A stretch of DNA of 64,000 bases from Ceratothoa steindachneri (Eukaryota; Arthropoda; Malacostraca; Isopoda; Cymothoidae): positions 73,824,245 through 73,888,244 of the forward strand of contig OZ018320.1 in the NCBI GenBank assembly GCA_963969495.1, written 5' to 3'. Positions within the stretch are counted from its first letter, which is position 1. The number at the start of each line of letters is the position of its first letter. Made by a program: the position numbers and the translations under genes. Shown piece after piece: positions 1 to 64,000 of the stretch. The notes beneath the pieces are model-generated. The model saw nothing but the letters and a program-made list of their open reading frames with translations, did no database searches and had not been told where the DNA came from.

Positions 1-629
1 TTATAATCAATCACGCCCTTCTACACCCATTCACACTCATCTACTGCTCCCTGGCTACTCGTAGCAATCTGTCGGGGTCGTTCGTCAGTCGTCCTGTCAG
101 TCTCCTCGTCACTATGGATCATGTCGTCCACAATACTCTTTGCCTTCTTCACCAGCTCCCCCATCTCCCGACAGAACTTTTTCATACTCCCGGTCAGCAC
201 CTTCACTCTTCATACCTCCATTCATCAGCTCCTCAATCACAACTCTCATCAAACTAAAAGCACACTCTTGTGAAACAGACAGATCACTCACATCCCCTAT
301 ATTTTCAGCAGATATAACAGAAACCCCTTCAATTGGTTCCCACCAGAAGCCAGAAAAGTGAGTCACCTCCTCATTCTTCACATCAAACTCACCTCTACCC
401 TTACCATTCGTAAAACCAGAAAAATCAGCCGCATTAGGTTCATTATCTTGTCTACTTACATCAACCAAATCATCCACCTGCTTATGCAACCACTCAAGTT
501 CCCCCATACCAGAACGACTCTGCTCAGACTTACTTTCATTCGTACTTGCATTAATCCTTTAACTCTTCTTTGCACGCTTTCTACTCCTCGAGAAGATCCA
601 TACTATCACACTCCATCTCATCACCATGC

Positions 630-633
<4 letters not shown>
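1..633 (-). pseudogene. Probable C-terminal tail of the G1 Gypsy-like polyprotein
   Basis: Two overlapping minus-strand frames (507-112 and 206-21) encode hydrophilic, acidic protein rich in Glu, Asp and Ser. They look like one coding stretch broken by a frameshift near 195. I recognise no catalytic domain. The minus-strand integrase end of G1 stops at the microsatellite at 3902, and this strand-matched coding segment resumes on the other side of the plus-strand CR1 element. That is why I read it as the displaced 3' part of G1 pol, or a small extra ORF after it. It could instead belong to an unrelated element. No LTR is visible at the left edge. Confidence 0.33.

Positions 634-714
<81 letters not shown>
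634..714. repeat. (AT)n microsatellite
   Basis: About 40 uninterrupted AT units. They sit exactly between the minus-strand coding segment on the left and the plus-strand CR1 element on the right. The Ile-Tyr frames across it are meaningless. Confidence 0.97.
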
Positions 715-716
<2 letters not shown>

Positions 717-720
717 TTTT

Positions 721-822
721 TACGGGAGAAAAGACCTGTATAAAAGGGACGGAGTGCATCTTTCCTTTAAAGGGAAAGCTGTACTCGCAAACATGATCCA
801 AGATGTTGTGGGGCGGACCTAA
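721..822 (+). pseudogene. CR1-a ORF1 C-terminus, SGNH/GDSL-like esterase tail
   Basis: The frame entering from the AT repeat reads LYKRDGVHLSFKGKAVLANM and stops at 820-822. Asp-x-x-His in RDGVHLS matches the last catalytic block (Asp and His of the triad) of SGNH esterases. Such an esterase domain is an established part of CR1 ORF1 proteins. Only the last 34 residues remain; the upstream part is replaced by the microsatellite. ORF2 begins about 150 bases later, which fits CR1 spacing. Confidence 0.6.
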
Positions 823-977
823 AGAAGTGTCAGGCCCCGAGTAAAGGAAGACGTACGCCAGAACACCCGTGTTACTCCAGGAACGACTTTTTTGAGGTCA
901 CAAAGAGGGGAGTGACCCCGCCACAGAGAAACAAAGCGGGAAACGGAAGAGCGTAGGGAGTCCTACACTAGGGTACT

Positions 978-1640
978 CCCTCAGGGTTCTTCTGTTTAAT
1001 GCGAGGTCTATCAGAAACAAGTTTTTGAACTTCGTGACCTCGTAGCAACAGAAGAACCTGAGATAGTGGCCATAATGGAGTCGTGGATAAAAAGCTCAAG
1101 CCGAGATTTTGAAGGTGAATTCACGATTCCCGGTTACCAACTCTTCCTAAAAGATAGGCCAGACAGAGAGGGTGGCGGTGTGATGTTGTATGTCGAGGAT
1201 ACACTCAAATCAACGAACTGCAACATTGTATCCGACCATGAACTACTAGGTGTTGACCTAGAGATAGGTCCTGCCAAATACAGGACCCTGGTGCTTTACA
1301 GACCCCTTGCCCAACTATTAGAATAGGATAGGAGTATGTACCAGCTGTTGGGCGAACTTGTAAAATACAGAGTGTGTATCGTCATGGGGGATTTCAACAC
1401 ACAAGTTGAGTGGGAGACCAGAGAACCCTGTGGCGAGAACGCACTACTCCTGGAGTTCGCGAACAACGAGTTCCTGACTCAATGGGTGAGAGAGCCAACG
1501 AGAGGAGACAATATCCTCGACTTGGTTTTCACCTCTGAGGATGACATCGTTGAGGACCTCTCTGTTGACGAAGAGCTCGGTTGCAGTGACCACCGAGTAA
1601 TTAGATTTTTAGTCAAAGTCCCAAAGGCAGGGCCTGCAAC
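978..1640 (+). pseudogene. CR1-a ORF2 endonuclease domain (AP-like)
   Basis: The domain starts with LLFNARSIRNKF near 988, the usual beginning of a LINE exonuclease-endonuclease-phosphatase fold. It continues with EIVAIMESWI (catalytic Glu region), MGDFNT (Asp/Asn pair) and GCSDHRVI (Ser-Asp-His end motif near 1580). This fold nicks the target strand to start target-primed reverse transcription. There is an amber stop at 1324-1326 between two parts of the fold and a frame change near 1020, so no continuous product is possible. Confidence 0.85.
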
Positions 1641-3394
1641 TAGTAAATCGAGGAAACTTGATTTGAGAAGAGCAAACTTTGCAGGTCTTCGTGCTGGACT
1701 GACTGACGCGAGGCTAGAAGTGTGCGATGCTGTTGAAGACTCGTGGAACAGATTCAAAACCACATTCATGAGTCTTCAATCGCGTTTCATCCCTCTGAAA
1801 TGCCCCGGCGGTCTTCTGTTCAACCAAAGTGGTTTAATCGAAAAATCGGCCAACTGCTTAAAGAGAAGAGAATTGTGTACCAGCAATCGAAAATCTCGGG
1901 TGACTATGAGGAATACCGGAGGCTAGCCAGGACAGTGAAGTCCAGCATAAGGGCGGCTAAGCGGTCTGAGGAACTCCGAGTGGCGAAACTTTGTAGAGAG
2001 AATCCCAAGGAGTTCTTTGGAAAAAATAAACAGCCGTAAACCAATCCGTCGAACGATTGTCCCTTTGAGGAATGAGGAGGGGACATTAAATCACTCAGAT
2101 GAAGAAAATGCTAATCTCCTCAACTTCTCTTCAGTGTTTACTGAAGAGTGTGGTCCCATACCCCAGCCAACGGATGCCTACTCGGGGGAAAAGCTGGAGG
2201 ATATGGAGTTCACCGAAGGAGAAATAAAAAAAAAAGAAGATCAGTGACCTAATAACGAATAAGTCACCTAGCCCGGATGGGTTTCTACCTAAAGTGTTGA
2301 AAGAAGTGCGCGATCAAGTGTCACGACACCTGGGCGCAATCTTCAACATGTCAATCCGGACTGAATGCGTTCCTAGAGACTGGCGTGAAGCGGAGGTGAC
2401 TCCTATCTTCAAGAAAGGAGACCGTAGCCAACCGTCGAACCACCGACCTATCAGTCCGACTCGATAGTCGGTAAACTCATGGAAAGCATCATGGTGGACA
2501 AAATGACGTCGCATTTAGAGTCAAACCTGCTACTTAGGATTTCCCAGCACGGATTCCGAAGGCCACGGTCATGCCTGACGAACTTTGTGGAATTCTTCCA
2601 CTTCGTGTTCAGTGAGCACGATCGGGACAAGGCGGTGGATGTGGTGTACTTAGACTTTCAGAAAGCCTTTGATAAGGTACCACACCGCCGCTTTCTCTGG
2701 AAAGTGCGAGCGCGGGGCATAGACGGAAAAGTACCCGGCTGGATAGAGAACTGGCTAAGTGGCAGACGACAGTGGGTGGTGGTGAATGGACAGGCTTCTG
2801 AGTGGGTGCCCGTTACTAGCGGGGTGCCTCAAGGTTCTGTCCTGGGACCACTACTATTCATCATCTACGTCAACGACATGGACGGTGACATGGGTGCCAA
2901 GATTTCTAAATTTGCCGACGATACCAAGCTTGGTATGAACGTTGCAAATGATGGGAATACTGCCCTTTCAAGAAGACCTTCGGAACATTGGAGTGTGGTC
3001 GGACACGTGGCAAATCCCTTTTAACGTGAACAAATGCAAAGTGATGCATATCGGCCACCGAAATCCACAATCTCAGTATATCCTTAAGGGCACTGCTATT
3101 GAATCCACCGACACTGAGAAGGACTTGGGTGTAACAATCACTAGTGACCTCAAGTTCTCGAAACAGTGCATTGAGGCGGAGAAAAAGGCCCAAAGGATGC
3201 TAGGCTACATAAAGCGCCAGTTTGGATATCAGAACAAGGAGATTGTACTATGTTTGTACAACTCACTTGTCCGACCGCACCTGGAGTATGCCGTACAATT
3301 TTGGAGTCCTTCATTTCGAAAGGACATCGCGAGATTGGAACGCGTGCAAGCCAGGACAACCAAACCGATTTCCTATATCAGGCATAAAAGATAA
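1641..3394 (+). pseudogene. CR1-a ORF2 linker and reverse transcriptase
   Basis: After a basic linker (frame change near 1780) the RT core begins with NKSPSPDGF near 2262 and WREAEVTPIFKKGD near 2386. It continues with SQHGFRRPRSC, VVYLDFQKAFDKVPH (first catalytic Asp), SGVPQGSVLGPLLFIIYVND and KFADDTKLG (catalytic Asp pair, intact) at about 2908-2934. A frameshift just after that moves the thumb region (VNKCKVMHIGHRNPQ, EKDLGVTITSDLKFSKQ) to another frame. Extra breaks lie near 2035, 2247 and 2465. The conserved blocks are typical of the CR1/L2 group and the decay is moderate. Confidence 0.88.
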
Positions 3395-3718
3395 GAAGAT
3401 AAATTAACGGAATTAGATCTGTTCTCGTTGGAAACCCGTTGACTGCGTGGTCTGCTCATCGAAGTTTTCAAAATACTTCGAGGGTTCGACAATATTGACT
3501 ACAGGGATATTTTCACACTTGCCTACAGCAGAACAAGAAATCATGGCTTTAAACTTGAACTGAAGCGTTATAACCGCGATATGTGTGGAAAATTTTTCAC
3601 GTACAGTATCTGCGGTAGTTGGAACGCAATTCATGTGAAAGTTGTCAACAGTGAATCTGTTGACCAGTTCAAGTCAAGACTAGACAGGGTCTTGAAAAGT
3701 GGCCGTTTAAGGACGTAA
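3395..3718 (+). pseudogene. CR1-a ORF2 C-terminal domain
   Basis: Translation in the frame ending at 3718 gives the usual CR1 tail: LDLFSLETR, then EVFKILRGFDNIDY, NSESVDQFKSRLDRVLKSG and a stop. One in-frame TGA follows LFSLETR. About 115 bases of non-coding sequence then lead into the (TC)n tract, probably the short 3' UTR. Confidence 0.75.
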
Positions 3719-3827
3719 AGCATTTGAGTAGAGATGTGCCCGCTCGACTGCTAGTCCAAAGGTAACCTCTTTGAATGGACAGTAAGGTTTTCTAGGGTAC
3801 TTGCTTTCCTTGTTACTCCTTGTTACA

Positions 3828-3832
<5 letters not shown>

Positions 3833-3902
<70 letters not shown>
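3833..3902. repeat. (TC)n microsatellite
   Basis: Thirty-five TC units, uninterrupted. It separates the CR1-a 3' end from minus-strand integrase sequence. The Arg-Glu or Leu-Ser frames through it are artefacts. Confidence 0.97.
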
Positions 3903-3906
<4 letters not shown>

Positions 3907-3907
3907 C

Positions 3908-4785
3908 AGTTCATACACCGGATGGCTCACCAGGTAGTCAAGATGATCTCTCCACCTCCTCAACAGACTCCGATGAGCCCACACTCTCTCAGTCACACCT
4001 TCATTCAAACTGTTCAAACATACGTCACGCCATTCTCCCAGACTCTCACAACTCTATACGGTCCTTCAAACTTTTCACTCATCTTTGACACATTCAATCT
4101 ACCTTTCATTTCTTTTACCTTCAATACCTTTGCACCAATTTCAAACGAACGAAACCTTTCATGTGCTTCACGCGATACACTCTGCTCATTTTCACTCAAA
4201 CGAAACCTATCTTTCACTCACCTTTTAAAATTCATCACAAACTGACACGGGGACACCCTAATTGCAATATGCACCATCGAATTATACGCCCATAACACTC
4301 TACCCAACCATACATCCCAGTCATTCAAAGTCGTACTCATCATTCTCAACATCTCACACAAGGTCCTAATTGTACTTTCAGCCAACCCAATTCGAAGACG
4401 GGACAAACGGAGTCGTTCTTACATGCTCTACACTATTCTCTCTCAACATTCGCTCAAACACTTCCCTCGCAAACTCAGCCCATTATCACTCAGACATCTC
4501 CTAGGATTCCAAACACACATAGGAAAAAAACTGCTCAACCACACGCGCAACAGTCACACTCATTTTATCTCTCACAGGCGTTGCATACACAAACTTGCTT
4601 TTATGAACAACCATACCAACATTCCCAACACTTCTACACGGTAAAGGCACACAATCAATCATTACCAATTCAAACAGTTCTTTCGCATCAACTTTCAACA
4701 TCGGCGGTTTCACTTGTGCATCTTACACCTTTCACACGTAATCGCAACTTCATTCACAACAGTCCTCAGAAATGGGTATAACACA
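3908..4785 (-). pseudogene. G1 integrase
   Basis: From about 4785 leftwards the minus strand encodes an HHCC-type zinc finger end (NEVAITCERCKMHK), then the catalytic core (KVDAKELFELVMIDCVPLP with the first Asp, KSKFVYATPVRDK). It continues with LAESTIRTLCEMLRMM, WDVWLGRVLWAYNSMVH and SPCQFV, and ends with the GPYRVVRVWENGV-type C-terminal domain near 4020. The function was integration of the cDNA into the host genome. At least three frame changes and stops break it. The protein runs into the (TC)n tract at 3902, so its last residues are lost or displaced. Confidence 0.8.
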
Positions 4786-4792
4786 CGCTCCT

Positions 4793-5143
4793 TCATTCAT
4801 CTTTCATAACACATTTCTTATCAGCATCCAAAGACAAATCATTCTTTCTCATAAAGTCCACACCAAGCAAGAAACAACACGGCATTTGCTCATCTTTCAG
4901 AATCACAAAGTCATGCTTCACATTCACACCATTACCCAAACTCACTCTCAGACTAACCTGTTCCCATGCCACTAGCATTCCATTCCCCAATCCACTTATC
5001 CGTAATTTCACAGGCTTCCGTTCACCACATCTAAACTCATCGTACTTACTCAGAATCCTCTCGTTGACTAAGGACACTTGTGCTCCAGTATCAATCAAAC
5101 CACATAAGAACTTTTCACAAACTTTCACTCTCGGTTCCATCAT
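4793..5143 (-). pseudogene. G1 retropepsin 2 (aspartic protease)
   Basis: An open frame of 116 codons contains the full retropepsin signature. The active site is LIDTGAQVSLVN at residues 16-27, followed by the Ala/Gly-rich flap region, and the closing strand is CFLLGVDFM near residue 93. The active-site Asp is intact. In Gypsy elements this enzyme processes the Gag-Pol polyprotein. It is followed within 10 bases by the integrase zinc finger instead of reverse transcriptase, so a deletion of the polymerase probably joined the two. Its first Met may not be the biological start, since it would be part of a polyprotein. Confidence 0.8.
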
Positions 5144-5396
5144 ATCAGGTCCTCCATGTTCTCAATACACAGAAGAAAAATCACACCAACATCAGCACTG
5201 ATATCCACACCGTCATCAACCCCCACATCATCATTCACCACCCACTCATCTTCATCCAGACAATCATTCTTCTCTCTCATATACAAACACTTTTCAATCA
5301 CCCAATTGTAATGCACACCGCTCAAACACTGCAGATGTACCACATTAGTATTCGAACCCTTCACTTTTTCATCCTTGTACACAATCGGCCTCTCAT
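5140..5396 (-). pseudogene. G1 OTU-like domain, C-terminal part with catalytic His
   Basis: The minus-strand frame reads ERPIVYKDEKVKG and then HLQCLSGVHYNWV. This is how OTU cysteine proteases end: a strand starting with a Pro-Ile motif, then Gly-x-His-Tyr-Asn carrying the catalytic His. The rest of the domain lies at 6711-7000, on the other side of the inserted LTR element at 5397-6705. An acidic linker (DEDEWVVNDDVGVDD) follows before retropepsin 2. OTU proteases usually remove ubiquitin, and their presence in some retroelements is known. The assignment rests on motif order only. Confidence 0.55.
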
Positions 5397-5857
5397 TGTA
5401 GGTGTGCGAAGATGTATCAGAGAAAAATTCCTTCCAAGTCGATAATATAAATAGCCCATTAAATTACCAACTCAGAACGGGCTAAGCTGTGGCGTAATGG
5501 CTAAGAGCATCGGCGTTTAAATCTATCGGTACCGAGTTCGAAATTTAATAGTCCACAACTTTTACGAAGAAAACGGAAGTCAAGGAAAACGCTTTAAGAA
5601 CAACTCAACTAGACTCAAGATAAAATGAATCGCCTCCAGAAGAAAACGGAACTCAAGGAAACGTTTGAAGGACCAACTCATCAAGAATCAAGAAGGAATC
5701 ATCAACTCAAGATAATTGGAAGTAAATGGAAGATACATCAGAAAGAAATCGAGGATCAATAACTAACCCAGCCAACAAAGAATATTAAGTCAAGATAAAC
5801 GGAAGACAAAAAGAAGTAAATAGATTCATTAAAAGAGAAAAATGCCCCCCTTCCCCA
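5397..5857 (+). repeat. Left LTR of the TRIM-like element
   Basis: It starts TGTAGGTGTGCGAAG and ends in a C-rich run (ccccccttcccca). It shares with the right copy the block agatgtatcagag, then aatataaatagcccatta, the tRNA-like head, and a long region of aagaaaacggaag motifs. Its A box is at 5490-5500. Its B-box-like gttcgaaat (5535-5543) has one mismatch to the consensus. Confidence 0.72.
5490..5543 (+). promoter_or_regulatory. tRNA-like A and B boxes (possible internal Pol III promoter), left LTR
   Basis: tggcgtaatgg matches the A-box consensus TRGYNNARNNG. gttcgaaat, 45 bases downstream, matches GWTCRANNC except the last base. This spacing is that of a tRNA gene. The sequence does not fold as a complete tRNA cloverleaf by eye, so it is a tRNA-derived or tRNA-mimicking segment rather than a tRNA gene. 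Confidence 0.5.
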
Positions 5858-6149
5858 TAACTGGTGACCCTCAAAAGACCGAATAATCTTCTGATCTTCG
5901 TTTCAACTGCACCTGCTCTCCTACTAAAGTTTAAGAAAAAGTGCTGCTGGGAATCGGAGACCCGGGAAGGAGATTACTCATTGATTAGCGACAAGACTCC
6001 GATCGCTCTCCTCAATCCCACTGAATTAGCTCCACTCATCCCGCCGACTCGGAGGCCGGTGAGGGAGAGCTATTACTCCTCGATTAAGAAATCCAAGACT
6101 AGTCTCTCACCAATCTTCAAATTCGCTCCGCGTTCTAAAAAGGGACCTG

Positions 6150-6705
6150 TGTAGGGGTGCGGAGATGTATCAGAGAAGAATTCCTTCCAAATCGATAATA
6201 TAAATAGCCCATTAAATTACCAACTCAAAACGGGGTAAGCTGTGGCGTAATGGCTAGAGTGACTGGTGTTTAAATCACGAGGTACCGCGTTCGAAACTCA
6301 AAAGTCCACAACCTTTTATGAAGAAATTTCAAGAAGAAAACGGAAGTTAAGGAAAACGCTCGAAGGATAACTCAAGAAGACACAAGATAAATGGATCGCC
6401 TCAAGAAAGAAAAACGGAAGAAAATTACTTCAAGGAGTAACTCATCAAATCATCAAGAATCAAGAAGGAATCATCAACACAAGACAAATGCTATAAAATT
6501 TAAGATGCATCAAGAAAGAAATCGAAGATCAAGCCCTAACCCAACCAACAAGAATACCCTAGTCAAGATAAATGGAAGACAAAAATGTTTGAAGGGGCAA
6601 CTTCAGTCAAGAAGAAGTAAATAGATTCGAATATAAAGTAAAAATCAAGATGAAGAATAATATTGATAAATAAACTGAAAATAAGGAATGCCCCCCTCCC
6701 CCTCC
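6150..6705 (+). repeat. Right LTR of the TRIM-like element
   Basis: A diverged copy of the left LTR, about 95 bases longer because of small insertions in the purine-rich part. It starts TGTAGGGGTGCGGAG and ends in a C-rich run just before the ctcat duplication. The A box tggcgtaatgg is at 6243-6253 and the B box gttcgaaac at 6289-6297, both perfect consensus matches and 46 bases apart. The visible differences from the left copy mean the insertion is not recent. Confidence 0.72.
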
Positions 6706-6710
6706 CTCAT

Positions 6711-7237
6711 ATCATCACTAAAGTGAACACAAACAATCACTCCATACAAACGACTCACTACAATCAACACTGACTGAAACGGCGGGACCCCTGGCATACA
6801 CATCGCTCTCAATTATTTCATAAAGTTCCGCAACCTCGCCATACCAATACTTTCAGGCTTCCTACATACTTCACTCACTGCCCCCTTCCTTAAGTCATCC
6901 ACACTATCTGGCACTCTCACATCTACTTCATCACTCTTCAAATCTTGTAAACTATTCCATACGCTCTCAAACATACGTCCTCCTTCAGGACAATCTTGAA
7001 TTCCAGAAGCTTCGCAACCCCGAAATCCAGATCGCCCTTACTGAGCCCCCCTACCTTTCGTTCAAACAACATTCGATACACATCCTTTATTTTATAGTCA
7101 GTCAAACATTCATCCAATTTCACCATCATTTCCACTTCATTATACGTCCATTCACACATCTTTTCATTTGCAACATTTATCCTGACATCCGTACTATTAT
7201 AGCAATGCCCTCTGGGCCTTCCTATAATAAAAATCAC
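6711..7237 (-). pseudogene. G1 OTU-like domain, N-terminal part, catalytic Cys replaced
   Basis: One minus-strand frame reads CPEGGRMFESVWNSLQDL and continues through RKGAVSEVCRKPESIGMARLRNFM to SRLYGVIVCVHFSDDM near 6715. This order parallels OTU domains: Asp/Gly-Gly-Cys with an aromatic residue and a helix, a variable helical part, then a buried Leu-Tyr-x-x-Ile-x-Val strand. The position expected to be the catalytic Cys is Arg (codon CGT, one change from TGT), so the copy would be inactive. A second frame (7237-6938) encodes a preceding linker. An in-frame stop follows RLRNFMK. Confidence 0.5.
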
Positions 7238-7240
7238 CTG

Positions 7241-7247
7241 GGAAACT

Positions 7248-7340
<93 letters not shown>
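7241..7340. repeat. (AT)n microsatellite
   Basis: Almost pure AT dinucleotide repeat inside the G1 element, at the left end of a non-coding AT-rich segment. Confidence 0.95.
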
Positions 7341-7343
<3 letters not shown>

Positions 7344-7790
7344 TTATTATGTATAAAATTACTTTATAGTATATGGTTATTAATGAGATTTATTTTTGGT
7401 TGATAAATCAGCCTAAATAGCGTTTCAAAAACCATTACCATAAATTTGTTTGATGAAAGTTAGTCGTCTGCTAGTTTTTAGGCCTAAGAGTAAAGCGAAA
7501 TAAATTTGAACTTCTGAACTAGGTTTTAAAAAAAACAATTAAACAAATATAAATATATTCATAGAAACAACGAATGCACAATGAGATAAGTTGCATTAGG
7601 TATACAATGTAAGATATGGTAAAATAAAATTTACAGTAACAAGATGTGAAGTGAAATGAGGTAAGTGAAATAAATATGAAATAATATGGTGACTACGATG
7701 GACTGTGAATTAGGGGCTGCAATATGAGAAGTAAATATAATTAGAAACTACTCTCTTGTGGCCATTTGCAGAGAATTGTGAGAGGATGTG
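7341..7790. other. AT-rich non-coding segment inside G1
   Basis: I see no reading frame, RNA gene or clear repeat boundary. It separates the end of retropepsin 1 from the OTU-like region and is probably an insertion of an unknown AT-rich element. Confidence 0.4.
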
Positions 7791-7794
7791 GAAT

Positions 7795-8560
7795 TAACTA
7801 AGTATGATTCCTATCTCACTGACAGTGGAGAGGTGACCCAGTACATCTCCGCATTGGATCCCCCTCACCTGCCCTTTCACCCTGGGGTCCACTTGCACAG
7901 ATACAAAAGGATCATTCATTCTCATCAAGCCATCAAACACACAAGCAACACGCCTTACCTTATAACACGCATCCTTTCCAAATCTAATATCACAGTGTTC
8001 TCACCTACATTTAACTCACATCCTTACTCCAACTGACTCCAACAGATACCTTTTCACCCTTCACAAGCCTTATACTCTCCATAGCAGTCACCTCAATACC
8101 ACTAAACACACTCCTCAAAACACTACCATCTTCCCCTACATACAACCTATACACCCCATTTTTACCAATCTTTCTCTCAATCTGATCACTCGCAGGATTC
8201 AGAACCATACGGTTCACTATGATAAAATCATACCCCAAAATCCCACCCTTTTCACTACTTATCTTATCAATCACAGATAATTCACACTCATTCATCAACA
8301 TACCATGCATTCGAACAGCTGACCTTATCATTCCAATCACAGGTACTTTCATACCACCAATTACTACCAAACTACCTTTACACTCTGACAGGAGTGCTTT
8401 ATCAGTCAGCTTGTCATACATGTCCTTATATACCAAGCTCGTCTTTCACCCAGAATCTATCAAAGTCAAACACTCAATCCCGTTCAATTCAATATTCACA
8501 CTCAGACACTCATACTTCCTACCAGACAGCACTTTCACACTAGGCAGACTTACTAACACA
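7795..8560 (-). pseudogene. G1 retropepsin 1 and following linker
   Basis: On the minus strand the frame reads ECLTLIDSG near 8460, immediately followed by a stop codon, then TSLVYKDMYDKL. About 70 residues later comes GGILGYDFII near 8220. LIDSG and ILGYDF are the two hallmark strands of a retropepsin fold, with Asp-Ser-Gly instead of Asp-Thr-Gly at the active site. A beta-rich linker follows (RLVKGEKVSVGVSW near 8050). It lies between gag and the OTU-like domain, and a second, unrelated-looking retropepsin lies further on. Both being in one element is unusual. Confidence 0.62.
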
Positions 8561-8599
8561 TTACTCGCACGCATGCACCCAGAGGATACTTCACCAAGT

Positions 8600-9701
8600 A
8601 CCCTCTTACAATTTAGTTTCCCGATTCAGACTTTCCATTCACACCTTGCGCTCTCGATCAAATCCAAGACTTTTCACTTGAATGATGTCCTTCCATCGCA
8701 CAATAGCTACATACATTTATCTGGTCACGACAAATCCTCGCATAATGACCATCCTTTCCGCAATTACCACAAGCATAGTTCATACCCCCTCCCCCCCCAA
8801 CATTCATCAAATCGCCCGTCTTTCTGCAGTTCCAACACATCCTCACACACCAACCGTTCACTTATCAGTCTCATCCTCTCCTTTCTCTCCCCATTCAACC
8901 ATTCATTCACCTTTCGCGGGATCGTGTCCAGGAACTTCATCACAGTTGTTTATACTCATTCACTCCATCATCACCATACCTCTTTCTCGCCATACTCTCA
9001 AGCCTATGTGCATACATGTTCACCCCCTTCGTTCTTCCTCCCCATAAGAGCTTTCTCAAATTCATTCTTCTTTTATACTTCACACTTTCTTTGATTCGTT
9101 TCCCCTGCCCAATCAGTCTCTCCTTCACCACCTCATACCTCGGTTCACCCACACTCGTTATCAGTCGGAAGAATTCTAATACTTTTCCATCTAAACACTT
9201 CCCTAAAACATTCATCCAGTGCCCCTCATTCTCCAGGTACTCTAGCTTGCAAAAACGAGTGCACACTCATCCCTCTCACCTTTCCCTCTGACCCAGTCTT
9301 CCTTCCTCTCTTGCGTTCCATTCTCTTCCATTCTCCGTCCTTCCTATCCCTCGCAATCATCCTGTCATCTCTAGACTCGCACACACTCCCATTGATCCCA
9401 TTAGTCTTATCCCATTCGGTCGGAGCAGGGGTCACGGTCGAGGGTCATGGGGCCAGTCCTGACACCTTCATCATGTCATAAAGGTCCTGCATCCTTTGGT
9501 CGACCTGCTTCTGTCTCTCGACCATTTATTTCTTCATCCTGTCGATCTTCTCATCCATACTCATCATATCACTCCTCAATCCCTATCACTCCTCAATCCC
9601 TCAATCACACTCCTCAACATTGTACATTCTTCCTTTTTCTACCTCAACTCCCTCGTCAGGTTCACAATCTCATCATGGAGGCCATGTTCCACAGAAGCCA
9701 T
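8600..9701 (-). pseudogene. G1 Gag with zinc knuckles
   Basis: The start is the ATG whose complement lies at 9699-9701, giving MASVEHGLHDEIVNLTRELR and a coiled-coil-like N-terminus with two stops. The capsid-like part (LEYLENEGHWMNVLGKC, KVLEFFRLIT) is open from 9266 to 8940. Near 8830-8660 are zinc knuckles: CWNCRKTGD, then CGNCGKDGHYARIC (perfect CX2CX4HX4C), then CSYCAMEGHHSSEK. Gag would package element RNA. The distance from the primer-binding site (about 140 bases) is normal. Stops and frame changes inactivate it. Confidence 0.75.
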
Positions 9702-9840
9702 CCCCCCAGGTTAGTAATAAAGGACAGAAAAAAGGGAAAAAAACAATCAAACTACTCGTGCAGCCTAACCCCTTTACTACGTCCAATCCGATTACGGACT
9801 GCAATCCAATCTTGTCACGCTCCCGGTTTCGAGATCTCAT

Positions 9841-9858
9841 GTCCCTGTTCGGGCGCCA
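9841..9858 (-). other. Primer-binding site complementary to tRNA-Lys
   Basis: The plus strand reads gtccctgttcgggcgcca; its complement starts TGGCGCC, directly inside the LTR edge. This 18-mer is the complement of the 3' end of the tRNA-Lys used as primer by many LTR elements. Two bases separate it from the LTR end (CCCATTACA on the minus strand). It fixes the orientation of G1 as minus. Confidence 0.85.
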
Positions 9859-9860
9859 AA

Positions 9861-10240
9861 TGTAATGGGTAAAGCGGTTTGTGTGTGTGGCTTCTAAAGT
9901 GGTTAATAATAAGTTGAACGTTTTTAATCGTAATTAGCCTAGGGAATCATGGGCACTATCCAAAGTAAGAAAAATCTTTGGCAATGAATTGAGATTGAAT
10001 ATTGAATGTATGAAATAAAGGCAGTTCTTCAGAAGGGATATAAATTCTAAGTTTTAACAAAATATATATATATTTGAGAACTCTAATATTTCAATATCTT
10101 AATTGAGGTAATATGATATGGGGAGAGCTTAAGTTATTTAGGTCCTTTAAATTACAAAATTAAAAATCGTTGAAGTACGACAATTATGATGTTTTGAAAA
10201 CAGGCAACATCATTAATCAATGAATAGAAAATGCACTTAA
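9861..10240 (-). repeat. 5' LTR of G1, partial (LTR A)
   Basis: On the plus strand it begins tgtaatggg at 9861, next to the primer-binding site. It is closely similar to 12690-13110 for its whole length (shared blocks such as aagttgaacgttttta and gcagttcttcagaaggga). Similarity stops near 10240 where the G2 sequence starts, so its distal part is missing. Confidence 0.72.
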
Positions 10241-10525
10241 TCGAGCCGAGAAAAAATAGAACAACCGAAGAGGGCGGAGTTAAAATCCGATAAGAAAGGC
10301 AGAGGATACCTATCCGGAACTGTACAGGTATTGAGTCACCTGTAGTCATCTACAGTTCTGAATTCCCCCGGAGTAGACTTAGGTACTACATGAAGCGGTG
10401 AAGCCCATGGGGAGACGGATGGGGAAGTGATCCCGGCCTCCATCATGTATTTAAATTCCTGCTTCATTAGGGCAAGTCTATCCGGGGCCAGTCGACGGGG
10501 AGTGAGAATACTGCTCCCCCGCCCC
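10241..10525 (-). pseudogene. G2 reverse transcriptase, N-terminal fragment
   Basis: The minus strand reads RLALMKQEFKYMMEAGITSP, then SVSPWASPLHVVPKSTPGEF and RTVDDYR, a stop, then LNTCTVPDRYPLPFLSDFNS. These are the fingers of a Ty3/Gypsy RT. The sequence ends before the catalytic palm, and an in-frame TGA interrupts it. Confidence 0.8.
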
Positions 10526-11030
10526 TTATTGTCTCGATCCTGTGCACGACATTGTGCTTAATGTGTCTGTCTTTAGAAGGAGATAGCCTGAGGCTTGGAA
10601 ACTCCCGCAGAAGTGGTTCGAAGCGGGAGCAGTTGCAGGAAGACGAACAGAGAGAAGAGAGCTGGTAGAAGGAAAGAATGAACCAGCAACAGTTAGAGTC
10701 GTGGTTCTGTCGATAAGCTTGCGGTGACGAGAATCTGCCAAAATGTCATGAGCGGAAAGGAAGTCGAGGCCCAAAATTAGAATGTCGACGTCGGCAATGA
10801 TGAATGTCCATGGGAAAACACGACGTAACCCAAGAAAGAGCTCAAGGATACGCCTCCCATAAGTTCTTTTGTCCGATGAATTGGCAGCTGTAAGGACAAG
10901 ATCAGAAGAAGTGCAAGCTTTCTCGACTGAAGAGGCAGGAATGACACTGCATTAAGCGCCAGTGTTAACTAGGAAGGAGAAACCAGAGAGTGGGTCATGA
11001 ATACAAAATGGAGAATCGACCTGATGAAGG
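10526..11030 (-). pseudogene. G2 aspartic protease with mutated active site
   Basis: The minus strand reads SGFSFLVNTGA, a stop, then CSVIPASSVEKA, and ends with ILILGLDFLSAHDILADSR near 10775-10720. The family motif is Asp-Thr-Gly-Ala; here the catalytic Asp codon is AAC (Asn), and a TAA follows two residues later. Both changes would abolish activity. The fold is otherwise complete, and downstream sequence continues into the RT. Confidence 0.75.
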
Positions 11031-11228
11031 AATGAGTTCGCAGAGATGACAGACTCACGTATCATTTGTGTTTTTAGTTTAAAGTATGCTGCGCTGAGTT
11101 TGAATGTTGGGTAAGAGAAGCCGTAGAATTTTGTAGGTTTAAATGTGGTGAAGTTAGTCTAGGCGAAGTTTTAGATGAAGATCGAGCATTTTGATGGTAC
11201 GAGCACGGGCTTGAGCATTTTTCTGCTC

Positions 11229-12388
11229 TTACACCAAATTTGAGGTGGTACCAGTAAAAGCTTGAAAATTGGGAAAGGAAAGTTGAGCGGCATGATTAAC
11301 CGGAGGGTGAAAGATTTGAGAATGCATAGATGCGTGGTAAAAGCTGCAAGGCTGTACACAGCGCACAGCGTTGCTACCATAACTAGCATGATGCCAGCAG
11401 TAACCATCAGGATTATCAGTATAGGTGGAATTTGACGAGGGTTGAAAATGAACCTGCATTGCTTCACCTCTTGTGCTGGAGTTCCCTCGTTGGTTGTGTC
11501 TTGAACCGGAGGACGAACGGCGTCTGAATCCACTGTCCTGCCCGCGACTGTTCTCTCGCTGCAAACCCTTTTGCAACTTAAGGGCACGAATATCCTCCTC
11601 AATCCTCTCCAAGACAGAAGCAAGATCCCGAGCTTCGGAGGGTGCGCCGCGTGGTAGTTCTGCCTGGTTGTAAGGAGATCCGCCCCATGTCCTAACCTGT
11701 GAAATATACATTTTTACATTTGGGTCACAATGTGTATTATTTGTATTATCATTCACGTTACCACAGCTGACGTATAAGTTGTTGAAAATCTCATCGGCAG
11801 CCTTTGCCATGTCCTCCACGTTAGCGGGTGACGCCATTAATATTAGTGGCCTAGTTTGCTCCGGGACCCCACGCATAAAGATTTCAGTTAGCAAAGGATC
11901 TAACTGCTCAAACTGTGCACCCTTAGCGTGAGCTAAGCTCTTGAGGTGTTCCATGAAAAGCGAGGGACGCCTAGCACCCATCTCCTGTGTGTTGAGGAGA
12001 ATACGCAGGTCCCGATTTTCGCCCCCCCCCCAAAAAAAAAATAAATTGCTGCCCTCGAGCATAATATGCTTAAAAATAGAAAAGATACTTAGGGGCAACT
12101 TCTGGATGATGCAGAACGTTTTATGTTGATCGGGGATGGCGTGGTTGTCCATGATGAAGTCGGCCATTTCCAACCATGCAATGGGGTTCTCTGTATCGAA
12201 GGTTGGGAGAAGAATGTAAACGGAGGAAAGAGGGCAGGCCGCTGATGAGTGAAGGATTGCTGCGGGAGGATGCTCGAATGGGAGCCACTCATGGAGGAAA
12301 ATATGGCGGTAGTGATGCCTAGACAAGCCATTGAGGTAGTGACTGAGGTGGACATCAGCGCAGTGGTTGAGCTCATGTTAACCATCAC
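11229..12388 (-). pseudogene. G2 Gag
   Basis: The frame 12326-11229 encodes 365 residues with ILLPTFDTENPIAWLEMAD, the start of the arthropod Gypsy Gag capsid domain (Pro-x-Phe followed by a Trp about seven residues later). It continues through LNTQEMGARRPSLFMEHLKS, GVPEQTRPLILMA and VEDMAKAADEIF. The C-terminal part is Arg/Ser-rich (nucleic-acid binding). A start Met lies at 12388 in another frame, so a frameshift near 12230 separates the N-terminus. A C- and A-rich homopolymer at 12026-12043 also disturbs the domain (the LFFFWGGG stretch). Confidence 0.75.
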
Positions 12389-12409
12389 ATCACGACAAAC
12401 ACTTTACCA

Positions 12410-12606
<197 letters not shown>

Positions 12607-12689
12607 GAGAAAAAACGAAAGAAGGATGAGGGGATTTGACTCTAAGGTGGCGCCTTGCTTACGCGTCGGACCGAAATTCACTTAATTTT

Positions 12690-13110
12690 GTAATTTATCG
12701 AACGGGTCTGGGTAACTAACAGAGCGGTTAGTCTGTGTAGCTTACAAAATGGTTTATAGTAAGTTGAACGTTTTTATTCGTAATTAGCCTAGAGAATCAT
12801 GGGTACCATCCAAAGTAAGTAATTACTTTGGCAATGAATTGAGATTGAAAATTTAATCTATGAAATAAATGCAGTTCTTCAGAAGGGATATTAATTCTAA
12901 GTTTTAACAAAATATATTTATTTGAAAAACCTAATATTTTAATATCTTAATTGAGGTAATATAATATGGGGAGAGCTTAAGTTATTTAGGTCCTTTAAAT
13001 TACAAAATTAAGAATCCTTTCAGTACGACAATTATGGTGTTTTGAAAACTGGCAACGACATTAATCAATGAATAGAAAATGCTCCTAATGGGGGACTTGA
13101 AAATTGTGAT
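12690..13110 (-). repeat. Second copy of the G1-type LTR (LTR B)
   Basis: Closely similar to 9861-10240 across its length. It starts near ttttgtaattta (12686-12697) and carries one extra block of about 15 bases. The similarity to LTR A ends near 13085-13110; the sequence may continue as LTR to about 13200. No tRNA-Lys type site lies next to it, so it belongs to a separate, damaged copy or a solo LTR. Confidence 0.65.
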
Positions 13111-13202
13111 GGTGTTTTTGAGTACAATTATTAAATAGAAGAATTGGCGATTGATAATTGAAATTATACGATATGTAAATAAATTAGGGATGATATGCCG
13201 AT

Positions 13203-13204
<2 letters not shown>

Positions 13205-13286
<82 letters not shown>
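13205..13286. repeat. (AT)n microsatellite
   Basis: Forty-one AT units, just to the right of LTR B. Confidence 0.97.
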
Positions 13287-13289
<3 letters not shown>

Positions 13290-13931
13290 TAAGATAAAAT
13301 AGTTATAGGGTAAGCGAAAGTTCTATGATAATTAGTTCTAGGGTAGGCAAAATGTCTATGATAATGGTTAACGTGAATTTTGGGGTCTGCAATTGGCAAA
13401 ATACACAGAATTAAATTAAGTTTGACAAAAAGAGGGAAACAAAACTAAAAATTATACTTAAATTTTGAACAACCTTGTTAACGCGGAAGCACAAATGAAA
13501 TAGGAAAATGCCTGGATTTTCGTGCGCATAGCGAAAGGAAATGTTGGCAGTTGATAAATTCCCGATATAACTATATATAGAGGATAACGGCTGATTGTTT
13601 AAGGGTGGTTTATCCTGATGTGTTTCCCCATTCTTTAATTCTTAACTCGCACATAATAATCCAAAAATATCAAATTACCTGTAAATTTAGCGTTATTCCC
13701 CCCCTCCCTCCCTCCTTAATAAACATTAAATACTTTCCATAAATTCGTCATTTTGATTATCTGTTTGACTGTTAACTTAAATTTTTTTTCCACGAATTGT
13801 ATTTCCAGTACCCGAAGATGGGTGAAAAGTTTACCCGAAACGTTGTATCAAGAAAATGAAATGAATTTCCCTTTATACGTCATCTCGTTTATCCTTCAAA
13901 TTAAATTGAAGCTCCATAGGAGAAGCTCTAA

Positions 13932-13934
<3 letters not shown>
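13287..13934. other. AT-rich non-coding DNA with one conserved-looking hairpin
   Basis: I see no reading frame or element boundary. The only structured part is the hairpin at 13811-13845, listed separately. Confidence 0.5.
13811..13845 (+). ncRNA. Hairpin resembling a degenerate hammerhead-ribozyme core
   Basis: The sequence cccgaagatgggt, a nine-base loop, then acccgaaacgttg forms the stem GGGT/ACCC flanked by CGAAGA and CGAAAC. The hammerhead core is CUGANGA, stem II, GAAA; here the second base is C instead of U. Hammerhead cores occur in Penelope-like retroelements. I cannot see stems I and III clearly, so this may be a decayed motif or a chance match. Confidence 0.3.

Positions 13935-14006
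<72 letters not shown>
13935..14006. repeat. (AT)n microsatellite
   Basis: Thirty-six AT units, uninterrupted. Confidence 0.97.
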
Positions 14007-14010
<4 letters not shown>

Positions 14011-14777
14011 TGGGGAAATTTATATACAAACTTGTAGGGGTGAAACCACTACACGGGCACCGAACCTGCACTCTAGCCTCAATCGTTCCAACCCGCTTCC
14101 TACACTAAGTCGGACGTGACAAATCGTGGGAGAAATGAAACGGATTGTATGTACAGTCCTTTTTATACACAAGTATGGATAATTTAAGTTACTATACAAA
14201 CACATTATAAATATATACAAAACAAGAGATAAATGAACAAATAAAAAACAATATACAATCAAATTCAAAGAGGCCTAAAAAACATACAATCAAAATTAAG
14301 CATACAAAAAATAAGACCTTCCGCTTACGTGTTTTTCTCTGGGGAAAGTCCTGCTGGCTGCCACTTGTGTTGGCACGATTGTTGCGTACGTCTTTTAAAG
14401 GCTGGCGCCTCCGAGCTCGATATAATATAAAGCGATCTTGTCGCGGTATTGAGGCTATATATAAAACTCCTGTCTAACCAATCATTAACCAGTCAAGGAT
14501 GATGGCAATTTCATTTTTTTTAATACCAGCACTGTTTACAAAAGGAAAGAATAGATTTTACAAATATTTACCAATAATAACAAAGTGGCTTTTTGTTTTA
14601 AATACAACGATATATAGGAAATTAGGTCAATCTTTACAGAATATGGCTCCAGGAAAGAGAAAAAATACATTTTAAACATATCATGAAATCAATTTTATAT
14701 TTAGATATAAAACATCTCCCATTCACACACACATTCTTAAAGAGGGAGAGAGAGGGTATTGGAAAAAGGGTGCGAGA
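14007..14777. other. Unassigned AT-rich DNA
   Basis: No convincing coding region, RNA gene or known repeat boundary on either strand. A GC-richer patch at 14330-14420 has no recognisable function. Confidence 0.5.
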
Positions 14778-15980
14778 ATGACCCTACAAACACTCTCACA
14801 TTCGCTCCACCAGATGGTGAGGTCACAGTGGAGGGACGTTATCAGTGGCGTGCCTCAGGGATCCGTTATAGGCCCTTTATTATTCATAGTTTATATAAAT
14901 GATCTTGGGGAGGCTGTAAATAGCAAATTGTCAATTTTTACTGATGTCACTAAATTGGCAGCTGTAGTCAAAGAAGTTGAGGGTAGCTTTAAAGTGAAGA
15001 GGGACTTAAATAAGTTATTAGCTTGGGCTCAGAAGTGGCAGATGACTTTTAAAGTTAAAAAATGCAAAGTTATTATCAGGGGAAACGATAATAGAGAATT
15101 TAGCTATGAAATGGATGGGCATTGACTGAATTCAGTTGAGAATGAGAAGGACTTAGGTGTAGTAGTAGATAGGTACCAATGTTTTCAAAAAATAACGAAA
15201 ATAGGATGTTAGGGTACATTAATAGGAATGTTAGCTACAAGAGTAAAGAGGTTATCCTTAAACTCTACAACTCGTATGTTGTGCAACATTTACAGTACTG
15301 TATACAAGCATGGCCACCACATTTAAGACATGACAACAACCTGCTAGAGTCAGTACAAATGAGGGAAACAAAAATAATACCTTCCCTGAAGCACATTGAA
15401 TATGAAAATAGACTGAGGGTACTAAATATGTTCTCATTTGAGAGAAGATGTGTGAGGGAAGATATGATTGAGCTTTCTAAAATCTGTTGTGCGATGGATA
15501 AGTTTGATTTTAGCAAGTTATTTGAGTTGGAAGGTAGTAATAGGACTAGGGGTTCACAACTTAAAAATTAAAAAAAAAAAGGTGCAGGTTGCATGTTAGA
15601 AAATATATTTTTCAACAATAAAGTGGTAGATTACTGGAATAGTTTGCCATCTGAGACGGTAGACAGTCCAAACTTGAGTGTTTTTAAACGCAGATTAGAT
15701 GATTATATGGGGAGGGAGGGTTAACTTTGGGTGTATTTTGGACTCATTCCCTGTGGATGCAGTTTCTTATTATTGTATATTATGATTGATTTGGATTTTG
15801 GCTCTCTTGATGATGATGCCTTTTTTTTGACACATTCCTGTGTATGATTTTATTTGTATATTGTAGATACATGATCTGACACAATCTTATGGATGCATTT
15901 TGTGGGTGAGGCTTGACAGATGCGGATGACCTTTGATAGGCCCTTGTGGCTTTTTTCATCCGTGAAATTATGTTATGTTA
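14778..15980 (+). mobile_element. 5'-truncated CR1-like LINE (CR1-b)
   Basis: Only the last third of ORF2 is present. It starts just before VISGVPQGSVIGPLLFIVYIND (RT). The motif that should be Phe-Ala-Asp-Asp reads FTDV, so both the Ala and the second catalytic Asp are changed. The thumb and C-terminal domain follow: EKDLGVVVDR, NRMLGYINRNVSYKSKEVIL, LERR-like FERRCVREDMIELSKI, FKRRLDDYM. Stops and frame changes lie at 15124, 15175 and 15570. A short 3' UTR ends near 15980 with ttatgttatgtta, the kind of short tandem tail CR1 elements leave. It is a different subfamily from CR1-a. Confidence 0.82.
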
Positions 15981-16640
15981 AAGTCTGCCCTCATCGAGAC
16001 TCCATTGAGCGACTTTTATAGAGTTGCAGAATTAAGAACCAGCAAAGACCCTAAGATCCACGGAAGACCAAATGAAAATAAATTAAGCTAACCAAAAAGT
16101 CGCGGGCTCTCGTATTCTGATTTCTGACCTTAAAAACTTTCAATAATTACTGGACTAATCTTGGGAGGACCTTGGTAATTCTATGATTCGAAAGTGAATG
16201 TAAAACAACATAAGGTTTTCAAATTCTGTTAGAATCAGCCAAATAGCTATGATGTTATTGCCAAAACAAAATAATTCCTGGTCTAGCATTCGTAAGACTT
16301 TGGCAATTATATCATTTGAAAGAGAATATAAAAAACATAAGGGTTTTAAACTTCGTTAGAATCTGCCGAATAGTTATGTTATTATTACATAAACAAAAAA
16401 AGCGACTAGACTCGCACGGGTCTAAAAAATGTCCGCGATTTTCATAGGTAAGCAAATTCTTCCAAGTATGGGATCTTATTTCTTAGTGTAGAGCAATTTC
16501 ATTTCATCAGTCATATGTTGAACGGCCGGTTACTCGAGTGGTTAGGCCGTGTCACCTTTAGTGTTACAATATCCTTTGTTTTTTTTAGAAGCATAAGCAT
16601 TGTTTTGACCCTTAAACAAGGCAACGTTCGAACTTGCTAG
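15981..16640. other. AT-rich intergenic DNA, possible tRNA-like remnant
   Basis: There is no coding sequence. At 16526-16552, ttactcgagtggttaggccg resembles the D-arm region of a serine or leucine tRNA, and gttcgaac at 16627-16634 resembles a B box, but they lie about 95 bases apart. This could be a broken tRNA-derived SINE head; confidence is low. Confidence 0.3.
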
Positions 16641-17410
16641 CAGTAGCATGTCGTGTATAGGCCCTGCGGAACCGCAACCCCGCTCCCCCCCCCCTATTTT
16701 CACTCGATATTATGGATATCATTCCATATAATGAGTTCCCTTTTCTTTAATTCTTTCTTTATACTTGTACATTATATAATCCTTAAGGTTAATGTCAGTA
16801 ACTATTCCCTAGTATATAAAAAAATACAAAAATCCTTGTATAGAACTGTGCACTTTACAGTTCCAGCGACGCGGTGTTTGGCTGTTGTGCACATGCTCAC
16901 ATTGCCAAGATAGGAAACTGTGCGCTAGTGATAGAGAGTATTATGGCTCACTCAGTGCCGCTCCTGGTGTGCTGGTGTAAGGTAGTGTTTCTTTTTTACT
17001 CTGCATGTGTTTTGCAAAAAAATGTGTTTATATTCTTGAATGTGATAAAGTGTAGAATTGAATTCATATTTTGTCGGTTCTTTGATTTTATGAATTCTGA
17101 AAGACTAACTGCACTTGCAGTGCTTTCAATAGAGAAAACATTCTTCAGTAGTCATCCACAGATCAAGGAGAAAATAATTAATATTTTCGCGCAAATTAAA
17201 ACTAGAAGAATGGATTTCGGTTTTAAATGAATGTTTAAGCTTGAACTGTAACAATTTAAGCTATCAGTAAGTAAAAAAATGTTTGATTTTGTTATGTTTA
17301 GGATTATATAAAATTTATATGTTTATTTCCTTTTACACAATATTAAAAGAACGCTATATTTTTGGGGGGGTTCAGCACCCCCACTAATTTTACCTACGAG
17401 GCGCCACTGC
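16641..17410 (+). mobile_element. hAT-type DNA transposon relic, internally deleted
   Basis: The left end starts cagtagcatgtcgtg and the right end, on the opposite strand, cagtggcgcctcgtag. These match at most positions and have the CAGTGGCG form typical of hAT terminal repeats. The flanks aacttgctag (16631-16640) and aagttgctag (17411-17420) match at 9 of 10 bases, an imperfect target-site duplication where 8 bases are expected. Inside, close to the right end, is a short frame resembling the C-terminus of hAT transposases. At 770 bases it lacks most of a transposase gene and could not move by itself. Confidence 0.62.
17083..17230 (+). pseudogene. hAT transposase C-terminal fragment
   Basis: The last 46 residues of a frame ending at 17230 read NSERLTALAVLSIEKTFF, then a helical IKEKIINIFAQIKTRRMDF. 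ERL-x-AL-x-LSIE is the signature of the dimerisation region at the end of many animal hAT transposases and of the domesticated ZBED/ZMYM-type proteins. The upstream part of the frame (MFGCCAHAHIAKIG) is not recognisable. Confidence 0.6.
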
Positions 17411-17420
17411 AAGTTGCTAG

Positions 17421-18564
17421 AGAAAGAACAATGTCTGGGGGGTTTTACCAGTGCAGTGGGTTTTCAGGGAAACGTCTGAGTGTTTCATGTATGCAGTTCC
17501 TGATATATCAGCAGACACTTTATTATCTATAATTAATCCTTGCCAAAGATGCGGCATAAACATTTGACTCTCAACCACTCGAAAACTTTAAAGATCCAGA
17601 AATAGGCACCCATACAACAAACCAATTAGAGTCGCTTTGGGCCAAGGCAAAAATGGGGGAATAAAAAACAGCTGTTGCTCGTTCTCTGATCGACTTCTAT
17701 ATATGTGAGTTTTTATGGAGATAACGAAATAAAGGAAAATACTTAGTTGCTCAAATTTACAAAGACATTGTAATGTTTTATCTATTTAAGGAATGTTTAG
17801 TTTTTAATTTTTTTTAGTTTTCTCTTATTCACCTCCAAACCCCACAAATACTTATAACAAAGGAATGATCCCATTTTTTTATTCCAGCGCATGAGAAAGG
17901 AAGTTCATTCTCCTCAGCCGGGCGTTCAGCCATTTGGTTTAGGAGACGAAATTGCGCCCTAATAAGAGAAAAGATCGCAAGCCTTAGTTATTTTATAAGA
18001 AAATAAAGTTTGCACTTTCGCTGTCTTAGTTTTGTTGTTTCCTATAGTGAAACACTTATTCCTAGTTATCGCTCGGTTGTCTAGCACAAATATTGAACAT
18101 AAGAACAAGTCGGCTCCCTAAAAGCCACTATGGCCTATCATGGTAAACTAAAAAAGTGACTTTTAACACATACCTAATCTCACCAGATTATCCAAAGGAA
18201 GAATTCATTTAACATAACAAAAATACCAAGCATTATCTCTAAAGGATGGCAAGAAAAACAGCAACAAATAATGTAACTAAGGATAAAAATAATCTGATTC
18301 GCCAAATCATGTTTAGTATTTTAAAGACTTCAAAAAGTTCGTTAAGGTGCCTGGCTATTTCTATTTTTTTTTAATACAATCCATTTCTAAATTCAGGAAT
18401 TAATTTCGATAATATAATCAACCCATTGAAATATTACAATGTCCTATTTGAATAGAAGACCAAAAGTGCAGAGCATACTCTAAATGAGTTCATACTAGTA
18501 AAAGCGGTTTATATAAAAGAAAGATAAAATATTCCAATTTAAAAAAAACATCGTTATGTATCTT
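17421..18564. other. AT-rich DNA without recognisable features
   Basis: There are no reading frames of interest and no repeat boundaries or RNA genes that I can support on either strand. Confidence 0.5.
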
Positions 18565-19150
18565 AGTGTAGCGTGCCGAGAAGTGAGAGCGGGTGGTTTA
18601 AAAGCTTGCAACACCTTCACCGGACTTTCGTGTTTTTCCTTCCACTCTCGTTGGTAGGTCGATTAAACAGTAAGTCCTTTTTTCGAAGATCGGATACATC
18701 GAACTACATATAGACTGTCTGCAATGCGTAAGGAAATGCTAGATGCTGACATTGCCCGTCAGGCAACGTCTCCTTGGGCCTCTCTACGTAGTGCCAAAAT
18801 CTCAACATGGTGACTTTGGAATTGTAATGGAATACAGGGCTTTGAACGATCGCATCATTCTGGGTAAGTATCCTTTGCTATATAATTTTCTATTTTCGGG
18901 TTTTCATTTGCCTCGATCGGGTTCGAGTTTTTAACCAGATTCCTGTTCATCCAGAGGACGTTCCAAAGACCGCAATCGCGATTTCATTCTGTTCTGCCGA
19001 GATGCACTGAATGTTTTTTGCCCTTCGTATCAGTATTCAGAGCTTCTAATTGTTAAAGGATCAGGTTTTGAGATGTCCTTCTTTAGTGATTTGCTAAATC
19101 GACGGCCTCCTAATAGCATCTTTGTATCTCAATGAACATCTTTCTCAGCT
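18565..19150 (+). mobile_element. Third Gypsy-like fragment (G3) with RT
   Basis: The sequence starts with an LTR-like end (tgtagcgtgccgaga, 18567-18581). At 18722-19150 it encodes a Gypsy reverse transcriptase in shifting plus-strand frames: MRKEMLDADIARQATSPWAS, LYVVPKSQHGDFGIVMEYRA, then IPVHPEDVPKTAIA, FALRISIQSF and IDGLLIASLYLNEHL. The catalytic Tyr-x-Asp-Asp motif appears as IDGLL, so one of the two Asp residues is lost. The sequence ends soon after the palm and has no protease or integrase around it. Confidence 0.7.
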
Positions 19151-19184
19151 TTGTAGATAAAGTATTATAAGAAGAAGGAAAATG

Positions 19185-19348
19185 AAAAAATAAAGAAAGA
19201 CCAGGTTCACAGCGAGTCACGAACACCTTTCTCGCTTGGGTGAGACCAGCGTAGACGCGACCTTTTAGATTTGGCCATGATAAGTCTCAAGGATGAGTCG
19301 GTTATAAGTTTATAAGCCGCCCGATTTCAATCTCGCCACGCTACAATA
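19185..19348 (-). repeat. Gypsy leader/LTR-end repeat, copy 1
   Basis: Minus-strand sequence starting TGTAGCGTGGCGAGATTGA and containing MAKSKRSRLRWSHPSEKGVR in one frame. Its first 40 bases are an inverted copy of 18565-18605. A diverged second copy lies at 19436-19607. Confidence 0.5.
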
Positions 19349-19435
19349 AGGACGAACGCCGCCTGGGAACGTTATCTAAGGTGTAATACCCTTGCACCAT
19401 TGCATGAAAATGGATGGGTTGATGGAGAAAGGCGA

Positions 19436-19607
19436 TGGAAAATAAAGAAAGATTAATCCGGCGGTGTATTGGAAAAACCTTCTCCGGGTTGCTGTAACCA
19501 GCGCATACGTGGCCTTATCGACTCGGCCATTATAAATCGCAAAAAAGCTTAGACAAGTAGAGGTTATAAGCCGTCCACTTCCAATCTCACCACGCTTCAC
19601 TTTCGTT
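19436..19607 (-). repeat. Gypsy leader/LTR-end repeat, copy 2
   Basis: A diverged direct repeat of the preceding segment on the minus strand (shared ggttataagccg block, MAESIRPRMRWLQQPGEGF reading in place of MAKSKRSRLRW). Together they look like the 5' ends of two related LTR elements. Confidence 0.5.
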
Positions 19608-19996
19608 GTCTTTTTGTAAGTGCATAGTATGTTACTCAACACTTTAACTGTATCTTCGGTGTCTGGCAATTCTTCTCCCTCGGACACCATGTAACTCCTG
19701 ACGGAAATCGTTCTCCCCTGCGATAAGATTTTCTCAAGCGTTCCTCACCAAGGCAACTTTGTCGTTTATGTGGGATAGTCATTTTTTACTATAAATTCAT
19801 TCCTGACTGCGCTCGGTCATGCAGCCCATTGGCACTCTGTTGTCAAGAACTAAGAGTAATTCTGTTCTCGAATACTCTTCTGAAGCGTGGAGAACATTTT
19901 CTAGTATCAAATAAGTTATTGCCTCCGCTATTAGATTGATCCATCTGTGTTACTGGGGTCACCACCAGTGCGTTCCTCCAAATACTCCTCAAATTA

Positions 19997-21005
19997 CATA
20001 GGAATTACACTACAGAAGGTTGGTAACCGGTGGATAACTCTCGCCTTTTCCTCTCACCCTCTTTTCGAATGACAAAAGTATAGTACGTTCTGTCGAGAAC
20101 TCATTAGAATTTGCCCTGCGTGACCGTTTCCTGTAAGGTGAAACAACCACATGAATCCACCGAGTTGTTAGACTCACATAAGGCAAACGCCTCCCCAAAG
20201 GTGATCTTCAAACCATCTGCGGGGGCTCCTAAAGACATACCCCGAAACGAGGACAGCACATTACCACCCAATGCTGGAATGGGAGCGTCTGAGACGAAAA
20301 GTTCCGAGTCGGATGGAGGTAAAGATTCGCATGGCGAGCCAAACCTCCCGCAAAATGTCCTCGAGAGCGACAACGACCGCGACGGACAGCAGCTCCCGGG
20401 GCTTTGATTTTTGGGAGGCGTACAGTAATTCTTATGAAAGAATTCACATCGAAGACAACCTTTGCATCTCCTCTAAGCTAAGCCTGGAAGACATATTCGT
20501 TCAATGGAATTGAATTGAAGTGGACTCTCAGTCAACTGGAGGAGCTATGGAGGCTCGTCTCCTCTCGTTAACTGTCTGTCTACATAAAATAATGCTAGAT
20601 GCGTCACCCCTCCCCCAACTTCCAAGAGTATAAGAGATTTGCGATACCACTACTATGGGATAGGGGTCACAAGGAGGATGCGTAATTTACAACGGCATGG
20701 TGTTTCCGTTCTTCTATTCGCTATAAAGATATCCTTTCATTCATGGCAGTGCAGTTTCACCTGAATGGGAGGTATGTTATTTCTGCGTATATTTCCCTGT
20801 CAGACGACTTCGATGCGGTGTACTTCCGCCACGACCGTATTGGGGCTGATGAGGCTCTTTCTCCTGATCGGGGATTTAAAGGTAGGCTTTCTCTCTCGGG
20901 AGACTACACGATTAATCACAGGAGAAATTTCATGCCGACCTGATCGACGAGCGGGATATAGGTGTCGTAAATGTTGATGAGTTTACGTATCTGCCCGAGA
21001 AATGC
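19997..21005 (+). mobile_element. Degraded JkA copy P1, left part (ORF1 end and endonuclease start)
   Basis: Plus-strand sequence matching the JkA LINE. SCKVKQPHESTELLDSHKA at 20130-20186 corresponds to SRKAKRPRASTESLDSQEA of the intact-looking ORF1. LSLEDIFVQWN near 20480 corresponds to the ORF2 start, and GRYVISAYISLSDDFDAVYF (20770-20830) plus GDYTINHR correspond to the endonuclease. It is full of stops. The copy continues at 22944-23440 after a 1.9-kb insertion. The sequence 19997-20870 is repeated at 23984-24868. Confidence 0.75.
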
Positions 21006-21172
21006 TGTAGTATTGCCAGATTCTTATTAATCCGCAGTACTCCAAAAATAAACAAAAGAATGTACGTGTATATACTGATTTCTGTATTATTAAAAAATAT
21101 TTAAAATCAATTTATCATTCAATTTAACTTGTATATGAATGTAAATCGAACTAACCGGAGTAATAAGTCTCG

Positions 21173-21175
<3 letters not shown>

Positions 21176-21262
<87 letters not shown>

Positions 21263-21274
21263 GTGTGTGTGTGT
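21176..21274. repeat. Compound (AT)n(GT)n microsatellite
   Basis: AT units to 21246, then GT units to 21274. Confidence 0.97.
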
Positions 21275-21497
21275 CTTAAACTCTCTCAAAATATGCTCCA
21301 ATAATGTTTACCATTATGAACCTGTAGTGATCGAACTACGCAACCGGTAGATCTCTGACACCAAAATTGCTGGATTCGATAAGCCCGAAAGATACCTCCA
21401 CAAAATGGATGCGAATTGGTCATATTAAATCCAAGCATGCCTTATTAAAAATATATAATGTAAAGATTCAATATTGAATAAGAAATAGGATAGGATT

Positions 21498-21499
<2 letters not shown>

Positions 21500-21582
<83 letters not shown>
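21500..21582. repeat. (AT)n microsatellite
   Basis: Forty-one AT units, uninterrupted. Confidence 0.97.
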
Positions 21583-21585
<3 letters not shown>

Positions 21586-22352
21586 AGCAAGCAAGCTGAG
21601 GCAAAGAGAGGAGCAAAGGAAAATAGTTGAACACCTTCCGTTGATAAACCTGCCCAAGTTGTTTCTCGAGATAGAATTTTCAAAGATGGATATTTAAGGA
21701 GGAACCCGAGTAAACACAGCTGTTAACTGTAAGTGATGGTGCATCGACAATCATATCAAATTGTACAAATAAAAGTTTATCATGTAAATGTACCCACCGT
21801 GCACAGGCTTCCCAGCCCAGCCCAGGTGGTGAGAAATTACCATAACGGAGGTAGGTCGTCCCACGGTCATCTCCAGGCCACGCCCTCTGCATTAGTCGTG
21901 CACATATAAATAAGAAAAGAAAGAGGAAGACAGATAATAGTAACGAATTCATTTGAGTTCACGCTCCTTCCTAAATCCACTAAGTCTTGACTCGCCCTTA
22001 ACTCGTACTCGTGTTGACAATATATAGACTACTAGCCTCCCGCCTAGTACGCTTCGTGTCGCGTGCTTGTATGATAATATTCCGTTATTAAAATATAGAG
22101 TTTATTTCCGTATGTCCATCTTTGCCTTGAACTTTCGATAAGCCCAGCCAAGTAGAAGAACACCGTAAGATCACCGTAACCCCATCCTTCACCTATAAAC
22201 TGAAACTATTTGCTCTTTCATAGGTTGTGGTTTACGGAAACATCTTTCATTCCCATACCATTGATTCACCATAGTTAGGACCTATACAACTGGTAACCAT
22301 TTCGTCTACAATACCATTTACCTAACAGCCCATACCTGGCGATCCCCCTCTA

Positions 22353-22580
22353 AACCCAGTATAGTTATCATCCTATTTAACATTCGCTAACCTACTATTA
22401 TCACACAACCTATTTAATATCATTGTGAACCCACTATATTTATTATCCTATTTAACATTCGCTAATATACTATTGTTTTACAACCTATTTAATATAATTG
22501 TGAACCCACTATATTTATCCTCCAATTTAAAATTCGCTAACATACTATTTAATGTCTCATTGTGATTCACTATTATTTAA
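22353..22580. repeat. 75-base tandem repeat, about three copies
   Basis: Unit 1 is 22353-22427, unit 2 is 22428-22502, both exactly 75 bases. A shortened third unit runs from 22503 to about 22580. Each begins with aaccca or a close variant and contains atttaacattcgctaa and acctatttaatat. The first two differ at only a few positions. Confidence 0.85.
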
Positions 22581-22943
22581 CCCAGTATTAAAAACACTAT
22601 TATATTTCATACAATTTGATATCATATTCTGATCCTATTTTATTTAACATCATATTTAACATCTTTTTTAACGTCCTATTAATATTCATTAAATCATAAA
22701 TCATGTATAGCAACTTGTATAAAGTTACATTCAATCAATCCTGTTTTCAATTGTTAATTCTTAAATATATTTTCGTTTGCGTTCATTCGTCCATTCCTTA
22801 AAGTTCGCCAACGCGTTAACTGTCCATCCCCGTGCTCATTAGGCCTCAAATGCGTCATTAAATCTTCCTCTCTAAATTTATTTTGTGATTAATTCTTGTT
22901 AGCTATCTAGGCTAAATAAAACACTAATTAAATACATAATACT

Positions 22944-23440
22944 GCTGCGTTCTCCTGTTTAGATTTGTTCGTGTGCTCTCCGGTTGCACAGCCTGAATTT
23001 GGTTGGGAGTTGGTCGAAGAGCGACATGATAGTGACCATTTTCACATTCAAATATCATTTTTCTGGGCAGCTTTATGCTTGAAAAAAATCGCGCATGTGG
23101 TGCTCGGACCGGTGGTCCGCATATCTGGAAATATCTTATTTCTCTGTTACAGTTGAGTTAAGGTCGATAGGTGAGGCCGTTGAGTTTTTCTCCCGACATC
23201 ACATCGCCGTGGACCTACTATTTCTAGAACGTCTGACCGTTTTGCATGATGTCTGAGCTTCTTTGGTGGTCGGCCGAATATGAGACAACCTACAGATAAA
23301 AGCGCTGTGCCTAAATGCGCTATAAGCACCACCCAAAGGATTTCACCGTTTGTGAATTTCGTCGAGCTAGGGCTAAGTTCGATATATTCCGAAGCACGTT
23401 CGCCGCTCTTTCTAGCGGGCATAGGAAACTTCACTTAACG
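22944..23440 (+). mobile_element. JkA copy P1, right part (endonuclease end and linker)
   Basis: AAFSCLDLFVCSPVAQPEFG, then RHDSDHFHIQISF, match the JkA endonuclease end (Ser-Asp-His motif intact). The next 280 bases match the linker between endonuclease and RT (tcaccgtttgtgaatttcgt region). Many stops. It continues P1 from 21005. Confidence 0.72.
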
Positions 23441-23463
23441 GATTAGGGGCAAGTTGTCGCATA

Positions 23464-23983
23464 ATATTTTTTTTCATTTTGGTAGCCTATCTGGCGACTG
23501 CCTACTTGAGCATAAGTCGCTGTACCCCACTCGCCCTACTACTAGACTATAATAAAAAATAAATAATAGAACCAATACAATGTAAATAAATAACAACGAT
23601 AAAAATAACGAGAAAAAGCAAGAGGATAAGAAGGAAACATGCTCAGGCGTCAGGAATAGGCCCGCCTCCCCTCGGTGCAGGAACATACGACCTACAAAAA
23701 GAAGCACGAAAAAAGGTCAAATAAAGGGAGAAGGCCTGCTTTCCCCCAAAAGTCATAGAGCCCAAAGTCAATGTGCACGAATCCATCCCGAGTACAAGCG
23801 ATAAGCAGGAGCGAACCCGCTCGTCCCGGTACCGGGACAGATAACGTGCACAAAAATCGCCCAGACTGGGATATTCAACAAGAATGTGCCGAACAGTCTG
23901 GGGGACGAAGCAGTCTTCACAGTAGGGCGCAGGCGAGCGCTCCATCGGATGGCGGTGCATCCGTGAGTGTGTCCAATTCGGAG
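23464..23983 (-). mobile_element. JkA 3' fragment A1 (RNase H C-terminal region)
   Basis: The left end is a run of T (poly(A) on the minus strand) followed by the JkA 3' UTR mark ctatctggcgactgcc. The coding part reads MERSPAPYCEDCFVPQTVRH and ILVEYPSLGDFCARYLSRYR, the Cys/His tail of Jockey ORF2. The 3' UTR is most like that of copy U. JkA similarity ends abruptly at 23983 (ttcggagac), where plus-strand copy P2 begins, giving a tail-to-head inverted junction. Confidence 0.75.
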
Positions 23984-24868
23984 ACTAATTGCACTGCAGA
24001 AGGTTGGTAGTGGATTACTCTCGCCTGCTTCTCTCACCCTCTTTTTGAATGACAAAAGTATAGTACGTTCTGTCGAGAACTCATTAGAATTTACCCTGCG
24101 TGATCGTTTCCTGTAAGGTGAAACGACCGCATGAACCAACCGAGTTGTTAGACTTACATTAGGCAAACGCCTCCCCAAAGGTGATCGTCAAACTATCTGC
24201 GGGGGCTCCTAAAGCTATACCCCGAAACGAGGACAGCACCTTCCCACCCAAAGCTGGACTGGGCACGTCTGACACGAAAAGTTCCGAGTCAGATGGAGGT
24301 AAAGATTCGCATGGCGAGCCCAACCTCCCGCAAAATGTCCTCGAGAGCGACAACGACCGCGACGGACAGCAGCTCCCGGGGCTTTGTTTTTTGGGAGGCG
24401 TACAGTAATTCTTATGAAAGAATTCACATCGAAGACAACCTTTGCATCTCCTCTAAGCTAAGCCTGGAAGACATATTCGTTCAATGGAATTGAATTGAAG
24501 TGGACTCTCAGTCAACTGGAGGAGCTATGGAGGCTCGTCTCCTCTCGTTAACTGTCTGTCTAGATAAAACAATGATGGATGCTTCGCCCATCCACAATTT
24601 CCAGGAGTATAAGAGATTTGGGGTACCACTAACATGGGATCGGGTTCGGGCAGGAGAATGCGCAATTTACAACGGCATGATGTCTCCGTTCTTCTATTCT
24701 CTATAAAGTTATCCTTTCAGTCATGGCGGTGTAGCTACACCTGAATGAGAGGTATGTTATTTCTGCGTACATTCCTCTGCCAGACGAATTCGATGCGATG
24801 TACTTCCGCCACGACCGTATTGCGGATGATGAGGTTCTTTCTCTTCTCCGTGGATTTAAAGGTTTAAG
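23984..24868 (+). mobile_element. JkA fragment P2, near-identical duplicate of P1 left part
   Basis: Nearly the same sequence as 19997-20870, including non-coding parts and the same left break (cactgcagaaggttgg against cactacagaaggttgg). Differences are scattered substitutions and small indels. It covers the ORF1 end and first part of the endonuclease. It stops at 24868 within the endonuclease. Confidence 0.78.
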
Positions 24869-24959
24869 GTAAAGAACTAGTGGGTTGTTGCCCAATCCAA
24901 GTGGATTCCATATGGCAGCTAGGCAAAACGAAGCAAATTATCTATAAAAGGTGGAGGCG

Positions 24960-25260
24960 ATTATTTTGTGATATTTTTTTTAAAAAACGAAGGGTTAAAA
25001 GATTCCTCTGCCAATATGAATCGAAGACGGGTGTGTTGAGGGATAGTTAAAAGGGTCGAGAAACAGGACAACTGGAGAGTGGCAAAATGAGTGCAATCTA
25101 ATAAAAGGTGGACAACCGATTAGTCCCCACCACAAAAACGACAGCAAGGGCTGATTTGAACATCACCCGAAACAAGATGGTGGTGAGTAAGTCTTGTGTT
25201 GCCAATGCGAACTCGGCAAAGGGCTACCTCCAACGACAGCAATCTATGACGGCTCGAGGG
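24960..25260 (-). pseudogene. JkB ORF2 C-terminal Cys/His domain
   Basis: The minus strand reads RIGNTRLTHHHLVSGD, then SPCCRFCGGD, a stop, and VVHLLLDC, the zinc-binding tail seen after RNase H in Jockey elements (Cys-x2-Cys, His, Cys). It ends with a stop near 24960. Confidence 0.65.
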
Positions 25261-25830
25261 CTAAGATTGAACAGAATTTTTAATTTTGTACAGTTTGGAT
25301 GATGAATAGTCATCCCATTCATTCTGCCACAGATGAAAAATATAATTTCTTATTGAAAGAAAGTAGTCCCTAAAAGGCAGAGCCGTGTTCTTCGAGGACA
25401 CAGAATGTGCTGAATGGGCCAGCCGATCAGCCCTCTCATTGCCCAGGAACCCCCACATGCCCAGGGACCCAGCAAAAAATAATTCTATATCGGGACGCAC
25501 TTTGGACCAGCCAGTTGCAAATTTCTGTGACTAAGGATGGGATGCACTAAAAAATCTAATTGACGGTAAAACACTCCTTGAGTCGGAAAAAATGACAAAT
25601 TATTAAAAGGTAAAATTTGGATGAGTCTAAAGGCTAAAAGGATTGCTGAAAGTTCAGCGGTAAAAATGGATGCTGCTGGTGGCAAAGATAGAGTTAGGAA
25701 TTCTCCTCCTGGGTAGATGGCTGCGGCGCCAACACCACTATCCGACTTAGAGCCATCCGTGTATAATGGGCAGCCTTGTTTGTGTCAGGTCGAATGCTCT
25801 AAGAACAGGCTCTTAATGATGCGAGGGAAC
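25261..25830 (-). pseudogene. JkB RNase H domain
   Basis: Minus-strand frames give PPAASIFTAELSAILLAFRL (Glu of the RNase H site) and then, after two frame changes, SLGMWGFLGNERADRLAH. The equivalent JkA motif is VPGHVGIAGNE, so the catalytic-loop His is not conserved here. The domain removes RNA from the RNA-DNA hybrid. Fragmented. Confidence 0.65.
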
Positions 25831-26950
25831 ATGGAAGACTTCTTCAGGCTCCACATGTTGGTACATACTGTGGGTTGAGGAGCACACCAACTAGGGGTCA
25901 GTAAGGATGGAAGGGTAAGGACCCTTGGAGCACCCAGGTTAGAGATGATCCCCTCTGCGAAGGTTCAAGAGGCGGGGTAAAGATGGCAACTTATCAAATG
26001 CCGCCGTTGATTCGGCAGCATACAGGCATCTGTAGACCTCTGATACAGGGGCTTCCTGTAATCGGCAGAGGTATCGCATGTAGATTTGAAGTCTATGGTA
26101 GGGCAAAGGGAGTACCCCAATCTCGCAGTAAAGGCTGTTGATAGGAGAAGTACGGAAGGCCCTACTGGACCGACGAACTTCGAGGTTTCGAATGGGGTTC
26201 AGCATTTTAAGGACTGAAGGGGAAGCCGATGAGTAAATTTGACAGCCATAATCTAATTTGAATTGGACAATGTTTGTCGGTCGCTGCCCCACGAAGGGTG
26301 TGAGAGGACTTTCAAAATATCTAGAGCCCACAGATAGCCCGTTCGAAGACGGCGTAGGTATGGTAACCAGGATAACTTTGGATCGCGAGTTACGCCAAGA
26401 AACCAAAACTCGGAGACAAACTCTATATCTTCGCAATGCAGGGAGATAGATGGCGGAACAAGAACCCCTCTGCCTCGGTGGAAATACATTGCTTTGGTTT
26501 TGTTCGTGGGAAAGTAGAATCCCTTAAGTTGTGCTCTTTTGGAGACAGCATCAACCGCCAGTTGTAGCCAACGCGCTACTGATGGAAGGCAGGGTGAAGA
26601 ACAGTTTAGTGCTAAATCATCGACAAACAAAGTTGCCGATACACCCTCTGGGAGAGACGAAATAATATCATTGATCACAATTATAAAACATAAAACACTT
26701 AAAACACTGCCCTGAGGAACTCCCTCCTCTTGCGGTTGCAGGTCAGAGTATGCATCTCCAACACGTACCTTGAAGGATCGGGATGCTAAAAACCTTTGAA
26801 TAAGTGACGGTAAAAGGCCTCTCATCCCCCAGACGTATAGCTGCTTCAAGATGAAGTATCTCCATGTTGTGTCGTAGGCTTTCTCAATATCGAAAAATAT
26901 GGCGAGGACTCGGTGCTTTAATGAGAAAGCTTTCCAGACCGATCCCTCGA
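25831..26950 (-). pseudogene. JkB reverse transcriptase, palm and thumb
   Basis: The frame 26849-26253 encodes MKQLYVWGMRGLLPSLIQRF, EEGVPQGSVLSVLCFIIVIND and ATLFVDDLALN, with the catalytic Asp pair intact. The thumb continues in another frame (26436-25939: FKLDYGCQIYSSASPSVL, FRTSPINSLYCEIGVLPL). The N-terminal fingers are on the far side of the JkA insertion, at 27960-28200. Confidence 0.85.
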
Positions 26951-27946
26951 TATTTTTTTTTTTTTAATTAAGGGGCTATCTGGCGACTGCCGACTAAGGC
27001 ATAAGTTGCCGTAAACAAACAGCCTAGTTCTAGGCTACTTTAAAAAATTGAACAGGAAACAATAAAAAGAAATAACAATAACAATAACTAAGCAATAACA
27101 AAAACAACAACAATTAAACCGGGTTAAATGAAAGGGAGAAGGCCGGCCTCCCCCCAAAAGTCAATAAGTCCACCAGTCATGGTGCACGCACTCGTCCCGA
27201 GTACAAGGGACAGGCGGTAGCGACCACGCCCATCCCGGTACCGGGACAGGTGTTGTGCGCGAAGATCACCCAGACTGGGACATTCGACAAGAATGTGCCG
27301 AACAGTCTGGGGGACGACGCAGTCGTTGCAATAGGGCGCAGGCGAGCGCTCCATCAGATAGCGATGCGTCACACGAGTGTGGCCGATTCGGAGACGACAG
27401 AAGGCAACCTGAAGCCGCCGCGGCATTGGGGGATAGGTCCATGGGAACAGTCGCAGCGCAATAGCACGCAACTTTAAGTTCCCTTCGACCGTCTCCCATC
27501 TTCTTTGCCAAGCAGTCCGAAGAGCTGCCCGTATTCCTGCCATGTAGTCAGTGTGAGGAAGAGCGAAACGCTGGTCCGGTCGCAGAGTCCTCGCGGAGTC
27601 TTTGGCGCCCTCATTCCCCGCAATTCCTACATGTCCAGGAACCCAGCAGAAGATAATCTCGACATCTGCCCGGCTCGCCAAAACCGTGGCGTCACGGATT
27701 TCGCGAACCAGGGGATGCGGAGATTCCAATGCCCCGAGAGCACTCAGGGCGCTTTGTGAGTCGCTAAAGATCACGATCCGGTCTCCGAACCGGGCACGTC
27801 GCGTAATCTCCCGTACCGAGTGGTGTATTGCCACCAGCTCGGCCGTGAAGACAGACGCAGCGCCTGGTAGAGCCCCGCTGACTTCAAACAGAGGGGATGC
27901 GGCGTGGAAGCCGACCCCCTCTTGGGACTTGGAGCCATCCGTATAC
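26951..27946 (-). mobile_element. 5'-truncated JkA insertion A2 with 13-base target-site duplication
   Basis: A 996-base insertion in the JkB RT. The 13-mer accgatccctcga is found exactly at 26938-26950 and 27947-27959. The left end is poly(A) on the minus strand (T run at 26953-26967), then the JkA 3' UTR. The right end is cut inside RNase H just before VYTDGSKSQEGVGFH. Truncation at the 5' end, poly(A) and a duplication of this size are the marks of target-primed reverse transcription. Confidence 0.93.
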
Positions 27947-27999
27947 ACCGATCCCTCGAAACGTACTAGGAGGTCAAGGGTACTATGACCTTTGCGCAA
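27124..27999 (-). pseudogene. Chimeric open frame: JkB RT start fused to JkA RNase H
   Basis: A continuous frame of 291 codons. The first 16 residues (MRKGHSTLDLLVRFEG) are the fingers of JkB RT. From residue 17 on it is JkA RNase H with Asp in YTDGSK, Glu in FTAELVAI, Asp in FSDSQSAL and His in VPGHVGIAGNE, then the Cys/His tail. The fusion was made by the insertion of A2, which happened to land in frame. No evidence suggests that it is expressed. It is listed because it is the longest undisturbed RNase H frame in this part. Confidence 0.85.
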
Positions 28000-28218
28000 G
28001 CCACATTGAAATGGGAAGAGAAGGTGATTGGTTTCTAGGAACTAGTTTAGGCGCTCAAACACCATTTTTTCCAGCAGCTTACTCAAACAGCTGGTAAGAG
28101 CTATAGGGCGGTAGTGATCTGCGTCCAACCCGTCCCTGCCTGGTTTGACAAGGAAAATGATGATCCCATTGCCCATGATGATGGGTAAAAACCCTTGACC
28201 TATATAAGGTTGTAAAAA
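27960..28218 (-). pseudogene. JkB reverse transcriptase, N-terminal fingers
   Basis: This minus-strand segment holds the part before the palm, ending FQCGLRKGHSTLDLLVRF, which corresponds to the QCGFRKFHSTSDALLRLE block of JkA. It joins, beyond the A2 insertion, with the palm at 26950. Confidence 0.7.
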
Positions 28219-28905
28219 TCAAGTAAGAAGGGAGTAGAGTGTGGATGTAGGTGCCGAAATCATATCCAAATGGATCTCGTCAAGGGCAGGGAAGGTAGCT
28301 CTGCGAAGGAACAAAGCGCTACGCAGCATATTGATGCTGAATAGAGCATTATATGGAAGGTTAGATTTTGTTGTGAAGTTGAGAGAATGAGACGCTTCCT
28401 TTGATTTGTAGGATAGGAAAGCCTTATCGTAACGGCTGACACTGCTAACAACGCGGAAATGGTCAGCAAAAGCATTGCTGACCGCCAGGCTGTCATTCTC
28501 CAAGGAACCGTGTAAGTTGAGTGTGTGGGTATAATGATCAGCGAGCGAGCCTGACGAAGGGTTCTTTGGCGAACGCACGAGCTCGGTTTCAGTCGACCTT
28601 GTTGCACAAAGTTGGTTCTTTCGGAATCGAGCATGCGCTAACTTGTAGTTTTTGACAGCTCTTGCACACGTCGAGGTCCACCAGGGCACGGTTAAACGAA
28701 CCGTGGTGGGTCGCCTCCGTGGAATGGTCCGTGTTGCAGCATTGTAGATAGTCGATGTAATGTATTCTACTGCCGCGTCCACTCCATTGAAGGTCCTCAA
28801 GGATGCACTTGTGAAGGACGCCTCTTGGAAACCCTCCCAATCTGCATGACCTAAGTCCCACTTTAGGGGCATTGTTGTATGAGGGCTAACTCGAAGGGCC
28901 AACAC
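28219..28905 (-). pseudogene. JkB ORF2 linker between endonuclease and RT
   Basis: A 228-codon frame without catalytic motifs. VPWWTSTCARAVKNYKLAHARFRK corresponds in part to LPWWSGECETALKQKRYAYM of JkA, and FPALDEIHLDMISAP is the Pro-Asp region at the RT entrance. Family and position agree with JkB. Confidence 0.7.
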
Positions 28906-29500
28906 GAGAATAGAGAAATGGTCACCCCCATGGAGATCGTCAAGAATTGACCATCGAAATTCCGTGAAGCAATCCGTGCAACAAACAGACAGGTTAATAC
29001 AGCTAAAAGAGTCCTTCTGGACATGATAAGAGGTAAAATCGCCAGTGTTTAAAACACAAAGAAAGTCAGATCATAAAAGCGACTCTAAAACACTGCCTTT
29101 GGCATTCCGAGTGATGTCGCCTTAGTATGGGTGACGGGTGTCAAAATCTCCTAGTAATAAAAATGGGTAGGGCAACTGGTCTATTAGTTCTAAAAGGTCG
29201 GATCTTGACAATGATAAACAAGCTGGTAAGTAAATAGAGCAAACGGTAAAAGCTCAATAAGAAAAAAACCCACAGCAACAGCTTGCAGGGTAGTATGTAG
29301 GGGATGGGAGATACATGATGGGATGAAGATACCATGATTGACTTCCTCCATGAGAGGAACTTCCAACAGGAGCAATAGAGTTGAAAGTGATAAAAACGGG
29401 TACCGGCGGAAAGGGTCGTGTACCCTGTTTATTCTCCTGAAGAAAAATAACAGCGTTCTTCCCACTTTGGAAGAACGCTTTCACAATTCCATTGTAAAAT
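28906..29500 (-). pseudogene. JkB endonuclease domain
   Basis: Near 28925 the minus strand reads LDDLHGGDHFSI, the Asp-His end motif of the endonuclease. Near 29500 it reads ILQWNCESVLPKW, its usual start. Between them FLQENKQGTRPFPPVPVF holds the catalytic Glu region. Frames change repeatedly. Confidence 0.65.
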
Positions 29501-29544
29501 GGAATATATATATATATATATCACTGTATATATCCTTTTCTCTT

Positions 29545-30285
29545 TTGTGGCCGATATTGCTCCTGGTGGTCGCATGGGTACCAGCCGGAGGAGGAAATCC
29601 CTCCTCTTGTACTGCATTAGAGAACATAGCCGTTTGAAAAGACCTTGCATATGGGCAGATTCGGGTTCGGTGCTTGGCGCCGAGCCCCGATTCGCTCTCA
29701 TGGATGGCATAACGTCTGAGACTGGGCTGCCTCAAGGACCATGTCTATCGCGAATGGGGGGGGGGCCTCCATGTGACCATTCCCCCATTAGGAAAACACA
29801 GTTCCCATTGGCAGCGGTGTCACTAGTTGAGTATGGGGAGGCACAGGCCTTGATACCCGCTAAGGTTAGTATCCGAGCCAGTAGGTCTCTGTAGGGAAGA
29901 GGTCAATGTGCCCTGTTTTTCCTCTGCCCCCTAAAAGGGTTTGCCCTACTAGGCCGCTTCATTAGGGAGCGGTCGGTTATGTGTTGCCTGCTGGCTTTCT
30001 TAGGCAGTCCCCTTGGAAAGTAAAGGGGAACTGCCGCTGGTAAGAGGGAGGCACCCGAGGGCAAATCCATACAAGTGGGTGAGTGGGAGTCCCCTACACT
30101 CGTAGGCAAAGGAGAGGAGTAAGCCTCCCCTACGGTCAAATAATTTTGGAGGTTCCCCTGTGAAAGAATAGGGAGGGGGGGATGAACCTTAATTCCTTTT
30201 AGTGGAGCTGCCCGAGGGCAGCTCCGACGGAGTACGAGGGGAAATTGAGGGAAGATTGGGGGTTTTGTCATCATTAAGCATGGTG
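29545..30285 (-). mobile_element. JkA ORF1 5' piece X0
   Basis: Minus-strand sequence similar to the first 740 bases of JkA ORF1. It begins at the ATG at 30284-30282 (MLNDDKTPNLPSISP) and runs to the ggaggaaatccctcctc region. It contains stops. To its right the JkA 5' UTR is replaced by a short (TC)n stretch. It is the first of three consecutive ORF1 5' pieces. Confidence 0.72.
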
Positions 30286-30733
30286 TAGCGGTCTATACCT
30301 CTACAAATGAAATATTTATTCCTAATTCTCTCTCTCTCTCCCTCTCTCTATCATGCCGGGTGTAAACCGCGCATCCCCCAGCACGGCCATCCCGCGGTGG
30401 TGGGGTCGCAAGACCCTTATACCCCGGGAGGGCGGGCAGGGGGCACGCGCCTAGCATGGTCTCCTTCAAAAAGATAGCTAACGGGGAACGGGACGAGACG
30501 AGCCTCCGCAGCTCCTTCCAGTTGGCCCGGAGTCCACGGCAATTCCATTGAAGGAATATGCCCTCCAGCCCTAGCTCGGAGGAGACGCGGGGGCCCTCCT
30601 CGAACTGAAGACCATCACGGGAATGGCCTTACGCTTCCCGGGGGCAGAACCGCTGGCGCTGTCGCCTTCGAGGACTTATTGGGGTAGGTTAGGCTCGCCA
30701 TGCGAGTCTTTTCCTTCCTCCGCCTCGAAACCT

Positions 30734-31897
30734 TCACACCTCAGGGCGTGGGCGAAGGAGCAGAAGCTCCTTTCGGGGGACAGCTTTAGGAACCCCGGAA
30801 GATGGCCTAGCGACCATCTTCGGGTGTGTTACCCCCTGTGAGTCTAACGACTCGGTGGAGGCACGTGGCCGTTTCGCCTTACGGGAAACGGCCACGCTGG
30901 GGAAAGAGGGGGGAGCCCTGGTTTTAGCCGGGGCTGGGTATGAACCCTTTTTGCCGCCAGCTTTACCAGAGAAGCGCCCGGGTTGGGTAGAGCCCGCAGA
31001 AGGGCTCCGAATGGGCGCGGAAACAACCGTGCTCGTTGGCCTGGATGGGCCAGGAGCAGATGGTGCCTTTCTAACTATTGAGGCATATGACGTCCCAGGC
31101 GGAGCCGGGCGCGCCAGGACCAAGTCCTTAGCCTCGCGGAATGAGAGTCGATCCTGGGCCTGAACGGCCAGGATTTCTTTCTCAAGGAGATATGCACCAC
31201 ATTGCTTCGAAGAAGCAGGGTGCGGCTCTCCGCAATTGACACACTTGGCCACACACGATTTGGACTTATCGTGTGCGACCTTGGAGCAATTTACACAGAC
31301 TTCGGGTGACCCCGACTTTGCACGTCTACATGAGTGATTCGTATGGCCGAAGCGGTGACAGTAATAGCACCAGCGCGGCAGTGGCACGAATACCTTCACG
31401 CGGTAGCGGTACCAACCGGCACGCACCGACTCAGGGAGCTTGTCACAGTCGAACGTGACGAAGAGTGTAGGGGTGGGTCTCGAGGCCCCTGCCTGTTTTC
31501 TCATCACACGTTCGACCTTGACCGCCCCATGGTCGGCCAGCTCTAGGGTGATGTCCTCAATGAAGTAGTCAACGAGTTCCCTCGCATAAACTACTCCTTT
31601 CACAAAGTTCATGGTAGAGTGCGGCGTCACACTCACTTGAGTGCCATGAAGTGTCCGAAGAGCACTTATCTTGGCCGCCTCGGCGGGATTCGCCGCAATC
31701 GCCAGAAGGCTCCCGTCCGAGAAACGGGTCACCTTCGGCTCTCTACCAATTGCATTAGCTAATCCTCTCCTCTGATGGATCATGTTGCCCTTGGACAACA
31801 TGCTGCCATCAGTGGAGCGAATAACAAGGAAGCCTTTGAAGCCAGCGGGCTCGAAAACGCCAGGTAACCTCTGAATCAGGGGCTCCGCCCTGTTCAC
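30734..31897 (-). pseudogene. JkA X1 ORF1 nucleic-acid-binding protein, main part
   Basis: A frame of 387 codons. An RRM-like region precedes three zinc knuckles: CYYCHRFGHTNHSC, CVNCSKVAHDKSKSC and CVNCGEPHPASSKQC (about residues 176-247). A Pro/Ser/Ala-rich tail follows with SRKAKRPRASTESLDSQ. ORF1 proteins of Jockey elements bind element RNA and accompany it to the target. The Met used here is internal: the real N-terminus lies at 32842 in another frame. The knuckles are intact. Confidence 0.85.
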
Positions 31898-32842
31898 TCT
31901 TAGTCAGGGGCTCCGCACACGGGGGAAAGGGGTAGAGGGGCCAGATGTGCTGATCTTGGCAGTAGACCCGTCCGTCCCCGCAGCCCCCGCGGATGGAGAG
32001 GAGCCCCGAGTCTTCTTTGTCTTTTTCTTTTTTGCAGAGGCGGGCGGGAAATGAACCCGCTTTTCACCTCCGCCGGCAGAAGCCCCCATGCCAGATGGGC
32101 CGGCCTCAGCCAGGTCCCTCTCCGAAATGGAGAAGTTCCTGGTAGTCGTGGGGGCACCTGTCGGAGGAGATCCCTCCCCTCCTTGTACTGCCTCGGAGCC
32201 CTCAGCCGTTTGAGGGGGACCTTGCATAGGGGCGGATTCGGGTTCGGTGCTTGGCGCCGAGCCCGGATTTCCCCCCATGGAAGGCCCTACCGTCTGAGGC
32301 TGGGTCTCCTCAAGGACCATTTCTATCACAGGAGGGGGGCCTCCAGTTGGCCATACCCTCCCAGGACATCGCAGGTCCCCTTGGCAGCGTCAAGAGTCTT
32401 TTGTGGGGAGGCACATGCCTTAACCCCGGCTAGGTTCAATATCCTTGCCAGTAGGTCTTTTGAGGGAAGCGTCCGAAGGGGCCTGGCTTCCCTCTCCCCC
32501 CTAAGCAAATTTGCCCTGCCGAGCCGCTTCGATGGGAAGCGGCTGGCTAAGGGCTGCCTGCTGGCTTTTTTGGCAGTCCCCGTGGAAAGAAAAGAGGGGA
32601 CTGCCGCTGGAAAAAGCGAGGTGCCCGAAAGCACCTCCAGAGAAGGGGGTGAGGGGGAGTCCCCTACACCCGTAGGCGTAGGAGAGGAGTAAGCGTCCTT
32701 TCCGGTTAAAGAGGTATGGAGGGTCCCCTGCGCAAGCAGAGGGGGGAGGGGACCTCCATCTTTTCTGTGGAGCTGCACGAAGGCGGCCTCGTTGTTTTAG
32801 GGGAAATTAAGGGGAGATGTTTTTTTTTTGCATCATTGGGCA
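31898..32842 (-). pseudogene. JkA X1 ORF1 N-terminal region
   Basis: It starts at the ATG whose complement is at 32840-32842 (MPND then a Lys run). The same Met-Pro-Asn start is seen in copy U at 53112. The product is low-complexity, Pro/Ser/Gly-rich, with SAPSTEPESAPMQGPPQ and ERDLAEAGPSGMGA and a Lys-rich stretch. Frames 32778-32326 and 32329-31904 carry most of it; frameshifts near 32800, 32330 and 31900 interrupt it. Confidence 0.7.
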
Positions 32843-33355
32843 TGGCGACCCTCTTTGTTTTACGGGACGCAATCGCTCACCACCTCTTGCAGTAGCCCGC
32901 ACTGCAAGAGGTGCTTACAGGCCCGGCAGAGCCAGGCGCCGCCATTTGGGACCACCCCTCCCGCCTGGTGGCCTGGCAGTCCTTCGGCATGGCGGTTCCA
33001 CCTTGAACACGGCGTAAAAAGATAGATTTTGAAGACGCGAGGAAAAGGGATGTGAGGAAGGTATGGGTGGGGATGAAGCAGGTTGTTAAAAGCCAACCAC
33101 CCCAGACCGGAGATCAGGGGTTAGGGGACATTGTCCCCTCCCCCCTCAGCCCCGATCCGGGACGATTGGCTGAGAAGAAGGTCAGCTTCTACCCTGTGAA
33201 ATTAAAGGCAGACCAGAGAAAGTTGTGGGAGAGGTTGTATGAAAAGCAAGGAAACAAGTGTTTTGAAGGAAGAAGAGGCTAAGCTGGGGTCGGACGGGGT
33301 GCTGAGTCCCGTCAGCACGGCGGCTAGGATGGCAAAATCGCCGCGCCCCTTACGG
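32843..33355 (-). other. JkA X1 5' UTR
   Basis: GC-rich, non-coding, about 510 bases. The same sequence stands upstream of ORF1 in X2 (34329-34860) and U (53113-53630), and in all three it ends near a gcccctta or gctcctta block. It therefore includes the true 5' end of the element, where an internal promoter is expected. It contains a perfect hairpin, cctcttgcag at 32882-32891 with ctgcaagagg at 32902-32911. Confidence 0.65.
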
Positions 33356-33371
33356 GGGATTTTATCTCGAG

Positions 33372-34860
33372 GCTCCGCTATGCGCACTTTTGTTCTTAGT
33401 CGGGGGCTCCGCACCCGGGGAGGGAGGAGGCAGAGGAGCCGGATGTGTCGATCTTGGCTTGGTTGCTTACCGAAGCAGCAGACCCATCCGTCCCCGCAGC
33501 CCCCGCGGATGGAGAGAAGCCCCGAGTCTTTTTTCTCTTTTTAGGAGAGGAGGGCGGGGAATCATCCCGCTTCTCTCCTCCACCGGTAGGAGCCCCCACG
33601 CCAGATGGACCGGCCTCAGCTAGGTCCTTATCCGAAATGGAGAAGCGCCTGGCAGTCGTAGGGGTACAGGTCGGAGGAGATCCCTCCACTCCTTGTACTG
33701 CCTCGGAAATCCTTGCTGTTTAAGGAGGACCTTACATAGGGGCGGATGCAGGTTCGGTGCTTGTCGCCGAGCCCTACCGTCTGAGGCTGGGTTGCCTCAA
33801 GGACCATGTCTGTCTCAGGGGGTGCCTCCAGTTGGCCATCCCCCCACAAGACATCACAGGTCCAGTTAATAGAGCTGTCTCTAGTCATGTCTGGGGAGGC
33901 ACAGGCCTTGAACCCCGGCAAGGTTTAATATTCTTGCCAGCAGGTCTTTTGAGGAAAGCGACCGAAGGGGCTTGGCTTTCCTCTCCCCCCTAATAGGGTT
34001 TGCCCTACCGAGCCGCTTTACTGGGGAGCGGTCGGCTATGGGCTGCCTTTCTTGGCAGTCCCCTTGGAAAGAAAAGGGGGGACTGCGGCTGGGAACAGGA
34101 AGGTGCCCGAAAGCACCTCCAGACAATGGGGTGAGGGGGTGTCCCCTACACCCGTAGGCGAAGGAGAGGAGTAAGCCTCCTCTCTGGTTAGAAAAATTGG
34201 GAGGGTCCCCTGCGCAAGCACAGGGGGGGGGACTTCCATTTTTTTCGGTGGAGCTGCCTGAGGGCGGCTCCGTCGATGAAAAAGGGAAAGTTGAGGGTTG
34301 ATTTTTTATTTGTTCATTATTGGGAATGGTAACCCTATATTTTATACGGGAAGCAATCGCTCATCACTCCCTCGCAGTAGCCCGCTCTGCAAGGGGTGCG
34401 TACAGTCCTGGCAGTGCCAGGTGCCGCCATTTTAGGCCACCCCTCCCACCTGGTGACCTGGCAGCCCTTCAGCATGGCGGTTCCACCTTGGGCACGGCGT
34501 AAAAGTGATAAGAGTGTGAAGATAGAAGGAAAAGGGATGTGAGGAAGGTATGGGCGGGGATGAAGCAGGTTTTTAAAAACCCATCATCCTAAACCGGAGC
34601 TCAGGGGTGAGGGAACGTTGTCCCCTCCCCCCTCAGCCCCGATCTGGGATAGTTGGCTGAGAAGAAGGTCAGCATCTACCCTGTGAAATTAGAAGCTGAC
34701 CAGAGAAAGTTGTGGGAAAAGTTGGATGAAAGCGAGGAAACCGGGGAGGAAACATAAGTGTTTTGAAGGAAGGAGAAGAGGCTAAGCTGGGATCGGACGG
34801 GGTGCTGAGTCCCGTCAGCACGGCGGCCAGGATGACAAATCGCCATGCTCCTTACGTGGT
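33372..34860 (-). mobile_element. JkA copy X2: 5' UTR and ORF1 N-terminal region only
   Basis: A second head-to-tail copy, same strand. The 5' UTR is at 34860-34329. The ORF1 start codon is changed (ATT at the Met position, 34328-34326), and the ORF1 N-terminal region carries on to 33372 (SISDKDLAEAGPSGVGAPTG in the frame 33689-33396). It stops directly next to the 5' end of X1. RT, RNase H and the 3' UTR are absent. Confidence 0.75.
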
Positions 34861-35372
<512 letters not shown>

Positions 35373-35376
<4 letters not shown>

Positions 35377-36009
35377 AAAAAAGTTGCATATAATTTAAAT
35401 CAGTGGTGCCCAATGTTACGAATACGAGTTCTTTCATTGCCAGTTTAAATTTGAAAAAAGTTGCTGCAGAATTTATTTGGTGACGGGTTATTGATTTCTT
35501 AGTTGTAAATACATGGAAAAAAATTGCTTTTTCTCTATTTTAGCCACATCGTCATACATGTCAATGTCATATGTGGAGGCGAGACCGGATAATCCTCACA
35601 CCCGATTTATTACACACTAACGAATTCCTATTCCAGCACTAAACACCGACTAATAACAAGCCAAAACCGTGAGCTCCGCAGATAAACACAGCATATCTTG
35701 AATCAGAGACTTGTGGGGTTGAGCATCTGCAGTGCTGCTTTTCCTGGAGGACGCAGGCTGGCCAAAGTAACCAGTCAAGGGAGGGGGGGGGGGAGGTTAA
35801 AGTAAGTCTATAAGAATATTAACTTCCCCCTATATTCTTTAATAAGATATTTGGGATTGTCTTGATCAACGAATGATATTTATTTGAGAATAAAAAGTTG
35901 CCGAACGCAGTGATATGAGAAAAGGAAAGTAGGGAGAAAGGCCGAGTAGAGAACATAAATGCAACATTATTAGTGGTGTATGTGCAGGAGGGAGGAAAGA
36001 GAAGAGGTT
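35373..36009. other. Unassigned DNA
   Basis: No coding sequence, RNA gene or recognised repeat on either strand. There is a poly(G) run at 35785-35794. Confidence 0.45.
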
Positions 36010-36310
36010 GTTCACTGAGACCATGGGCCTTCAGCCACGAAGTGCTGATAGAACACCAAGCGTGGTTTGGTAAGAGATGCAGGCGACGAAAGGGACGTAG
36101 GGTGAGTGAGGCTGGTATGGCTCAGGCGAAGGTTGACCAGGATTGAGGCCCAATAACTGGGGATGAGTTTCATTCGGGGGACTCGCTTGAGAGAGGGGGT
36201 TTGCCAATCAGGATGCCATCGAAAATTCGAGATCTTGTGGAAGATCAGCGAACGGACTGTCATAATTGAAAAGATGCCATCAGGGTAGCAAACAAAAATG
36301 AGCATCGCTA
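36010..36310 (-). mobile_element. Fragment of another Jockey-type ORF2 (RNase H tail)
   Basis: The minus strand reads WQTPSLKRVPRMKLIPSYWA and then NLRLSHTSLTH, which resembles the segment between RNase H and the Cys/His tail in Jockey elements (Arg-Ile-Gly-His-Thr-x-Leu-Thr-His in other copies). It is not JkA or JkB at the residue level, so a third family is likely. Confidence 0.5.
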
Positions 36311-36479
36311 CCGCAACACCTATTAATCAGTTAATTTAAAATTTAAGAACGTGCACAAACATCTATCCATGATATAAATCAACATAAAAAGGATGGAAAA
36401 CAAACTACAGACTAATCATGCCATGATAAAGTCCACCAAATTAAACAATTCTCTGCGAAGGACTCGAAGACGCAGACAA

Positions 36480-37403
36480 CTAGAATTAGCTCTTGGCTAC
36501 AAAGCTCAGATATATTGTAAGAGAGCTGCCGACTCCAAGAACTCTAGAACATCGCAACCTGTTCCAAGCAGCGGCGATAGACAGTAGTGACCCCTGTCTT
36601 CTCAGTATCGGGTCAGGCACCGCGTACGAAACTTCGCAAAACCAGAATATTCAACAAAATGTGACGGGTTGGGGATTAGCTAAGCAGTCTCCGATTTGGA
36701 GACAAGAAAAAAATGACGATACAGTTAAAGTATTGGGGAAGAGTAGGCGTGCTATCGCACCCTCCCCACCCGACTTCAAGTGTCCATGAGCCTTCTCCAA
36801 TCGTTTTTTGCCACACACCTCGAAGGGCTGCCTCAATCCATGCCATATAGTCAGTGTAGTGAAGGAAGAAACGCAAGTTTGATATGTTTACTTCGGACAA
36901 TCTGGCCACATCATCATCGTGCTCCTTCCTAGTAATCCTCATAAGTACAAGGACACAGCAGAAAACAATCTTGATATCATGCCAAAGTGGAGTAGCTGAG
37001 CTCGGAGATTCCAATAACTCGAGGGCAATTAGCCAGATTTGTGAGTCGCTATGAATACAAAACGATATCCAGACCGAACGGTATAATGCAACTAACTTTA
37101 CCGTAAAGTCAGAAGTAGCACCTAGAAGAGCCCCACCGGCTTAATCAAACAATGGGGAAATAGCGTAGAAGCCAACTCACCATTCATATTTGGAACCATC
37201 TGCGTACACCGGCACGGCTTCACTGGGACAGGATGTATGTTACAAGAAATACGAACGTAACTCTCAGTGTTGTATAAGCTTTGGGAGCAGAGGCAGCGAG
37301 AAACATTCAATGGTGGTATCCTACAGTGACCCGTTAGGAAGAAAAATGGGCACCAACGGTCCAAGAATTAAGCCGACCTCTCTAAGGAATTTCCTATCCC
37401 TGA
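36480..37403 (-). mobile_element. Old JkA-related copy Z, 3' part (RNase H)
   Basis: Heavily decayed minus-strand sequence related to the JkA RNase H and tail. HYTDYMAWIEAALRGVWQK at 36780-36870 corresponds to HTDYMAGIRAALRTAWQRR, and VGFYAISPLFD near 37155 to VGFHAVSPLFE. It is interrupted at 37403 by the younger copy Y and continues at 41213. No open frame. Confidence 0.68.
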
Positions 37404-37590
37404 TTTTTTTTTTTTTTTAAGGGGCTATCTGGCGACTGCTGACTTAGGCATAAGTTGCCGTAAACAAACAGCCTAGTTCTAGGCAACTTTGAAAAATTGA
37501 ACAGGAAACAATAAAAAGAAATAACAATAACAATAACAAAGCAATAACAAAAACAATAACAAAAACAACAACAACAATTAAACCGGGTTA
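37404..37590 (-). other. JkA 3' UTR and poly(A) end (copy Y)
   Basis: After the ORF2 stop (near 37588) come about 170 non-coding bases rich in AAC and AAT, a conserved block (ggctatctggcgactgc on the plus strand) and poly(A). The same 3' end is seen at 23464, 26951, 47411, 58007 and 63056. Confidence 0.85.
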
Positions 37591-39660
37591 AATGAAAGGG
37601 AGAAGGCCGGCTTCCCCCAAAAAGTCAATAAGTCCACCAGTCAAAGTACACGCACCCATCCCGAGTACAAGGGACAGGCGGTAGCGACCCCGCCCATCCC
37701 GGTACCAGGACAGGGGTCGTGCGCGAAGATCACCCAGACTGGAACATTCGACAAGAATGTGCCGAACAGTCTGGGAAACGACGCAGTCGTTGCAATAAGG
37801 CGCAGGCGAGCGCTACATCAAATAGCAATGGGTCACACGAGTGTGCCCGATTCGGAGACGACAGAAAGCAACCTGAAGCCGCCGCGGCATTGGGGGATAG
37901 GTCCATAGGAACAGTCGCAGCGCAATGGCACGCAACTTTAAGTTCCCTTCGACCGTCTCTCATCTTCTTTGCCAAGCAGTCCGAAGAGCTGCCCGTATTC
38001 CTGCCATGTAGTCAGTGTGAGGAAGAGCGAAACGCTGGTCCGGTCGCAGAGTCCTCGCGGTCTCTTTGGCGCCCTCATCGGCGCGCTCATTCCCCGCAAT
38101 TCCTACATGTCCAGGAACCCAGCAGAAGATACTCTCGACATCTGCCCGGCTCGCCGAAATCGTGGCGTCACGGATTTCGCGAACCAGGGGATGCGGAGAT
38201 TCCAATGCCCCGAGAGCACTCAGGGCGCTTTGTGAGTCGCTATAGATCACAATCCGGTCTCCGAACCGGGCACGTAGCGTAATCTCCGGTACCGAGTGGT
38301 GTATTCCCACCAGCTCGGCCGTGAAGACAGACGCAGCGCCTGGTAGAGCCCCGCTGACTTCAAACAGAGGGGATACGGCGTGGAAGCCGACCCCCTCTTG
38401 GGACTTGGAGCCATCCGTATACACTGGCACGGTACCAGCGTGACACGATCTGTGCTCCAAAAAGGTCGAACGCAATACTCCCGGCGCAGTACAAGCTTTG
38501 GGAGCAGAGGCGTGGCGACAAATAGCCAAATGTGGTACCCTCCAGGGTGGCATCCTGGGCAGAACCAGGGGCGCCACCGGCCCGAGAGCTATATCTACCT
38601 CTCGAAGGAGTTTCCTGGCCCTAAACCCAAAGGGCTTAGGGTATGACTGGCGTCTCTCGGCAGCATAGGCACCATCGAGATCAGCTGCGGATGCAGTGAG
38701 AGCTGTTGGCGACTGAGGGAGGCACCGGGCTCGCGCGTACAGGCGAGTGAAGCACTGCACGCGGCGCAGAGCGAGTGGCATCTCCCCAGCATCGACCAAC
38801 AGGCTCTCAATGGGGGAAGTGCGGAAGGCACCGGTCGCAAGGCGAAGGCCGGTGTGGTGGATTGAATCCACCTTCCGCAATAAACGCTCGGCTGCGGATG
38901 CATAAAACTCGCATCCGTAGTCGAGCTTCGACCGAACAAAGGATCGATAAAAAAGTAAGGCGGTAGCCCTATCAGCGCCCCAAGCGCTGAACGTCACGGA
39001 ACGGAGAATGTTCATGGCGCGGGTACAAGAGACCCTAAGGCTGCGAATATGAGCCTCCCAGGTGAGGCGTCGGTCGAATACAAAACCAAGGAAACGGTGC
39101 GACTCAACCACATCCAGGCGCACCCCATTAAGAAACAAATCTGGGTCGGGGTGAAGCCGTGGATGGCGGCAGAAGTGCACCACCTTAGTCTTGGCCAAAG
39201 AAAACCGAAACCTGTGCGCTTCGGCATAGCGAGAGACGCGGTTCAATGCCTGTTGGAGTCGACGCTCCAGAGTTGGCATCTGGGCCGCGCCAAAAGAGAT
39301 CGAAAGGTCGTCCACGTAGAGCGTAGCGAGAACATCTTCCGGCAGCACCGAGGTGATGCCGTTGATGCTCAGGGCAAAGAGTGTGACACTGAGGACACTT
39401 CCCTGCCGGACACCCTCTTCCTGCTCCTTTGGGCCGGAGAGGGCTCCCCCCACCCGTACGCGGAATCGACGATCTCGCAAAAATTCAGATATAAACATTG
39501 GGAGGCGTCCCCTCGCCCCCATCCTGTGGAGAGTCTCCATGATACCGTATCGCCATGCGGTATCATAGGCCTTCTCCAGATCGAAAAACACCGTGGCGTA
39601 GTGCTGTCTACGAAGGAAGGAAAGCCTCGCAGACGGCATTTTCCAGTCGGAGCAGAGCAT
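37591..39660 (-). pseudogene. JkA copy Y ORF2: RT C-terminal part and RNase H
   Basis: The 566-codon frame 39660-37960 covers RT from FFDLEKAYDTAWRY (first Asp) through EEGVRQGSVLSVTLFALSIN and ATLYVDDLSISFG (Asp pair intact), then the thumb. RNase H follows with YTDGSKSQEGVG, FTAELVGI, YSDSQSAL and VPGHVGIAGNERADEGAKE. The Cys/His tail continues to 37591 in another frame. The usual GVPQG motif is GVRQG here. A 4-base insertion near 39622 (compared with W) separates this frame from the upstream half of ORF2. Confidence 0.9.
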
Positions 39661-41212
39661 CCGACGTGGAGTGGAACTTACGGAAGCCGCACTGTGCAGA
39701 AGACAGATGGCCTCCGCTGTCCAGGAAATAGGCTAATCTAACATTTACCAATTTCTCCATCAACTTGCACACGCAAGAGGTTAGAGAGATTGGGCGGAAA
39801 CCGGTCGGAGTAGAGTGATCTCTCCCCGGCTTGCGAAAGGCGAGCACAGTAGCGATTCGCCAGGAGTCTGGGAGAAGACCTTCCACCCAGATCCTGTTGA
39901 ACAAATCTAAAAGAAAGGCCATGCCTCGCTCACCCAGGTGTCGAAGCATGGCGTACGGGACATCGTCCGGACCATGGGCGGTGTCCGCGCACGAAGCGAG
40001 AGCGGAACGCAACTCACTCACGGTAAACTTGTCGTTGAAGGGTTCTCCGCCTCTGGAGGTAAAGTCCAGCCGGCGGCCTTCCGCGACATCACGACGTGCA
40101 TTGAATGCTGGCGGAGCAGCATCACGGCTAGAGAATGCGGAAAAAGCGGTCGCTAAGGATTCCGCCACGGACGCGGGGTCCGAGATTGCGGTCCCATTCT
40201 CCTGGAGAACGGGAGGGAGGTCCTGCGAGAACTTGCCCCGAATCCTTTTGACTCGCTTCCACACCTCAGCTAAAGGGGTCTTCCCGTTAAGTGAAGACAC
40301 GTATGCCCGCCAAGAAGAGCGGCGGGCGTGCTTCGAAATATACCGGAACCTAGCCCTAGCCCGACGAAATTCAGCGACAGTGAAATCGTTCGGGCGGCGC
40401 TTATAGCGCATGTAAGCATAACGCTTCTGTTTGAGGGCCGTCTCACACTCGCCCGACCACCATGGGAGTGGTCGGCGTGCAAAACGGCCAGACGTCCTAG
40501 GAATAGTAGTCAGGCCCACGGCGATGAGGTTGCCGGAGAAGAACTCAACGGCCTCATCTACCGACCTAAACTCCTCGACTGAGATAGAGAATTCAGTCAT
40601 TTCCTGAAATGCAGGCCACCGCGCCCGCGCCAAGCACCACCGAGGTGGTCTCTCAGGCGGCAGTTGCCCTGAAAATGATATTTGAATGGGAAAGTGATCA
40701 CTACCATGGAGGTCATCGACCACCCCCCAATGAAAATCAGGCTGTGCATCCGAAGAGCACAAAGATAGGTCAAGGCCAGAAAATGAAGCGGTTCTCGGAC
40801 AGTGATGCGTAAACTCATCCACGTTTAGGACAGCCATCTCAAGCTCTTCGATCAGATCGGCAAGGACTTGTCCCCTGGGATTTATGGAGTAATCTCCCCA
40901 GAGAGGATGCCTGCCGTTCAGATCTCCAAGCAAGAGATAAGGCCTCGGCAACCGTGCTACGACGCGGGGGACGTCCTTGCGTCGAAGTCAGCCGACGGTG
41001 GAATGTACGCAGAAATGATATTATACCTCCTATCCAGGTACAGCTGCACAGCCACTGCCTGAAAGGAGGTATCTAAAGAGAAAGGAAGAACGGAGACATC
41101 ATGCCGGGTGTAAACCGCGCATCCCCCAGCCCGGCCATCCCGCGGTGGTGGGGTCGCAAGACCCTTATACCCCGGGAGGGCAGGCAGCGGGCACGCGCCT
41201 AGCATGGTCTCC
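39608..41212 (-). pseudogene. JkA copy Y ORF2: endonuclease and RT N-terminal part
   Basis: The frame 40951-39608 (447 codons) starts inside the endonuclease at PRPYLLLGDLNGRHPLWGDY (Asp/Asn pair) and continues with GSDHFPIQISF (end motif). It then covers the linker, PWWSGECETALKQKRYAYMR, GPDDVPYAMLRHLGERGM, and the RT entrance, RKPGRDHSTPTGFRPISLTS. The upstream piece of the endonuclease (41205-40957) is in another frame after a small indel near 40955. The endonuclease residues visible are intact. Confidence 0.88.
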
Positions 41213-41825
41213 TTCCTATCCCTGAACCAGATTGGGGTCTCACTTCGGTATAGGCGCCGTCGACATTGGCAGAGTCACTAACCGAAGACTTGCGTAGTGT
41301 AGTTAATCCACAATAAACGTTGGATGGGTAAATCTCTCGGTCAAAACCAAGATCAAGGAAACAGTGCGAGCTTACCGTGTATAGGCGAACTCTATCAAGA
41401 AAAATTCCGTAGTGCACCATCTTGATCTCAACCAAAGAAAACAGAAACTTGTGCGTTTCAGAGCCTGTTGTAGTAAGCGGGGTATGGTAGAAATCTAAAC
41501 TGTCCCCCATAAGATCGTAGTGTGGGGGAGACATCATCTTCCGGCAACATCGATGTGATACAATTGACGGTGAGAAAACACTCTCTTCTTGTCTACGGAG
41601 TCAGCATTCCCCACCCCTACTCATACAGAAAAATTGGAAAGATTCCTTTCGCCCTCATTGAATGGAGGTGTCCCATGATACCGTATCGTCACGGGGATAT
41701 TATAGGCCTTTTACATAAGAAAAATATACTGTAGCGAAATGATGCCTGGAGTAAATCCTTCGCAGATAGGAGCGGAGCATCAGACGTAGAGTGGAACTTA
41801 CGAAAGAAATTAGGCGGATACCAGC
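41213..41825 (-). mobile_element. Old JkA-related copy Z, 5' part (RT)
   Basis: The continuation of 36480-37403. SDSANVDGAYTEVRPQSGSG corresponds to the RT thumb (ASAADLDGAYAAERRQSYPK). FVSSTLRLMLRSYLRR with HHFATVYFSYVKGL near 41800-41700 corresponds to RKFHSTSDALLRLENA and HYATVFFDLEKAY. JkA homology ends near 41825. Confidence 0.68.
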
Positions 41826-41847
41826 CCAGAGGTAAGGTCTGATCCCA

Positions 41848-42073
41848 ATGAACAAATGGGCATTTGGCGGAAGCGAAGAAATGCTTTTGCGGCAAGAATT
41901 GCACATCAATCTGAATGAGGACAGTGATGTTGCACTTCAAACAAGGCTTTCGACAGTAGATGAGATGAAAAGCCTAAAGATAATACCAGTGTTTGGATTG
42001 GATCAAGGCAGTGGAGATAGAGACCAACTTAGTGTTGAACTTTACTTGCATACAGCAGAAGAGGAGTATCGTT
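41848..42073 (+). CDS. Possible orphan exon, unknown protein
   Basis: A plus-strand frame of 82 codons (41848-42093) with protein-like composition: MNKWAFGGSEEMLLRQELHI, then a Leu/Asp/Glu-rich stretch and ELYLHTAEEEYRSK. Codon 76 is followed exactly by a good splice-donor match (tccaag then gtaagc at 42074), after which the frame ends. I do not recognise the protein. It could be an exon of a gene captured by, or located beside, the LINE Z, or simply chance. No convincing acceptor is seen upstream. Confidence 0.25.
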
Positions 42074-42093
42074 CCAAGGTAAGCGGCTCATGA

Positions 42094-42916
42094 TAGGTGA
42101 CTTAAGAAGTTAAGATGTAGGGCAGCAACAACATGGTGGGCCACGTGAAGCGGAAATTCCATGTACCGTCGTCGGTATAGATGATGGTTTCGAACCAATA
42201 TACGAGGGATTAAGGTTTTCTTTATTGGAATTTAGAAAAGATGCCTTGGCGACAGCCGCCCAATTCCATCAGATTTTGCAAGCAGCGCTACAACAATAAT
42301 ACTTAAAAGACATTTATGCTTAAATTACAGGCAAAATAAATGGCAAATAAACACAACATGCACAGCCACGGGAGGCTCAAAATACTAAAACTTGAAGTAC
42401 GAGAGTAAAATTATAAAAGGGGGAATAACAGGAGCGAGATAAAAATCTTACAAGGGCTGAGGCGCAGGACGACTCCTATGCCAATAGTCGTTGGAGGTGC
42501 AAGGAGCGAGGCACGCTAGGAATTGGTAATTAGGATGAACACTGGCTGGCAAGATGGAACAGTCGACCAGCAAATGGACAACTGGGTAAGTGCCATCTCA
42601 TTGTGATCGCAAAGGTTAATTGTTATCACATTGTGATCGCCAAGTTAAATAAGTTTTAATTATTTCTATGATGAGGCTTGCAGAGTATGTGGGGAATAAG
42701 AAGATCCATCTTATGTGTCCTCGCACTCGGAAGTGAGTCGGATAGATTCCTTGAGGTAATTCGACCACTGGCGTGACTTGCTTGGGTTAAAAGAAGGAAG
42801 GGTTAACGAAAGGGTTCTGAGGCAAGGGAAACTGATTGGAAAGGGATAGATAAAAAAAGAAAGAAAAAGCGAAGTAGTGATAATAAAAGTTGAATGGGTA
42901 CATTTTCGCCCATGCC
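42094..42916. other. Unassigned DNA, perhaps a decayed LINE 3' end
   Basis: No coding sequence. The block gccttggcgacagccgccc near 42242 and the GC-rich stretch at 42460-42530 recall the 3' UTR of JkA (ctatctggcgactgcc) and the tail of ORF2, but the similarity is too weak to claim. Confidence 0.3.
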
Positions 42917-44088
42917 TACAGAGACATGCAAGAAATAAACACCCAGTTTTAGAAAATATTTTTAAGAATTTAATATTCTAATTATTCAACATGCCTAGAA
43001 AGCAAAATTGCAATGAAATTTCAGATCTTTAAAGACAACCAATTGTTGGTCAACCTGAAGTTGGATTGTCCCAGACAAATTCCTAAGTCTTGGAATATCA
43101 TTTTTCTTCCGTTAACAGAATTATAGTTCAATTTAAAGAAAATAGTAGACTAACGACTTGGTCCTGGTCGTTTTGAAGATGTCTTTGTGTTGATCGAAGA
43201 TCCATTGAGAACAACCCTCGGTTAAAAGCTTCTAAAGTGGCAGAAGGATTCCAAATCAGCCCAAGTAAAGCAGTAAATTACATGCACTCTTGGATATTAT
43301 GGACGTGCAGCGACGAGAAAGCTTCCTTTGGACTATGACGAATATTAAAAAGAGGAAGAAATGAGTGAAAAACTTTTATTTTGGAATTTTGGCACAGCAA
43401 TTTTTTTTGGTGACGAATCAAGGTTTGATAAAATTATATTATTAGACGGTGGACATGTGAGGTGGAAAATGATCTTTTCAGGAGTTTGATTATAAACAGG
43501 TTACAACCAACGGTGAAACATGGTGGCTATTCTGCTATGGTGCGAGGAGTAATTTGGAATGATGCAAGGTGAGTTGGTTGTGTGTTGACAGTATCAACTC
43601 GAAAAATTTATTTACATTCTTAAAGAGGGACTTCTACCACTATTTTCAAAAGGTCATTTTAAAAAAAAGAAAGTGGTTTATTCGTGGAAGATGAGGTTCC
43701 GTTATATGGTAAGAAGGAAAAAAAGAATGGGAAGACCAGAGCGACATCAAACGACTTCATTGGCCGAGTCAATCCCCTGACAAGAACCCAATATAAATAT
43801 TTGGGAAAAACAAGACAAACCAGGAAAAAGTAAAACAAAAAAAAACAGGAACAAGATCAGAATTGCTGAATATCACACACTAAATAAGGTCGGAAATACC
43901 AGACTGTAATCTCAGAACTTATTAAATCTTCCGCCCAGTGAGTTGCAACTGTAAAAGACGCTAAAGGAAAGTCCACAAAGTATTAATAATGTACTTTCAT
44001 TGTTTAAAATGTATTTCATTCTTTAAATTTACAAATAAAAGTATTTCAGTAATTAAAGGGGTATCTATTCACTTTTTACATGTCTGTA
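42917..44088 (+). mobile_element. Tc1/mariner-type transposon relic
   Basis: The left end tacagagacatgcaag (42917-42932) and the right end, read on the opposite strand from 44088, tacagacatgtaaaaa, form imperfect terminal inverted repeats at TA dinucleotides. Between them plus-strand frames hold the remains of a Tc1-like transposase: IVGQPEVGLSQTNSQVLEYH (N-terminal helix-turn-helix), FGDESRF (first catalytic Asp), [16 protein letters not shown], and WPSQSPDKNPI (Asp-Lys-Asn-Pro; Asp-Leu-Asn-Pro in active relatives). The length of 1.17 kb is normal for the group. There are many stops. Confidence 0.72.
43020..43800 (+). pseudogene. Tc1-like transposase remnant
   Basis: The transposase bound the terminal repeats and cut and pasted the element using a DDE-type triad. 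Visible parts, all in broken frames: the DNA-binding domain near 43045-43140, GDESRFDKI near 43410, a GGY-Met-Val-x-Gly block near 43530 and PSQSPDKNPI near 43763-43792. The last catalytic residue region is lost in low-complexity A-rich sequence. Confidence 0.68.
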
Positions 44089-45513
44089 TAAAGGGGGCTA
44101 GAGACCAGTCACTCTCTAAACAGGAAGGAGCTCCAGGACGAAAAGCCACCATACCGCAAATGGGGTCGGAATAGTCATTTGTAGATGGGGACCTTGACCG
44201 TGAAGAGGGTTACGATCAAAGGTATCAACTATACACAGCAACCGCTCAGCATTGACACATACATATAGGACTCCCATTCAACGATTAAATAGACAACCTG
44301 TAAGTATTGATTTAAGAGAAATTTTTTTGACTCCATTTGAAAAGGGCCCACTTTCAGATTAAGGGGCCACATTTTAATACTCCCAAGGGCGTAGGTTGAA
44401 GAACGCTGATTTAAATATATTTGGCTATTTCACCACTGAAATTAACACAATCGACTTATTTTCAGAAAAGCAAAATACAAAAGCAATGCCAAAACAATTT
44501 GTGTGCATAAAGGAAATTACTGATATAAATAGAAGATAATAATGTAAACTGATTATAAATAGAAGAAAATAATGTGAACAAACCATGTAAAAAAATAATT
44601 TATAGGAGGAATAAAGTTTTAAAAATTACGAATTGAATGAACTTCATGCATGATAAATAAATTCTAACATAATAAAATGTGCGGAATAATATTTAATTCC
44701 GGAAAAAAAAGGAATAAATCTATGTAGCGTTTCAAAATAACAAATAATAAGATATACAATACAAAATATAACCAAAAAACAAGGAAAAGCTACATTACAT
44801 TTAAATGAAACAATACTTTTAATTGCATTATACGAGAGAAACTAAGTGAAGGAATAAATCGAACATGGCCATTTTATCCATGGATTAAAAGAAACCAAAG
44901 CATATAAAAAGGTCTAGTAGAATAGGACAAGCAACTATAACATTACTGACATTAACTTCAAAGCTGCTATGGAATCATGAAAAGAGGACGGGTTACGAGG
45001 TTCAATTTTAACGGCACTCGAGAAAAGGGTTTACACAAATCAAATTCCTTCTCCCTGAAAAGCCAAAAATCAAGCAGAAATCACTTTACCATTTTGCGAG
45101 TTTCTGTGAATATTTTAAGACTTCAACATTAGTATTGATTTAACTCCGTCGTCTTTGAAAAAAAAAAGGCATCTAACAATAAAGTCATTACCATTGAATA
45201 CAAATAAAATTCACCCTTTTACCACCTTAAAACAGGTCAACATTAATTCACTCTAGCTTTCAGACTTACAACATAATAGGAAATTATACTTCAGACTCTT
45301 CTGGGTCACTAACGTCAAGACAATTGGTACTGTCTTTGACCGTTCAGTGTCAAAGACAAGGAATAAACACTAACTATACACATAATGGTGGAAATAAAAC
45401 AGAGAAATCGTGTCACACCTTAAGTATTGGCCCATACGAATGCAAAACAATAGTGTTTTAAGACTGAAGAACGATTCTTTGTCTGGCTAATTTAACAGCT
45501 TTGAAATTAAGAA
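44089..45513. other. AT-rich intergenic DNA downstream of MON2
   Basis: No coding sequence, RNA gene or recognisable repeat on either strand. Confidence 0.5.
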
Positions 45514-45519
45514 TTTATT
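45514..45519 (-). promoter_or_regulatory. Candidate poly(A) signal of MON2
   Basis: tttatt on the plus strand is AATAAA on the minus strand. It lies 333 bases after the MON2 stop codon. Chance occurrence in AT-rich DNA is likely enough to keep confidence low. Confidence 0.3.
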
Positions 45520-45851
45520 TTATATCCTGTGGTATCGCGCTGTAAATAGATCTCAAAAGGCCATTTTATCCATACCAGGGATTAAACAATTACCTTTCCT
45601 AACATTCACCACTTGAACCATCTTAAATTACCATGTTCCCGAATACCAATTCAATTAACAACGGTAGTATCACAATGGTTGCTATATAAAAAAACCCAAA
45701 ACAAACACCAAATCACCATTTGAAAGGGGAGATAGTAAAGGACCAGCAGTTCTAAAAATTAAGAACACTTCTGACGCTCTTATTTGACAAACAGCGTCTA
45801 GTAGATGTAAATTAAAAGTCATTTGGCTTGTAAAAGTCTGTCCAGGCAACA

Positions 45852-46064
45852 CTAACTATTCCCATTCACTAAGCAATTATCATTCATATCACCAGAAGGA
45901 AGGTCAATGGAGCAAGACGGAGGCTGCAAGAGATTCGCGTATTGAAGGAGGACATCTCTCAGTGCTCTCCACAGCTGTGGTGGCGACTGACTCCCTCCAC
46001 TACTTCCAACTTCAACCAGGTGTGGATACATCTCGATTAACTGTCTCCACGTCATCAAATCCAC
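45852..46064 (-). CDS. MON2: MON2 homologue, last coding exon
   Basis: The minus strand has an acceptor (TTATTAATTCTAG then TGGATTTG at 46064) and an open frame to the TAG at 45852. Together with the G supplied by the preceding exon it reads VDLMTWRQLIEMYPHLVEV, then LWRALRDVLLQYANLLQPPS, and ends GDMNDNCLVNGNS. This resembles the end of animal MON2 proteins (Trp, then Leu-Tyr-Pro-x-Leu-Val-Glu, Ala-Leu-x-x-x-Leu, Gln-Pro-Pro). MON2 is a large peripheral scaffold of the Golgi/endosome, related to BIG-type Arf exchange factors but without a Sec7 domain, and acts with ATP9A/DOPEY in endosome-to-Golgi transport. The identification leans on the two upstream exons. Confidence 0.82.
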   Translation of the reverse strand: MDLMTWRQLIEMYPHLVEVGSSGGSQSPPQLWRALRDVLLQYANLLQPPSCSIDLPSGDMNDNCLVNGNS

Positions 46065-46394
46065 TAGAATTAATAAGTAATAAGGTCAGGCAACGAAGTA
46101 GCGACAGCAAATACAAAAATATACTACAATGATCCTTTTTGTTTCTTCTTATTTCCTGTACACCATTCAGAGTTCGTTGTCAGTGATAGTTGCAATTTAC
46201 TTAAAACTAAGAAATGAAATCTCACAAGGAATTCAGCACCAGAAAGCATGAGAGGATAGGTACTCGTATGTAAGTAGTGAAAATGTATAGAAGAAACTAC
46301 TATGTAAAAGTTTTATGGAGATATTTTTGCATGGAAGTTGCTTTGAGCGCCAATTGACGCAAATGTGCGCTACGCAGCGAGGCTTTCCAATGAG

Positions 46395-46486
46395 GGAAGG
46401 GGAAGGGGAGGGAGGGGAAGGCGAGGGAGGGGGAGGGGGGAGGGGAAGGCGAGGGAGGGGGAGGGGGGAGGGGAAGGGAAAGGGAA
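46395..46486 (+). repeat. G-rich repeat with a 28-base tandem duplication
   Basis: 46413-46440 and 46441-46468 are exact copies (aggggaaggcgagggagggg and eight further G/A bases). Runs of three to six G on the plus strand could form G-quadruplexes. On the transcribed MON2 sense strand it is C-rich. Confidence 0.85.
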
Positions 46487-46579
46487 TGAATGCGCAATTA
46501 TAGCATGGGAAGAAGTCTACTGGGGAAGAGGAAGAAGATTATTTTACGTCGAACAAGGGACCGTCGACCAGGATTAAAC

Positions 46580-46930
46580 TTAAGAGTTCTGAGTTAGAGT
46601 AAGAAGTGAAGACGAGGGATGGAGTACAAGGGAAACTAAACGAGCACGTGAGTCTGGTAAAGCAGGTGGTGCAGGAAGGGTGGAGATTGCGGGACAAAGG
46701 GATCCGAGAGTTAGCTCTGTGTAACCTAGAAGTTGGCGAACCACAACCACCTCTTTATGGCGGGAGCGGTGGAAGGCTGAAGCCCAGTAACCAAGGTGGG
46801 GTTTAATGCGGTGAAGTCTGGTGGGATTTTGAGTTTGCCAGGCAGCGAGCCATTGTGTATTAAGGATCTCCTTCACAGGTGGTCGGAAATGAGTGAACGG
46901 AAAGGCAAATGTGCCGGGTGACGTTATTGA
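46580..46930 (-). mobile_element. Jockey-type ORF2 fragment p
   Basis: The minus strand reads TQWLAAWQTQNPTRLHRIKP, then WASAFHRSRHKEVVVVRQL and LGYTELT, which is the stretch after RNase H in Jockey elements (Arg-x-Glu-Glu-Val-Val-Leu, then Gly-His-Thr-x-Leu-Thr). It is not JkA; it resembles the fragment at 36010-36310. Confidence 0.55.
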
Positions 46931-46934
46931 ATCT

Positions 46935-47400
46935 ATTAAGCTCTATCTGGGCGACCGCAAATCAGGTTAGAGCAGCCAAAATTACAGACAAACCTATTTC
47001 CACACTAATTTAATTAACAAGCAAAAAAAGAGCAAACCAAGAACCCCCTCCCCCCCAAGCATGCTCATTGGCCAGAGGGGGGTGCACTATCGTACCGTCC
47101 TCAACAAGCAGCCAACACCCAAACTCCTGAATACTATGGAGGTGGCCATCCCCCACAAGGAAAGTCAGTCCGATACACAGGAACCCATCCCAAGTAAAAG
47201 AGCAAAAGGGTAGTGAATCAGCTTTTCCCGGTATCTGGACAGGTAGTGCGCGGGCGAAGCTTCTCCGCTCCCCAAAGGGGGGACTTTCGACAAGAATGTG
47301 CAGGACAGCCTTTTGGAAATTAAGATTCATTGCCTTACACAACATAGATTTATAATTTAAGGGTTGAGCCAAATTGGCTCGTCTGCAAGCTCTAATACGA
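46935..47400 (-). mobile_element. Jockey-type ORF2 fragment q with 3' UTR
   Basis: The minus strand reads AVLHILVESPPFGERRSFAR and FCSFTWDGFLCIGLTFLVGD, the Cys/His tail, followed at 46943-46961 by ctctatctgggcgaccgca, similar to the JkA 3' UTR block. On the minus strand it lies upstream of fragment p, so the two are not parts of one copy in normal order. Confidence 0.55.
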
Positions 47401-47639
47401 TGTCAGAAGCGGGTTTTTTTTCTTTTTTTAATTTTAGGAGCCATCTGTCGACTGCCTCCTTTGGGCATAAGTCACCGTACTCAGCAAAGCCTACTACTAG
47501 ACTATATTAAAAAAAACAAATACAAATATATAAATAACAAGTAACGATAAAAAAGAGCAAACATGCAACAGGGAAGTGGGCTCCGGCGTCGGGGATAGGC
47601 CCGCCTTCTCCAGGCGCAGGAACATGCGACCTACAATAT

Positions 47640-48490
47640 TCAAATAAAGTGGAGGAGGCCAGCCTCCCCTGAAAAGTCGTATAGTCCACAAGTCATTGTG
47701 CACGAACCAGTCCCGAGTACAAGGGACAAGAAGCAGCGACCCCGCTCGTCCAGGTATCGGAACACGTAACGTGCGCGAAGATCACCCAGAGTGAGACATT
47801 CAACAAGAATGCGCCGAACAGTTTGGGGGACAACGCAGTATTCACAATAAGGCACAGACGAGATCTCCAGCAAATGGCGGTGCGTCCCACGAGTGTGTCC
47901 AGTTCGGAGACGACAGAAAACATCCTGAAGCCGTCGAAGCATTAAGGGGTAGGTCCATGGGAACAGTGGCGGCGCAATGGCACGTAACTTTAAGTTCCCT
48001 TCGACCGTCTCTCATCTTCTTTGTAAAGCAGCCCGTATTCCTGCCATGTAATCGGTGTGAGAAAGAGCGAAAGGTTGGTCTGGTCGCACAGTCTTCGCGG
48101 ACTCTTTGGCGCCCTCATTCAGCGCAATTCCTACCTGTCCAGGAACCCAGCAGAAGATAGTCTTGATATCCACCCGGCTCGCCAAAACCGTGGTGTCACG
48201 GATATCGCGAACCAGGGAATGCCGAGATTCCAATGCCCCGAGAGCACTCAGGGCGCCTTGTGAGTCGCTATAGATCACAATTCGGTCTCCGCACCGGGAA
48301 CGTCGCGTTATTTCCCGTACCGAGCAGGGTATTGCAACTAGCTCAGCCGTGAAAACAGATGCAGCGCCTGGCAGAGCCCCGCTGACTTTAAACAGAGGGG
48401 ATACGGCGTGGAAACAGACCCCCTCTTGGGATTTGGAGCCATTCGTATACACTGATACAGTTCCAGCGTGACACGAAGTGTGCTCCAAGA
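47640..48490 (-). pseudogene. JkA copy U RNase H and tail
   Basis: VYTNGSKSQEGVCFHAVSPL (the first catalytic Asp is Asn here), FTAELVAI, YSDSQGAL and VPGQVGIALNEG (His of GHVG lost) are followed by the Cys/His tail (CEYCVVPQTVRRILVECLTL). Two of the catalytic-site residues are changed. Confidence 0.8.
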
Positions 48491-49790
48491 AGTCCTAACG
48501 CAATTATCCCGGCGCTGTAGAAGCTTTGGGAGCAGAGGCGTTGTGACCTATAGTCAAAGTTGGTACCTTCCATGGTGGCGTCCTGGGCAGAACCAGGGGC
48601 GCCACCAGCCTGAGCGATATACGGAGCCGTAAAAGCAATTTGGGTTTAGGGTATGACTGGCGTCTCTCGGCGGCATAGGCACCGTCGAGATCAGCTGCGG
48701 ATGCGGTGAGAGCTGTTGACGACTGAGGGAGGCGCCTGGCAGGCGCGAACAGGCGAATGATGTACTGTACACGGCGCAGAGCGAGTGGCATCTCCCCAGC
48801 ATCGACAAGTAGGCTCTCAATGGAGGACGGAAAGGAAGGCATCAGTCGCCAGGCGAAGGCCGGTGTGGTGGATCGAGTCCACTTTCCGCAATACACGCTC
48901 GGCTGCGGATGCATAAAACTCGTATCAGTAGTCGAGCTTTGAACAAACAAGGGATCGATAAAAAAGTAAGGCAGTAAACCCATCAGCGTCCCAAGCAGTG
49001 AACGTCACGGAACGGAAAATATCCAAGGCGCGGGTACAAGAGAATCTAAGGTTGCGAATATGAGCATCCCAGGTGAGGTGTCGGTCGAATACAAGACCGA
49101 GGAATCAGTGCGATTCCACCACATCCAGGCGCACCCCCATTAAGAAACAAATCTGGGTCAGGGTGGAGCCATGGATGGCGGCAGAAGTGCACCACCTTAG
49201 TCTTGGCCAAAGAAAACCGAAACCTGTGCGCTTCGGCATAGCGAGAGACGCAGTTCAATGCCTGTTGGAGTCGACGCTCCAGAGTTGGCATCTGGGCCAC
49301 GCCAAAGGAGATCGGAAGGTCGTCCACATAGATCGTAGCGAGAACATCTTCCGGCAGCACCGAGGTGATGCCGTTGCTGCTAAGGACAAAGAGTGTGACG
49401 ATGAGGACACCCTTTTCCTGCTCCCTTGGGCCGGAGAGGGCTCCCCCCCACCCGTACGCGGAATCAAAGGAAGGCTTCGCAGATGGCATTTTCCAGTCGG
49501 AGCAGGGCATCCGACGTGGAATGGAACTTGCGAAAGCCGCACTGTCCAGAACACAGGTGGCTTTCGCTGTTCAGGCAAAAGGGCGGAAACCGGCGAGGTA
49601 GAGTGATCTCTTCCCGGTTTGCGAGAAGCGAACACAGTAGCGATTCGCCAGGAGTCTGGGAGGATACTCTCCACCCAGATCCTGAACAAATCTAACAGAA
49701 AGGCCATGCCTCGCTCACTCAGGTGTCGAAGCATGACGTACGAGACATCGTCCAGTGTCCGCGCACGAACGTAACTCACTCAATATAAAC
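48491..49790 (-). pseudogene. JkA copy U reverse transcriptase
   Basis: Pieces in different frames: LPDSWRIATVFASRKPGRDH (49650), PSFDSAYGWGGALSGPREQE, VLATIYVDDLPISFG (Asp pair intact near 49320) and SPSTIESLLVDAGEM-type thumb near 48840. About 150 bases around the first RT block (AYDTAWRYGIMETL region) are deleted near 49460-49470. Confidence 0.8.
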
Positions 49791-50680
49791 CTGTCGTTGA
49801 AGGGTTCTCCGCCTCGGGAGGTAAAGTTCAGTCGGCGGCCTTCGGCGACATCACGACAGGTATTGAATGCTGGCGGAGTAGCATTCCGGCTAGAGAATGC
49901 GGAGAAAGCGGTCGCGAAAGACTCCGTTAAGTGAAGACAGGTATGCCCGACAAGAAGAGCGGCGGGCATGCTTCGAAACATACCGGAACCTCGCCATAGC
50001 TCGACGAAATTCACTGAGAGTGAAATCGTTCGGGCGGCGCTTATAGCGCCTGCAGGCATAAGGCTTCTGTTTGACGGCCGCCTCACACTCGGCTACCACC
50101 ACGGAAGCGGTCGGCGTGCAAAATGGCCAGACGTTCTAGGAATAGTAGTTAGGCCCACGGCGAAGAGGTTGCGGAGAATAACTAAACGCCCTCATCTGCA
50201 GACCTAAACTCCTCGACTGAGACAGAAAAATCAGTCAGGCACCACCGAGACGGGCTCACAGGAGGCAGCGGCCCAGAAAATGATATTTGAATGGGAAAGT
50301 GATCACTACCATGGAAGTCGTCGACTACCCCCCACCCAAAATAGGCTGTGCATGCGGAGAGCACAAATATAGATTGAGACAGGATAATGAAGCGGTTATC
50401 CAGCAGTGATGCGTAAACTCATCCACATTTAGGACACCTATCTCCAGCTCGTCGATTACGTCAGCAAGGACCTGACCCCTGGGATTGATCGAGTAATCTC
50501 CCCAAAGGGGGCGTCTACCGTTCAGATACCAGAGTAAGAGAAAGAGCCTCGGCAACCGTGCCACAACACGGCGGAAGTCCACTTCGTCGAAGTCGGCTGA
50601 GGGTGGAATGTATGAAGAAATAAGAGTATACCTCATATCCAGGTGCACATCACGCCGGGTGTAAATGGCCCATCATCCTG
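49791..50680 (-). pseudogene. JkA copy U endonuclease and linker
   Basis: YLNGRRPLWGDYSINPRGQV near 50530 (GDLNG motif changed to WYLNG, so Asp lost), DFHGSDHFPIQISF near 50300 and the linker (YACRRYKRRPNDFTLSEFRR). The linker lacks about 130 bases around 49925 relative to Y and W. Confidence 0.78.
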
Positions 50681-50779
50681 CTCAGCTCCATCCCGTGGTG
50701 GTGGGGTAGAAAAAAACCTTATACCTACGGAGGGTGGACAGGGGGCACGCGCCCAGCATTGTCTGCTGCAAAAAGATAG

Positions 50780-53112
50780 CTAAGGAAAAACGGGACGAGA
50801 CGAGCCTCCGTAAATCCTCTGATTTGGCATGGAGTCCTCCAGACCTAACTCAGAAGTGATGAGAGGGCCCTTTTCGAAGACAAGACCCTCCCGGGAATGG
50901 CCGTACGCTTCCCGGAGGCAGAACTCGGGGCGCTGTCGCCTTCGAGGACTTACCGAGGGAGGTTGGTCTCGCCTCAAGTCTTTTCCTCCCTCTGCTCTGG
51001 AGGATCCACCGCCTTCGAGTCTCTCAGCCTAGCAGTCGGTGTCGGTGTATGAACCGAAACTCCTTTAGTGCTGTCCTCCTTTCGGGAATCACCTTTAGAA
51101 ACCCCGAAAGATAGCCTGACGACCAACATCAGGGGCGTGGCCTCCTGTGAGTTTAACGATTCGGTGGAGGCGCACTGCCGTTTCGCCTTACGGGAAACGT
51201 TCACGGCGGGGCTGGGGTGTGAACCCTTTATGCCGCCAGCTCTACCAAGGGAGCGCCCGGGGTGGATAAAACCCGAGGAGGGTTCTACCTAACTCGGTTT
51301 ACGCATGGGCGCGTAAACGATCGTGCTCGTAGGCCTGGATGGGCCATTAGCAGAGGGTGTCTTTCCTAACATTTAGCCATAAGACATCACAGGCAGCGCG
51401 GGGAGCGCCAGGACGCACTCCTTAGCCTCGCGAAATGAGAGACGATCCTGGGCCTGAACGGCCAGGATTTCATTCTTAAGGAGATATGCACCACATTGCT
51501 TCGAAAAAGCTGGGCGTGGCTTTCCACAATTGACACATTTGGCCATACACGATTTGAACTTATCGTGTGAGGCCTTGGAGCATTTTACACAGACTTCGGG
51601 CGGGTAACCACGACTTCGCGCGTCTACAGGAGCGATTCATATGGCCGAAGCGGTGGCAGTGGCACGAATGCCTTCATGCGGTAGTGATACCAACCGGAAC
51701 GAACCGACTCAGGGAGCTTGTCACAGTCGAAAGTGATGAATAGCGTAGGGGTGGGTCTCGAATCCCCTTCCTGTTTTCTCATCACACGTTCGACCTTGAC
51801 CACTTCATGGTCGGCCAGCTCTAAGGTGATGGCATCTATGGAGTAGTCCACGAGTTCCCTCGCATAAACCACTCGTTTCACCAAGTTCATTGTAGAGTGC
51901 GGAGTCACCGGCGTGCCATCAAGTGTCCCAAGAGCACTCATCATGGCTGCCTTGGAGGGATTCGACGCATTCGCCCGAAGGCTCCCATCTGAGAAACGGG
52001 TCTCTTTCGGCTCTCTACCAATCATGCTAGCTAGATCTCTCCTTTGATGGATCATGTTGCCCTTAGTCAACACGATTCCATCAGTGGAGCGAATAACGAG
52101 GAAGCGTTTGAAGCCAGCGGATTCGAACACGCCAGGTAACCTCTGAATCCAGGGCCCCGACGTAATTGAGGTATCGCTCTGCGTACTTTTGGTCTTAGTC
52201 TGGGAGTCCCGACCCGGATGTACCAATCTTAGCTTGGTCGCATACCGAAACGGCAGCGGACCCATCCGTCCCCGTCGCTCCCGCGGAGGTCGAGGAGCCC
52301 CGAGCCTTTTTTGTCTTTCTATTTTGTTTCTTTTTAGGAGAGGAGGGCGGGGAATGATCCCGGTTCTCTTCTCCACAGTCAGGAGCCCTAGGCCAAATGA
52401 ACCAGCCTCAGCAAGATCCTTCTGTGAAATGGATAAGGTCTTGGCTGTTACAGGGGCACCAGCCGGGAAAAGAGCTCCCTCCTCTCCTTGTAAGGTCTCG
52501 GAGGAGGACCTTGCACAGGGGTGGTCTCTGGTTCAATGCGAGCCAAAGTTCGACCCCATGGAAGATACTACCATCTGGGGCTGGGGTCTCCATGTGGTCT
52601 CCCCCCCCCAAAGACCCAAGACACCCTGGATCCCCCTCGAGGTACCTTTTGTCTCGTCCGGCGGCGAACCGGCATCCGTCGGGGAAGAGAGTGGGGCACG
52701 TACAGTGATCCCCTGTAGACGCAAGAGTGCAGGACGTTAGGGGGCACGGACCGACAGGCCCTGCCATCCCTTGCCCCCTTAAGGAGGTTGGCCCTATCGA
52801 GCCGCTCCCTCTCAATTTTGGGCCGCCTGCGTGCTTTCTTGGCAGTTCTCTGTGAAAGAAAATTAGGGACTGCCGCTGGAAAGAGGTCACGGCGACTCCA
52901 GAGACGGGGGTGGGGTGGAGGGAGGGGATTCCCCAACAATCGTAGGCCTAGGAGAGTAGTAAGCCTCCTCTCCGGTCCAAGAGGTTTGCAGGATCCCCTG
53001 CAAAAGCACAGGGGGAGGGGGGGGGCTCCATTGTTTCGGTGGAGCTGCCGAAGGCGGCTCCGACGGAGGTAAAGGAAAGGTTTTTTTCTGTGAAGTTCTC
53101 CTTATTAGGCAT
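50780..53112 (-). pseudogene. JkA copy U ORF1
   Basis: The start is the ATG with complement at 53110-53112 (MPNKENFTEKNLSFTSVGAA). A Pro/Ser-rich N-terminal region follows. The main part (frame 52376-51624) reads WIQRLPGVFESAGFKRFLVI and ends at CYYC, where a deletion near 51650 removes part of the first zinc knuckle. Remnants of the second and third knuckle are at 51590-51480. The C-terminal Ser/Pro tail runs to about 50980. Confidence 0.78.
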
Positions 53113-53630
53113 GGTGACCCTATAGTTTACACGGGACGCAAAGGATAATCATCCCACGCAGTAGGCCGCTCTGCAAGGGGTGATTACGGGCCAGCAAAGC
53201 CGGCTGCCGCTATTTGAAACCACTCCTCCCGCCTAGTGGACTGGTAACCTATCGGCATGGCGGCTCCACCTTAGGCTCAGCGTAAAATTGATAGACTGTG
53301 AAAAGGAGAAATAAGGTATGTGGGGAAGCAGGTTGTTAAAAACCTACCACCCCAAACCGGAGCTCGGGGTGAGGAGGCGTAGTTCCTCTCCTCCCTCAGC
53401 GCCGATCCGGGATGGTTGGGTGAGAGGAAGCTGGTCGGCGTCTACCCTGTGAAATTAGAGGCCGACCAGGAAATGTTATGGAAGAGGTTGTAGGGATAGT
53501 GACGAAGCACGGTAAGAAGACAAGTTGTCAGAAAGGAGAATAGGCAAAGCTGGGGCCGGACAGGGCGCTGAATCCCGTTAGCACGGCGGCCAGAAAAGCA
53601 AATTGCCGTGCCCCTTAGGGGCAAATATCA
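53113..53630 (-). other. JkA copy U 5' UTR
   Basis: Similar over its whole length to 32843-33355 and 34329-34860. Ends near gccccttagggg. Non-coding and GC-rich. Confidence 0.68.
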
Positions 53631-54039
53631 GGTGAAGAGAAGACCTATCCATCTAAAATAATAGAGGCAAAGGAGTGACTTATTTTCACAGACCACGACA
53701 TAACTATTTCCTCAGCTTCTCTATATGAAATATGGTCAATAGATTGGATGTCCAGAATCTCTTTTTGAAAAAGGTACAAATCGCAAAGTTAGAGGAAACA
53801 GGATGAGAATCTCATGCACATTATTCTTATTGATTTGGATTATGGTGTAATATTTTGATGACGAAAAGGATCTCAATTAAATATCACAATAGAAAATGGC
53901 TGGGCAAGTCAGTATGGTAGTAACCAAATTACTCAAGTAGAACACTATAATCACTCCAATAATGAAAACTGTATGCCTAAAGGAAAGTAATATTAAGTGA
54001 AAATCTCTCATAGCAAATGGAAAGATTATGGTGGTTTAC
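53631..54039. other. MON2 intron sequence next to exon
   Basis: AT-rich, with no element boundary visible. It ends with the splice donor of the exon at 54040-54122. Confidence 0.55.
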
Positions 54040-54122
54040 CTTTGTCTTTTGCTGCCTTTTTGAGAGAAGCAAGAAGGGTAGCGACCGCCTGTAACACGAA
54101 ATTGATTTCTGCAACTCGATGC
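54040..54122 (-). CDS. MON2: MON2 homologue, penultimate coding exon (83 bases)
   Basis: Acceptor TAATTATTTCAG before GCATCG at 54122; donor AAAG then GTAAAC at 54040/54039. The frame is fixed by its neighbours: G (completing Arg), then HRVAEINFVLQAVATLLASL, KKAAKDK, and a final G that starts the Val of the last exon. RVAEINFVL followed by Ala-Val-x-Thr-Leu and Ser-Leu-Lys-Lys is the conserved C-terminal block of animal MON2. There is no stop in this frame and both splice junctions keep phase. Confidence 0.88.
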
Positions 54123-54887
54123 CTGAAATAATTAGGATAATTAATTAGGGCGTGGATCATGGCACGAACTCACTAGCCTCGATTTGCCTTAGGGGGGCAA
54201 GCTGATGGTATGTATCTTCTTGGTGTATGTAAGGGACATGTGGGATCAGCATAAGTATTAGGAATCGCTAATTTGTTGAAAGGGGTAAATTAGACCTGAT
54301 TGCACTGAGTAAAACGAATATGAAATAGAATATTTATATGGACTAGTGTGAATGCTGAAGTTCAGATAACATGGCTCTGTAGTAGAAAGGTGAATGGAAA
54401 AGATAGACGATAGTATGAAATATGACAGAAGAAAGATGAGGTTGAGAAAAGGTGGAACGACTGTGAGAGAATGTGTGTAGGAAAGAGCTTTGGAAAAAAA
54501 ACAAGGAGAATTGTGTGTACTTAGCGATACTGTAACAAGCAGAAGTCCTCTATGTGGATTTCCTCAAGGTGCTTAATTGTCCCATCTCCGGAGAGCCAAC
54601 TTTCCAGAATTTCCCAAAAGTGAGAAAATTATTTCAAAAAAGAAAATAACTGCACTAGTCTTCAGATGTGCAATTCTAGTATGTACTTTGTACCGAAATC
54701 CACTCTTGGAGTTAGTTTCTTTGCGTTCTTCCTTGCCCCCGGGGCCAATTTTAAAAAGTGACCCTCTTGCCATGCATACATATTCAAGATTTTGTGGGGA
54801 TAAATTCCTAAAAAAGCGTCTCATGAGATGAACCATAGTAACCTACCAAACACTTTCTTGGCAAGACCTATACTTGTTAAGGTATGC
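54123..54887. other. MON2 intron, unassigned part
   Basis: No recognisable exon or element. An 84-codon plus-strand frame at 54577-54831 has no recognisable motif and I do not count it as a gene. Confidence 0.45.
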
Positions 54888-55920
54888 CAGGTAACGCCTG
54901 GTAATCTGAATGAAGGTCCCCTCGTAATCGAGGTTCCACTTAGCGCACTTGCGATTTTGGTCCTTGTCTGGCTTGGTCGATTACCGCAGCGGCAGCGGAC
55001 CCTCTAGGCCCCGGAGCCCCCGCAAAGGGAGAGGAATCCCGTCCTCTTTTATTTCTTTTTACCTTTCCTTTTTTCGAGATTAGGGAGGGGAGTGAACCCG
55101 CATCTCTTCCCCTAAGGGAGGGGCCCCAAGGCCGCACGTACCAGCCTCGGCCAGACTTTTCTCAGAGATGGGGAAGATCTTGGCGGTCAAAAGGGCACCA
55201 TTTGGGAAAGGAGGTTCCTCATCTCCTTGAGGGTCTTCAGGGCCCCGTGCCGCCTGAGGAGGGCCTTGCAGAGGGGCAGACTCAGGTTCGGTGTCTGGCA
55301 CCGAGTCAATGTACGCCCCTTTGGAAGACCTTGCGATCTTGGGTGGGCTCCTCCGTGCCAATTTTCATCTCAGGAGAGGCCCCCAAATTGTCAGGTGTGC
55401 CGACCAGGGACTCATAAGACCTATGACCCGTCACTGGGACCGGCATGCCGACCCGCAAAGGTAAGAAAGAGGAAACGGGCATGATGATGGCTCCCATCAA
55501 CTTGACAAACGTTGACGAGGTGCGTGGGCAAGGCCCATGGGGAGGATGACGCCTCTTAACCGCCTAAGGGGCTTCTGGTGGTTCGTATGATCCGAACGGG
55601 AGGGGCGGGACCGAGGAGGCTCGTCCTTTGTCTCGGTCTTATTAGCCGGCCCCTGAGAAAGAGGGAGGAACCCGCTGTAAGTGGAGAGTCGCCAGGAGGC
55701 AACTCTGCAAAAGGGGTTAAATGGATAAACTCCCGAACCCGTGAAAGAAGGAGAGAGGGAAAGCGCGAGTCTTAGAGGGGCCTCTAAGAAGGCACAGGCG
55801 GGAAGGCACAACACAAAGGTCCGGCCAGGATTGAGAGAGGGATATAGTCTGAACTCATGGAAATGTTCAACTTTGTAAAGCTTGCCAACACGGTAATTTC
55901 TGACTCTTGTGACCACTAGA
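54888..55920 (-). mobile_element. JkA-related ORF1 fragment (divergent subfamily)
   Basis: The minus strand reads SVPDTEPESAPLQGPPQAAR and ISEKSLAEAGTCGLGAPPLG, which matches STEPESAPMQGPPQ and ISERDLAEAGPSGMGA of JkA ORF1. The left edge aligns with the GVFE block of ORF1 (ggtaacgcctggtaatctgaa). To the right, the frame 55916-55497 holds a further N-terminal part that is not similar to JkA. Divergence is larger than between other copies, so an older or sister subfamily. Confidence 0.65.
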
Positions 55921-56780
55921 GAAAAAAGGTGGTTGGTATGCTATATCTCGCGTTCAGCGCGCCGGCCTCAGGGTTTTGCAATTTTTAGGGGTTCGCCCTG
56001 GGTATGTTAAAGGATGGTGTTCGCAACCTAGGACAGCGACTCACAACGACTATAAATTACCCAGTGGCCGGTCGTTCCCTAATGGTCGCAGCTTCCAAAT
56101 GGGCAGCCGGAGAGGCAAGGCGACAGGGAGGATATCCTTACTGGGACATACTAATCCTTGACAAGACGGCCAGCATCTGAAGATCTGCTGTGGCAGACCC
56201 AGAGACGGGACCCTAGGCTTTTACTTGGCAGTAAATCACAGCTACCACACCACAAGCAGTATAGTCTTATGCACCCGGGAACGGCCACAGGAAGGTGGAC
56301 AACCCATTACACGTAGGGAAGGGGAAATAGGGGTCAAAAGTCTCCTACCCCCCCATATTTGTGAGGAAAGATCTGTAAAGAAAGTGAACATGTGTGGAAG
56401 ACATATAGATACAGATTCTCCTGTAGGTATTGGGGTTGGAAAGACAAAGTGCAGGAGTTGGGGCCGGGATGGATTACAATCCTCCAGAGATTTCTTCGGG
56501 ATCAAGGCTCCTCGTGCTACACATGACATCCGCTTGCGGGTGAACCAAGCAAAATGCGCCCCCTCCCTGCCACGCAGCAACCACCATGGAGTCGTGGATA
56601 ATATGGGTGGGAAATTGAGTTGATGGCAACCGCCAGAAGGTACTATGTTTGTTGCCGATGCTATGTCCAGATCGGGTGTGGCCAGGAATCATCTGATGGA
56701 TGGCCATCACCCAAAGCATGAAGAGGGATGCAGCAGCATCCAGAAAGAACTACCATCTTCAAAGTGAGTGATGGTGAACT
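55921..56780. other. MON2 intron, unassigned part
   Basis: Possibly the 5' UTR of the element at 54888-55920, but it shows no similarity to the JkA 5' UTR that I can see. The plus-strand frame at 56225-56623 has no recognisable motif. Confidence 0.35.
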
Positions 56781-56934
56781 TACCCCATTCTACTACATAG
56801 GGCGCAAGGAACGTGAAAGGAGCATAAGAAAACAATGATAAAAATAATTGAAGATGAGGATTGTGACGTCATAAAAAACTGGCCTCGGCCCCGGCACTGA
56901 GTGTAGATTGGAGATAAGCTTGTTCTAGACCCAC

Positions 56935-57061
56935 CTCGGAAGGGGACATTTGCCGCTCAGTTTCGTGTCGTCTGAATATTTGATGAGCACCTCTCGAAAG
57001 CGATGCAAAAGGGACGTGACCGCTAGTTTACTCGTCAACTGACTCTTTTCTTTCTCCGCAC
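56935..57061 (-). CDS. MON2: MON2 homologue, third-last coding exon (127 bases)
   Basis: Acceptor TTTTTCATTAG before GTGCGG at 57061; donor CCGAG then GTGGGT at 56935/56934. After two bases completing a codon it reads [20 protein letters not shown], then [20 protein letters not shown] and PR, whose Arg is finished by the next exon. Leu-Ser-Gly-Lys-Cys-Pro-Leu-Pro-Arg directly before (H)RVAEINFVL is the arrangement in animal MON2, so three exons join into one uninterrupted conserved sequence. The preceding exons should lie beyond the right edge. The region 57062-58006 shows none. Confidence 0.9.
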
Positions 57062-57376
57062 CTAATGAAAAACAAGAGGCATTTCAATAATAAAATATAT
57101 GCTCTTCCATCCATTTTTTCCTCAAATGACTGCCCAATAGATTAAATTAGAAATATGATAACCTGCAATTACCTATTCTGATGGTAGGGAAATAAAAATA
57201 CTACCACCATGGTGTAGTTGCGTGTCAAAAGCAAACTAAATGTGACTTGCAATCACGCAACAAATGAATTATTCTTATAATAATAACTCGATAAAGGAAC
57301 TTGGTAGCCATGGACTGGTTCTAGAAAACTTATTTGATTGCCCTTTCTGCAAAATTTTGATCTCCACCTTATAATA
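57062..57376. other. MON2 intron, unassigned
   Basis: AT-rich, non-coding; nothing recognised. Confidence 0.45.
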
Positions 57377-57508
57377 GTGGCCCACGCCAGGGCCATATTG
57401 GACAAGTGAAAGTGGTCCACGCCAAGGCCATATTGGAGAAGTGAAAGTGGTCCACAGGGCAATAATGGAGAAAAAGTGCAAGGGGCCCACGGCAGGGCCA
57501 TATTGTTG
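57377..57508. repeat. 35-base minisatellite, about 3.7 copies
   Basis: Units start at 57377, 57412, 57447 and about 57484. Each is of the form gtggtccacgccaaggccat followed by attggagaagtgaaa. Units 3 and 4 carry small deletions. Confidence 0.82.
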
Positions 57509-57609
57509 AAAAATATTATTATTAAAGCCACCGGTGCATTTCCTTTGGCGGGGTTCTCAAGCCGGATTATGACACAAACATAAAGATCAGTATAAAAATC
57601 AATGGCGCG

Positions 57610-57860
57610 CCTGGAGTTCTTTCTCGTTAGCCTTGTGGGTAAGGCGTATTTCTAATACTTGGGTGCCGGGTCCACTACTCAGGAAGAGTGAACCCGCTGT
57701 CTTTCCTTTCAGTCTTCACAAAACATCATAACCTCCTCTCCTAAGGCCCCTGAAACTGCCAATGAGGTACTTATATCCATATAGACTAGACGTGTAACGA
57801 GTGCCCCACAGATTGGTGTCAAAACAATACCGAAAAAAAGAGAAAAAACAGACAAAAAAA
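57610..57860 (+). repeat. Possible tRNA-derived SINE
   Basis: gttagccttgtgggtaaggc (57628-57647) resembles a tRNA A-box region, and gccgggtccactactc (57665-57680) is like a degenerate B box about 40 bases on. Downstream runs a pyrimidine-rich stretch. No second copy is present in the window to confirm a SINE. Confidence 0.35.
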
Positions 57861-58175
57861 GAAAGAAAAAACAACGGAAGAGTGTGAAGGCGTGCTCCGG
57901 CGTCGGAGGAAGGCCTGCCTACCTCGGAATGGCAGTGCGGCGGTGCCGTTGGTGTCCGCTATTCGGGAACAAGAGTAAACGACTTGAAGTAACGAGGCAT
58001 TGAGGGTTTTTTTTTTTTTATTAGAGCTCATCTGGCCCCTGCCTACATGGGAATTAGTCGCCGTATTAAAACTGGCCTAGTTCTAGGCTACTTTAAAATA
58101 AAATTAAACGAAGAAAAAAGAACACCCTAAATGGGGGAAAGGAAAAAAACAAAAACAAATGCAAAAAACAAACCC

Positions 58176-61100
58176 TGCTTAAATAATAGGGAGAAGGCCG
58201 GCCTCCCCCCAAAAGTCAATAAGTCCACCAGTCGATGTGCACGCACTCATCCCGAGTACAAGGGACAGGCGGTAGCGACCCCGCCCATCCCGGTACCGGG
58301 ACAGGTGTCGTGCGCGAAGATCACCCAGACTGGGACATTCGACAAGAATGTGCCGAACAGTCTGGGAACGACGCAGTCGTTGCAATAGGGCGCATGCGAG
58401 CGCTCCATCAAATAGCGATGCGTCACACGAGTGTGCCTGATTCGGAGACGACAGAAGGCAACCTGAAGCCGCCGCGGCATTGGGGGATAGGTCCATGGGA
58501 ACAGTCGCGGCGCAATGGCACGCAACTTTAAGTTCCCTTCGACCGTCTCCCATCTTCTTTGTCAAGCAGTCCGAAGAGCTGCCCGTATTCCTGCCATGTA
58601 GTCAGTGTGAGGAAGAGCGAAACGCTGGTCCGGTCGCAGAGTCCTCGCGGAGTCTTTGGCGCCCTCATTCCCCGCAATTCCTACATGTCCAGGAACCCAG
58701 CAGAAGATAATCTCGACATCTGCCCGGCTCGCCAAAACCGTGGCGTCACGGATATCGCGAACCAGGGGATGCGGAGATTCCAATGCCCTGAGAGCACTCA
58801 GGGCACTTTGTGAGTCGCTATAGATCACAATCCGGTCTCTGAACCGGGCACGTCGCGTAATCTCCCGTACCGAGTGGTGTATTGCCACCAGCTCGGCCGT
58901 AAAGACAGAGGCAGCGCCTGGTAGAGGTCCGCTGACTTCAAACAGAGGGGATACGGCGTGGAAACCGACCCCCTCTTGGGACTTGGAGCCATCCGTATAC
59001 ACTGGCACGGTACCAGCGTGACACGATGTGTGCTCCAAAAAGATCGAACGCAATACTCCCGGCGCAGTACAAGCTTTGGGAGCAGAGGCGTGGCGACAAA
59101 TAGCCAAATGTGGTACCCTCCAGGGTGGCGTCCTGGGCAGAACCAGGGGCGCCACCGGCCCGAGAGCTATATCTACCTCTCGAAGAAGTTTCCTGGCCCT
59201 AAACCCAAAGGGCTTAGGGTATGACTGGCGTCTCTCGGCAGCATAGGCACCATCGAGATCAGCTGCGGATGCAGTGAGAGCTGTTGGCGACTGAGGGAGG
59301 CGCCGGGCTCGCGCGTACAGGCGAGTGAAGCACTGCACGCGGCGCAGAGCGAGTGGCATCTCCCCAGCATCGACCAACAGGCTCTCAATGGGGGAAGTGC
59401 GGAAGGCACCGGTCGCAAGGCGAAGGCCGGTGTGGTGGCTCGAATCCACCTTCCGCAATAAACGCTCAGCTGCGGATGCATAAAACTCGCATCCGTAGTC
59501 GAGCTTCGAGCGAACAAAGGATCGATAAAAAAGTAAGGCGGTAGCCCTATCAGCACCCCCAGCGCTGAACGTCACAGAACGGAGAATGTCCATGGCGCGG
59601 GTACAAGAGACCCTAAGGCTGCGAATATGAGCCTCCCAGGTGATGCGTCGGTCGAATACAAGACCAAGGAAACGGTGCGACTCAACCACATCCAGGCGCA
59701 CCCCAATAAGAAACAAATCTGGGTCGGGGTGAAACCGTGGATGGCGGCAGAAGTGCACCACCTTAGTCTTGGCCAAAGAAAACCGAAACCTGTGCGCTTC
59801 GGCATAGCGAGAGACGCGGTTCAATGCCTGTTGGAGTCGACGCTCCAGAGTTGGCATCTGGGCCGCGCCAAAAGAGATCGAAAGGGCGTCCACGAAGAGC
59901 GTAGCGAGAACATCTTCCGGCAGCACCGAGGTGATGCCATTGATGCTCAGGGCAAAGAGTGTGACACTGAGGACACTTTCCTGCGGGACACCCTCTTCCT
60001 GCTCCTTTGGGCCGGAGAGGGCTCCCCCCACCCGTACGCGGAATCGACGATCTCGCAAAAATTCAGATATAAACATTGGGAGGCGTCCCCTCGCCCCCAT
60101 CGTGTGGAGAGTCTCCATGATACCGTATCGCCATGCGGTATCATAGGCCTTCTCCAGATCAAAAAACACCGTGGCGTAGTGCTGTCTACGAAGGAAAGCT
60201 TCGCAGACGGCATTTTCCAGTCGGAGCAGAGCATCCGACGTGGAGTGGAACTTACGGAAGCCGCACTGTGCAGAAGACAGATAGCCTCCGCTGTCCAGGA
60301 AATAGGCTAATCTAACATTTACCAATTTCTCCATCAACTTGCACACGCAAGAGGTTAGAGAGATTGGGCTGAAACCGGTCGGAGTAGAGTGATCTCTCCC
60401 CGGTTTGCGAAAGGCGAGCACAGTAGCGATTCGCCAGGAGTCTGGGAGAAGACCTTCCACCCAGATCCTGTTGAACAAATCTAACAGAAAGGCCATGCCT
60501 CGCTCACCCAGGTGTCAAAGCATGGCGTACGGGACATCGTCCGGACCATGGGCACTGTCCGCGCACGAAGCGAGAGCGGAACGCAACTCACTCACAGTAA
60601 ACTTGTCGTTGAAGGGTTCTCCGCCTCTGGAGGTAAAGTCCAGCCGGCAGCCTTCCGCGACATCACGACGTGCATTGAATGCTGGCGGAGCAGCATCCCG
60701 GCTAGAGAATGCGGAAAAAGCGGTCGCTAAGGATTCCGCCACGGACGCGGGGTCCGAGATTGCGGTCCCATTCTCCTGGAGAACGGGAGGGCGGTCCTGC
60801 GAGAACTTGCCCCGAATCCTTTTGACTCGCCTCCACACCTCAGCTAAAGGGGGCTTCCCGTTAAGTGAAGACACGTATGCCCGCCAAGAAGAGCGGCGGG
60901 CGTGCTTCGAAATATACCGGAACCTAGCCCTAGCCCGACGAAATTCAGCGACAGTGAAATCGTTCGGGCGGCACTTATAGCGCATGTAGGCATAACGCTT
61001 CTGTTTGAGGGCCGTCTCACACTCGGCCGACCACCATAGGAGTGGTCGGCGTGCAAAACGGCCAGACGTCCTAGGAATAGTAGTCAGGCCCACGGCGATG

Positions 61101-61996
61101 AGGTTGCCGGAGAAGAACTCAACGGCCTCATCTACCGACCTAAACTCCTCGACTGAGATAGAGAATTCAGTCATTTCCTGAAATGCAAGCCACCGCGCCC
61201 GCGTCAAGCACCACCGAGGTGGTCTCTCAGGCGGCAGTTGCCCTGAAAATGATATTTGAATGGGAAAGTGATCACTACCATGGAGGTCATCGACCACCCC
61301 CCAATGAAAATCAGGCTGTGCAACCGAAAAGCACAAAGATAGGTCAAGGCAAGAAAATGAAGCGGTTCTCGGACAGTGATGTGTAAACTCATCCACGTTT
61401 AGGACACCCATCTCAAGCTCTTCGATCAGATCGGCAAGGACTTGTCCCCTGGGATTTATGGAGTAATCTCCCCAGAGAGGATGCCTGCCGTTCAGATCTC
61501 CAAGCAAGAGATAGGGCCTCGGGAACCGTGCCACGACGCGCCTGAAGTTCCCCGCGTCGAAGTCAGCTGACGGTGGAATGTACGCAGAAATGATAGCATA
61601 CCTCCTATCCAGGTGCAGCTGCACAGCCACTGCCTGAAAGGAGGTATCTAGAGAGAAAGGAAGAACGGAGACATCATGCCGGGTGTAAACCGCGCATCCC
61701 CCAGCTCGGCCATCCCGCGGTGGTGGGGTCGCAAGACCCTTATACCCTGGAAGGGCGGGCAGGGGGCACGCGCCTAGCATGGTCTCCTGCAAAAAGATAG
61801 CTAACGGGGAACGGGACGAAACGAGCCTCCGCAGCTCCTCCCAGTTGGCCAGGAGTCCACGGCAATTCCATTGAAGGAATATGCCCTCCAGGCCTAGCTC
61901 AGAGGAGACGCGGGGGCCCTCCTCGAACTGAAGACCCTCACGGGAATGGCCGTACGCTTCCCGGGGGAAGAACCCCGGGCGCTGTTGGCCGGACAA
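58176..61996 (-). pseudogene. JkA copy W ORF2 (endonuclease, RT, RNase H)
   Basis: Domains in order: endonuclease from GLEGIFLQWNCRGLLANWEE (catalytic Glu in FLQETML, GDLNGRHPLWGDY, GSDHFPI), linker, RT (LEKAYDTAWRYG, EEGVPQESV, ATLFVDALSISFG), RNase H (YTDGSKSQEGVG, FTAELVAI, YSDSQSAL, VPGHVGIAGNEG) and a Cys/His tail. Defects are visible by comparison with Y. A stop after PYAML (codon TGA for CGA, near 60514) and a Trp-to-stop change in RTAWQRR (near 58562). The second RT Asp of FVDD is Ala (GCC for GAC, near 59888). A one-base deletion lies near 58368. The first frame is 493 codons, the second 644. Confidence 0.9.
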
Positions 61997-63048
61997 AGCG
62001 CTGAAGGCGCTGTCACCTTCGAGGACTTATTGGGGGAGGTTGGGCTCGCCATGCGAGTCTTTTCCTCCCTCCGCCTCGAAACCTTAGGCGGGCGTTGCGG
62101 CTTTGGAGGCGGGGGGCCCTCTTTTCGAGCAACCACCGTCTCCGAGCCACTCGCTCCACCTCGGGGCGTGGGCGAAAGAGCCGAAGCAACTTTGTTGCTG
62201 TCCTCCTTTCGGGGGACAGCTTTAGGAACCCCCGAAGATGGCCGAGCGACCATCTTCAGGGGTGTTGCCTCCTGTGAGTCTAACGACTCGGTGGAGGCGC
62301 GTGGCCGTTTCGCCTTGCGGGAGACGGTCACGCTGGGGGAAGAGGGGGGAGCCCTGGTTTTAGCCGGGGCTGGGTATGAACCCTTTTTGCCGCCAGCTTT
62401 ACCAGGGAAGCGCCCGGGTTGGGTAGAGCCCGCAGAAGGGCTCCGAATGGGCGCGGAAACAACCGTGCTCGTTGGCCTGGATGGGCCAGGAGCAGAGGAC
62501 GCCTTTCTAACTACTGAGGCATATGGCGTCCCAGGCAGAGCCGGGCGCGCCAGGACCAAGTCCTTAGCCTCGCGGAATGAGAGTCTATCCTGGGCCTTAA
62601 CGGCCAGGATTTCCTTCTCAAGGAGATATGCACCACATTGCTTCGAAGAAGCAGGGTGCGGCTCTCCGCAATTGACACACTTGTCCACACACGATTTGGA
62701 CTTATCGTGTGCGACCTTGGAGCAATTTACACAGACTTCGGGTGACCCCGACTTTGCACGTCTACATGAGTGATTCGTATGGCCGAAGCAGTGACAGTAA
62801 TAGCACCGCCGCGGCAGGGAAACGAATGCCTTCACGCGGTAGCGGTACCAACCGGCACGCACCGACTCAGGGAGCTTGTCACAGTCGAACGCGACGAAGA
62901 GTGTAGGGGTGGGTCTCGAGGCCCCTCTCTGTTTTCTCATCACACGTTCGACCTTGACCGCTCCATGGTCGGCCAGCTCTAGGGTGATGTCCTCAATGGA
63001 GTAGTCAACGAGTTCTCTCGCATAAACTACTCCTTTCACAAAGTTCAT
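61894..63048 (-). pseudogene. JkA copy W ORF1, C-terminal two thirds
   Basis: The open frame of 384 codons contains ELADHGAVKVERVMRKQ and LFVAFDCDKLPESVRAGWYR (RRM-like part), and three knuckles: CYYCHCFGHTNHSC, CVNCSKVAHDKSKSC and CVNCGEPHPASSKQC. A Pro/Ser/Arg-rich tail ends at 61894. The N-terminal part is separated by the insertion V at 63055; the Met at 63048 is internal. Confidence 0.86.
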
Positions 63049-63055
63049 GGTAGAT

Positions 63056-64000
63056 TTTTTTTTTTTTTTTTGATTAAGGGGCTATCTGGCGACTGCCGAC
63101 TTAGGCATAAGTTGCAGTAAACAAACAGCCTAGTTCTAGGCTACTTCTAAATAATTCAACAGGAAACAACAATAAAAAGAAATAACAATAACAAAGCAAT
63201 AACAAAAACGATAACAAAAACAACAACAACAATAAAACCGGGTTAAATGAAAGGGAGAAGGCCGGCCTCCCCCAAAAAGTCAATAAGTCCACCAGTCATG
63301 GTGCACGCACTCGTCCCGAGTACAAGGGACAGGCGGTAGCGACCCCGCCCATCCCGGTACCGAGACAGGTATCGTGCGCGAAGATCACCCAGACTGGGAC
63401 ATTCGACAAGAATATGCCGAACAGTCTGGGGGACGACGCAGTCGTTGCAATAGGGCGCATGCGAGCGCTCCATCAAGTAGCGATGCGTCACACGAGTGTG
63501 TCCGATTCGAAGACGACAGAAAGCAACCTGAAGCCGCCGCGGCATTGGGGGATAGGTCCATGGGAACAGTCGCGGCGCAATGGCACGCAACTTTAAGTTC
63601 CCTTCGACCGTCTCCCATCTTCTTTGTCAAGCAGTCCGAAGAGCTGCCCGTATTCCTGCCATGTAGTCGGTGTGAGGAAGAGCGAAACGCTGGTCCGGTC
63701 GCAGAGTCCTCGCGGACTCTTTGGCGCGCTCATTCCCCGCAATTCCTACATGTCCAGGAACCCAGCAGAATTTAATCTCGACATCTGCCCGGCTCGCCAA
63801 AACCGTGGCGTCACGGATTTCGCGAACCAGGAGATGCGGAGATTCCAATGCCCCGAGAGCACTCAGGGCGCTTTGTGAGTCGCTATAGATCACAATCCGG
63901 TCTCCGAACCGGGCACGTCGCGTAATCTCCCGTACCGAGTGGTGTATTGCCACCAGCTCGGCCGTGAAGACAGACGCAGCGCCTGGTAGAGCCCCGCTGA
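63056..64000 (-). mobile_element. JkA copy V, 3' part, running off the window
   Basis: Poly(A) end (T run at 63056-63071), 3' UTR, then the Cys/His tail and RNase H of ORF2 (VPGHVGIAGNERAKESAR, YSDSQSAL, frames 63590-63243 and 63953-63627). It is inserted directly behind catggtaga of the W ORF1, so V is younger than W. Its 5' end and the matching target-site duplication should lie beyond 64000. RTAWQRR carries the same Trp-to-stop change as W. Confidence 0.86.

What the first reader, a model, noticed from the sequence alone, without database searches (positions are those of the whole stretch)
4793..9701. Gypsy-like element with an OTU-like protease domain and two retropepsins
Reading G1 on the minus strand gives gag, a retropepsin-like domain (LIDSG ... 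ILGYDF), an OTU-like domain (CPEGGRMF ... GVHYNWV), a second retropepsin (LIDTGAQVS ... LLGVDFM) and integrase. Seen directly: the motifs and their order. Known: OTU proteases usually act on ubiquitin and have been found in some transposons and viruses. Inference: a lineage of animal LTR elements carried a deubiquitinase-like enzyme and two aspartic proteases in one polyprotein. This is the best candidate in the window for an undescribed system.
Basis: partly seen in the sequence, partly recalled or inferred. Interest (0 to 1): 0.75.

Follow-up and report, generated by a model that had tools for sequence, protein, structure and literature searches.

The report
Retrotransposon carrying pseudo-deubiquitinase and extra protease
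The broken piece in the window belongs to an abundant jumping-gene family of an animal genome whose long protein carries, besides the usual enzymes, a domain folded like a ubiquitin-cutting enzyme but without its usual cutting residue, followed by a second virus-type protease, an arrangement I did not find described.

The parts
14054..14812 (-). 5' LTR of the OTU element (diverged)
   Evidence: Match to the LTR of an intact copy and 86-88% identity in two main pieces to the 3' LTR just outside the window in L065
9840..9861 (-). primer binding site, TTTGGCGCCCGAACAGGGAC; now separated from the LTR by the insert 14053-9861
   Evidence: Read directly; the long copies have TTTGGCGCCCGAATAGGGACGT right after the LTR in 10 of 10
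8625..9860 (-). leader and gag (broken)
   Evidence: 73-91% DNA identity to leader/gag of L032; gag frame of 575-583 aa in seven of ten long copies; CCHC zinc knuckles in L029
8616..8622 (-). slippery heptamer GGGAAAC at the gag/pol overlap
   Evidence: Found here and in 9 of 10 long copies; in 8 of 10 it ends directly before the stop of the gag frame
7962..8622 (-). PR1, first retropepsin-type domain (LIDSG ... ILGYDF); stop right after LIDSG here
   Evidence: 88.5% DNA identity to L032; homologue in L029 passes Pfam Asp_protease 33.2 vs 26 bits
7807..7961 (-). pre-RT linker, first piece
6977..7200 (-). pre-RT linker, second piece; ends at the junction where RT-RNase H (about 1.4 kb in intact copies) is missing; source of the false 'CPEGG'
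6712..6973 (-). OTU-fold domain, N-terminal part (MFESVWNSLQDL ... VDDLRK ...)
   Evidence: 89.7% DNA identity to L032
5163..5395 (-). OTU-fold domain, C-terminal part (ERPIVYKDEK ... LSGVHYNWV)
   Evidence: 91.5% DNA identity to L032
4794..5161 (-). PR2, second retropepsin (LIDTGAQVSLV ... LLGVDFM)
   Evidence: Pfam RVP 21.3 bits vs cut-off 20.7; 90.8% DNA identity to L032
4718..4799 (-). remnant of the integrase zinc-binding region (most of it deleted)
   Evidence: the region in L029 hits Integrase_H2C2 1.7e-9
4171..4716 (-). integrase core (broken)
   Evidence: 87.6% DNA identity to L032; homologue in L029 hits rve 9.3e-14
3894..4170 (-). C-terminal part of ORF2, first piece
7..635 (-). C-terminal part of ORF2, second piece, continuing towards the window's edge

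Best explanation
It is a Ty3/Gypsy-type LTR retrotransposon lineage with a fixed extra cassette, an OTU-fold domain plus a second retropepsin (PR2), between RNase H and integrase. Gag is made from ORF1 and Pol by -1 frameshifting at GGGAAAC (site shown, shift inferred). PR1, at the usual place before RT, is taken as the maturation protease (inferred from place and motif). The OTU domain has kept its fold, the cleft His and purifying selection, but its Cys nucleophile is Ser and the triad Asp is mostly gone. I think it no longer cuts ubiquitin but binds ubiquitin or a ubiquitinated partner, and so protects, places or gates the neighbouring PR2 and integrase (inferred). PR2 is probably an active aspartic protease with its own cleavage task (motifs and fold shown, activity inferred).
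Against: No assay. Ubiquitin binding is not shown; the model gives a fold, not a ligand. The conserved His beside a conserved Ser would also fit a working Ser-His site. PR2 evolves faster than the rest (dN/dS 0.54), and in one of the three other copies tested (L013) it fell below the RVP cut-off. Both PR1 and PR2 find DDI1 first, so the DDI1 likeness is not special to PR2. Two of 20 RT-picked copies carry neither OTU nor PR2 where expected.
Confidence: 0.45

Rival explanations
1. The OTU domain is a structural insert or spacer between RNase H and integrase with no ubiquitin role; selection keeps only its fold.
For: Cys and, in nearly all members, the triad Asp are lost; Pfam does not recognise it in the copies tested.
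Against: The Ser and the His loop (HLQ...HYN) are among the best-kept places across relatives, as expected if the cleft is used rather than only the fold.
Confidence: 0.3
2. It is an active protease with a serine nucleophile (Ser-His), removing ubiquitin or cutting another bond.
For: Ser and His conserved together in relatives down to 34% identity; purifying selection.
Against: The residue at -3 (triad Asp) is Gly, Ser, Val or Ala, and Asp only in L034 among those read. PMC4654579 (passages) states that serine-type deubiquitinases have not been described and found fly CG3251 and Otu inactive.
Confidence: 0.15
3. OTU and PR2 work as one unit, a ubiquitin-directed aspartic protease comparable to DDI1, separate from PR1.
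For: The two domains are adjacent in 19 of 19 loci, 10 of 10 long copies and the ten relatives that reach OTU; PR2's closest solved structures are DDI1 proteases.
Against: PR1 also finds DDI1 first. A single ordinary Gypsy protease sequence found only weak HIV-2/SIV matches, but one sequence against a profile is not an equal control. Ubiquitin dependence of DDI1 is recalled.
Confidence: 0.08
4. The window shows two different elements side by side, or chance motifs.
For: The window copy is heavily broken and carries inserts, among them a LINE-type RT and repeats that look like another element's LTRs.
Against: One uninterrupted frame of 1,782-1,783 aa spans PR1 to integrase in four of the ten long copies (L029-L032); two database proteins run from PR1 through RT, RH, OTU and PR2 into the integrase zinc-binding part in one chain (P0012, P0013).
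Confidence: 0.02

Closest known systems
Ty3/Gypsy LTR retrotransposons (Metaviridae)
   Same: LTRs, PBS after the 5' LTR, gag, PR1-RT-RNase H-integrase order, H2C2 and rve integrase
   Different: About 280-300 extra residues (OTU and PR2) between RNase H and integrase: P0020-P0023, ordinary Gypsy proteins, have about 145-166 aa between my RT-RH and integrase markers against about 445-453 in P0006, P0012 and P0013 (my estimate from coordinates)
Ginger1 DNA transposons (PMC2836005, passages)
   Same: Gypsy-like integrase in one protein with an OTU domain
   Different: Cut-and-paste DNA transposon; OTU at the C-terminus, described there as an OTU cysteine protease domain
Helitrons/Helentrons with OTU
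   Same: A mobile element carrying OTU (PMC2836005 passages); elements that I take for Helitrons are also in this genome (named by eye, from memory)
   Different: Rolling-circle elements; in those read here GDGNCLF is mostly intact and Pfam OTU hits; no LTR, RT or retropepsin expected (recalled)
Fly Otu and CG3251 (PMC4654579, passages)
   Same: OTU domain with Ser in place of Cys
   Different: Host proteins that keep the triad Asp and His; here the Asp is mostly lost as well
DDI1/DDI2 retroviral-type protease
   Same: Best structure match of PR2 and best profile match of PR2 and PR1
   Different: Host protein, not part of a retroelement polyprotein; its ubiquitin dependence is recalled, not from a call

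Membership tests
Ty3/Gypsy LTR retrotransposon | LTR pair, PBS next to the 5' LTR, short target site duplication | tested here: met
   LTR pairs found in 10 of 10 long copies (L038 only in pieces); PBS in 10 of 10; identical 4-bp flanks directly visible in 5 of 10 (L030, L031, L032, L036, L037)
Ty3/Gypsy LTR retrotransposon | Order PR, RT, RNase H, integrase | tested here: met
   with OTU and PR2 added between RNase H and integrase
OTU protease family | OTU fold | tested here: met
   (predicted structure of a relative, P0013)
OTU protease family | Pfam OTU profile above cut-off | tested here: not met
   no hit for four element copies up to E 10; 1 of 10 relatives at E 0.12
OTU protease family | Catalytic Cys | tested here: not met
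   Ser in 26 of 27 readable copies, Phe in one, 2 of 29 unreadable; Ser in 7 of 7 relatives that reach it
OTU protease family | Triad Asp three residues before the Cys | tested here: not met
   Gly, Ser, Val or Ala; Asp in one copy, L034; the place of the triad Asp follows PMC4654579 (D37 and S40 of CG3251)
OTU protease family | Catalytic His | tested here: met
   21 of 22 readable copies; 10 of 10 relatives
OTU protease family | Cleavage or binding of ubiquitin | not testable with these tools
   needs an assay
Retropepsin (PR2) | D-T/S-G motif, later I/L-G motif, retropepsin fold | tested here: met
   RVP above cut-off in the window, L024 and L023, below it in L013 (12.1 bits); motif in 12 relatives; fold
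Retropepsin (PR1) | D-T/S-G motif and Pfam aspartyl protease profile above cut-off | tested here: met
   L029 and L030; motif in four sequences; PR1 was not folded
Helitron or Ginger1 | Element without RT and LTRs | tested here: not met
   RT, RNase H, LTRs and PBS present

The most novel reading that the evidence does not exclude
An old lineage of animal LTR elements carries a second, ubiquitin-directed protein-processing unit: a serine-type OTU domain (active Ser-His site, or a ubiquitin reader) coupled to its own retropepsin, distinct from the maturation protease. That would be the first serine-nucleophile OTU enzyme, or the first ubiquitin-gated retroelement protease, that I know of.
Probability: 0.15. 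Interest if true: 0.87.

Novelty: new variant of a known kind. Interest (0 to 1): 0.64.

Why it matters
LTR retrotransposons normally encode one protease (established knowledge). A lineage that has kept, under purifying selection, an OTU-fold domain without the usual nucleophile and a second protease, with at least six copies whose LTR pairs are still over 98% identical, points to a ubiquitin-linked step in the life of a retroelement. It offers a natural test of what dead or serine-type OTU domains do, and of whether retropepsins can be steered by ubiquitin as in DDI1.

Tried and rejected
Pfam OTU search of the whole genome gave 42 matches. The 14 that I read (8; 6 of 16 further loci, the other 10 not matching my motif pattern) are of a type that I take for Helitron by eye, mostly with intact GDGNCLF; so that search does not see this family. 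The protein database search with the OTU part of a 670-aa piece gave nothing among 82 candidates; a search with the Helitron-type OTU gave nothing among 68. Viral contigs: three scans, no relative. Profile comparison of the element's OTU with the Helitron-type OTU was weak (local: probability 7.7%, P 0.0045, in the right register; global: nothing), and the single-family profile A1 found no OTU in the PDB. In one search the OTU query also gave weak matches in the ordinary Gypsy proteins P0020-P0023 (best E 4e-4 in that small set, P0023, 23% identity, query residues 2-114); they start in the RNase H tail that I had left in the query, so I do not count them as OTU, but did not test this further. 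The tree of PR1, PR2 and outgroup proteases could not say whether PR1 and PR2 arose by duplication. RNA folding downstream of the slippery site was no better than shuffles in three copies. The 50 listed rows of the viral structure library name no retro-element (many rows unnamed, so inconclusive). A DDI1-like special role for PR2 was set back by PR1 giving the same best hit. Literature: searches listed no paper that I could recognise as describing an LTR element with OTU or with two proteases; I judged by listings, and looked at passages only in PMC2836005, PMC4654579, PMC11943222 and PMC7928374. The library is open-access only and Repbase is not in it.
Full report
WHAT WAS CLAIMED.

WHAT IS IN THE WINDOW. 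The window is part of a 3.93-Gb assembly (G000:C4:73824245-73888244). Piece by piece against one intact copy (L032), the window copy aligns as follows (LTR limits): 5' LTR 14812-14054; leader and gag 9860-8625; PR1 8622-7962; linker 7961-7807 and 7200-6977; OTU 6973-6712 and 5395-5163; PR2 5161-4794; zinc-binding remnant 4799-4718; integrase 4716-4171; C-terminal part 4170-3894 and 635-7. The RT and RNase H pieces found no match in the window. The 3' LTR lies just outside (L065; 86-88% identical to the 5' LTR in two main pieces), so this is an old copy. About 1.4 kb with RT and RNase H is missing between the linker and OTU.

GENOME COPIES. A search with the window's OTU piece gave 8,431 first-look candidates; the best 150 were scored and all matched, many in long open frames up to 1,783 aa. 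An RT query gave 32,373 first-look candidates; the 150 scored all had E 1.3e-84 or better. First-look counts are not confirmed copy numbers. In 19 of 19 other loci brought in by the first search PR2 follows OTU directly, and integrase follows in 18 of 19. In 10 of 10 copies chosen for long open frames the order is gag, PR1, linker, OTU, PR2, IN, with a gap of RT-RH length before OTU. Pfam finds RT (4.8e-29) and RNase H (1.5e-26) in that gap in L024, the copy tested, and RT-picked copies include L029 and L036. Because these copies were found through OTU, I also took 20 of the 150 RT-picked copies at roughly even steps: 18 of 20 carry OTU sequence at the expected place (partly broken in several), 15 of 20 carry PR2, 2 of 20 (L074, L076) carry neither.

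ANATOMY OF INTACT COPIES. The gag frame is 575-583 aa in seven of ten long copies, split in two in L032 and L036, and run together with the start of Pol in L035 (780 aa); L029's carries CCHC knuckles. Pol is one frame of 1,782-1,783 aa in four of ten, shorter in the other six. Where both frames are whole they overlap by about 10 bases. GGGAAAC lies there in 9 of 10 copies (not L037) and in the window at 8622; in 8 of 10 it ends directly before the stop of the gag frame (in L035 the frame is shifted), the classical -1 frameshift form (recalled). Folding downstream was not better than shuffles. Where the alignments reach the ends, LTRs start TGTGG and end in CA; pairs are 98.4-99.9% identical in six copies (L030, L031, L032, L034, L036, L037), 92-95.5% counting gaps in three (L029, L033, L035), and only in pieces in L038. 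The PBS follows in 10 of 10; identical 4-bp flanks show directly in 5 of 10. The family has therefore moved recently.

THE TWO PROTEASES. PR1 passes Pfam cut-offs in L029 (Asp_protease 33.2 vs 26; Asp_protease_2 30.3 vs 24.3) and in L030. PR2 passes RVP in the window (21.3), L024 (22.3) and L023 (25.2) against 20.7, but not in L013 (12.1). PR2 of 12 relatives keeps D-T/S-G and the later glycine; its model (pLDDT 87.4) matches DDI1 retroviral-type proteases first, then retroviral proteases. By sequence, profiles of both PR2 and PR1 find DDI1 first; one ordinary Gypsy protease found only weak HIV-2/SIV matches, which is a weaker kind of query. The tree keeps PR1 of three elements as one clade but cannot root PR1 against PR2. 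PR1 was not folded.

SELECTION. Pooled over all pairs of the ten long copies, dN/dS is 0.16 PR1, 0.21 RT, 0.17 RH, 0.18 OTU, 0.54 PR2, 0.31 IN and 0.32 C-terminal part. Pairs are not independent and copies were chosen for open frames, which lowers dN/dS; the comparison between domains is the useful part, and by it OTU is as constrained as RT.

HOW IT MAY WORK. Shown: fixed place between RNase H and integrase, OTU fold, loss of Cys and mostly of Asp, retained His, constraint, two retropepsins with their motifs. Inferred: PR1 matures Gag-Pol; the OTU domain binds rather than cuts ubiquitin or a ubiquitinated partner; PR2 has a task of its own near integrase. Fly OTU proteins with Ser were inactive in vitro (PMC4654579, passages only). 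That supports a non-catalytic role but does not prove it here.

NOVELTY. OTU domains are known in Ginger1 and Helitron elements (PMC2836005, passages); PMC4067079 on Helentrons holds the phrase 'OTU-like cysteine protease' (search listing only). Ten literature searches listed nothing that I could recognise as an LTR element with OTU or with two retropepsins. The library lacks most subscription papers, and Repbase was not searchable, so entries may exist. I rate it a new variant of a known kind.

Noticed in passing
window 14053-9861: An insert between the 5' LTR and the PBS of the OTU element; it holds a pair of direct repeats (13089-12723 and 10241-9873, 89% identical) that look like LTRs of another element, with a gag-like frame 11229-12377 between them (no Pfam hit; 'gag-like' is by eye).
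   Followed up: partly
window 2428-3024: A LINE-type reverse transcriptase on the plus strand (RVT_1 6.7e-23; 'LINE-type' is by eye) inside the insert 3893-636 of the element's C-terminal part.
   Followed up: partly
window 6711-5396: The insert that splits the OTU coding sequence contains two copies of a stretch of about 439 bases, 79.5% identical (5397-5812 and 6150-6585).
   Followed up: no
genome-wide, L001-L008 and L049-L060: A family that I take for Helitron by eye, with an OTU domain: 42 Pfam OTU matches in the genome, 14 of them read, mostly GDGNCLF; one copy (L052) reads GGGNSLF, also with Ser at the Cys place.
   Followed up: partly
structure library BFVD: Three baculovirus VP80/P87 capsid proteins are among the viral structure matches of the OTU model (E 5.6e-5 to 8.6e-4).
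   Followed up: no
L029 6300-7350: The last 350 residues of Pol, after the integrase core, match no Pfam family but are under constraint (dN/dS 0.32).
   Followed up: no
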